41,319 nt of DNA, taken from NCBI GenBank assembly GCA_031257385.1, contig JAIROT010000022.1, forward strand, positions 1-41,319. The letters run 5' to 3'. The position numbers were made by a program, and so were the translations under genes. This document shows positions 1-41,319 of this stretch, piece by piece. Origin of the DNA: Treponema sp. (lineage in GTDB: Bacteria; Spirochaetota; Spirochaetia; Treponematales; Breznakiellaceae). The notes under the pieces are model-generated. The model worked only from the letters and a program-made list of their open reading frames with translations. It was not told the DNA's origin and ran no database searches. How positions within the stretch are numbered: the stretch's first letter is position 1; the number at the start of each line of letters is the position of its first letter.

Positions 1-307
1 CCACAGGCAGAAGGTTTAATCGGTAACGGTAAAGGTTCCTGGTTTCAGACATATACAGGGGCAATCCCGCACTGCCCATAGCAAGGTATAAAAGCAAGGG
101 AGCCGTCCCGATGGTCAGCGGCGTTACCACGCATCCGGTAACCCCGCTGCTCTTGCGAATGGCCTGGCAGAGGCCGTCCCCCTCTATGGCGGCTTCCTCC
201 GTCAAAAGCGATACCGCCTCCCGGATGGTTTCTTCGGCGTAAGGTACGCCCATTTCCCGGTATTGGGTCTTAATCACGATTAGGCAATCACAGCCGTTAG
301 TTATCAT
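1..307 (-). CDS. Hypothetical phage-type protein, C-terminus runs off the window (MITNGCDCLIVIKTQYREMGVPYAEETIREAVSLL...)
   Basis: Manual translation of the reverse strand is open from ATG (complement 305-307) to the window edge; its start overlaps the stop of the upstream minus-strand frame (ATGA), typical of phage structural operons. Confidence 0.5.
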   Translation of the reverse strand, partial: MITNGCDCLIVIKTQYREMGVPYAEETIREAVSLLTEEAAIEGDGLCQAIRKSSGVTGCVVTPLTIGTAPLLLYLAMGSAGLPLYMSETRNLYRYRLNLLPV

Positions 308-557
308 TGCCCATCCCCCTCAACAACGATCCTCAATGTCAGAATGACCGTCCAATCTCCCCCGGTTCCGCTTTGTTTCGGCGGAACATACTTCTTCCCC
401 GTCAGTTCCGCCCGGTCAGCAATCCCGCCCAGGGTGGGATTTTCCCCCAACGCCGTAGCCACCGATGAGGCATAGGCGTAACAGTTCCGTTCCCCCTCCG
501 GGTGTTCCGGTACGGTAAAGGCAACGGTCAGGGTATAGGCAGCTTGCCGCGCGGAGG
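301..557 (-). pseudogene. 5'-truncated phage-like gene (…ASARQAAYTLTVAFTVPEHPEGERNCYAYASSVATALGENPTLGGIADRAELTGKKYVPPKQSGTGGDWTVILTLRIVVEGDGQ*)
   Basis: Open reverse frame with coherent protein-like sequence but no ATG; an in-frame TGA directly precedes it at a repeat junction (ATGAGCCTCCGCGCGG). Not in the ORF track because no start codon remains. Confidence 0.45.
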
Positions 558-584
558 CTCATTATGGTATATAAGGAAGGGTAA

Positions 585-821
585 ATGAAAAATTATGAGC
601 GTATCCGGGAGATTCTCAATTCCTGCGACAACAGCAGAATGCGGGATGTGGACATCCAGGAAATCGAAATTGGCGACATTGACGCCGATATAAAGCAGTT
701 CTGCAACGGTAAAAATGTCCGCTGTGAAAAATTCGACAAAAAAGACGGCGCCGTGGTTTTTGACATCAGCGTCGACGGCCTAAACCAGCGGGTAACCTAC
801 ATGGAGATATCACACGAATAG
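585..821 (+). CDS. Small hypothetical protein (78 aa)
   Basis: ORF with upstream aaggaagggtaa Shine-Dalgarno-like sequence; no recognised domain. Confidence 0.5.
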   Translation: MKNYERIREILNSCDNSRMRDVDIQEIEIGDIDADIKQFCNGKNVRCEKFDKKDGAVVFDISVDGLNQRVTYMEISHE

Positions 822-903
822 GGCATGTCGTATTTTGACGTCCACAGAGAGAATCCCTGTAAAATGAAGGCGCTCGAAGCAAAAGTCCGGTTTAATACGC
901 AGC

Positions 904-2625
904 TTACCGCGCTGGGGCTTCACCTATACTTGTCAAAACACGGTCTATGCTCTCAACACTGCGGGCCTTTACCTGGGCGATAAGCTCCGCCGTACAAAGA
1001 TTGGGGCGGCGGCGCTTCATGGCCGCTGTTTGGGGGAGAAGGGTGGCAAGAACCTGCCGCTCATCGTTGTCCAGCTCTTCAAGGTACGCGCCGGTTTTCG
1101 TGCCGGGGAGGGGCAGCGCCGCTATGGCCTTCCGGTATTGAGCGAGGAATTCGGCGGAACCGGTCAGCGCCGCGCCGGAGGCGAAGAGCCTGAGGGTCCT
1201 GGGCCGCTTTCCGGGCGCGGCCTGCCGCTCAATGCGGATAGGAGCGCCCGAACCGGGAGCGGGGATAATCTCCGCTCCCATAGCCGCCGCTTTTTCCTCA
1301 AAGGCACGGCGGTAAAACCTGAACGCGGCGGTTTCATAATAACCGGTTTGTCCGGCCTCAGGGGGCAGGAAGGGGACGCGGTACAGAAAGGCGGAAAAGC
1401 GGGCCTCCAGGGGGGAAAGGCGGGTCTGTTTCCGCTCAAAGAAGGGGTAGATATAGGTTCCCCGCGCGTAAACTCTCCCTCCGGGGTACGCAAAATCCGT
1501 ACCGTATACCGTTATGCGCTCGGCGCCGAGGTTTTCAGCCAGGGAGAGGCAGGCATGGGTCACGTTTCCCCCGGAGGTGTCGATTCGGGGGAGGGGCCGC
1601 CATTTTTGAGAGATATAGGCCGCCAGCGGGTGACCGCCTGAGAAAAAGAAGGGAGAACGGGACAGGTCCGCGAGCAGGGGGGGGCTTGCGATGTCCAAAA
1701 AAAGGGGGATATCTCCCGGAAAGGCTCCCATAAAATGATAGTAGCTGATGTGCTGGCAGTCAATGGAAACCACCGCGTCGGGGCTAAGGCCGCTTTTCAA
1801 CAGGACGGGGAGGGCGGTGTCGGCGCTGATGATGAAAGGGCCGTTCTTTTTCGCGGATTGGCTGGAGCGGCACTCTGCCAGCAGGGGAAGCTGTTCATCC
1901 AGGGAAGGGCCCGCGGCGCAGATCGCCGCTTCACGAATCGGCGGCGCGCTCCGGTTCTGGGCCTCGGCGGTTTTGAGGTTGCGGATAATGTTGGAGAACC
2001 AGCGGCCGCCGAAATGGGCCTGTACCGAATAATCCGAGGAGACTTTTTCGATGCTCTGCCGGACGGCTTCGGCGGCGGTGTTGAAGTGGGAGATATCCCG
2101 TTCCGTTCTGGCCCGCAGGGGAAAGGTTTTAATGCCGCCTTCCAGAGCGGGCCGGTACTGTTCAAGAATAAGGGCCTCAATATCCTCAGGCGCGGGGTCC
2201 GCCATCAGCGTAAAACGGCTGTCACCAAGAATGTTGATATATTCACGGGAAGAGAGCAGTTCCGCAAGGCCGTTGATGTCGTATTCGATTGCCAGCGCGC
2301 GGGAAACACCGGCGCGGGCCAGGGCCGCCTCCGCCGCGTAGCCGCCCCCCAGCCCCAGAAAAACCAGAAAGCCCTCGTCTTTCAGGGCCGATACCAGCCG
2401 CTCCCCCTCCCGTCTAGGATCCACCATTGAGTGAAGCGGATGGGCCGCGCCGGACTTATCAACCAGGGCGGGGACAATATCGCCTGAGCGGGCTTCCGGA
2501 AAGCGGTAGCGGCCCAGGGTCGTTTCCGCGCCGGAAAGCCGCGAGCAGAGGACCGGGTTATGGGTGGAAAGGGCCAGCAGGTTCCGCTCAAAACAGAAAC
2601 GTCTATCCACGGCTTTCCCCTGCAT
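904..2625 (-). CDS. DUF115 / MptE-like (Maf, motility accessory factor-type) protein
   Basis: ORF 904..2682; likely start is the internal Met (MQGKAVDRRF). Motif AICAAGPSLDEQLPLL...ISADTALPVLLKSGLSPDAVVSIDCQ is typical of the DUF115/6-hydroxymethylpterin pyrophosphokinase MptE-like fold. Confidence 0.75.
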   Translation of the reverse strand: MQGKAVDRRFCFERNLLALSTHNPVLCSRLSGAETTLGRYRFPEARSGDIVPALVDKSGAAHPLHSMVDPRREGERLVSALKDEGFLVFLGLGGGYAAEAALARAGVSRALAIEYDINGLAELLSSREYINILGDSRFTLMADPAPEDIEALILEQYRPALEGGIKTFPLRARTERDISHFNTAAEAVRQSIEKVSSDYSVQAHFGGRWFSNIIRNLKTAEAQNRSAPPIREAAICAAGPSLDEQLPLLAECRSSQSAKKNGPFIISADTALPVLLKSGLSPDAVVSIDCQHISYYHFMGAFPGDIPLFLDIASPPLLADLSRSPFFFSGGHPLAAYISQKWRPLPRIDTSGGNVTHACLSLAENLGAERITVYGTDFAYPGGRVYARGTYIYPFFERKQTRLSPLEARFSAFLYRVPFLPPEAGQTGYYETAAFRFYRRAFEEKAAAMGAEIIPAPGSGAPIRIERQAAPGKRPRTLRLFASGAALTGSAEFLAQYRKAIAALPLPGTKTGAYLEELDNDERQVLATLLPQTAAMKRRRPNLCTAELIAQVKARSVESIDRVLTSIGEAPAR

Positions 2626-4045
2626 AAGGCCCCGCCATGTCCAGCAGCGTCTCCTTGAGTTCCCGGTCCGATCTCTTTTCACCGGGAAAGAGCAGCGGGA
2701 TCAGTTCCCCGCGGATGGTTTTTGCATAACGGGGATCATCCAGAGCGCGGCAAAGCGTTTCCGCCCCGCGCCGGCAGCGCTCAGGGCCTTCCCCGCTTAA
2801 CGGTATTTCCTTAAAAGAATCTTTCGCGGATGCGGCGCTTTCATAAAGGTCCCGCGCGGGATCGCCTCCGGGATTCTCAAAAACGGCGTGGTTGTCTCCA
2901 AGGGAGAAAATCCGCCCGGGCCGGGCGGCAATCCTGGTTTTGAACCAGGCGGCGTAAATATCGTGGCTGCCGCCTTGGCTGGTGCTGCGGGAACGGGTAA
3001 AGCACTGGGAATATACCGGCCTGAGCCTTGTGGCCGCGCCGAAAAAGAGATGGTCAAAACCGTAGGGCCGCGCGTGGGTGCGAATATCCCGTACCGAAAG
3101 ATCCATGCCCGTAAGGTATATATTGCCGGAGCTGAGGCTCAGGGCCAATTCTACAGCCGAGGCAGTCACGGTTCCCCGCTGGGGAACGATTACCGAGGGA
3201 ATGCGCAGTTCGTTTAAGACAAGGCTTTGCCAGAGGCTGCCGTCGTTCAGTACCAGAAAGGGGAGGGCGGCGCACTGAGAGGGGAGGGCGGCGGAAAGGG
3301 CCGGGGCCAGGCCGCGTATTATCGCCCGCGGCCTGCGGAAGCAGGGGTACAGATGGGTAAGCGCCCACGCGCCGCCGTCGGTAGCGATTACCATATCAGA
3401 CTCAAGACCCCTTTCCCTGAGCGCCATAACCGAAGACGAGGCGGCGAGGATAAAGACCCGGTCTTTCATCGCGGCAATACGCGGTAAAGCCGTTTCCAGG
3501 CTTGGACCGGAGCCGGTGATGAGAATGGGAATACTCATGCCCTTAAAGTACAGGGCCACGCGGATCAGCGCAAGGTTCCTGAAAAAATTGGCGACCCATC
3601 TTCCGCCGAAGGCGGCGGCGGTCCGGTAGCCGGCATCGGCGCGTTTGATAAATTCCGCCGTTTCAGCGATAAGGGCGAGACAGGTTTCCCCATAGAAGCG
3701 GAGACTGGGCCTCCACTCAATGATCTTTACCGAAGAGGCGGCAACATCGGGTATTTCCCTTTCCAAAAAACATTGCGCCGTTTCCCCGCTGTCGGGGTAC
3801 CATGCCGGAACGTCCGGGGCCGCGGCCCTGAAACCGCTGTCGGCGTGCAGAACGATGATTTTGCTGTTCCCGTAACGGTCCCTCAAAGCCCGGACAAGAT
3901 AACCGAGACCCGGCTCGATCAAAATAAAATATTTAATAGTACCGCTTAAGTTGAGGGCGTCGATATAGCGCTCCGCCTCGGCCTGGGGCCTGTACCGTGA
4001 ATGGAGCCGCTCCGCCCGGGCGAAACCGGATGATGTCTCGTTCAT
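2603..4045 (-). CDS. DUF115 / MptE-like (Maf-type) protein, second paralogue
   Basis: ILITGSGPSLETALPRIAAMKDRVFILAASSSVMALRERGLESDMVIATDGG, same fold signature as the downstream gene; overlaps it at the 3' end. Confidence 0.75.
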   Translation of the reverse strand: MNETSSGFARAERLHSRYRPQAEAERYIDALNLSGTIKYFILIEPGLGYLVRALRDRYGNSKIIVLHADSGFRAAAPDVPAWYPDSGETAQCFLEREIPDVAASSVKIIEWRPSLRFYGETCLALIAETAEFIKRADAGYRTAAAFGGRWVANFFRNLALIRVALYFKGMSIPILITGSGPSLETALPRIAAMKDRVFILAASSSVMALRERGLESDMVIATDGGAWALTHLYPCFRRPRAIIRGLAPALSAALPSQCAALPFLVLNDGSLWQSLVLNELRIPSVIVPQRGTVTASAVELALSLSSGNIYLTGMDLSVRDIRTHARPYGFDHLFFGAATRLRPVYSQCFTRSRSTSQGGSHDIYAAWFKTRIAARPGRIFSLGDNHAVFENPGGDPARDLYESAASAKDSFKEIPLSGEGPERCRRGAETLCRALDDPRYAKTIRGELIPLLFPGEKRSDRELKETLLDMAGPYAGESRG

Positions 4046-4459
4046 TTACAGATGGGCTCTGAGGGCCTCAAAAGCCCCGGAGACAGACTCTGCGCTAAAC
4101 AGGGAGAGGGTTTTGGCTTTTATGCTTTTTGAAAGCCGGTGGGCGATCAATTTTCCGTCCAGGCCGCCGGGGACGAGTACCATGCAATTGCCGTCCGGCA
4201 GTATCCGTACCACGCCGAAGTGTGAAGCCATGATCCCGGCGGCCCGGATAACATTCCTGGCGGCGTTTTTCGGCAGGGTTTCCAGAACTATACAATAAAA
4301 GAAAGGGTTGTTTTTTTGGAAATTCTCAATAAGCGTCCATATTCCGGCGGCGCTTGTTTCGGTTTTGTCCGGGATTGGCCCGGCGCGGCGCGAAGACGCC
4401 TCCCCCCCAATGGAAACAGCGGAATTTAAGATAGCTGCGGCTTTACTTAAAAGCCCCAT
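4046..4459 (-). CDS. Hypothetical protein (137 aa)
   Basis: Abuts the DUF115 gene and the acidic protein gene with almost no spacing (operon); no family recognised. Confidence 0.65.
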   Translation of the reverse strand: MGLLSKAAAILNSAVSIGGEASSRRAGPIPDKTETSAAGIWTLIENFQKNNPFFYCIVLETLPKNAARNVIRAAGIMASHFGVVRILPDGNCMVLVPGGLDGKLIAHRLSKSIKAKTLSLFSAESVSGAFEALRAHL

Positions 4460-6478
4460 TTACGCCAGCCCCAATTCCTTAAAGAGTTTTCGATATGCGT
4501 CGAAATACTCGGATTTGGCAAATTCTTCGATTTTTTCTTCAGGCAGGGATTCAAGCAGATGATCCATGTAAGAGAGTACGGTTTTAAGTTCGGTTTTAAG
4601 TCCTGGGGGGATATCAAGAGTTTCACCGGTAGATTTGTCCGGGGCCGCTTCGGCGGCAACAGATGCGTCATCGGCAAAAGCGGTTTCCAAATCATCGTCA
4701 AAGGAAGCCGGGGTTTCTCCGGCGCCCGCTTCAAAACCTTCGGGGATAACCTGCGCAAGGGTATTGTCCTTGTCCGTAAGGCTCAGTTCCGGGGTTTCAA
4801 TATCTTCTTTCTGTGGAACCGGAAGCTCCGGCTCTTCGTACATGCTCTCTTCGGCGGCGCTTTCAAGCTGTTCGTCTTCCAGCTCAATGGTGATGTCCTC
4901 AATCCCGTCAAGGGAAATGTCATCCAGAGAAGGTTCTTCCACGGGGTTTTCGGTAATCCCGGCGGAAAGATCCGGCTCGTCAATAACCGCAGCGGAAAGA
5001 TCCAGAGACGCCGCTTCAAAATCCTCGTCAAGGGAAATATCCACGTCAAAAACATCTTCATTCATTTCGGCGGCCAGGGGATCGTCTTCCAGATAGGTGG
5101 TTTCCTCAGGCGGCGGCTCCATAACCTCGACGCCGGAAGAACGGAGGTCCCGCAAAACCCCGGAGTCCTCCATTTCGCCGCCCAGGTCTATTTCCCCTGT
5201 TTCCGTTAACAGATTTTCTTCCGGCTGACTTTCGTCCGGCAGGTTTTCTTCGGCCATCAGGCTTTCGTTTTCCGGGGCGGCAAAATCATTAACGGCAAAA
5301 TCCTCCGCGGCAAGGTCCAGGGCCATATCGGCGAGAGAGTTTTCTTCCGGGGCTTTTTCTTCCCTGGCCTTGTCAAAATCATCGGGACTTATATCCAGAT
5401 CGATGTTCAGATCGTCAAAGTCGATCTCGATCTCTTCCTCTTCTTCGCCTTCTTCTTCCTCTTCTTCACCGCCGGAAGCGTCCGGCTCTTCCGTCTCAGC
5501 GTCCGCCTCTGCCGGTTCTTCCCCGGCTGCCGGCTCTTCCTCAAAGCCCGCATCTTCCGTAATGAGATCGGTACTCAGATCATCAGCCACATCGGTGAAT
5601 GAAATTTCGCTGTCCGTTTTCTTGCGGAGAGAAAGATCATCCTCCGGATCCTCGGAAAGCGAAACGGCAATGTCATGCTCCCCGACCTTGCCGCCCTCCC
5701 CGGTAAAATCAGCGGTATTAAGAATATGATCCAGTTCGTCTCCGGTAAGGGCTATTTTTTCATCGTCTTCCTCGGAGAAGAAACCTCCGTGCGGCGTAAG
5801 CCCGGCCTTTTCCTCCGCCGGGGCTTCGGAGCGGACAAGGGCGAAATCCTGTTTCAGGGTGCTAAGCTCGTTTCTGATTGACTCCAGCTCGTCGGCGATT
5901 TTCATCAGAAGGCGGGTGGAAAGATCAGGAGCAGAGTCTTCGGTTTTCAGAACCGGCCCCTCTTCCGGCGGAAAATCTTCCTCAATGGCCAAACTTTCTT
6001 CGCCTGTCTCATCTATCTCATCGGGAATTTCCGCAAGATCCCAGCCTCCCGGTACGTCCTCAAGCCCGCTCAAACCCAAATCCCCTGATTCTTCGGAGGC
6101 AGGTTCTTCGCCGAATTCTTCCGTGGAAAACCCGTCGGCCGGTTCTTCTTCGGGAATGCCAAGGTCGTCAAAGCTGACGTCAAATTCGTCTTCGGCAGCG
6201 GAAGCCGGAACATCCCCGGCGGTGTCCGCAATCTCCGCCTCCGCCCTGGAAAAATCAATATCGGAAATATCCGGCAAGGACATATCCGCATCAAGCGATT
6301 CGTCACCAAAATCCGTGTCAAAGTCCGGCATGGACAAATCGGCAAATTCCTCGCCGGCAATACCGGCGGGCAGGTCCTGGGGGCCGCTTTTTACCCATAC
6401 TCCGTATTCGTCAAGCTCATCGGCGGAACCGATGGTACTCCTGTCAGAGTATATCGAAGGTTTTTTTTCAGTTACCAT
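4460..6478 (-). CDS. Highly acidic low-complexity protein (672 aa) with a conserved-looking C-terminal helical segment
   Basis: Long ORF, extremely Asp/Glu rich (e.g. GGEEEEEEGEEEEEIEIDFDDLNIDLDISPDDFD); ends LDIPPGLKTELKTVLSYMDHLLESLPEEKIEEFAKSEYFDAYRKLFKELGLA. Confidence 0.75.
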   Translation of the reverse strand: MVTEKKPSIYSDRSTIGSADELDEYGVWVKSGPQDLPAGIAGEEFADLSMPDFDTDFGDESLDADMSLPDISDIDFSRAEAEIADTAGDVPASAAEDEFDVSFDDLGIPEEEPADGFSTEEFGEEPASEESGDLGLSGLEDVPGGWDLAEIPDEIDETGEESLAIEEDFPPEEGPVLKTEDSAPDLSTRLLMKIADELESIRNELSTLKQDFALVRSEAPAEEKAGLTPHGGFFSEEDDEKIALTGDELDHILNTADFTGEGGKVGEHDIAVSLSEDPEDDLSLRKKTDSEISFTDVADDLSTDLITEDAGFEEEPAAGEEPAEADAETEEPDASGGEEEEEEGEEEEEIEIDFDDLNIDLDISPDDFDKAREEKAPEENSLADMALDLAAEDFAVNDFAAPENESLMAEENLPDESQPEENLLTETGEIDLGGEMEDSGVLRDLRSSGVEVMEPPPEETTYLEDDPLAAEMNEDVFDVDISLDEDFEAASLDLSAAVIDEPDLSAGITENPVEEPSLDDISLDGIEDITIELEDEQLESAAEESMYEEPELPVPQKEDIETPELSLTDKDNTLAQVIPEGFEAGAGETPASFDDDLETAFADDASVAAEAAPDKSTGETLDIPPGLKTELKTVLSYMDHLLESLPEEKIEEFAKSEYFDAYRKLFKELGLA

Positions 6479-6692
6479 GAATCGCTCCCACTAAACAGAG
6501 TTTGTCCTGAAGCACACGTTACGGGCAAAGCTCCCTAAAGAACGCGCTTGCGTACCGTTCCGGTACAAAACGGGAATCCACCCCAAAGCATCGGCTTTGT
6601 GGACAGATACCATTAACACCTATGGTCAATTATCGGTACAAATGCGCTCCCCCAGTAGTTTTTTGGCAAAACATTTAATTTAAAAGATCGCT

Positions 6693-6720
6693 ATTATAGA
6701 TGTTAGCCCCGGCCGGTCAA
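6693..6720 (-). promoter_or_regulatory. Sigma70-type promoter for the acidic protein/DUF115 operon
   Basis: Reverse strand TTGACC-N16-TATAAT; predicted start about 6686, giving a leader of about 200 nt before the ATG at 6478. Confidence 0.55.
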
Positions 6721-6749
6721 ATTGTCAACGGCCATAAAAAATTATTCTG

Positions 6750-6810
6750 CAAACTCCCAGGCGGCTTTAGCCGCAGGAGTCCATAAATCCACAAGTCCCA
6801 CAGGCTCCTA
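6750..6810 (-). repeat. Dispersed palindromic repeat, variant/short form (family A)
   Basis: Reverse complement TAGGAGCCTGTGGGACTTGTGGATTTATGGACTCCTGCGGCTAAAGCCGCCTGGGAGTTTGCAG shares the left end with the element at 24102; its first TAG is the ettA stop codon. Confidence 0.75.
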
Positions 6811-8508
6811 GCGTTCCAGCTTCCGATGGACGTAACGATGGGGGCTGTCGGCGGCTGATCCGAGTTTTTCGCGCCGCCATTGCGCGTATTCGGACCAGTT
6901 GCCGTCGTACCAGACCGTCTCGCCGTCCTCAAAACTGAGGATATGAGTAACGATCCGATCGAGAAACCAGCGGTCGTGGCTTATCACGAGGCTCACCCCG
7001 GCGAAGCTGTCCAGGGCCTCTTCCAGGGCGCGCAGGGTGTTGACATCCAGGTCGTTGGTGGGCTCGTCCAGCAGGAGCACGTTGGCCCCCTCTTTCAACA
7101 TCACCGCCAGGTTGAGTCGGTTCCGCTCGCCGCCTGAAAGCACGCCTACTTTTTTTTGCTGGTCAGCCCCGGAAAAGTTGTACCACGCGCAGTAGGCCCG
7201 CGAGTTGACTTCTCTCGCCCCCTGACCGGAGCCGAGTTTTATAAGATCAAGCCCGCCCGAAAGCTGCTCCCAGACAGTCTTGTTGTCGTCCAGGGAGGAG
7301 CGCGTCTGATCGACGTAACCCAGAACGACACTGTCCCCCAGCCGCAGTTCTCCTGAGTCCGGTTTTTCCCCGCCGGTGATCAATTTGAAAAGGGTGGTCT
7401 TGCCCGCGCCATTGGGACCGATGATCCCCACGCACGCGCCGGGGGGAACGGTGAATTCCAGGTTGTCAAATAACAGCTTTTCCCCGAATGACTTGGAAAG
7501 TCCTTTCGCTTCAATGACCAGCTTGCCCAGATGAGGGCCTGCGGGGATGGTGATTTTGCTGCTCTGCGCCGCGCCCCGTGAACGCTCCCGCTCGTCATCC
7601 TGAAAGAGTTTTTCGTACTGGGTAATGCGGGCCTTACTCTTGGCGTGCCGTCCCTTGGGACTCATGCGGATCCATTCGAGTTCCCGCTGCAGGGTTTTAC
7701 GGCGCTCGCTTTCGCCTTTTTCTTCCCGGCTCATGCGACGCTCTTTTTGTTCCAGCCAGCCTGAATAATTTCCCTTCCAGGGGATTCCTTCGCCGCGGTC
7801 CAGTTCCAGAATCCAGCCCGCCACATTGTCCAGAAAGTAGCGGTCGTGAGTAACGGCGATGACCGTCCCCGCGTATTCCCGCAGGTGCCTTTCAAGCCAG
7901 GCCACGGTCTCGGCGTCAAGGTGGTTGGTTGGCTCATCCAAAAGGAGTATGTCCGGCTTTTGGAGGAGAAGGCGGCACAGGGCGACCCGCCGGCGCTCGC
8001 CGCCTGAAAGGTGGTCCACTTTTTCATCGCCGGGCGGGCAGCGCAGGGCTTCCATGGCCAGTTCCAGCCGGCTGTCCAGGTTCCAGCCGTCGGCGGCCTC
8101 GATTTTTTCCTGGAGCTTCGCCTGTTTTGCGCCAAGTTTGTCATAATCCGCGTCGGGCTTGCCGAAGTCTTCGCTCACCTGATCGAATTCGGCAAGCAGG
8201 TCCACCAGTTCCTTCGCCCCCCCGGACACGATTTCCTTGACGGTTTTCCCCGCTTCAAGCCGGGGTTCCTGCTCAAGGCAGCCGACGGTGTAGCCGGGGC
8301 TTACCTGGGTTTCCCCTGAAAACTCCGTGTCCGCGCCCGAGAGAATTTTGAGGAGGCTCGATTTTCCCGAACCGTTAAGGCCGATCACGCCGATCTTGGC
8401 CCCGTAAAAATAGGAAAGGCTGATGTCCTTGAGTACCTGCCTGGTCCCGTGTTTTTTTGAAACCCGGTACATGGAATAAATCACTTTTTTTTCGTCAACA
8501 GTAGGCAT
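6808..8508 (-). CDS. ettA: Energy-dependent translational throttle protein EttA (ABC-F ATPase)
   Basis: Two ABC domains (GLNGSGKSSLLKIL, LSGGERRRVALCRLLLQKPDILLLDEPTNHLD; GPNGAGKTTLFKLI, LSGGERNRLNLAVMLKEG) and an EttA-type linker; likely start MPTVDEKKVIYSMYRVSKKHG. Confidence 0.93.
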   Translation of the reverse strand: MPTVDEKKVIYSMYRVSKKHGTRQVLKDISLSYFYGAKIGVIGLNGSGKSSLLKILSGADTEFSGETQVSPGYTVGCLEQEPRLEAGKTVKEIVSGGAKELVDLLAEFDQVSEDFGKPDADYDKLGAKQAKLQEKIEAADGWNLDSRLELAMEALRCPPGDEKVDHLSGGERRRVALCRLLLQKPDILLLDEPTNHLDAETVAWLERHLREYAGTVIAVTHDRYFLDNVAGWILELDRGEGIPWKGNYSGWLEQKERRMSREEKGESERRKTLQRELEWIRMSPKGRHAKSKARITQYEKLFQDDERERSRGAAQSSKITIPAGPHLGKLVIEAKGLSKSFGEKLLFDNLEFTVPPGACVGIIGPNGAGKTTLFKLITGGEKPDSGELRLGDSVVLGYVDQTRSSLDDNKTVWEQLSGGLDLIKLGSGQGAREVNSRAYCAWYNFSGADQQKKVGVLSGGERNRLNLAVMLKEGANVLLLDEPTNDLDVNTLRALEEALDSFAGVSLVISHDRWFLDRIVTHILSFEDGETVWYDGNWSEYAQWRREKLGSAADSPHRYVHRKLER

Positions 8509-8567
8509 GGGGAAAGTGTAGCAGAAGGAGCGGGAAATTGTAACCGTGCCGTTTTCCATTCGCTGTA

Positions 8568-8596
8568 TTTACAGAAACCGCTTTTCCTAATACAGT
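8568..8596 (+). promoter_or_regulatory. Candidate promoter of trpS
   Basis: TTTACA-N17-TACAGT, with the -10 ending 7 nt before the trpS ATG. Confidence 0.45.
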
Positions 8597-8603
8597 ATTC
8601 ACT

Positions 8604-9599
8604 ATGAAAAAGATATCCCTTACCGGAATTAAACCGACCGGAACCCTCCACATCGGCAACTACTTCGGCGCTATTAAACCGGCGCTGGAGCTTGCCAAAG
8701 AGTACGATGCCCGTTATTTTATCGCCGACTATCACGCGCTGAACACGGTAAAGGACCCGGAAGAGCTGCGGGCCAATATTCGGGAAGTGGCCGCCGGCTG
8801 GCTGGCCGCCGGGCTTGATCCTGAACAGGTTATTTTTTACCGGCAGAGTTCCATCCCCGAAACATTTGAGCTTACTACCCAGCTTATGGCTTTTACCGCC
8901 AAGGGCCTGATGAATCGGGCCCATGCCTACAAGACGGCGGTACAGGAGAATATCGAAAAAAACGGCGACCCCGACGCGGGGATTAACATGGGTCTTTTTA
9001 CTTACCCGGTGCTTATGGCGGCCGATATTATTCTTTTTGATTCCGATGTGGTGCCGGTGGGCAAGGATCAGGTACAGCACGTTGAAATGGCCCAGGACAT
9101 CGCCCAGGCGGTGAATGCCAATTACAAGGGGCAGGTGCTGAAAGTGCCTCAGGCGGCGGTGGTGGAAAGTGTGGCGGTGGTGCCGGGACTGGACGGCCGG
9201 AAGATGAGCAAAAGTTACAACAATACCATTCCCCTCTTCGCGCCGGAAAAAACGCTCCGCAAACTGATCATGCGTATGGTGACTAATTCCCAGACGGTGG
9301 AAGAACCCAAGGAACCCGGAACGAGCCAGATATACCTGCTCTACAAATTATTCGCAAACGAGGGGGAACAGTCGGCCCTGGCGGCCCGCTACCGAGCCGG
9401 GGGCATGGGCTGGGGCGAGGCCAAGGAGGAACTCTTCCGGGTGGTGAACCGGGAACTTTCCCCCATGCGCGAGCGTTTCCAGTCCCTCCTTGCCGAGCCC
9501 GCCGGTCTGGACAGAATCCTTGGGCGCGGCGCTGAAAAAGCCCGGCCCATCGCGGCGGCCACGGTCAGGCGCTTCAGAAAAGCTGCGGGGATAGACTAA
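8604..9599 (+). CDS. trpS: Tryptophan--tRNA ligase
   Basis: Class I aaRS signatures PTGTLHIGNYFGAI and KMSKS; full length 331 aa. Confidence 0.97.
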   Translation: MKKISLTGIKPTGTLHIGNYFGAIKPALELAKEYDARYFIADYHALNTVKDPEELRANIREVAAGWLAAGLDPEQVIFYRQSSIPETFELTTQLMAFTAKGLMNRAHAYKTAVQENIEKNGDPDAGINMGLFTYPVLMAADIILFDSDVVPVGKDQVQHVEMAQDIAQAVNANYKGQVLKVPQAAVVESVAVVPGLDGRKMSKSYNNTIPLFAPEKTLRKLIMRMVTNSQTVEEPKEPGTSQIYLLYKLFANEGEQSALAARYRAGGMGWGEAKEELFRVVNRELSPMRERFQSLLAEPAGLDRILGRGAEKARPIAAATVRRFRKAAGID

Positions 9600-9656
9600 G
9601 GGCTCTAAGCCTGACAGGACATTGACTATTTTTTCATTTCTTATCATCTTAATGTT

Positions 9657-10238
9657 ATGTACCGTTGTCCTCCATGTATAAATCTTGCCATACCCGGCGA
9701 GTACCGCAGAACCGCGGAAAGCCTGTTTCCCCTGGGAGGCTTTGCGCCGGGGCAGGGGCCCGACTTAAAAGCCGCCGCGGATTTTGCCGAAGCCCTTGGG
9801 ATTGGCGCCGATTACCGGCGGCTTTTGGCCCTTAACAAAACCGACAAGGAAATGATCGCCTTTTTGCGCCATTTTCAAAATAATCTGGATTTACTGATAC
9901 AAAAAACCTGGGTTGAGAAAGTAGACGAGGTACGCAAGGAGCAGCTGCAGGACGAAATACCGGGCTTTATGGCCGGTATAGGGCAGGGCAATTTCCGGCA
10001 GGCCCTGGAAGAATTCGGGGCGATTCTTGGCGAACTCGCCTATCTTTTATTTGGCGCGCAAAGCGCCAAGGATGATTTTACCGAATATACTTTCCGCATC
10101 GACACCCAGATGGGGCTGTTCTGGTGGTACGGAGGCCGGCTCAATTCCCTGAAATGCCTGAGCGATACCGGCTCCCCTGACGCCGAAGACCTGTGGGCGG
10201 TTTTGCTTATCGGGATCTGTTACCTCACCAATTTTTAA
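9657..10238 (+). CDS. Hypothetical protein (193 aa)
   Basis: ORF with plausible protein composition; no family recognised. Confidence 0.6.
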   Translation: MYRCPPCINLAIPGEYRRTAESLFPLGGFAPGQGPDLKAAADFAEALGIGADYRRLLALNKTDKEMIAFLRHFQNNLDLLIQKTWVEKVDEVRKEQLQDEIPGFMAGIGQGNFRQALEEFGAILGELAYLLFGAQSAKDDFTEYTFRIDTQMGLFWWYGGRLNSLKCLSDTGSPDAEDLWAVLLIGICYLTNF

Positions 10239-10374
10239 CCCGCCGGTATTTGCATATTTGCAAAACCATAGCGGATGAGACGGCCGGTTATGACGATATC
10301 CCGGCCCGCGCCCCAGGCCCTTGCCTGTGGTGACACCTGTACCGTAATCACGACACAGACTGATTGGACAATGG

Positions 10375-11022
10375 TTAATACGTATGCTCATCCATGGACT
10401 GAAATTTTTCTCTGACTTTTTGGAGCAGGGCCAGTTCACGGTTGATGGTCTTTTCGTAGTTGAGTTCCCCGGTTTCTATCCGCAGGGCCTCGTCCTCCCA
10501 GAACTGGACTTTCGGTAAATTGACAAAACGGAAGCGCCGCGCCTGGGCTTTTTCCGCCCATTCGCCCGCCGCTTTCCAGTAGCTCAGGGCGGCGCGGAAA
10601 CAGGTTTCCGCGGTTTGGAGGCTTTCCAGATTTTGCCCTTTCCAGGGGGCGTTGTAAAAGTAGGCGTTCCGCTTGTTCCACTTGTTTCCCAGAAAAAGGT
10701 ACTGCTCAATAAGTTTAAGATTGACGTGCATGTTAAAGAGGTAACGGTACTTCTCCCACTGGGTCTCGTTTTCGATCAGCGCCAGGGCGTAAAGGGGATT
10801 GGCAAAATCCGCCTTCATGGTTTGTTCAAGCCAGTAGATGTTCTCCATGGTGTCGTCGGGGTACCGGTTATAGTGAAGGTGAAAAAGCCTGAAGTACTGT
10901 TCCTTGTAGGTAACGTAATAGGCGTTCAGGGGAATAGGCGCGGAGAGCAGCATCAGACTCAATGCCGTAAATACGGGTAACTTCAGCTTTCGAATGACGT
11001 ATCTATGCAGCCGTTTGCCCAC
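10375..11022 (-). CDS. Hypothetical protein (215 aa) with N-terminal hydrophobic segment, adjacent to tmk
   Basis: MGKRLHRYVIRKLKLPVFTALSLMLLSAPIPLNAYYVTYKEQYFRLFHLHYNRYPDD...; signal-like N-terminus; no known domain recognised. Confidence 0.65.
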   Translation of the reverse strand: MGKRLHRYVIRKLKLPVFTALSLMLLSAPIPLNAYYVTYKEQYFRLFHLHYNRYPDDTMENIYWLEQTMKADFANPLYALALIENETQWEKYRYLFNMHVNLKLIEQYLFLGNKWNKRNAYFYNAPWKGQNLESLQTAETCFRAALSYWKAAGEWAEKAQARRFRFVNLPKVQFWEDEALRIETGELNYEKTINRELALLQKVREKFQSMDEHTY

Positions 11023-11025
11023 CGT

Positions 11026-11664
11026 TCAGCGCCCCGTTTTCAGTATCGGCATTTTCAGGATGACTCTCCACACCTCAGCGGCGGCTTCTTCCTGACTCTT
11101 TGAGGCATCGATGATTTCCACCCGGCCGCCTGATTTTTGGTATTCACCGATAAGGGACAGGTATTTTTCCCGGACTTTTTGCTGGAATTCCAGGTGTTCG
11201 TATAGTTCAAGGGCGGGCCGGTTTTTCAGGCGCTCGCAGGCGGTTTGGGGATCAAGATCGAAAAAGAGGAGCAGTTCCGGCGCGGGAAAGGGGGCGTTCA
11301 GAGTCCGGGGCAGTTCGTCCCCGCATTCAATACCCTGGTACACCAGCGAGGAAAGCACATAGCGGTCTGAAACTACCAGTTCCCCCCTGCCGGAGCGCTC
11401 AATGATCCCGCCCGGCCCATACAGGTGCTCGGCCCGGTCCGCGGCGAAGAGCCGGGCCAGAGCGAGCGGGTGCAGGGCAATTTTTTTTTCAAGGACGGAA
11501 CGTATCAAAGCGCCTACCGGCCCATCTGTGGGTTCACAAGTAGGGTGGAAAACCAGGCCCATTGCATTGCCCCGGAAACGCCGTTCCAGCAGGGACAATT
11601 GGGTGGTAGTCCCGCTGCCGTCCCCGCCTTCGAACACGACAAAATTGCGAATTGTCTCCGTCAT
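11026..11664 (-). CDS. tmk: Thymidylate kinase (P-loop Lys replaced by Thr)
   Basis: MTETIRNFVVFEGGDGSGTTTQLSLLERRF...FAADRAEHL...VVSDRYVLSSLVYQGIE; the N-terminal extension in the ORF track is in repeat sequence and unlikely to be real. Confidence 0.85.
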   Translation of the reverse strand: MTETIRNFVVFEGGDGSGTTTQLSLLERRFRGNAMGLVFHPTCEPTDGPVGALIRSVLEKKIALHPLALARLFAADRAEHLYGPGGIIERSGRGELVVSDRYVLSSLVYQGIECGDELPRTLNAPFPAPELLLFFDLDPQTACERLKNRPALELYEHLEFQQKVREKYLSLIGEYQKSGGRVEIIDASKSQEEAAAEVWRVILKMPILKTGR

Positions 11665-11797
11665 TTTCAACAAAATTACTATACATTGGTAAAAAAAACA
11701 ATCTAATTTGCGCATATACCGATACTTAAAACGAAGAAATGTGTTATATTCTATGAAAGGGTTGTTTTTCCAAAATCTCAGTTTTGAGGAAAATAAG

Positions 11798-11837
11798 CGA
11801 TCAACAAGCTCGCCCTGAAGGGCGGGGTATGTTGTTC
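11798..11837. repeat. Palindromic repeat GAACAAC-hairpin-TTGTTGAT (family B hairpin)
   Basis: Reverse complement GAACAACATACCCCGCCCTTCAGGGCGAGCTTGTTGATCG matches GAACAACCACCCCTTCAGGCGGGGTTGTTGATTCG at 29256. Confidence 0.65.
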
Positions 11838-11849
11838 TCCCGGGGTATT

Positions 11850-11933
11850 GCATGCGGGGTTTAATACCTTTTTAACCGCCCTGAAGCTCCCCCGCCGTAA
11901 GGCGGGTTCTTGGGCATTAAACCCCCCGGCATG
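11850..11933. repeat. Large inverted repeat with nested hairpin (family B)
   Basis: GCATGCGGGGTTTAAT (11850-11865) pairs with ATTAAACCCCCCGGCATG (11916-11933); nested CCCGCC-gtaa-GGCGGG. Confidence 0.65.
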
Positions 11934-11969
11934 AATAAAAAAAACGGGGTATAGGACAAAGGGAAACAG

Positions 11970-14900
11970 GTGCCGATTTTCTCAAAAAAAAACGGTAAAC
12001 GCGGCTTTCCGTTTCATATTATCATCCAAATTCTCGTTTTTGCGGGATTGATCGGGATTACCGCGCTGGCCCTGCGGCCTGTGCAGCAGGCTATTCAGGA
12101 CCAAATACGGCATATCCGGGATGATTTAATCGGCAGGGCCGAGGCCGCCATTGGCCGCACGATACGTTATTCTTCGATAAGTCCCTCTATTTTTGGCGTT
12201 TTTGACATACGAAACCTGCGGATTCTGGGAAAGGAGCCTGATTCGGAAGAGCTTCTTTCGGTATCCCGTTTTCGTCTTTCCTGGTCTTTTTGGGATTTAC
12301 TCAAGGGCAATCCTCTGACTGTGCGCTCGGTTTTAATTGACAGGCCGGAGATCAATCTGGATTTGGAGCGGGATCGCGATCTCCTTGAACTGTTGTTTTC
12401 CCTTGATCCCGATACCGGCGCTTCCCGGCCGAGTCTTACAGGCCTCCTCCCTGAGCATGTGTTGTTCAGAATCCGCGCGGGCCAATGCCAGATACAAAGC
12501 AGGCGGGATCGATTCCGTGTTGAGGATTTGACTTTTGACGCCCAGGCGGCGGATGAACTGATCTCCCTGGACGGGAAATGGAAGGCCCTTGTTTCCCTGC
12601 GTTCGTTTTTCGCGGAACCGGTGAGCGCCCGGATAAGCATGAGGGCTACGGGAATAGTTTCCACGGACATTGAAGAGGGGAATGTGGTGGTCACCGTTGA
12701 TTCCCTTGCCGGGGATCTTTTCCAGACCCGCGCCCTTACATTCGGCTGTAGTTTGCAGAACAGGATGCTGAGTGTCCGGAAAATGGGTGACCGGCTGCCC
12801 TTTGACTTTTTCCTTGATTACGGGATTGAGGACGGCAATCTTGCCGCCCGGTTCAACTGCGATGTGTTCACGCCGAAGGACCTGCTGACCCTGTCGGGGG
12901 CATGGAAAGCGGCCAACCGCTGGCTGGCCCTGGCCGCGACAGGGGCCGCCTCGTTTGAACGGAACCGGCAGGGAAATATCCGCTACCAGGCAGCTATTGT
13001 AGGAGGGCTTCCCGCGGGGACGGCGGCTTCTTTCGAGATCAGGGCCGGCGGGGATGAAAAGCTGGCGCAAATCGAGGAATTCCGCGTTTCCGCGCCGGGG
13101 AATACCGCAGCGGCGGGTCAGTCTTCCGCCGCGGCGCCTTTGTTTCAGGGGGGTATTGCTTTCCGGGGAAGCCTGGGGCTAAAGCCCTTTGCCCCCAAAG
13201 GCAAACTTTTTCTTGAAAACCTGAGCTTTTCCGGGGAAACCGGCCTCAGCGCCGAATTGGGCGTTAATACACGGGAAAAGGAAATCAGCGTTTCGGGGGA
13301 AAGAGTCGGCATAGGGCGCCTCGTCCTGGGTGTCCTCAACATCTCGCTGGTTCCCTCGGGCGGGGAGCTCGGTTTTGTTGTTTCGGCGCGTGAGTTTCGG
13401 GAGCCTTCCGGCACGGCGCGGCCCGGTTCTTTTTCTCTGGAAGGTTCGGTTAATTACGCGGTCCGCTGGCTGGAAGCGAGCTGCTCGCTGGATTCGGTGT
13501 CCGCCGCGGACATTGCCGAGATGGGCCGGCCATTTATCAAGGAGCCGCTGCCGCCCGCTGCAGCCGGGCTTTTACGGAATGTTTCGCTTACCACGGAGCT
13601 TTTCTTTACTACCGATTTCAAGCGGCTCCTGTACAACGCCCCCCGTGTGGAAGCTGCTTTTGATTCCCAACCGGGAACGGAGCCGGCGCTGGTGTTCTCC
13701 GTGTCCGGTACGGACAAACGCCTGGAATTAAGCGAAAGCCGCTTCGTCTGGGCGGATCAGCCGCTGCTGTTTTCAGGTTACGCGGATTACTCGAATCCTC
13801 TGGACCTCAACTTTTCCCTGGCGGCCCATTACCAGGATATTTCGTACAATATGGAAGGGCGTGTTCTGGATCGTAAACAGATAAGCGCGCGGGGTTCCTA
13901 CGGATTTCAAGTGTATATTACATCGACCGATGCCGGGGCCTATTCGGGCTACATTGAGGGGAAGGAAATCCCCATTCCCGTCAGGGGCCTGCCCGCCCGG
14001 CTCAGTTTTTATACTTCGGTCCGTTACAATTCCCGTGACTTTTGGTCTTTTGATCTGGACAATCTTGAGATAACCGATATCGCAAGTCCCGCGGGTCCCG
14101 GCTATATGCGGATCACGGGCGGGGCGGATCAGGACGGCGCCCATTTTCCCCTTGTCTATTACCGCGACAGTATCAGCCCCCTCAGCGGCAGGGCGGATTT
14201 TTCCTGGGCGCAAAATTTTTCCGGGTTTTCAGGAACCCTCAACATAGAGGAAAGGCGGGAGCCGCGGACCGGCGGTGACCACGCCGTGTCCGATGCGCCC
14301 AATTCCCTCCTTGAGCGTTACCTTCTTTGGGCTTCCTTTACGGAAAACCGCCTTGACCTCCTCGTCTCCGGTTCCAGAATGCGGCTCGGCCGGACGCTTG
14401 ATAATACCGGCAGCGCTCTGGCCGACGGCGATCTGAGGTTTACCTGGGATCCGGAGCGTTCCTACAGGGCGGATTTGACGCTTAATTCCCTGAACGTGAG
14501 AATTCTTGACCGTGAGTTCAGGGCCTCCGGCCGGGCCATGTTGAACAAAGATGAATTCGCCGTGCAGAATCTGCGTTTCGGTATCGCCGGACTCGAGGGT
14601 TTCGTACCCTCTTTCCGTGTAAGCAGGGCGGAAAGCGCCGCGGCAACCAGGGCGGAATTTCGTGGTACCGTGGGGAAGGGAAACCTGGAAGGGGCCTTGT
14701 CAATAAACGCCCGCTTCGCGCCGGTTAACTCATGGTTTGGAATAAACCGGGCCCTGCGTTCCCTGGACGGCGCGGCCCGCGTGGAAGTCCTCCGTTACGC
14801 CGATGTCAATTCCGTAAAGCCCTTTGATATCGTATTTTCACGTAACGGCAGGGAGCTTTCCGTTTCGGGCGGCCCCAAAGACATGCTTCGTTTGAAGCTG

Positions 14901-16433
14901 GACGAGGATGGAACGTTTTATGCGGGGCTTTCCAGCCCCTTCCCGGTACGTGGCTCAATCGCCGGCACTATAAACGACAATACCATTGACGCGCGGTGTT
15001 CTGATCTGTACGTTGATCTGGCGGGTCTGTGGAAGCTGCTGCCGCCGGTGCCTGACTTCGCCCTTGCCGGGGGTTATATAAGCGCCCAGGTAGAGATACG
15101 GGGCCCGCTCACCGATCCGGAATTTTTCGGCTCCGCCAGGGGTACGAGCGTCCGCGTTCAGGTGCCTGAGTATATCACTCAGGATATCAGGCCCGTTCCC
15201 TTTACCGTGGCGATTGAGGGAAACCAGATGCGTTTCGGCCCCGTTCCCGCTACGGTGGGGAGGGGCGCGGGTACCGTTAGCGGCCTGTTCCGTTTTGACC
15301 GGTGGATACCGAATATCTTCACGATGGACATCACGGTTCCGAGGGAAACGCCCATCCCTTTCGGCTTTGATATAACCGGCTTCCTCGCCAAAGGCGATGT
15401 TTCGGGAAAACTCAAACTTTCAATGGAGGATCTGATTTTTGACATTACCGGAGATCTCCTCGCCAATAAAACTGAACTGGGCCTTGACAGCGATGGAATC
15501 ACCCAGGCCCAGGGTATGGATCTGTTCGCCGGGACGATAAATCCGGTCACCCTGGATATAAAAATTACCACCGGCCCCACCGTTGAGTTTCTCTGGCCCA
15601 GTTCCGGTTTTCCCATACTCAGGGCCAATCCCGCGATGGGAACGGTGGTGCATGTTACCGCGGACAGTGTTGCCAGGAAATTTTCCCTGGACAGCGATGT
15701 TAAAATCAGGGGCGGGGAGATATTTTATTTTGAGCGGAGTTTTTATATCCGCAGCGGGACTCTTACTTTCAAGGAAAACGAGGCAAGTTTTGATCCCCGC
15801 CTGAGCGCCCGTGCGGAGATCCGCGAGCGGAGCAACGAGGGGCCGGTTACTATAGCGATGATAGTGGAAAACGCCCCGCTTTTGACTTTTACCGCCCGTT
15901 TTGAATCGACACCTTCGCTTTCCCAGGCGGAAATCGTATCCCTTTTGGGGCAAAATTTTACCGGCGGCCAGTTCGCCGAGGCTTCCGGTTCCTATCCGAC
16001 GGCTTTGTTAAGCGTCACATCGGATGTGCTGGCCCAATTTGGGGTGGTACGGCAGCTTGAACGGCAAATTCGTAATTTTTTACGCCTGGATATGTTCAGT
16101 ATCAGGACGCAGGTGCTGCAAAACGCGGTTTTCAGCGCTACCGGGATCAATCCTGACCCTGTTGACAGAAATGGCAGGGTAGGTAACTATTTTGATAATA
16201 CGACTGTTTTTCTTGGTAAGTATATCGGATCGGAACTTTTTATCCAATCCATGCTTTCCCTGCGGTACGACGAGAACTACACCAGTACCGGGGGGGTGCG
16301 CTTTGAACCGGATATAGGAGTAGAGCTGGAGACTCCGTTTTTCAATGTCCGCTGGGATTTTATCCCTGCGCATCCGGAAAACTGGTATGTGAATGATAAT
16401 TCAATTACCCTCACCTGGCGTAAGTCATTTTAG
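11970..16433 (+). CDS. tamB: Translocation/assembly module TamB-like protein (DUF490), GTG start
   Basis: 1487 aa, N-terminal TM segment, beta-rich body, C-terminal DUF490-like region (VTSDVLAQFGVVRQLERQIRNFLRLDMFSIRTQVLQNAV...GKYIGSELFIQSMLSLRYDENY); directly upstream of bamA. Confidence 0.85.
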   Translation: MPIFSKKNGKRGFPFHIIIQILVFAGLIGITALALRPVQQAIQDQIRHIRDDLIGRAEAAIGRTIRYSSISPSIFGVFDIRNLRILGKEPDSEELLSVSRFRLSWSFWDLLKGNPLTVRSVLIDRPEINLDLERDRDLLELLFSLDPDTGASRPSLTGLLPEHVLFRIRAGQCQIQSRRDRFRVEDLTFDAQAADELISLDGKWKALVSLRSFFAEPVSARISMRATGIVSTDIEEGNVVVTVDSLAGDLFQTRALTFGCSLQNRMLSVRKMGDRLPFDFFLDYGIEDGNLAARFNCDVFTPKDLLTLSGAWKAANRWLALAATGAASFERNRQGNIRYQAAIVGGLPAGTAASFEIRAGGDEKLAQIEEFRVSAPGNTAAAGQSSAAAPLFQGGIAFRGSLGLKPFAPKGKLFLENLSFSGETGLSAELGVNTREKEISVSGERVGIGRLVLGVLNISLVPSGGELGFVVSAREFREPSGTARPGSFSLEGSVNYAVRWLEASCSLDSVSAADIAEMGRPFIKEPLPPAAAGLLRNVSLTTELFFTTDFKRLLYNAPRVEAAFDSQPGTEPALVFSVSGTDKRLELSESRFVWADQPLLFSGYADYSNPLDLNFSLAAHYQDISYNMEGRVLDRKQISARGSYGFQVYITSTDAGAYSGYIEGKEIPIPVRGLPARLSFYTSVRYNSRDFWSFDLDNLEITDIASPAGPGYMRITGGADQDGAHFPLVYYRDSISPLSGRADFSWAQNFSGFSGTLNIEERREPRTGGDHAVSDAPNSLLERYLLWASFTENRLDLLVSGSRMRLGRTLDNTGSALADGDLRFTWDPERSYRADLTLNSLNVRILDREFRASGRAMLNKDEFAVQNLRFGIAGLEGFVPSFRVSRAESAAATRAEFRGTVGKGNLEGALSINARFAPVNSWFGINRALRSLDGAARVEVLRYADVNSVKPFDIVFSRNGRELSVSGGPKDMLRLKLDEDGTFYAGLSSPFPVRGSIAGTINDNTIDARCSDLYVDLAGLWKLLPPVPDFALAGGYISAQVEIRGPLTDPEFFGSARGTSVRVQVPEYITQDIRPVPFTVAIEGNQMRFGPVPATVGRGAGTVSGLFRFDRWIPNIFTMDITVPRETPIPFGFDITGFLAKGDVSGKLKLSMEDLIFDITGDLLANKTELGLDSDGITQAQGMDLFAGTINPVTLDIKITTGPTVEFLWPSSGFPILRANPAMGTVVHVTADSVARKFSLDSDVKIRGGEIFYFERSFYIRSGTLTFKENEASFDPRLSARAEIRERSNEGPVTIAMIVENAPLLTFTARFESTPSLSQAEIVSLLGQNFTGGQFAEASGSYPTALLSVTSDVLAQFGVVRQLERQIRNFLRLDMFSIRTQVLQNAVFSATGINPDPVDRNGRVGNYFDNTTVFLGKYIGSELFIQSMLSLRYDENYTSTGGVRFEPDIGVELETPFFNVRWDFIPAHPENWYVNDNSITLTWRKSF

Positions 16434-16441
16434 GAGCATCA

Positions 16442-18961
16442 ATGGGTTTGTACAGGCGCTTTTATATAGCGTTTTTTTTGATTGTGGTGACGGCGCTTGC
16501 GGTATTTGCCCAGGAAGAAGACGACTGGTACCGGGGAAAGCCGGTTCAGGACATTGTTTTTGTTGGGCTGCGGCATATAAAACTCTCGGAGCTGGAGGGG
16601 ATCATTGAGCCTTACAAAGGCCGTGTCTTTGACGACGCCTTTGTTTGGGAACTCCAGGGAAAGCTCTACGCCCTGGATTATTTTGAGACCATTACCCCGG
16701 GCGCGGTGCGGGCCGACGCCGCCGGCGAACAGGTGATTCTCAGATTTACCGTTACCGAGCGGCCCATAGTCAGCCGGGTGACTTTTGAGGGGAATAAAGG
16801 GGTACGAAGAAGCGAACTTTTGGACGTGACAAGCATCAAGACCAATGATGTGGTAAATCAGTCCAAACTCAGGATGGACGAGCAGGCTATCATCAATAAG
16901 TACCTTGAAAAAGGCTACCCCGATGTACAGGTGCGCTCCGAAACCAGGGCCGGTCCGGATTCGACCTTATTACTTGTCTTTTACATCACCGAAGGTGAAA
17001 AAATCTCGATAAGCGAGTTCCGTTTTGAGGGTAATACGGTCTTCTCTGACCGGACCCTAAGGGGGCAGTTGTCGCTGAGAACGAAAAACCTGATATTCGA
17101 CGGCGCTTTTCAGGAGGCAAAACTCCTCGCCGACCGGGAGGCCCTGACCAAGTATTACCATGACCGGGGCTATATAGACGCGGAGGTAATAGACGTTGTC
17201 CGTGATATGAGCCGGGACGAAAAGGGGAACAATAACCTGGCCCTTACCTTTAGGATATCCGAAGGGAGGATGTACGTCTTCGGCGGGATAACTTTTGAAG
17301 GGAACCGGATATTCTCTACCGAGCAGCTTAACAAGCTGGTTAATTCCAAGGTCGGGGAGACGGTCAACGCCAACAGGGTGGAGGCGGATCTCCAGCGGGT
17401 GTCGGAGATATACTACGCCAACGGTTATATTTTCAACACCATCGGCAGGCAGGAAAACAGGGATCCTGATACCGGCGTGGTCACGTATACCATACCCATT
17501 GTGGAGCGGGGCAGGGCGCATATCGAAAACATCATTGTCCGGGGGAATGTTAAAACCAAAACCAATGTCATACTCAGGGAGATTCCCCTTGAACCGGGGG
17601 ATGTGTTTTCCCGGACCAAGGTTATGGACGGCCTGCGGAACCTTGCCAATCTCCAGTATTTCTACAATGTCGTTCCGGACACTCCGCCGGGAAGCGCCGA
17701 CAGCCTTATGGACCTGGTGCTGAACGTCGAGGAGCAGCCAACCACGGATATACAATTCGGCCTGACTTTTTCCGGCAGCGCCGATCCCAACAGCTTCCCC
17801 ATATCGGGAATGCTCAGATGGAATGACCGCAATTTAATGGGCAGCGGTAACCAGTTGGGTATTGAGGTAAACTCTTCAATAATAGATTCCACCAGTGTTT
17901 CGGTGGACTATACCCATGCGTGGATATTCGGTCTGCCCCTTTCCGGGGGATTTGACTTTACCTTCCAATACACCAAGCGCATGGCCGCCCAGAACAAAAA
18001 CGGCCCGAATTTTAACGGAGATGAAACCTACGCTTTTCCCGACGGCTTTAGTTCTTATGAGGAATATGAGAAAAACAACAAGCGGCCCGCCGACGAGTAC
18101 CTGATGGAATATGAGCAATGGTACTTGTCCCTTGGCTTTTCCACCGGCTACCGCTGGCCAACCTACCTGGGGAATCTCAGCCTGAGCGGCGGAGTGCGTG
18201 TCGGCGTGGTACAAAATACCTACGATAACCAACTGTACCGGCCCTTTGATCCCGTACTGAGAGAAAGGAACAACCAATGGACCCCGAAAAACTCCCTTTG
18301 GACGGGTCTTTCCCTGGATAACCGTGACGTATACTATGATCCTTCAAACGGCTACTACGCTTCCCAGCGTGTGGGGGCATACGGCCTCTTGAATAACGAA
18401 CTGGAACATTACCTCAGAACCGATACCAGGGCGGAATATTTTTTCACTATTTTCAATATTCCGGTTACGGAAAAATGGAGCTTCAAGTCGATTTTCGGGG
18501 TTCATTCGGGCCTGTCCCTCATTTTGAAACAGCCCGGCAGGGAAGGGAACGGGGGTTTGCCGCTCATTGATAACGCGAATAAACTCGCCGTGGACGGCAT
18601 GTTTGTGGGACGGGGCTGGAGCAGCGCGTATAGTAACAAGGGCCTGCTCCTCTGGGAAAACTGGGCGGAAGTCCGTTTCCCGCTGGTGCCGAATATTATC
18701 GCGTGGGACTTTTTCTTTGACGCCGCCGGGGTTGAGGGTACGCAGGGGCTGTACCTTGGCGATTTTTCTATCGAAAACATGCGTTTCAGTCTGGGCGCCG
18801 GGCTGCGTTTTACCCTGCCCCAGTTCCCCTTCCGTTTCAGTCTTGCCAAACGCTTCAGGGTGGTTGACGGCGCATTCCAATGGGAACAAGGCCAAATACC
18901 CTTTGGCGACGGCCCCGGTTCGGGAATTGATCCGGTTATTTCTTTTGCCATATCCTATTAG
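16442..18961 (+). CDS. bamA: Outer membrane protein assembly factor BamA
   Basis: Signal peptide, repeated POTRA-like segments (EFRFEGNTVFSDRTLRGQL, GITFEGNRIFSTEQLNKLV), C-terminal beta-barrel ending VISFAISY; RBS aggag. Confidence 0.93.
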   Translation: MGLYRRFYIAFFLIVVTALAVFAQEEDDWYRGKPVQDIVFVGLRHIKLSELEGIIEPYKGRVFDDAFVWELQGKLYALDYFETITPGAVRADAAGEQVILRFTVTERPIVSRVTFEGNKGVRRSELLDVTSIKTNDVVNQSKLRMDEQAIINKYLEKGYPDVQVRSETRAGPDSTLLLVFYITEGEKISISEFRFEGNTVFSDRTLRGQLSLRTKNLIFDGAFQEAKLLADREALTKYYHDRGYIDAEVIDVVRDMSRDEKGNNNLALTFRISEGRMYVFGGITFEGNRIFSTEQLNKLVNSKVGETVNANRVEADLQRVSEIYYANGYIFNTIGRQENRDPDTGVVTYTIPIVERGRAHIENIIVRGNVKTKTNVILREIPLEPGDVFSRTKVMDGLRNLANLQYFYNVVPDTPPGSADSLMDLVLNVEEQPTTDIQFGLTFSGSADPNSFPISGMLRWNDRNLMGSGNQLGIEVNSSIIDSTSVSVDYTHAWIFGLPLSGGFDFTFQYTKRMAAQNKNGPNFNGDETYAFPDGFSSYEEYEKNNKRPADEYLMEYEQWYLSLGFSTGYRWPTYLGNLSLSGGVRVGVVQNTYDNQLYRPFDPVLRERNNQWTPKNSLWTGLSLDNRDVYYDPSNGYYASQRVGAYGLLNNELEHYLRTDTRAEYFFTIFNIPVTEKWSFKSIFGVHSGLSLILKQPGREGNGGLPLIDNANKLAVDGMFVGRGWSSAYSNKGLLLWENWAEVRFPLVPNIIAWDFFFDAAGVEGTQGLYLGDFSIENMRFSLGAGLRFTLPQFPFRFSLAKRFRVVDGAFQWEQGQIPFGDGPGSGIDPVISFAISY

Positions 18962-19011
18962 GCATATAAAAACGCCGGCTTTTGAAAGTGTTCCGCATAA
19001 AGAGGTGTGTT

Positions 19012-19539
19012 ATGAAAAAATTTGTTTTGTTGGTTTTTCTGTTATGCGCCGCCTGTCTTTCCGTGCAGGCCCAGCAGCTTACCCGTTTCGCGGTGGTGGA
19101 TCTTCCCAGAGTGTACAGCGCTTTTTTCAGGGATTCCCGCGCGGTGCGGGAATTTGAGGAAAAAAGCGCCCGTATTCAGAGCGACATAGACCGGATGACC
19201 AGGGAGATTCAGGATCTGAAATCGCGGCAGGCCGATGCGGCCCTGCGGGGGGATCAGAATGAGTCCTCCCGCCTTGAGAGCGAAATATACCGGAAATCGG
19301 AATTTCTCAAAGACTACTACCGCATAAAAACCACGGAGCTTGAGGATCAGAAGAACCGGCTTACCCAGTCAAGCGCCTTTTTGGATCAGGTGTACGACGA
19401 AATACGGTATATCGCCGAAAGCGAAGGCTACAGTATGGTGCTCAATCTGAAAGAAAACAGGGGGATTCTCTGGTACAGTCCGACGGTGGACATTACCGAC
19501 AAATTGATACAGAATCTACTGGACAAGGCAAGACGCTAG
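19012..19539 (+). CDS. skp: OmpH/Skp family periplasmic chaperone
   Basis: MKKFVLLVFLLCAACLSVQAQQLTRFAVVDLPRVYSAFFRDSRAVREFEEKSARIQSDIDRMTREIQDLKSRQ; downstream of bamA; RBS agaggt. Confidence 0.85.
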   Translation: MKKFVLLVFLLCAACLSVQAQQLTRFAVVDLPRVYSAFFRDSRAVREFEEKSARIQSDIDRMTREIQDLKSRQADAALRGDQNESSRLESEIYRKSEFLKDYYRIKTTELEDQKNRLTQSSAFLDQVYDEIRYIAESEGYSMVLNLKENRGILWYSPTVDITDKLIQNLLDKARR

Positions 19540-19645
19540 CAGCCTGTTACGCTTGTGGATTTTTGCGTTGCTTCGTGCCGTAAAAACCACGATTTATGGG
19601 CCGCTTACGCAGTTTGCGGGGTAAAAATCGCCTTGCGGGCGATTT
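19537..19645 (+). repeat. Dispersed palindromic repeat (family A' variant)
   Basis: TAGCAGCCTGTTACGCTTGTGGATTTTTGCG...CGATTTATGGGCCGCTTACGCAGTTTGCGGGGTAAAAATCGCCTTGCGGGCGATTT; starts at the skp stop codon. Confidence 0.8.
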
Positions 19646-19723
19646 AGTGTGCGGTCTTAAACGTCAGGAAGAATCAACCGCGGACGGGCAACACAGGCTG
19701 CACAGACAGAAAAGAGGTGAAAC

Positions 19724-22450
19724 ATGGGAACAGCGCAGACGAGTCCCATGCTGGATCAGTATAGACGGATAAAAAGGGAGAATCAGGGGAACGTACTCTT
19801 TTTCAGACTCGGCGACTTTTACGAGATGTTTGCCGACGACGCCGTTGAGGTGTCCGCCCTGCTCAACCTTACCCTCACGAGCCGCAACGGGCTGCCCATG
19901 TGCGGCGTTCCCTACCACGCGGCCCGTTCCTACATCGCCCGTCTCCTGAAACTGGGAAAAAAGATCGCCATCTGCGAACAGCTTTCCGAGCCGGGCAGGG
20001 GGCAGAAACTTATCGAACGTGAGGTGGTAGAGGTTATCACCCCCGGTACCACTGTGGACGAGGATTACCTTGACAAGGGAAGTTCCAATTACCTGGCCTG
20101 CCTTGCCGCCTGCGGAAACAGCCTTTCTTTCGCCTATATCGACCTTTCCACCGGCGATTTTTACGCCAGCTCCTTTCCCTCAGACGGCGCGGCGGACCGG
20201 CTCCGTCAGGAACTTGAGCGCTTGCAGATAAAAGAGATGCTTATCCAGGAATCCCTTTTGGAAGAAAATAACGGTATCGCGCAGGCGGCGCTTGAGCGCA
20301 GTTCTCTGGTGCTGAACCGCTGGGCGGACTGGCTCTTTGATCCGGCCGCCGCGAAAAAACGGCTCGAAAAACAGTTCGGCCTTTCAAACCTGAAAGGTTT
20401 CGGTCTTGACGACGGCAGTCCTGAAATTGTTTCCGCCGGGGCCCTGCTGGATTATCTTGACACTACGGCAAAAAGCCTCCTCCCCCATGTCAGGACGCTC
20501 AGAGTGTACGAGGAAAGCGAGTACGTGGGGATTGATGAATCAAGCCAGCGAAACCTTGAACTGGTGCGGAACCTCCGTGACGGGGACTCCCGCTATTCCC
20601 TGCTGGAAGTGATGGACGAAACCCGCAGCGCCATGGGCCGCCGCCTGCTCAAGCGGCGGATTTTGCACCCCATACGGAACCTTCCCCAGATACAGTCCCG
20701 CCTTGATATGGTGGAGACATTGTATCACGATCAGGGGAAACTCAGCCTGTTACGCGAGCTTTTGGGGAAGATCCCGGACCTTGAACGGCTCTGTTCCCGG
20801 CTTGCCATGGACAAGGCCCACGGCAAAGATATGCTGGCCATCAGGAACGCCCTTGCCGCCTGTCAGGAACTCAAAAACCTCAAGGAAGCGCTGAATATCC
20901 ATTTTCAGCCTGAAACTTCCGCGTTCCTGAGCGGGGAAGATTTTGCCCGCCTTATGGAACTGAGGGACCTTTTGCAGCGGGGTATCTGCGAGGAGCCTTC
21001 GATCCTGCTCTCCGAAGGGGGGCTTATACGCAGCGGCTACAGTCCCGAACTTGACCGGCTCCGTCGGCTTCAAAACAGCGGCAGGCAGCTTCTGGAGGAC
21101 TACCTTGAGGAGGAACGGCAGGCCACCGGTATTTCCAGCCTCAAAATCCGCTACAACCGGCTCATCGGGTATTTCTTTGAGGTTACCAGGGCGCATCTTT
21201 CCAAGGTTCCCGCTCATTTTATCAGGCGGCAGGGCATGGCCGGCGGCGAGCGGTATACCACTGACCGGCTTGCCGCGCTGGAAGCGGACATTAACGGCGC
21301 TTTGGATAAAATTGTGGAACTTGAACGGACGCTCTTCCTGGAAATCAGGGAACAGGCCAAAAAACTGCTTCGGGAACTTGCCGCCGTGGCCCGGCGTGTT
21401 GCCGAACTTGATACCGCCCAGTCCCTGGCAAAGGCCGCCTCCATCCGCGCCTGGGTCCGCCCCAGCGTGGACGATTCAAATGTCCTTGAGATTTACGAAG
21501 GCCGTCATCCGGTGGTGGAGGCCCATATCAACCGGGGGGAGTATATTCCCAACGACATTATGCTGAACGGCGGGGACGGGACGGCGGACAGCTCCTCCGT
21601 TTCCTTTGTCCTGATCACCGGCCCCAACATGGCGGGGAAATCGACCTACCTCCGCTCGGCGGCCCTCATTACCCTTATGGCCCAGATGGGCAGCTTTGTT
21701 TCCGCGCGGAAAGCGCGGATAGGTATCTGCGACCGTATCTACTGCCGGGTGGGCGCTTCGGACAACCTGACGCGGGGCGAATCCACCTTTCTCGTGGAGA
21801 TGAACGAGACCGCCTACATTCTCCATACCGCCACGGAAAAAAGCCTGGTGATCATGGACGAGGTGGGCCGGGGTACCGGCGCGAACGACGGCCTCTCCAT
21901 TGCCTGGGCGGTAAGCGAAGAACTCCTCAACCGGATACAATGCCGGACGCTCTTTGCCACCCATTACCACGAGCTTTCACATCTTTCCCATCCCCGCATG
22001 GCCAATCGTTCCATGGAAGTGCTCGATCAGGACGGGGAAATTACCTTCCTGCGCAAACTGCGGGAAGGCCCCGCCGCCGAATCGTACGGCATCCACGTGG
22101 CCCGCCTCGCCGGCCTTTCCGAAACGGTACTGGAGCGGGCCGAGTGCATCATGGAGAAGCTGCGGGAACGGGACGCCAATCTGCAGGAGGCCCAAACCGC
22201 CGATTCCCTTAACGACCGGCAAAAAAAAACCGGCGGCGGGGAAATTCCGGATTCCCGTTACCGGCAGTTCCTCGATGAACTTCGCTCCATTGACCCGGAC
22301 CGGATGACGCCCCTTTCGGCCCTGGGCCTGGTAAACGGGTGGAAGCAGCGCTTTGCCGCCTGCTCCGGAACCGACCCCCCGCCGCCGCCTTCCCGTCCCA
22401 AAGCCCGCGGCGGCGAAACCGACTCAACGCCTTCCCTGTTTGACGCTTAA
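19724..22450 (+). CDS. mutS: DNA mismatch repair protein MutS
   Basis: MLDQYRRIKRENQGNVLFFRLGDFYEMF; Walker A TGPNMAGKSTYLRSAALI; VIMDEVGRGTGANDGLSIAWA; C-terminal TPSLFDA resembles a beta-clamp binding motif. Confidence 0.97.
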   Translation: MGTAQTSPMLDQYRRIKRENQGNVLFFRLGDFYEMFADDAVEVSALLNLTLTSRNGLPMCGVPYHAARSYIARLLKLGKKIAICEQLSEPGRGQKLIEREVVEVITPGTTVDEDYLDKGSSNYLACLAACGNSLSFAYIDLSTGDFYASSFPSDGAADRLRQELERLQIKEMLIQESLLEENNGIAQAALERSSLVLNRWADWLFDPAAAKKRLEKQFGLSNLKGFGLDDGSPEIVSAGALLDYLDTTAKSLLPHVRTLRVYEESEYVGIDESSQRNLELVRNLRDGDSRYSLLEVMDETRSAMGRRLLKRRILHPIRNLPQIQSRLDMVETLYHDQGKLSLLRELLGKIPDLERLCSRLAMDKAHGKDMLAIRNALAACQELKNLKEALNIHFQPETSAFLSGEDFARLMELRDLLQRGICEEPSILLSEGGLIRSGYSPELDRLRRLQNSGRQLLEDYLEEERQATGISSLKIRYNRLIGYFFEVTRAHLSKVPAHFIRRQGMAGGERYTTDRLAALEADINGALDKIVELERTLFLEIREQAKKLLRELAAVARRVAELDTAQSLAKAASIRAWVRPSVDDSNVLEIYEGRHPVVEAHINRGEYIPNDIMLNGGDGTADSSSVSFVLITGPNMAGKSTYLRSAALITLMAQMGSFVSARKARIGICDRIYCRVGASDNLTRGESTFLVEMNETAYILHTATEKSLVIMDEVGRGTGANDGLSIAWAVSEELLNRIQCRTLFATHYHELSHLSHPRMANRSMEVLDQDGEITFLRKLREGPAAESYGIHVARLAGLSETVLERAECIMEKLRERDANLQEAQTADSLNDRQKKTGGGEIPDSRYRQFLDELRSIDPDRMTPLSALGLVNGWKQRFAACSGTDPPPPPSRPKARGGETDSTPSLFDA

Positions 22451-22623
22451 GTAAACGAAATTAATTTAAGCAGGGTAGGGTAGAGGGGCAAACCAGGAAA
22501 GACTAAAAGGAAGAGATAAAATACCAAACAACAAAAACCGCATCGGTGCTTCTCTATTTGCGGATAAGCTCTAAGCCGCTGTCTATTTTTTATACACATT
22601 GGGCTAATTTGGACCGCTTTTTT

Positions 22624-22677
22624 CTAGCAGCCTGTGGGACTTGTGGATTTTTGGGCTAAAGCGCAACAGGCTGCTAG
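22624..22677 (+). repeat. Minimal single-hairpin family A element with perfect 12-bp inverted ends
   Basis: CTAGCAGCCTGT...ACAGGCTGCTAG flanking gggacttgtggatttttgggctaaagcgca, i.e. left end of the full element joined to its right end. Confidence 0.8.
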
Positions 22678-22791
22678 ACCGGGAATTGCTGTATAACCGA
22701 AGGGTGTCTCGTCCCGTCCCCGTAACGTAATAGTCTTTTATACCGTTTTTTGATAATATACCTCAGCTTTGCAACATCAAGGAGACGTATC

Positions 22792-23340
22792 ATGCAGCAA
22801 AAATCGTTCGCAATCAGCCTGGGGATATTGGCGCTGTGTCTGGCCGGCTGTTCGGGAATGCCTGCCGGCAGACCGCTTGAGGATAATTATATTGACGCGC
22901 TTACCATCACCAATATTCCGCTTACCGTTAACGGACAGCCCTCTTATAAGATATACGTGTATGTTACGGACAGCATGTCCCAGCACGATCCCCATAAAAG
23001 CCAGGGAACGGCCCTGCTGGACGGGGAGGCAAGCGTAACGGTACCGATGTACAAGCCGCCTGAGGAATACAAGGGCAGAGATCCCGATGATCACGGCGAA
23101 GCATGGTCCGGCGTTGGAGCTTATTTCTCGGTAATAATCAGTCCCCAAAATGCGCCCAATAAAGAGGCTATCCTGGTTAGGGCAGGCCAGGCTTTTAACA
23201 AATCAAACCAAAATTGTGATTTTAGCCGCCTGATGCGCGTTTCCGAGAGCTCGCTCTTCACCGGTAAAACCACGGCCATTTATAACGAAATAATCTGCCA
23301 TGACAACAAAGGCATCGGCGCCGACATTGTTACCCCTTAA
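22792..23340 (+). CDS. Putative lipoprotein, unknown function
   Basis: MQQKSFAISLGILALCLAGCSGMP lipobox; RBS aaggag. Confidence 0.7.
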   Translation: MQQKSFAISLGILALCLAGCSGMPAGRPLEDNYIDALTITNIPLTVNGQPSYKIYVYVTDSMSQHDPHKSQGTALLDGEASVTVPMYKPPEEYKGRDPDDHGEAWSGVGAYFSVIISPQNAPNKEAILVRAGQAFNKSNQNCDFSRLMRVSESSLFTGKTTAIYNEIICHDNKGIGADIVTP

Positions 23341-24061
23341 CCGGATCGAAAGAAAAATCGTAGAGCCGCCGCAGAATGTCGCCGATCTTGCCGCTGTAGG
23401 TTTTATCTGCCGCCCAGGTTCCCGAAAGGCCCTGAATGGTGGGGGACGAGCCGTAACGGACCCACCTGTAGCGGGGGTCCACTAAAACTCCTTTCAGCGG
23501 CTCCTCGGTGGCGTATGCCTTGAGGTGCTGGATGTGAGCCCTGACCCCGGTTTGGGGATCGGGGAAAATCTCCCCGGACTGGCCCGGTCCGACGGAGCCA
23601 AGGCCGCAGAAATTGTTCATTTCCGGCGTTACCAGTCCCCCGTAGCTGAGAAAACCTGTTTCCAGGCACATTTGAGCGAAAGCCGTGTCGTGATTCACCC
23701 CTTCAAGGGCCGCTTCCTTGATATAATAGCCGGCCAGGGCCAGCGCAAATTCCCGGTCTGTCTCAGAATTGTTATATTCAAGAAAAAGCGCGAGTTTTTC
23801 CTCCGGTATCTGCCCCTTCCCCATGATACGCTCCGGAGGATTGGGCCGCTCTGGGGGGCGTTCCGGCGGACGCTCATGGGGGATCTGCGCCGGAACCGTG
23901 GCAGTCTGCTCAGGCAGCCGCTCGTAAGGAATCTCCGCCGGAACTGTGACGGCCTGTTCCGGCGGCAGACTTCGCTCTGCCTGTTTCAGGCCGGCGCAGG
24001 AAAAGAAAAGCAATACCGGGAAAAAGAGCGCGGTAAAAAACAGAATATGTTTGCCGTTCAT
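23330..24061 (-). CDS. Glucosaminidase-domain lipoprotein (mannosyl-glycoprotein endo-beta-N-acetylglucosaminidase-like)
   Basis: FFSCAG lipobox, Pro/Glu/Arg repeat linker (ERPPERPPERPNPPER), catalytic-type region FAQMCLETGFLSYGGLVTPEMNNFCGLGSVGPG...AHIQHLKAYAT...DPRYRWVRYGSSPTIQGLSGTWAADKTYSGKI. Confidence 0.8.
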   Translation of the reverse strand: MNGKHILFFTALFFPVLLFFSCAGLKQAERSLPPEQAVTVPAEIPYERLPEQTATVPAQIPHERPPERPPERPNPPERIMGKGQIPEEKLALFLEYNNSETDREFALALAGYYIKEAALEGVNHDTAFAQMCLETGFLSYGGLVTPEMNNFCGLGSVGPGQSGEIFPDPQTGVRAHIQHLKAYATEEPLKGVLVDPRYRWVRYGSSPTIQGLSGTWAADKTYSGKIGDILRRLYDFSFDPVKG

Positions 24062-24101
24062 TTTTTGAATATCGGTGTATCAGGGGGAAAATTAAACCCC
24101 C

Positions 24102-24246
24102 AGGAGCCTGTGGGACTTGTGGATTTTTGCGGCCTTTGACCGCAAAAACCCCCGATTTTTGGGCTCCTTTGGGAGTCTGCAAGGTAGAAAATGCACAAAA
24201 TAGTGCATTTTCTTTATCATTTGGGCTAAAGCCCCACAGACTCCCA
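24102..24246 (+). repeat. Full-length family A element: two abutting hairpins, about 145 bp
   Basis: Hairpin 1 GGAGCC...TTTTTGCGG-cctttga-CCGCAAAAA...GGCTCC; hairpin 2 GGGAGTCT...GAAAATGCAC-aaaata-GTGCATTTTC...AGACTCCC. Near-identical reverse-complement copy at 41201. Confidence 0.92.
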
Positions 24247-24265
24247 GGCGGCCTATTATCCGCGC

Positions 24266-24294
24266 TTTACAATATCTTTACAGGGTAATATAGT
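24266..24294 (+). promoter_or_regulatory. Candidate promoter upstream of the U32 peptidase
   Basis: TTTACA-N17-TATAGT. Confidence 0.5.
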
Positions 24295-24394
24295 AAAGCA
24301 TGATCAGTACGGTGCAAGCCGCCGATTTTACAGATGCCTGCGCTTCCCGGTCTTTCCGGAACCGGCGGGCTGCGGCTGCCCGGCCGGTAAGCGT

Positions 24395-26668
24395 ATGTCT
24401 GTAACGCGCAAAATTGAGCTGCTGGCCCCCGCCGGCAGTCCCGAAGCGCTGGACGCCGCCATTGGCGAAGGGGCCGACGCGGTGTATCTGGGGCTGAAAA
24501 ATTTCAATGCCCGGATGCGGAGCGTCAACTTTACCTATTCCCAGTTTGAAAGCGCCCTGCGCTCTTTGCGCCGGATGGGGAAAAAGCTATACGTTACGGT
24601 AAACACGGTCTTTGAACAGCGGGAAGCGGACCGTATGTACCAGTTTCTCAACTACCTGGCCGCAGCGGGGCCGGACGCGCTTATTGTGCAGGACTTTGGG
24701 GTTATCTCCATGGTCCGCTCGGAGTTTCCTTCCCTCAAGCTCCACGCCTCTACCCAGATGAACATAGCTTCCGCGCGGGGGGCCAACGCCCTTTCCAGAC
24801 ACGGCGTATCCCGTGTAGTGCTGGCAAGGGAACTCAACCTGGCCGAGCTGCGGAACATTAGAAGTGAAACCAATCTGGAACTGGAAGTTTTTGTACACGG
24901 CGCCCTCTGTGTCAGCGCTTCCGGAATCTGTCTTTTTTCCAGCTACCTGGGAGGCAAATCCGCCAACCGGGGCATGTGCACCCAGGCCTGCCGCCGCCTG
25001 TACCACCGCAGCGCCGAAGGCGGCTTTGCCCCTGAAACCGGCTACTACTTCAGCCCCGGCGACTTGCAGCTTTTGGAACGCCTGCCCGATCTTGCCGAAG
25101 CCGGAATTAACTCACTCAAAATTGAAGGCCGGATGAAAAGCGCCGACTATGTAGGCACGGTAGTTTCCGCCTACCGGCCGGTGTTAGACGCCCTCGCCGG
25201 AAGAAATGAGGGGCAAATCAGGCTGAATATTCAGAAGGGGCAGGAAATTCTTCGAGGCGATTTTGCCCGATCCAAGACGCGGTTTTATTTTGAGGCCGCT
25301 TTCGCAGCGGAAACACCCGCGGGGGAAAGCCCGCCGGCATCAGCGGCCGCCGGTATTGATTGGCTGAATCCGCTTCAGGACGGCGGTACCGGTATCAGTC
25401 TGGGCGCGATTCAAAAGGTAAAAGGCGCGGGGGATGAACGGCGGGCTTTGGTTTCCCCGGATGATTTTGCTTCTCCCTGCCCTGTTGCGGGAGATTCGAT
25501 TCGCCTGCACCGCAGGGATGATTCAGAGCGGGTCTCCCACAAGCTAAAGTTTGCCGGGCCTGCCGTACACGGTGAACGCGGTTACTGGATTTCCATCCCT
25601 GAAAATTTTGATATAGGGGACCGGGTCTATCTTATTCAAACCAAAGTTACGTCGAAACGCTATAAACCGATTATTTCCCATAACGCTGCGGGCAGCGGCC
25701 GCGGGCCGGGCAGGGAGAAGGCACCTTTCCCTAAACTGCAAAAACCGCGAAAGGAAACGAAAGACGGCGCCGGGGCAAAGCGCGGCAAGCCCATAAAGAC
25801 CGGCGGCGTTTTTCCCGAAGGACTCTATGTGGCCCTTTCCCGAATCGGGGACCTCTACATCATACAGTCTTCCCGGCCCGAAAAAGTGATGCTCACCCTT
25901 TCCCGCAAAAACGCCGCCTGTTTATTGGCGGATAACAAAGCGCCCTTGCCTTTTAAGCCCGCCGAGATCATTCTGATACTGGACCCGTTTTTTCCCCAGG
26001 ACGCGGCGGAAGCGATGGCGGCGGAAATCAGCGGACTCATTGAACGGGGTTACCGGCAGTTTGTGCTGAATAACCTGGGACATTTTTCCCTGTTTCGGGG
26101 CAGCGATAAGCGAAACGGTGATATCCGCTCCAAGGTTCAGCTTGTCGCCGGTCCCTGGCTGTATATGTTCAACGCCTGGTCGCTTTCTTTTGTTTCTTCC
26201 CTGGGAGCGGACGGATTTGTCTCCCCTCTGGAGAACAACCGGCAAAACCTGGAACGGACACTGGGCATGGACAGGGGAAGCCGTTCTTCGCATAAGGGCG
26301 GCTGGCCGCGCTCCGTTTTTTTTGTCCCGGTCTTCGCGTGGCCTTCATTGTTCCGCATCCGGGCGGACATCGGCGCCGTTTATGATTTTGATTCGTTTTC
26401 AGATAACAGGGGCGAAATTTTTTCCCTCATCACCGGCCGCGAAGGATCGCTGGTGATTCCCGAAAAACCTTTTTCAATAGTCGACAAGATCCCCTTCCTC
26501 AGGGAAGCGGGCTTCGGCCGCTTTATCATTGATCTTTCCGGTCCTGTTTTAAGAAAAGGGGATTACCGCGATCTGATGCGGGCCGTAAAAGAAGGCGCTC
26601 CCCTGCCCCGGAGCAGCCGCTTTAACTGGAAGGACGGATTCTACTCAACGGACATGATTGGAGGCTGA
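24395..26668 (+). CDS. Peptidase U32 family protein
   Basis: IELLAPAGSPEALDAAIGEGADAVYLGLKNFNARMRS and U32 signature ELEVFVHGALCVSASGICLFSSYLGGKSANRGMCTQACR. Confidence 0.92.
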   Translation: MSVTRKIELLAPAGSPEALDAAIGEGADAVYLGLKNFNARMRSVNFTYSQFESALRSLRRMGKKLYVTVNTVFEQREADRMYQFLNYLAAAGPDALIVQDFGVISMVRSEFPSLKLHASTQMNIASARGANALSRHGVSRVVLARELNLAELRNIRSETNLELEVFVHGALCVSASGICLFSSYLGGKSANRGMCTQACRRLYHRSAEGGFAPETGYYFSPGDLQLLERLPDLAEAGINSLKIEGRMKSADYVGTVVSAYRPVLDALAGRNEGQIRLNIQKGQEILRGDFARSKTRFYFEAAFAAETPAGESPPASAAAGIDWLNPLQDGGTGISLGAIQKVKGAGDERRALVSPDDFASPCPVAGDSIRLHRRDDSERVSHKLKFAGPAVHGERGYWISIPENFDIGDRVYLIQTKVTSKRYKPIISHNAAGSGRGPGREKAPFPKLQKPRKETKDGAGAKRGKPIKTGGVFPEGLYVALSRIGDLYIIQSSRPEKVMLTLSRKNAACLLADNKAPLPFKPAEIILILDPFFPQDAAEAMAAEISGLIERGYRQFVLNNLGHFSLFRGSDKRNGDIRSKVQLVAGPWLYMFNAWSLSFVSSLGADGFVSPLENNRQNLERTLGMDRGSRSSHKGGWPRSVFFVPVFAWPSLFRIRADIGAVYDFDSFSDNRGEIFSLITGREGSLVIPEKPFSIVDKIPFLREAGFGRFIIDLSGPVLRKGDYRDLMRAVKEGAPLPRSSRFNWKDGFYSTDMIGG

Positions 26669-26674
26669 CAAAAA

Positions 26675-26738
26675 GGAATGAGAAGCGGGTATGAGACTCA
26701 CACGTAAAAAGTTTCCCGCTTCCCATTCCGGATTTTTT
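26675..26738. terminator. Bidirectional rho-independent terminator between U32 peptidase and ssb
   Basis: GGAATGAGAAGCGGG (26675-26689) pairs with CCCGCTTCCCATTCC (26715-26729), one mismatch; T-run on each strand outside the stem. Confidence 0.8.
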
Positions 26739-27154
26739 TAGAACGCTGCCGCTTCAAGCTCCCCGGCCATGACGGGGAGGGGATTGGCTTCCCTGTTTAA
26801 TTCGGCGCCTTCATCCGCGTCTTTCTTGAAGTCCGGACGAAACTCCACATGTTCGGCCACGATGGTTACTTTGGAGTGAGGCTTCCCGTCCGATCCGTCC
26901 CAGCGCTCCTGTTTCAGGCGGCCCACCACCCGGACTCCCCGGCCCTTGCGGCCCAGATTGCTGCAAGCCTCTGCAAGCTTTGCCCATGTTTCGACGTCGA
27001 AGAACGAAACTTCTTTTTCAAATCCTGAATCTTGTTTATAGAAACGATTTGCGGCGAGAGTGAAGGTACAGACCGGCGTTCCCTTCTGGGTTGACCTAAG
27101 CAGCGGATCCCGTACCAAATTCCCTTCGATTAAAATTGAGTTAAGGTTGTTCAT
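26738..27154 (-). CDS. ssb: Single-stranded DNA-binding protein
   Basis: MNNLNSILIEGNLVRDPLLRSTQKGTPVCTFTLAANRFYKQDSGFEKEVSFFDVETWAKLAEAC...VVGRLKQERWDGSDGKPHSKVTIVAEHVEFRPDF (OB-fold). Confidence 0.93.
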   Translation of the reverse strand: MNNLNSILIEGNLVRDPLLRSTQKGTPVCTFTLAANRFYKQDSGFEKEVSFFDVETWAKLAEACSNLGRKGRGVRVVGRLKQERWDGSDGKPHSKVTIVAEHVEFRPDFKKDADEGAELNREANPLPVMAGELEAAAF

Positions 27155-27392
27155 AATTGCCTTCTCTAAAATGGTGTTCCGGCGGCACAAAACCGCAGGC
27201 CATGGATTTCAAAAATTGAATTTCCATGAATGTACCCTATATATGGCGCGGAAATGCGGGCCGCTTTAGTGAATCGTGAAAAATCTCAAAAATTGCAGAA
27301 ATAATCTTCTATCTTTTAACTCCTCGCTTTGTGTAATTGCATTATCAGTGCAGACATGGTAAAATACAAAACAAACAAACTTCCGGGGGCTT

Positions 27393-29201
27393 TTGATAAA
27401 CGTAAGCGTTATTTCCGGCGAAAATAAAGTTCAGAAGATCAGCATGCCCGAAGGGGGAGCTCTGCTTGCGGCGCTGCGGGCCGCCGGTGTCTACCTGCCC
27501 GCCATCTGCGGTGGGCGGGGGACCTGCGGAAAGTGCCGGATCAGGGTAAAGTCCGGCGCGCTGCCGGTAAGTACCGCCGACGAGGCCTGTTTTTCGCGGG
27601 CGGAACTTGACGAGGGCTGGCGGCTTGCCTGCGCCGCTTTTCCCGCCGGAAGCCTCACGGTGCAAATTCCCGAAAGCGGGGAGGGGCAGTTTTCCTCCGT
27701 CGACAATTTTGAACAGCCTCGCCCGGCAGGCCGCCGGTCCGGCGAGGCGTTTGAGCCGCAAAAAAGCCCGCGGAGTTTTGCCGTCCAGCTTGCCGACGCG
27801 GGCTTAACCGGAAGCGTCCCGCAGGGCGCGGCCGGGAGGCTCTCGTTTTCGGAGTTGCGGGAAGCGTCAAAACTGGCCGCTCCCGTGCCGGAAGGGGGCT
27901 TTCAGGTGTACCGTGACCGTGGCAGGATCGTCCGCATCGGCGGCGGTTCCGAGCCCCTGTACGCCGCCGCCGTTGACATAGGGACTACCACCCTTGGCTT
28001 TGCCCTGGTGGATCTGCGGAGCGGAGCGGTCGCCGGCCGTCTTTCGGCGGTGAACAGGCAGCGGGAATTTGGCGGCGACGTGATCTCCCGAATCGGGCGG
28101 GCCAACAGCGGCGACCTTTCCCCCCTGAGCCGCTGTGTGCGGAAGCAAATCACCGAAGGAATAACCGCCCTCTGCGATGAGTCGGAGGCAGAGGCGCGGG
28201 ATATCTGCAAAATCGCCATTGCGGGTAACACCACCATGCTGCATCTTCTGCTGGGCCTCTCCTGCCAAACGCTGGGGAAAACGCCCTTTACGCCGGTAAC
28301 ACTGGACACGGTTTTTTTGAACTTTCGGGAAATTACCGAAAGCGATTTACCTTCTCCGGAGTCGCCGCCGGCCTGTGAAACGGTGATTCTGCCGGGTATT
28401 TCCACCTATGTGGGGGCGGATATTGCCGCGGGCCTGCTTTTCGTGGAGCCGCATAAAAGCGGGGCGCCGGCGGTGTTTTTGGACATAGGTACCAACGGCG
28501 AGATGGCCCTTGCGCACAAGGGGAAGATACTCTGTACCGCCACCGCGGCCGGCCCCGCTTTTGAAGGGGGGAATATCCTCTGGGGAACCGGCAGCGTGCC
28601 CGGGGCGATTTCGCGGGTGCGGTTCAGGGACGGGATATTTGAGGCGGATACCATCGGCGGCAAGTCCCCCTTGGGGATCTGCGGCTCCGGCGTTGTGGAC
28701 ACGGTGTACCAGGGGCTTAAATACGGGTATATCCAGCCCTCGGGCAGATTTACCGAAAAAGTGAGGGAAGAGGGGATTGTGCTTGCCAGGGCGGGTGACG
28801 GGCGGGATATTGTGTTCTGTCAGAAAGATGTGCGGGAATTGCAGCTCGGTAAAAGCGCCATCCGTTCCGGCCTTGACGCCCTCCTCAATTATACGGGCCT
28901 CGCCTATGAGGACATACAGACCCTGTACATTGCCGGAGGCTTCGGTTTTAACCTCTGCATGGAAAGCGCCGCCGGAATCGGGCTTATCCCCGAAGCGCTG
29001 CTTCCCAGGGTTTCGCTTATAGGGAACAGCGCCTTGGGCGGCGCGGTCAAGTATCTCCTCAGCCCGGAAAACGACGAAACACTCCGCCGGATAATCGCTC
29101 AGTCGGAGGAATTCAGCCTTCCGGAGGACAAGTATTTTAACGCTCATTTTATCGACAATGTTACTTTCGAGTCCGGCGGGGCAGGGCAGGGACTTGCATA
29201 A
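27393..29201 (+). CDS. N-terminal 2Fe-2S ferredoxin + ASKHA ATPase (DUF4445) protein; corrinoid activation/regeneration-type
   Basis: CGGRGTCGKCRIRV...LAC cluster motif; AAVDIGTTTLGFALVDL, IAGNTTMLHLLLGLS, FLDIGTNGEMALAHKGKI; TTG start. Confidence 0.88.
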   Translation: MINVSVISGENKVQKISMPEGGALLAALRAAGVYLPAICGGRGTCGKCRIRVKSGALPVSTADEACFSRAELDEGWRLACAAFPAGSLTVQIPESGEGQFSSVDNFEQPRPAGRRSGEAFEPQKSPRSFAVQLADAGLTGSVPQGAAGRLSFSELREASKLAAPVPEGGFQVYRDRGRIVRIGGGSEPLYAAAVDIGTTTLGFALVDLRSGAVAGRLSAVNRQREFGGDVISRIGRANSGDLSPLSRCVRKQITEGITALCDESEAEARDICKIAIAGNTTMLHLLLGLSCQTLGKTPFTPVTLDTVFLNFREITESDLPSPESPPACETVILPGISTYVGADIAAGLLFVEPHKSGAPAVFLDIGTNGEMALAHKGKILCTATAAGPAFEGGNILWGTGSVPGAISRVRFRDGIFEADTIGGKSPLGICGSGVVDTVYQGLKYGYIQPSGRFTEKVREEGIVLARAGDGRDIVFCQKDVRELQLGKSAIRSGLDALLNYTGLAYEDIQTLYIAGGFGFNLCMESAAGIGLIPEALLPRVSLIGNSALGGAVKYLLSPENDETLRRIIAQSEEFSLPEDKYFNAHFIDNVTFESGGAGQGLA

Positions 29202-29255
29202 AGTACGGACAAGGGCTTAGAAGGTGTTAAACCCTTGAGCGCAGCCATTTTTTGA

Positions 29256-29345
29256 GAACAACCACCCCTTCAGGCGGGGTTGTTGATTCGAAAATCTGGT
29301 TTAATACCCCGCCCTTGATGCTGCGCAAGCAGCTGCTCTGCCGCG
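29256..29345 (+). repeat. Family B repeat: hairpin plus GGTTTAATACC segment
   Basis: GAACAACCACCCCTTCAGGCGGGGTTGTTGATTCGAAAATCTGGTTTAATACCCCGCCCTTGATGCTGCGCAAGC, about 43/45 match to 34819-34863. Confidence 0.8.
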
Positions 29346-29443
29346 GTTCAAACAACGCGCTTCATTGATACGCTGCCGCATTAATGATATTATAGAAGCG
29401 AACTGTGGGGCTGTGTCCCTTAAAAAAACAAAAGGAGCTGACT

Positions 29444-30442
29444 ATGGACAAATTACGGATGGGGGTTTTGGGATGTTCCCGTCACTATGAACTGAGGGTA
29501 GCCCTGCCGCTCAGATCGTCTCTGCTGGTAGAGCCTTATGCCGTGGCGTCAAGAAACGAAGCGAAGGCAAAGGAATTTGCGGATAAACTTGACTTTCCCA
29601 AAGCCTACGGCGCCTACGGGGACTTGCTCGCCGATCCCGCTGTCGATTTTGTGTATATTCCGCTGCCCAATCATCTGCACCTGGAATATATCAAAAAAAC
29701 CGCCGATGCGGGAAAGCCGGTGCTGTGCGAAAAGCCTATATGTTTGAACGCGAAAGAAGCGGCGGAAGCGGCGGCCTATTGCCAAAGCCGGAATGTTCCC
29801 CTCATGGAAGCCTTTATGTACCGCTTCCATCCCCAATGGGTGCGGGCAAAGGAAATTGTCGTTGCGGGGGAAATCGGCGAACTGCTGGCCGTTCACGGCC
29901 ATTTTTCCTATTCCAACAAGGACGGGAACAACATACGCAACAGGGCGGACGCGGGCGGCGGCGCGATTTATGACATCGGCTGCTATACCGCCTCAAGCGC
30001 CCGTTATCTGTTTGGCCGGGAACCCGCCAGGGTAACATCTACCCTTATTCGGGACCCTTCGTTCAAAACCGATATTCTGGTTTCCGCGATACTCGATTTT
30101 GGGGAAGGCAGGACCGCGACCTTTACTATCGGTACGCAGATGCACCCCGGCCAGCGGGTGGACGCCGTTGGAAGCGACGGCAGCCTTTCCATAGAGGTGC
30201 CCTTCAACATGTACCCGGATGTTCCCGGCAAAGTTACTGTTTCCACCGGCGTAGGCCGACGCTTAATTGAAACGGAAATTGCCGATCAGTATTTGCTGGA
30301 ATTTGACGCCTATGCCGGATCGATCATTCAGCAGAGGGAAGCTCCCACCCCGGTTTCGGACGCAATCGCCAACATGGCGGTACTGGACGCCCTCTTCAAG
30401 TCCGCGGCAAGCGGCGCATGGGAAACAGTACAGAAGTATTGA
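29444..30442 (+). CDS. Gfo/Idh/MocA family oxidoreductase
   Basis: MDKLRMGVLGCSRHYELRVALP...DFVYIPLPNHLHLEYIKKTADAGKPVLCEKPICLNAKEAAE...EAFMYRFHPQW; RBS aaaggag. Confidence 0.92.
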   Translation: MDKLRMGVLGCSRHYELRVALPLRSSLLVEPYAVASRNEAKAKEFADKLDFPKAYGAYGDLLADPAVDFVYIPLPNHLHLEYIKKTADAGKPVLCEKPICLNAKEAAEAAAYCQSRNVPLMEAFMYRFHPQWVRAKEIVVAGEIGELLAVHGHFSYSNKDGNNIRNRADAGGGAIYDIGCYTASSARYLFGREPARVTSTLIRDPSFKTDILVSAILDFGEGRTATFTIGTQMHPGQRVDAVGSDGSLSIEVPFNMYPDVPGKVTVSTGVGRRLIETEIADQYLLEFDAYAGSIIQQREAPTPVSDAIANMAVLDALFKSAASGAWETVQKY

Positions 30443-30503
30443 AAACGGAAGGGCCTTTCCGCTGTTCGAAAGTCTGGAATACCCCGCCGAACCTCCGGTT
30501 TGG

Positions 30504-30520
30504 GCTTCCCGCGCGGAAGC
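30504..30520 (-). terminator. Short hairpin immediately after the ydbC-like gene
   Basis: GCTTCC-cgcgc-GGAAGC directly 3' of the TGA on the minus strand. Confidence 0.4.
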
Positions 30521-30754
30521 TCATTCTTTCTGCTTGGTCAGCGCGGCCGTAAGTAACTCCACCAGCCTGGCCGCTTCTTCCAAAGTAAGCGTAAGGCCCT
30601 TCCCCATTTTTTCATGCCCCTGCGCCCAGTCCCTCACATCAAGCTTGGGCGCTCTGCCGTTCCAGGAAACCATATTCAGCTCTTTTTTCCAGCCGCCACT
30701 TCCCTCGGAAACAACGCCGAAATGTTTAACAATATTGAAAGTAATATCGGCCAT
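30521..30754 (-). CDS. YdbC/PC4-like ssDNA-binding-type small protein
   Basis: MADITFNIVKHFGVVSEGSGGWKKELNMVSWNGRAPKLDVRDWAQGHEKMGKGLTLTLEEAARLVELL, typical YdbC-family pattern. Confidence 0.8.
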   Translation of the reverse strand: MADITFNIVKHFGVVSEGSGGWKKELNMVSWNGRAPKLDVRDWAQGHEKMGKGLTLTLEEAARLVELLTAALTKQKE

Positions 30755-31020
30755 ACAAACTCCACAGCATACAATCAGGCCGCCCGCGGCCCCGGATTTA
30801 TAGTATACCACCAAAAGGCGTTTCAGTGACTACCCCGTGGGGCAGGGGTTTCCCATAGCTCCAATTCGTGGTTAAACCGGGAATTCTCCAAAGGCATAAT
30901 TTCCTTCGAAATATACGCTTGAAAACATGTAAAAACATGTAATAAAACTTGTTGAAAATGGTTTATTCAGATATACTCTTATTCAAGAGAGACCTATTTC
31001 AATTCTTAAAGGAGAGGCTG

Positions 31021-32319
31021 ATGAAAATAAAAAGCGGATTTGGGTTTTTAGTGGTGCTATTGCTTGTTTTGGCGGGTGTTTCCTGTAAATCGGCGCCGCC
31101 TGCGGCTGAGGAGACGCCGTCCGCCGCCGCACCGGAGAGTGCGCCCGCTCCGGCGCAGCCGGCGGGACCGTCCCAGGCTTCCCTTGACGCCCTGCAAAAG
31201 GCCGCCGCCAGGGCGGAAGCGGCCCGGCAAAGGGCTGTTGATTTTGAAAGCCCGTCCTATTTCCCCAGTGATTGGGAAAGCGCCGAGGCCCGGTATACGG
31301 CAGCCGGCGGTCTTCCCAAAGGCGCCGACGCCGAGATTCAGGGGGCGGCTGCCGCGCTTGAAGCCTCCGCGGATGCTTTTGACGAGCTTTTCAACAAGAC
31401 CATTCCCCTCTATGCCCAGGCGCGGGAAGACGAGGTAATGGCCGCCAGGGACGCGCTTATCGCCACCGGCGTGACCGCTTCTTTTCCCGAATATCTGCGG
31501 GAAGTTGACGAGTCCGCCCTCATTGCGGTCAGTCAGTATGGGGAAGGGGATTATTATGCCGCTAGGGATACCGCCGCCGGCGCCCTGGGAAGGTATGAGG
31601 CCTTGAAAGTGGCCGCCGACGCATGGCTGACGCGGGACGCGCTTATCGCCACCGGCGTACCCGATTTCTTTCCGGAGTATCTGGAGGAAGTTGACGGATC
31701 TGCCCTCATTGCGGCGAGTCAGTACGAGGCGGGGGATTATGCCGCTGCGAAAGATACCGCCTCCGACACGCTGAAAAAGTATCAGGCATTGAAAACGGCC
31801 GCCGATGCGTGGCTGGCCCGGCAGGAAATAATTGAGAACGGTTTTACGGACAGTAACAGCGAGGGCCTTGCCTACGCGGACGATGCCGGTCTGGCCGCGG
31901 CAGACGCCTATTTCACGGGGGATATTGACTCGGCGCTGAGAAACGCCGGGGAAGCCCTGCGCCGTTATAACCAGGTACTGGCCGTTGCCTGGGCCGGCCA
32001 TGTGGCGGAACTGGGAGAGGCGGCGAGAAAGGCCCGCCAGGCCGCGCTGGACCTTAAGGCCAATGTTGCGGTTAGGGATGTTTTTGCCGAAGGCGAAGGG
32101 TTTTATACCCGGGCAGGAGCGGCCCTGCGGATCGGCAGCTATAAAGATGCGGCGGGCTTTTACAGCCAGTCAGAGGGTATCTTTCTGACAGCGGGCCAGT
32201 CCGCCGTGGAAAAGCGCCGGCTTGCCGATGAGGCCATCAGGGAAGCGGAAAGAAGGATAGGGGAGAGCGATGAGGCCGCCTGGCAGGCCGAATTACTAAT
32301 CCAGGGAGGAGCTATATGA
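31021..32319 (+). CDS. Lipoprotein with three about 62-residue imperfect tandem repeats
   Basis: MKIKSGFGFLVVLLLVLAGVSCKSAPPA lipobox; RBS aaaggagaggctg; repeats RDALIATGV...FPEYLxEVDxSALIAxSQY... Confidence 0.8.
   Translation: MKIKSGFGFLVVLLLVLAGVSCKSAPPAAEETPSAAAPESAPAPAQPAGPSQASLDALQKAAARAEAARQRAVDFESPSYFPSDWESAEARYTAAGGLPKGADAEIQGAAAALEASADAFDELFNKTIPLYAQAREDEVMAARDALIATGVTASFPEYLREVDESALIAVSQYGEGDYYAARDTAAGALGRYEALKVAADAWLTRDALIATGVPDFFPEYLEEVDGSALIAASQYEAGDYAAAKDTASDTLKKYQALKTAADAWLARQEIIENGFTDSNSEGLAYADDAGLAAADAYFTGDIDSALRNAGEALRRYNQVLAVAWAGHVAELGEAARKARQAALDLKANVAVRDVFAEGEGFYTRAGAALRIGSYKDAAGFYSQSEGIFLTAGQSAVEKRRLADEAIREAERRIGESDEAAWQAELLIQGGAI
31450..31821 (+). repeat. Tandem 186-bp coding repeat (two well-conserved units; a diverged third follows)
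   Basis: GACGCGCTTATCGCCACCGGCGT at 31450 and again at 31636, with homologous following sequence. Confidence 0.85.
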
Positions 32320-33167
32320 GCCGCCGTATTAATCTTGTGTTAATCGTTGTCGTTTTTGCCGGCGTACAGCCTTTATTCGCCCAGTATGCGCTTGCGGAGC
32401 CTGAGCTGCCGGCCTCGCTTTGGTCCGCCACTTTCATCGCCGCCGAGGACGAGGGTACGATTGTGCCGGGGTATATCCGCAATAACCGGTATTACCTTGA
32501 GAGCCGCAGGATGAACAAGCTTGCCCAGGACACCTACGAATACGGCGATTATGATCTGTCCGCCGAATATGCCAAAGAGGCGATCCGCTATGCCCAGCTT
32601 TCGGATGAGTATGTCGCACTTCAACTTAAAATGAAGGAAGCGAATGACACCATAGCCGCCGCCAAGCAGCGCCTTGACTGGGCCGTTTCAAGCGGAGCGG
32701 CCGCTTACTTTCCTGCCGAGTATGGCCAGGCCCGGCAGTATTACGACAACAGCCTCGCGGCCCGATCCGCCGAGCAGTGGGATGAGGCCATAGCCGAAGC
32801 GCGCAGGGTTATCAATACGCTGGCCTATATCCGGGTTCCGGATACATCCGGACAGATTGGACAGGCCGAACAGATCGGGCAGACCGGACAGGACCTTGCC
32901 GGCGGCAGCAATGCCGGCGCCGGCCAGTCCTTCCTGCCGGCCCAGTACACGGTCAAGCCCTGGGCGGACTCAAGAGACTGCCTGTGGAACATTGCCGGCC
33001 GCCCCTGGGCTTACGGTGACGCCACCGAATGGCGGCTCCTGTACAACGCCAACCGGGCGAAAATGACCAATCCGGATAACCCCGACCTAATTCACCCCGG
33101 CATGGTGCTGGATATCCCCAGCATCAGAGGCGAGGAGCGCCGGGGCATGTGGAGTGAAACTAGATAG
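32316..33167 (+). CDS. LysM-domain protein with signal peptide
   Basis: C-terminal YTVKPWADSRDCLWNIAGRPWAYGDATEWRLLYNANRAKMTNPDNPDLIHPGMVLDIP; ATGA overlap with preceding lipoprotein gene. Confidence 0.85.
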   Translation: MSRRINLVLIVVVFAGVQPLFAQYALAEPELPASLWSATFIAAEDEGTIVPGYIRNNRYYLESRRMNKLAQDTYEYGDYDLSAEYAKEAIRYAQLSDEYVALQLKMKEANDTIAAAKQRLDWAVSSGAAAYFPAEYGQARQYYDNSLAARSAEQWDEAIAEARRVINTLAYIRVPDTSGQIGQAEQIGQTGQDLAGGSNAGAGQSFLPAQYTVKPWADSRDCLWNIAGRPWAYGDATEWRLLYNANRAKMTNPDNPDLIHPGMVLDIPSIRGEERRGMWSETR

Positions 33168-33750
33168 CGGACAGCGCGGAGCGGTCCCGAAAGGGGCCGT
33201 TCTGTGTCTGCCAATACAAAGCCAGGGCGCTGCCCATCAGGGCATGCAAATAGGGCGCTCGCCCCATGCCGCCTGAGACCTCGCCCTCTTCAACCAGCGC
33301 GGTTTCCACGTATTCATCCTTGTCAAGCTCCCGGGTTCCGGTATTTATTAAATCTTCGGCAAGGAAAAAATGTACGCGGTTTGACATAATCGCCGGATTG
33401 GGGCTAAATTCACCTATCTTTTGTATTTTTCCCGGCGCGTAGCCGGTTTCCTCCCGCAGTTCACGGGCCGCCGCCGCCGCGGGATCTTCGCCCGGTTCAA
33501 ACACGCCGCCGGGGAATTCCAGGCTCAGCTCCCCGGCCCCGTGCCGCCACTGCCACACCATGACAAAACGCCTGCCCTCCGGCCCATCCACAACCGGAAC
33601 AATAATAGCCCAGTCCGCGGCGTCAATAACCGTAAAGGTTCCCCGCTCATTGTCCGGTGACAGACAGCGGCTCTCCCGAATGGAAAACACCGGGCACTCA
33701 AAAACCCGTCTGCTGGCTTCCTCTCGCCAGATAAGTAATTTTTCGTTCAT
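33160..33750 (-). CDS. NUDIX hydrolase
   Basis: NUDIX box region GGVFEPGEDPAAAAARELREETGYAPGKIQKIGEF. Confidence 0.9.
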   Translation of the reverse strand: MNEKLLIWREEASRRVFECPVFSIRESRCLSPDNERGTFTVIDAADWAIIVPVVDGPEGRRFVMVWQWRHGAGELSLEFPGGVFEPGEDPAAAAARELREETGYAPGKIQKIGEFSPNPAIMSNRVHFFLAEDLINTGTRELDKDEYVETALVEEGEVSGGMGRAPYLHALMGSALALYWQTQNGPFRDRSALSAI

Positions 33751-33812
33751 GGCATACAATAACGCGGTAAAAAATAATAGGCAATGAGCCTCCGCGCGGT
33801 ATCTGGAACGCG

Positions 33813-33895
33813 GCAGCCTGTCGCGCGTAAGTTTTTACCTTACTTCGTATCGCAAAAACCGCGATTTACGGGCTGCTTACTCAGTTTGCAGGGTT
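33813..33895 (+). repeat. Family A' repeat
   Basis: GCAGCCTGTCGCGCGTAAG...CGCAAAAACCGCGATTTACGGGCTGCTTACTCAGTTTGCAGGGT; GCAGCC pairs with GGCTGC. Confidence 0.75.
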
Positions 33896-33957
33896 ATTGC
33901 GTTTTACCTTTTGTTTTTTTATTATTGAAGTAACGGAAGAAAAACAGGGGGACTTGT

Positions 33958-34779
33958 ATGGCTATTATTACCATTTCCCGCGAGCTGGCGGCACTGGGCG
34001 ATGAGACTGCCCAGGAACTGGCGAAACTGCCGGGCTATCGTTTTGTGGATAAAAAGGCCCTGGAAGAACGGATCAAATCCTATGGGATTGAAAGCCGGAA
34101 ATTCAAGAGGTATGACGAGCGGAAGCCTTCGTTTTTAGCCTCCCTGTCACAGGACAGGGATGATTATATCCATTACCTCAAAACCGCCATCTTTGCCGAG
34201 GCCGAACAGGGGAGCTGTGTGTTTATCGGGCGGGGAGCCGGCGTGGTGTTCAAGAATATGCCGGGGGTACTTTCGATATTTCTCGTGGCGCCCCTTGAGA
34301 TTCGCCTTGAGCGGGTCAAAAGCTACTTCCACTGTGACGAGAAACGGGCCAGGCAGATAATCGAACGGAGCGATCAGGACCGTATAGGCTTTCACCTGTA
34401 TTTCTTTGACATTGACTGGAAAGATCCGGGGAACTATCACCTCTCCTTCAATACCGCTGTTTTTACCCCCTCGGCCTGCGCCGAGACGATCGGGCGGCTG
34501 CGGGATTATTTTTTCAGCCCAGAAGCGGAAGCCCGGAGTGCGGCCCGTCTCAAGGAGATGGTCCTGAGCCAGCAGGTGAAGCATCACATCATCTACGAGC
34601 GGGGTATCCCAATCCACTTTCTTGAAACATCATTTTCCGGTAACACTCTGACCCTCTATGGCGTGGCCAATTCCCAGGCCCTGATAGAGATGGCCTTGAA
34701 CGCCGCGCGGGAAGCCGCCGATTCCGCCCCGGTGCGGAGCGAGATACAGATTGTTCGGGAATTCAATGTGATACCATAA
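33958..34779 (+). CDS. Cytidylate kinase-like family protein
   Basis: MAIITISRELAALGDETAQELAKLPGYRFVDKKALEERI...GSCVFIGRGAGVVFKNMPGVLSIFLVAPLEIRLERV. Confidence 0.8.
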   Translation: MAIITISRELAALGDETAQELAKLPGYRFVDKKALEERIKSYGIESRKFKRYDERKPSFLASLSQDRDDYIHYLKTAIFAEAEQGSCVFIGRGAGVVFKNMPGVLSIFLVAPLEIRLERVKSYFHCDEKRARQIIERSDQDRIGFHLYFFDIDWKDPGNYHLSFNTAVFTPSACAETIGRLRDYFFSPEAEARSAARLKEMVLSQQVKHHIIYERGIPIHFLETSFSGNTLTLYGVANSQALIEMALNAAREAADSAPVRSEIQIVREFNVIP

Positions 34780-34797
34780 GCGGGATCGCAGTTCGAT

Positions 34798-34883
34798 GCC
34801 GCCTGGGAGTCTGTGGGGATTCAAAAGTCTGGTTTAATACCCCGCCCTTGATGCTGCGCAAGCTCTGCCGCGCGGAGGCTCAT
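34798..34883 (+). repeat. Mosaic repeat: family A end + family B segment + ATGAGCCTCCGCGCGG motif
   Basis: gccgcctgggagtctgtgggg / attcaaaagtctggtttaataccccgcccttgatgctgcgcaagc / ccgcgcggaggctcat, each matching other sites in the window. Confidence 0.75.
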
Positions 34884-34950
34884 GTGCGCCCGGCCCTGGC
34901 CAAGGGGTTTTCATTCGCTGGTTAGATTTAACGTGGCGCAATTCGATTCG

Positions 34951-34979
34951 TTGACACAGAGCCTTTGAAAGCGTAAAAT
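34951..34979 (+). promoter_or_regulatory. Strong sigma70-type promoter of the alpha-glucan phosphorylase gene
   Basis: TTGACA-N17-TAAAAT; -10 ends 7 nt before the ATG. Confidence 0.7.
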
Positions 34980-34986
34980 TAATATT

Positions 34987-37527
34987 ATGAATATATCTAC
35001 GTATACGGTAAAGCCGAAACTTCCCGCTCCGCTGAAGCCGCTTGAGGAGATTGCCCGCAATCTCTGGCTTTCATGGAATTATGACGCAATTCAGCTTTTT
35101 ATCAGGTTGGATTATGACGTATGGCTCCAATCCCAGCAGAGTCCGGTGCGGACTTTGGGCATGGTCAGTCAGGAGCGGCTTGCCCAGACTGCCAAGGACG
35201 ATTCCTACCTTGCCGCACTCAAGGAGGTGTACGATCGGTTCCAGCGTTACAAAAAAGGCGAAACCTGGTATCGGGGCGGCCACAAGGACGTGGTGGCCTA
35301 TTTCTCCATGGAATACGGCATGGACACATCCCTTCCCATTTATTCGGGGGGCTTGGGGATTCTTTCCGGGGATCACATAAAAACCTCCTCGGACATGGGC
35401 CTGCCCCTGGTGGGGATTGGGTTTTTGTACCGGCAGGGGTATTTCAAGCAGATGCTGAACGCCGACGGCTATCAGCAGGAAAGTTACCCCGAGAACGACT
35501 GGTACAACATGCCGGTAGAACGGAAAACCGGCAAAGACGGGCAATTTCTGAAGATTTCCGTGGATTTGGCGGGCCGCCAGGCTATTGCCCAGATTTGGGA
35601 AGTGAAGGTCGGCTGCGCTTCCCTGTACCTGCTGGATACCAATATCGAAGAAAATGCCCCGGATATCCGTAATATCACCGCGACCCTGTACGGCGGCGAC
35701 AAGGAAATCCGGATGCAGCAGGAAATTCTCCTTGGTATCGGCGGTGTCCGCGCCTTGCGCGCCCTGGGCATTAACCCCGCCGCCACCCACATGAACGAAG
35801 GCCACGCGGCTTTCCTGGGGCTTGAGCGGATCCGGGAAATCATGGCCGATAAAAATTTCACTTTTGAGGAAGCGAAAGAGGCGGTGTGGCCCACCAATAT
35901 CTTTACCACCCACACGCCGGTTCCCGCGGGAAACGAGCGTTTTGACATTGCCCTGATGGAAAAATATTTCCGCAACTGGCCGCAGGTGCTGGGGATTTCA
36001 TGGAAGGACTTTATCGGCCTTGGCCGGATATATCCCAACGACGAGCATGAAACATTCTGTATGACCGTTCTGGCCCTCAAGCTGGCGGCTTACGCGAACG
36101 GCGTGGCAAAGCTCCACGGCGTGGTTTCCCGCGAAATGTGGAAGGGCCTTTGGCCCGGCGTGCCCCTGGACGAAGTGCCCATCGCCCATGTGACCAACGG
36201 CGTCCATCCCCGCACCTGGGTTTCCAGCGGGATGATAGAGCTTCTCGACCGCTACTTCGGTCCCCATTTTGAGAACAAACCCACGGATTTGGCGATTTGG
36301 GAACGCATGGAGCGGATATCCGATGAGGAACTGTGGCGCACCCATGAGCGCCGCAGGGAGCGCCTGGTGGCCTTTGTCCGCGATCGTATCCGCGAGCAGT
36401 ACAAGCGCATAGGCGCGGTGGAACACCGGATCCACCAGGTCGAGGACGCCCTTTCCCCTTACGCGCTGACCCTCTGCTTTGCCCGGCGTTTCGCCACTTA
36501 CAAACGGGGAAACCTGCTTCTGCGCGATCCGGAGCGGCTGCTGCGCCTGGTAAAAGACAACGACCGGCCGGTCCAGTTGATCTTCGCCGGGAAGGCCCAT
36601 CCCCACGACATGCCCGGCAAGGAGTTGATCCGCGAGATCATCCACTTTGCCGAAAAATACGATGTTACCAGCCGTATCGTTTTTGTAGAAAACTACGACA
36701 TGACCGTCGCCAAGTACCTGACCTCAGGCGGAGACGTGTGGCTCAACACCCCCAGGCGGCCCATGGAAGCCTCAGGCACCAGCGGCATGAAAGCCGCCAT
36801 GAACGGCGTACTCAACTGTTCCATCATGGACGGCTGGTGGGACGAGGCTTATCAGCCTGAAATAGGCTGGGCCATCGGCAACGGCGAACAGTACGAAGAT
36901 GAAAAGCTCCAGGATGATGTCGAAAGCAAGGCGCTGTATGATCTCCTTGAGCGCGACATTGTTCCGATGTTTTACCAGCGGAGCCGCGACGGTCTGCCCC
37001 GGGAGTGGATCAAGAGGATGAAGGATTGTATGCGGATAATCGGCCAGTCCATGTCCTGCCACCGTATGCTGATGGATTACTCGAACATGTTCTATTTTCC
37101 CGCGCTCAAGAACTACCGCCGCCTGGTCAAGGACGACTATGCCGAGGCAAAATCCCTGGCGGCTTACTTTGTCAAACTACAGCAATCCTGGGACAGCCTG
37201 AAAATCGTTAAGCTCGAATCCAACGCCAGGCCGGTGATGCAGCGGGGCGATATGCTTACCGTTACCGCTTACCTTGATATGGGCCACATGCTGCCCAATG
37301 AACTGCAGGTGGAACTCTACCATGGTACGGTGTCGAATCAGAATGACGAGATCACCGGCGCCCGCCGCACGGAGATGAGGTGGATAAAAACCGGGAACAA
37401 CCTAAACCTGTACCAGGTGCGGATCGAGTGCGCCGATACCGGTAAGCAGGGCCATACGGTGCGGATCTTGCCCAAACACGACGCGCTGATCCATCCCTAT
37501 AGGTCCGGCTTTATCAAGTGGGCTTGA
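34987..37527 (+). CDS. glgP: Alpha-glucan (glycogen/starch) phosphorylase, GT35
   Basis: 846 aa; AYFSMEYGMDTSLPIYSGGLGILSGDHIKTSSDMGLPLVGIGFLYRQGYF, HMNEGHAAFLGLERIRE, NTPRRPMEASGTSGMKAAMNGVLNCSIMDGWWDE. Confidence 0.95.
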   Translation: MNISTYTVKPKLPAPLKPLEEIARNLWLSWNYDAIQLFIRLDYDVWLQSQQSPVRTLGMVSQERLAQTAKDDSYLAALKEVYDRFQRYKKGETWYRGGHKDVVAYFSMEYGMDTSLPIYSGGLGILSGDHIKTSSDMGLPLVGIGFLYRQGYFKQMLNADGYQQESYPENDWYNMPVERKTGKDGQFLKISVDLAGRQAIAQIWEVKVGCASLYLLDTNIEENAPDIRNITATLYGGDKEIRMQQEILLGIGGVRALRALGINPAATHMNEGHAAFLGLERIREIMADKNFTFEEAKEAVWPTNIFTTHTPVPAGNERFDIALMEKYFRNWPQVLGISWKDFIGLGRIYPNDEHETFCMTVLALKLAAYANGVAKLHGVVSREMWKGLWPGVPLDEVPIAHVTNGVHPRTWVSSGMIELLDRYFGPHFENKPTDLAIWERMERISDEELWRTHERRRERLVAFVRDRIREQYKRIGAVEHRIHQVEDALSPYALTLCFARRFATYKRGNLLLRDPERLLRLVKDNDRPVQLIFAGKAHPHDMPGKELIREIIHFAEKYDVTSRIVFVENYDMTVAKYLTSGGDVWLNTPRRPMEASGTSGMKAAMNGVLNCSIMDGWWDEAYQPEIGWAIGNGEQYEDEKLQDDVESKALYDLLERDIVPMFYQRSRDGLPREWIKRMKDCMRIIGQSMSCHRMLMDYSNMFYFPALKNYRRLVKDDYAEAKSLAAYFVKLQQSWDSLKIVKLESNARPVMQRGDMLTVTAYLDMGHMLPNELQVELYHGTVSNQNDEITGARRTEMRWIKTGNNLNLYQVRIECADTGKQGHTVRILPKHDALIHPYRSGFIKWA

Positions 37528-37680
37528 AATACGCCGTATAAAGGCTTGATGAAACCAAACCCGTCCCGGCAGGCGCAGGGCGTCAGGCCGTGTGGATAAA
37601 TTAACGCCGCAAAACACAGGCCCGGTAAATGCCGCCCTATGCGGGAAACCGCGCGGCAGTTGCCGCGGAGGCCGCCGGAC

Positions 37681-37739
37681 AGCACGGGTAACACGGACAA
37701 AAGAGAGGATTTCAAGCCAGGGTCTGTGTTGTCCGTGCT
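37681..37739 (+). promoter_or_regulatory. Candidate structured leader with mutually exclusive stems upstream of the YhhQ-type gene
   Basis: agcacgg (37681-37687) and cacggacaa (37692-37700) both complementary to ttgtccgtgct (37729-37739). Confidence 0.35.
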
Positions 37740-37756
37740 TATTGTAAGGAATTGCT

Positions 37757-38506
37757 ATGTTGTCCCCTTTTTCCGGCGGGGCTTTGCCACGGCAGGGAAC
37801 CCCCCGTTTTCAATCGTTTAAGTATCTCGATATTCTTATGGCCTTTTTTGTCGCCGTTCTCATCGTGAGCAACATCGCCTCGTCGGCTAAAATTGTGGAC
37901 ATGGGCTTTTCCCTGTTTACTATCCCCATGGCCTTTGACGGCGGTACATTGCTCTTTCCCCTGTCGTATGTGTTCGGGGATGTGCTGACCGAGGTTTATG
38001 GCTTTCGGGCCTCCCGGCGGGTTATCCGTACCGGTTTTGCCGCCCTGGCCCTTTCCGCACTGGTTTTCTTTTTGCTCCGTCTGCTGCCGGCCGAAAGCGC
38101 CTGGGAAGGATACGCGGGGAGCGCCGCCTATGACGCGATTCTCGGGGGCATGAGCAGCGGCGGCATTGCCCTGGCAAGTCTTTTGGGCTACTGGGCGGGA
38201 GAGTTTTCCAACTCGGTGGCGCTTTCAAGAATAAAGGTGCTGATGAAAGGACGTATGCTCTGGGTCAGGACTATCGGTTCCACCCTGGTAGGCGAACTCC
38301 TTGACAGCCTGATCTTTGTAACGGTAGCAAGCCTTGCCGGTGTTTTTGGCTGGGAACTGTTCTGGAGCCTGGTTCTGACCAATTATCTCCTGAAATGCGC
38401 CATTGAGGCTTTGATGACCCCCGTAACCTATGCCGCAGTGAAACTCTTAAAGAAAGGCGAAGGGGCGGATGTATACGACACGGATGTGAAATATAGTCTT
38501 GTGTAA
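37757..38506 (+). CDS. Queuosine precursor transporter (YhhQ/VUT family)
   Basis: IVSNIASSAKIVDMGFSLFTIPMAFDGGTLLFPLSYVFGDVLTEVYGFRASRRVIRTGFAAL; hydrophobic membrane protein. Confidence 0.85.
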   Translation: MLSPFSGGALPRQGTPRFQSFKYLDILMAFFVAVLIVSNIASSAKIVDMGFSLFTIPMAFDGGTLLFPLSYVFGDVLTEVYGFRASRRVIRTGFAALALSALVFFLLRLLPAESAWEGYAGSAAYDAILGGMSSGGIALASLLGYWAGEFSNSVALSRIKVLMKGRMLWVRTIGSTLVGELLDSLIFVTVASLAGVFGWELFWSLVLTNYLLKCAIEALMTPVTYAAVKLLKKGEGADVYDTDVKYSLV

Positions 38507-38524
38507 ATAGGAGACTTCGTTTGT

Positions 38525-40942
38525 ATGGGCGACCGCGAGAGCCTTGAAAAAATCCTTGAAAGCCCCGAATTTGCCCCGAATATCGTGGTGAATCGGCTCC
38601 TGCCGGCGGAAGAGGGCGCTTTTGCCCCTTTCCCTCCGGATTTGGACCCCCGTATCGCCGGAGCCTTGCGCCGCCGTGGAATCGAACGGCTCTACACCCA
38701 CCAGGCCGAGGTCTGGGAGCGGGTACAGGAAGGCAAAAATGTCGTGGTAGTGACGCCTACCGCTTCGGGAAAAACGCTCTGTTACAACCTGCCCTGCCTC
38801 CATGCCCTGCTGCAAGACGGAAACGCCCGTTGTCTGTACCTCTTTCCTACCAAGGCCCTGTCCCAGGATCAGCAGTCGGAGTTGAACGGGCTTTCAGGCG
38901 GGGAAGGGGGGATAAATCTGAAAATCGCCACCTATGACGGGGACACGCCGGAAAGCCTGCGCGTTTCGGCGCGGGACACGGGGCGGATCATTATTTCCAA
39001 CCCGGACATGCTGCACGCGGGGATTCTCCCCAACCATCCCAAATGGATCAAGTTTTTTTCCCGCCTCAAATTCATCGTGATTGACGAGGTTCACGCCTAC
39101 CGGGGGGTGCTGGGGAGCCACGTTGCCAACGTGATCCGCCGCCTGCGCCGCGTGGCGGCCTTTTACGGCGCCTCCCCGCGCTTCATCCTGTGCTCGGCCA
39201 CCATCGCCAACCCCAGGGAGCTCTCCGAGGCCCTCATCGGTCTTCCGGTGGAGCTGGCCGACAAAAACGGCGCGCCCAGGGGTGAAAAACGGATCGTCCT
39301 TTACAACCCGCCGCTGGTGGACACGGTGCAGGGCATACGCCGCTCGGCGGTTACCGAAAGCCGCCGCTGGATGCTGGCGCTGCTCAGGGCGGGGATTAAG
39401 ACGATCCTTTTTGCGCATTCCCGCGTCAAAACCGAAGTGGCCGCTTCCTACGTAAACGAGGACCTTGCCAATATTTTTACCGACAATTCCCGTATCCGGG
39501 TGGAGGCCTATCGGGGCGGCCTGCTCCCCAACGAGCGCCGCGAGATTGAGCGGGGCCTGCGGGACGGCAGTATTCAGGGGGTGGTTTCAACCAACGCGCT
39601 GGAACTGGGCATCGACATCGGCGGCCTTGACGCCTCGGTGGTGGCGGGCTTCCCCGGCTCTTTCAACAGTTTCTGGCAGCAGTCGGGCCGCGCGGGCAGG
39701 CGGGGCGGTTCGTCGGTTTCGGTGTTTGTGGCCACAGCCTCGCCCATCGACCAGTTCATCATGAACGACCCGGACTGGTTCTTCCGCAAAAGCGCCGAAG
39801 AAGGCCGAATCGATCCGGACAATCCCTACATCCTCACCGACCACGTAAAGTGCGCCTGTTTCGAGCTGCCCTTCAATGACGAAGCTGTCGCAAGCGGGAA
39901 AGAACCCTTCGGCGGCGCGGCGGGAGAGGCGCTGGCCTTTCTTGAGGAGGCGGGCATTCTTAGGCATACCGGCGGCGCGGGCGGCGGGCGCTGGCATTGG
40001 GCGGACCGTTCTTTCCCCGCAGAGGGGATCAGCCTCCGCTCGGCCACCGCCGACAATGTGGTGATTATCGACGTAACCGCGGGGAGGAACGCCGTCATCG
40101 GCGAGATGGATCGGCCCAGCGCCAAAGAATTGATCTTTCCAAACGCGGTGTACATCCACCGGGGCAGACAATATATGGTAGAAGCGCTGGATATCGAAAA
40201 CCGCAAGTGTCTGGTTCGTGAAGCCGACGTGAACTACTTCACCGACGGGCTGGTGAAAACCGATATCAAGGTCTTATCCGAAGACGAACGCTTTGCCTGC
40301 GGCGGAGAGCCGGGCGGAGAGGGGGAGGCCGCCGCCGAAGGTGTTCTGGGAGACGTGCTGGTCCGTTCACAGGTTACCAAATTCAAGAAAATTCGTTTCC
40401 ACACCCACGAGAACATCGGTTACGGCGACGTCGTCCTGCCGGAAGAGGAAACCCAGACCAGGGCGCTGGCCCTGCTCTTTGATCCTGAGCGCGCCGGAGG
40501 AAAGGCGCTGGCGGCGCTGGACGAGCAGGCAGCCGGCGCGGCGCTTTCAGGCGCGGGAACCCTCATCCGTAATATCGCGCCGGTGTTCCTCCTCTGCGAT
40601 CCAAGGGATCTGGGCCTTGCGGAGCGGGTCCGCGACCCCCATTTCGGCATACCGGCGCTGTACGTCTACGACAAATACCCCGGCGGCACGGGCCTTGCCG
40701 AAAGCCTCGCCCCCCGCGCCGGCCTGCTCTTTGCCTCGATCCGTGACGCGATAGCGCGCTGTCCCTGCAAATCAGGCTGCCCCTCCTGCGTGGGCCCCGG
40801 CGGAAACAAGCGGGCGACCGCCGGATTTTTGGACGCCCTGTGCCGCCAGGAACCCGGGGGCTTGCGGGGTTTTACGCCTTTTTCCGGTGAAAAAAGACAC
40901 GGAACCCGCGGTAAACGGGCTCTTACGGAGTTTGAGGGGTAA
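38525..40942 (+). CDS. mrfA: DEAD/DEAH-box helicase with C-terminal DUF1998-type Zn-binding region (YprA/MrfA/Hrq1-like)
   Basis: TPTASGKTLCYNLP, VIDEVHAYRG, CSATIANP, QSGRAGRRG, C-terminal CPCKSGCPSCVGPGGN; the final about 30 codons lie in repeat sequence. Confidence 0.85.
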   Translation: MGDRESLEKILESPEFAPNIVVNRLLPAEEGAFAPFPPDLDPRIAGALRRRGIERLYTHQAEVWERVQEGKNVVVVTPTASGKTLCYNLPCLHALLQDGNARCLYLFPTKALSQDQQSELNGLSGGEGGINLKIATYDGDTPESLRVSARDTGRIIISNPDMLHAGILPNHPKWIKFFSRLKFIVIDEVHAYRGVLGSHVANVIRRLRRVAAFYGASPRFILCSATIANPRELSEALIGLPVELADKNGAPRGEKRIVLYNPPLVDTVQGIRRSAVTESRRWMLALLRAGIKTILFAHSRVKTEVAASYVNEDLANIFTDNSRIRVEAYRGGLLPNERREIERGLRDGSIQGVVSTNALELGIDIGGLDASVVAGFPGSFNSFWQQSGRAGRRGGSSVSVFVATASPIDQFIMNDPDWFFRKSAEEGRIDPDNPYILTDHVKCACFELPFNDEAVASGKEPFGGAAGEALAFLEEAGILRHTGGAGGGRWHWADRSFPAEGISLRSATADNVVIIDVTAGRNAVIGEMDRPSAKELIFPNAVYIHRGRQYMVEALDIENRKCLVREADVNYFTDGLVKTDIKVLSEDERFACGGEPGGEGEAAAEGVLGDVLVRSQVTKFKKIRFHTHENIGYGDVVLPEEETQTRALALLFDPERAGGKALAALDEQAAGAALSGAGTLIRNIAPVFLLCDPRDLGLAERVRDPHFGIPALYVYDKYPGGTGLAESLAPRAGLLFASIRDAIARCPCKSGCPSCVGPGGNKRATAGFLDALCRQEPGGLRGFTPFSGEKRHGTRGKRALTEFEG

Positions 40943-40965
40943 AAAACCGCCTTGCGGGCGGTTTT
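40849..40965 (+). repeat. Family A'-like repeat overlapping the mrfA 3' end, with terminal hairpin
   Basis: ...CCCGCGGTAAACGGGCTCTTACGGAGTTTGAGGGGTAAAAAACCGCCTTGCGGGCGGTTTT parallels 19590-19645; AAAACCGCC/GGCGGTTTT stem. The 5' boundary is uncertain. Confidence 0.55.
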
Positions 40966-40975
40966 CGGAGGTTCC

Positions 40976-41319
40976 ATGAGTCAAAATCTGCGGGACAGGC
41001 TGCGGCGGATTCAGCACGGCAAAAGGGACGAAGCCGCGCCGGTAAAAAAATCCGCCGGAAAGGCTGACCGTTCCCCTTTCGACGCGGGGGGCTGGGTCTC
41101 CGTGGGAAGCTATGCCCTGAAGCGTGAGGTTTCCGCCGAACTGCCGCCGGATTTTCCCTCTGAATTTTCCTCCGCGCTGCCCCTCCTTGTTCCCGACCTT
41201 AGGAGTCTGTGGGGCTTTAGCCCAAATGATAAAGAAAATGCACAATTTTGTGCATTTTCTACCTTGCAGACTCCCAAAGGAGCCCAAAAATCGGGGGTTT
41301 TTGCGGTCAAAGGCCGCAA
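40976..41319 (+). CDS. N-terminal part of a putative YprB/MrfB-like RNase H-fold exonuclease, running off the window
   Basis: MSQNLRDRLRRIQHGKRDEAAPVKKSAGKADRSPFDAGGWVSVGSYALKREVSAELPPDFPSEFSSALPLLVPDL..., RBS ggagg, immediately downstream of mrfA. The assignment rests largely on gene neighbourhood. Confidence 0.5.
   Translation, partial: MSQNLRDRLRRIQHGKRDEAAPVKKSAGKADRSPFDAGGWVSVGSYALKREVSAELPPDFPSEFSSALPLLVPDLRSLWGFSPNDKENAQFCAFSTLQTPKGAQKSGVFAVKGR
41201..41319 (-). repeat. Family A full-length element (partial at window end), inside the putative mrfB reading frame
   Basis: One clear mismatch over about 118 nt against the reverse complement of 24102-24246; reads in frame LRSLWGFSPNDKENAQFCAFSTLQTPKGAQKSGVFAVKGR. 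Confidence 0.92.

Follow-up and report, generated by a model that had tools for sequence, protein, structure and literature searches.

Palindromic inserts that keep the reading frame of conserved proteins have, to our knowledge, been regarded as peculiar to Rickettsia and Wolbachia, and we know of no enzyme that mobilises them. These Rickettsia palindromic elements (RPEs) are palindromes of 100–150 bp that lie in frame in genes (PMC3767692, PMC10969869). In Coxiella burnetii, QMITE1/2 occasionally form in-frame MITE fusions in ORFs (PMC5896051), and 4-bp direct repeats have been reported for the IS1182 member ISPse1 (PMC3281130). Here, we describe an insert in the mrfB gene of a spirochaete that is a copy of a 140-bp palindromic MITE with terminal inverted repeats.

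The window analysed is the entire 41,319-nt contig C113 (JAIROT010000022.1) of the Treponema sp. assembly GCA_031257385.1, a draft genome of 308 contigs and 3.11 Mb. mrfB lies directly downstream of mrfA, and its frame shows no stop from the start codon through the window end, with element sequence from position 41203 onward (Table 1). The repeat interior forms the 3′ end of the window, and many other contigs of the genome likewise end in the repeat. The window ends at 41319 because the short-read assembly broke the contig inside the repeat.

Table 1 Position of the mrfAB genes and of the MITE and its relatives in the 41,319-nt window
Feature	Position	Strand	Basis or remarks
mrfA, DEAD/DEAH helicase with MrfA Zn-binding domain	38525..40942	+	PF00270 4e-31; PF09369 (MZB) 9e-17; HRQ1 winged helix 2e-7
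mrfB (YprB-type exonuclease gene), 5′ part	40976..41319	+	Remainder on contig C254 (L103/L168); alignable with same-genus homologues before and after the insert
Left copy of the duplicated target, TTAG	41199..41202	+	Comparison with the empty site of relatives L231/L232
MITE copy in mrfB, sense, first 117 of 140 bp	41203..41319	+	Last 23 bp open C254
Complete intergenic MITE copy	24100..24247	-	Core 24104-24243; duplications 24100-24103 and 24244-24247 (CTGG/CTGG, element orientation)
Unit A, 71 bp, inverted ends GAGTCTG..CAGACTC	24173..24243	-	Solitary copy on C31 (L196), CTGG/CTGG duplication
Unit B, 63 bp, GAGCCC..GGCTC	24104..24166	-	Solitary copy at C244:571 (L164), CCAG/CCAG duplication
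Old diverged superfamily member, right end ..AACAGGCTG[CTAG]	19536..19682	-	nhmmer profile match, 66 bits
Diverged superfamily member, fragment	33812..33894	-	nhmmer profile match, 28 bits, weak

The original prediction had recognised here a structured dispersed repeat, in frame within the gene and nearly identical to the reverse complement of an intergenic copy. Both observations hold: the two copies show 1 internal difference (loop A/T) in 117 bases, plus 2 in the flanking 4-bp duplication, and other in-gene copies extend the first observation to the genome as a whole. Its borders need adjustment. The predicted start, 41201, falls in the duplicated target at 41199-41202, and the core begins at 41203; similarly, the intergenic copy placed at 24102-24246 is there, but its full extent with the target duplications is 24100-24247. 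The length of 145–147 bp, or 49 codons, was an overestimate, since the element proper has 140 bp and, with the 4-bp duplication, gives a net gain of 144 bp, or 48 codons.

Contig C254 starts within the repeat, and its frame, KENAQFCAFSTLQTPKGAQKSGVFAVKGRKNPQVPQAPGRREINAGASARPPAPEDLLFFDLETTG..., is the same as that in the window. As the original prediction would require, this frame runs into FFDLETTG and the RNase_H_2/DEDDh exonuclease domain, and the open frame contradicts the alternative of a simple disruption of mrfB. The mrfB junction spans two contigs, whose pairing is based on gene uniqueness, frame and alignment: C254 gives the sole strong PF13482 match in a search of the genome, and the second match, on C258, is weak, partial and covers only the start of the profile. 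Joined, C113 and C254 encode a protein of 470 aa whose RNase_H_2/DEDDh domain is intact (PF13482, 1.4e-24). The insert translates as RSLWGFSPNDKENAQFCAFSTLQTPKGAQKSGVFAVKGR(KNPQVPQAP), with the junction reading LVPDLRSLWGF.., and is positioned in the linker ahead of the catalytic exonuclease domain; peptides of the element include ENAQFCAFSTLQTPK and SGVFAVK.

All 24 aligned same-genus MrfB proteins, which align on both sides, lack the insert, as the original prediction would require of treponeme homologues, and the two closest relatives read VPDL-ARAAIKDGAAPPAPEDLLFFDLETTG at the site. When the insert is excised, VPD[L/P]GRREINAGA..PPAPEDLLFFDLETTG of this protein aligns with VPDLARAAIKDGA..PPAPEDLLFFDLETTG of the relatives. 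At the nucleotide level, excision of the element and one duplication leaves GTT CCC GAC C(T/C)T GGG CGC, which matches GTT CCC GAT CTT GCG CGC of the relatives codon by codon. The target repeats at mrfB differ, with TTAG on the left versus CTGG on the right, the latter on C254, and the original target was presumably TTGG.

The element boundaries are [CNNG]GAGTCTGTGGGGCTT...CAAGTCCCACAGGCTC[CNNG], with the inverted-repeat ends GAGTCTGTGGG / GAGCCTGTGGG and a 4-bp CNNG target duplication, mostly CTAG. Of 37 copies, 18 have identical 4-bp repeats, whereas 6.1 would be expected from shuffled pairing (2000 shuffles, maximum 13). Three 29–30-mers of the element have 81, 77 and 62 matches in 3.1 Mb; the 81 belong to the central 29-mer, which, reversed, has 0 matches in the genome, and the repeat is therefore far beyond chance. 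The genome-wide total is roughly 100 copies and fragments; in ~1.1 Mb of contigs, profile searches that also counted diverged relatives detected 133 without overlap. The element consists of two palindromic units, A and B, each of which is also found alone with its own duplication. Unit A alone gives a net gain of 75 bp (25 codons), and unit B alone one of 67 bp, which is not frame-neutral. A common deletion form, with a net gain of 112 bp, is frame-breaking; it was absent from genes (0/15 vs 4/26), a difference that is not significant (p = 0.15). At contig ends, some element sequences carry G or C runs far above the usual GGGGG (L192:20-116, L164:571, L166:1-88), which suggests slippage or a sequencing artefact.

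The element consensus has no stops in four of the six frames, a number of open frames reached in 9/5000 dinucleotide shuffles and 10/5000 palindromic surrogates. Its RNA is predicted to fold at -74 kcal/mol (z -8.75), and relatives in other spirochaetes share its layout and show compensating changes in the stems. The stem covariation, 63 double-change cells versus 29.6 +/- 4.0 after shuffling and <=23 in slid controls, is compatible with RNA selection or with DNA-level upkeep of inverted repeats and does not separate the two. The very strong fold, its covarying stems and the use of other copies as an insertion site by a group II intron would fit removal of the insert after transcription or its bypass, through splicing or frame-skipping, in the manner of group II introns or bypassed hairpins. 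However, the 140-bp element has no splice signals, an Rfam search of the window gave no match, and conserved open frames would be unnecessary if the insert were removed. We consider this reading highly improbable.

The group II intron is found at one fixed element point, ..TTTTCTACCT^TGCAGACTCC.., immediately past the hairpin of unit A. Its 5′ side is seen at no fewer than seven left-hand contig ends (L142:14136, L178, L116, L117, L121, L157, L163) and its 3′ side at no fewer than five right-hand ends (L114:15-91, L172, L129, L192, L152), and at L114 the end of an RF00029 domain V/VI match coincides with the intron-element junction. The MITE acts as a dispersed homing site for this intron.

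Besides mrfB, at least seven further copies are located in frame in genes of this genome, a lower bound, since many contig ends could not be paired. Four of them have both flanks in one contig: those in the DEAD-box helicase (C3), YqeC (C101), CYTH/cyaB cyclase (C142, where the element is antisense) and PseG-like (C102) genes. Three of these four have identical target duplications and one has a single mismatch; both flanks have coding-type codon usage in a single frame, and the family models match, the PseG match being weak. Across contig ends, the Opp/Dpp ABC ATPase gene (C181 and C164) has an ATAG/ATAG duplication and a shared AAAA variant, and the DUF58 gene (C9 and C115) has a CCAG/CCAG duplication and a shared variant. 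The PseG-methyltransferase gene holds two inserts, the second just before methyltransferase motif I (C102 and C153, CAGG/CAGG). The in-gene copies use three reading frames, two sense and one antisense. Three more such copies were found in other Treponema genomes, the MAGs Cd354_bin69 and Cd354_bin14, which we take to be from termite-gut samples. In Cd354_bin69, a histone-deacetylase gene carries the element in frame and gives a single PF00850 match that extends across it; Cd354_bin14 has nine copies, of which one keeps the frame of a DUF815 gene and another that of a hydrolase-like gene with no Pfam match.

If short-read contigs were misjoined in the repeat, the gene-repeat fusions would be unreal. 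The draft is fragmented and many of its contigs end in the repeat, and the copy at C153:876-1023 (L143) is flanked by different target duplications, CTAT on the left and CAGG on the right, which could come from recombination between copies or from mis-assembly. An assembly artefact is nevertheless very unlikely, since four in-gene copies lie within single contigs with identical or nearly identical duplications, independent MAGs behave alike in other genes, and the mrfB site fits the empty sites to the codon.

It is also conceivable that the genes are inactivated and that their frames are open only since the insertions are recent, as judged from the near identity of the copies. The CYTH and helicase inserts inside catalytic domains and the state of ispH, with its insertions and a gap of ~60 aa, would be expected of pseudogenes. 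On the other hand, the flanking frames are uninterrupted by stops or frameshifts, and both sides give strong domain matches. The inserts are located in linkers or between conserved motifs, as in MrfB, in the ABC ATPase (between Walker A and the Q-loop) and in the helicase (between PTFELCSQ and GNPGR), and four frames open over 48 codons are unusual for the element itself. We consider inactivation unlikely, though it deserves serious attention, and the insert-bearing proteins would keep their function.

Several candidates were not counted as in-frame insertions. The essential ispH gene is split by element copies (C110 end and C244 start; L128, L164), and both halves enter the element in the same frame; a simple insertion was rejected, since the halves lack ~60 aa, the conserved DATCP region among them, and the C110 junction carries a second, nested repeat. 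ispH may hold two inserts and a short unbinned middle contig. The second dispersed repeat, TTTATTCGTGCTGAGGGGTTTAATACCC(AAGAACCCGCCTTGCGGCGGG), is located at C110:5481-5544 (L128) and in about 25 other places. For the right half of an AMP-ligase gene (C100), no partner was found, and it was left out of the count. The random-ORF spans C214, C248 and C281 antisense were rejected because codon usage assigns coding to the other frame or strand. Several genes stop precisely at the edge of the element (L155:2981, L160:6572, L127:11261, L158:12351); since an NTAG target supplies the TAG stop, the element would also trim or reset gene 3′ ends.

At the end of contig C220 lies an insertion sequence that shares inverted repeat and target with the element at its own end, [CTAG]GAGTCTGTGGGACTTTAAGAAAAG. 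This inverted repeat, GAGTCTGTGGGACTT at CTAG, adjoins an IS1182 transposase fragment (NF033551, 1.4e-14). The fragment is truncated at the contig end and broken in frame, and we therefore infer an active source. It is the single copy of an IS1182 transposase in the genome search, DUF772 (the N-terminal transposase domain) was looked for and not found, and the element itself has no IS1182-type transposase ORF. The shared end makes an IS1182-type IS the likely source of element mobility. Two regions between inverted element ends that resemble an IS (C50, C79) carry TPR, MGMT or aminotransferase genes and no transposases. Searches of plasmids, phages and IMG/VR gave no element match.

We are confident, if short of certain, that the insert belongs to a non-autonomous MITE, probably moved in trans by an IS1182-type transposase and frame-neutral in genes. 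The transposase would mobilise the element, which would insert at CNNG, best at CTAG, and duplicate the 4 bp. Because of the 144-bp gain and the four stop-free frames, the host frame would stay open, and a 48-residue, probably loop-like peptide would be added to the protein. Copies in surface loops or linkers, as ahead of the MrfB exonuclease domain, would be tolerated and kept; selection would remove most other in-gene copies, so that most surviving copies are intergenic. More speculatively, and we rate this as rather doubtful, selection may have shaped the element to be harmless in genes through its 144-bp gain, stop-free frames and hydrophilic, loop-like peptide, so that it supplies conserved gut-treponeme enzymes with new 48-residue loops, some with gained function.

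Like the RPEs, above all RPE-1, -2 and -3, the element is a stop-free palindrome of 100–150 bp, in frame in unrelated genes and also intergenic. The original prediction was correct about this behaviour but not about kinship. The size class and behaviour, which are those of RPEs (PMC10969869, PMC3767692), would suit a true RPE acquired by a spirochaete, but a family 22-mer, by whose occurrence we judged kinship, matched only spirochaete records and none in Rickettsia among 85,462 species. The element further differs from RPEs in phylum, in its terminal inverted repeats, 4-bp CNNG duplication and matching IS1182-type end, and in its use of both orientations and three reading frames in genes. Acquisition of an RPE is thus extremely improbable; the element works like an RPE, qualifies as a MITE and, judged by its distribution, is a separate MITE-type family. 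Our search of the open-access literature turned up no description of it from spirochaetes. RPE-like behaviour, known mainly from Rickettsia, is now seen in spirochaetes, and the visible transposition signature, target duplication and candidate parent IS offer a concrete mechanism that makes the RPE question testable. Annotators should note that one element accounts both for contig ends and for odd inserts of 48 residues in these genomes.

The element resembles QMITE1/2 in being non-autonomous, with inverted ends, direct repeats, dozens of copies and occasional in-frame ORF insertions; however, QMITE fusions mostly affect gene ends or hypothetical genes, whereas the Treponema inserts lie inside conserved-enzyme domains with a net gain of exactly 48 codons. 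It shares its inverted repeat at CTAG with the IS1182-type IS of this genome, and 4-bp direct repeats with those reported for ISPse1, but has no transposase, and its sequence beyond the ends is unrelated to the IS. As with ERIC/BOX/REP-type palindromes, it is small, structured and dispersed; unlike these mostly extragenic repeats, it shows a transposition signature and repeated in-frame insertions in genes.
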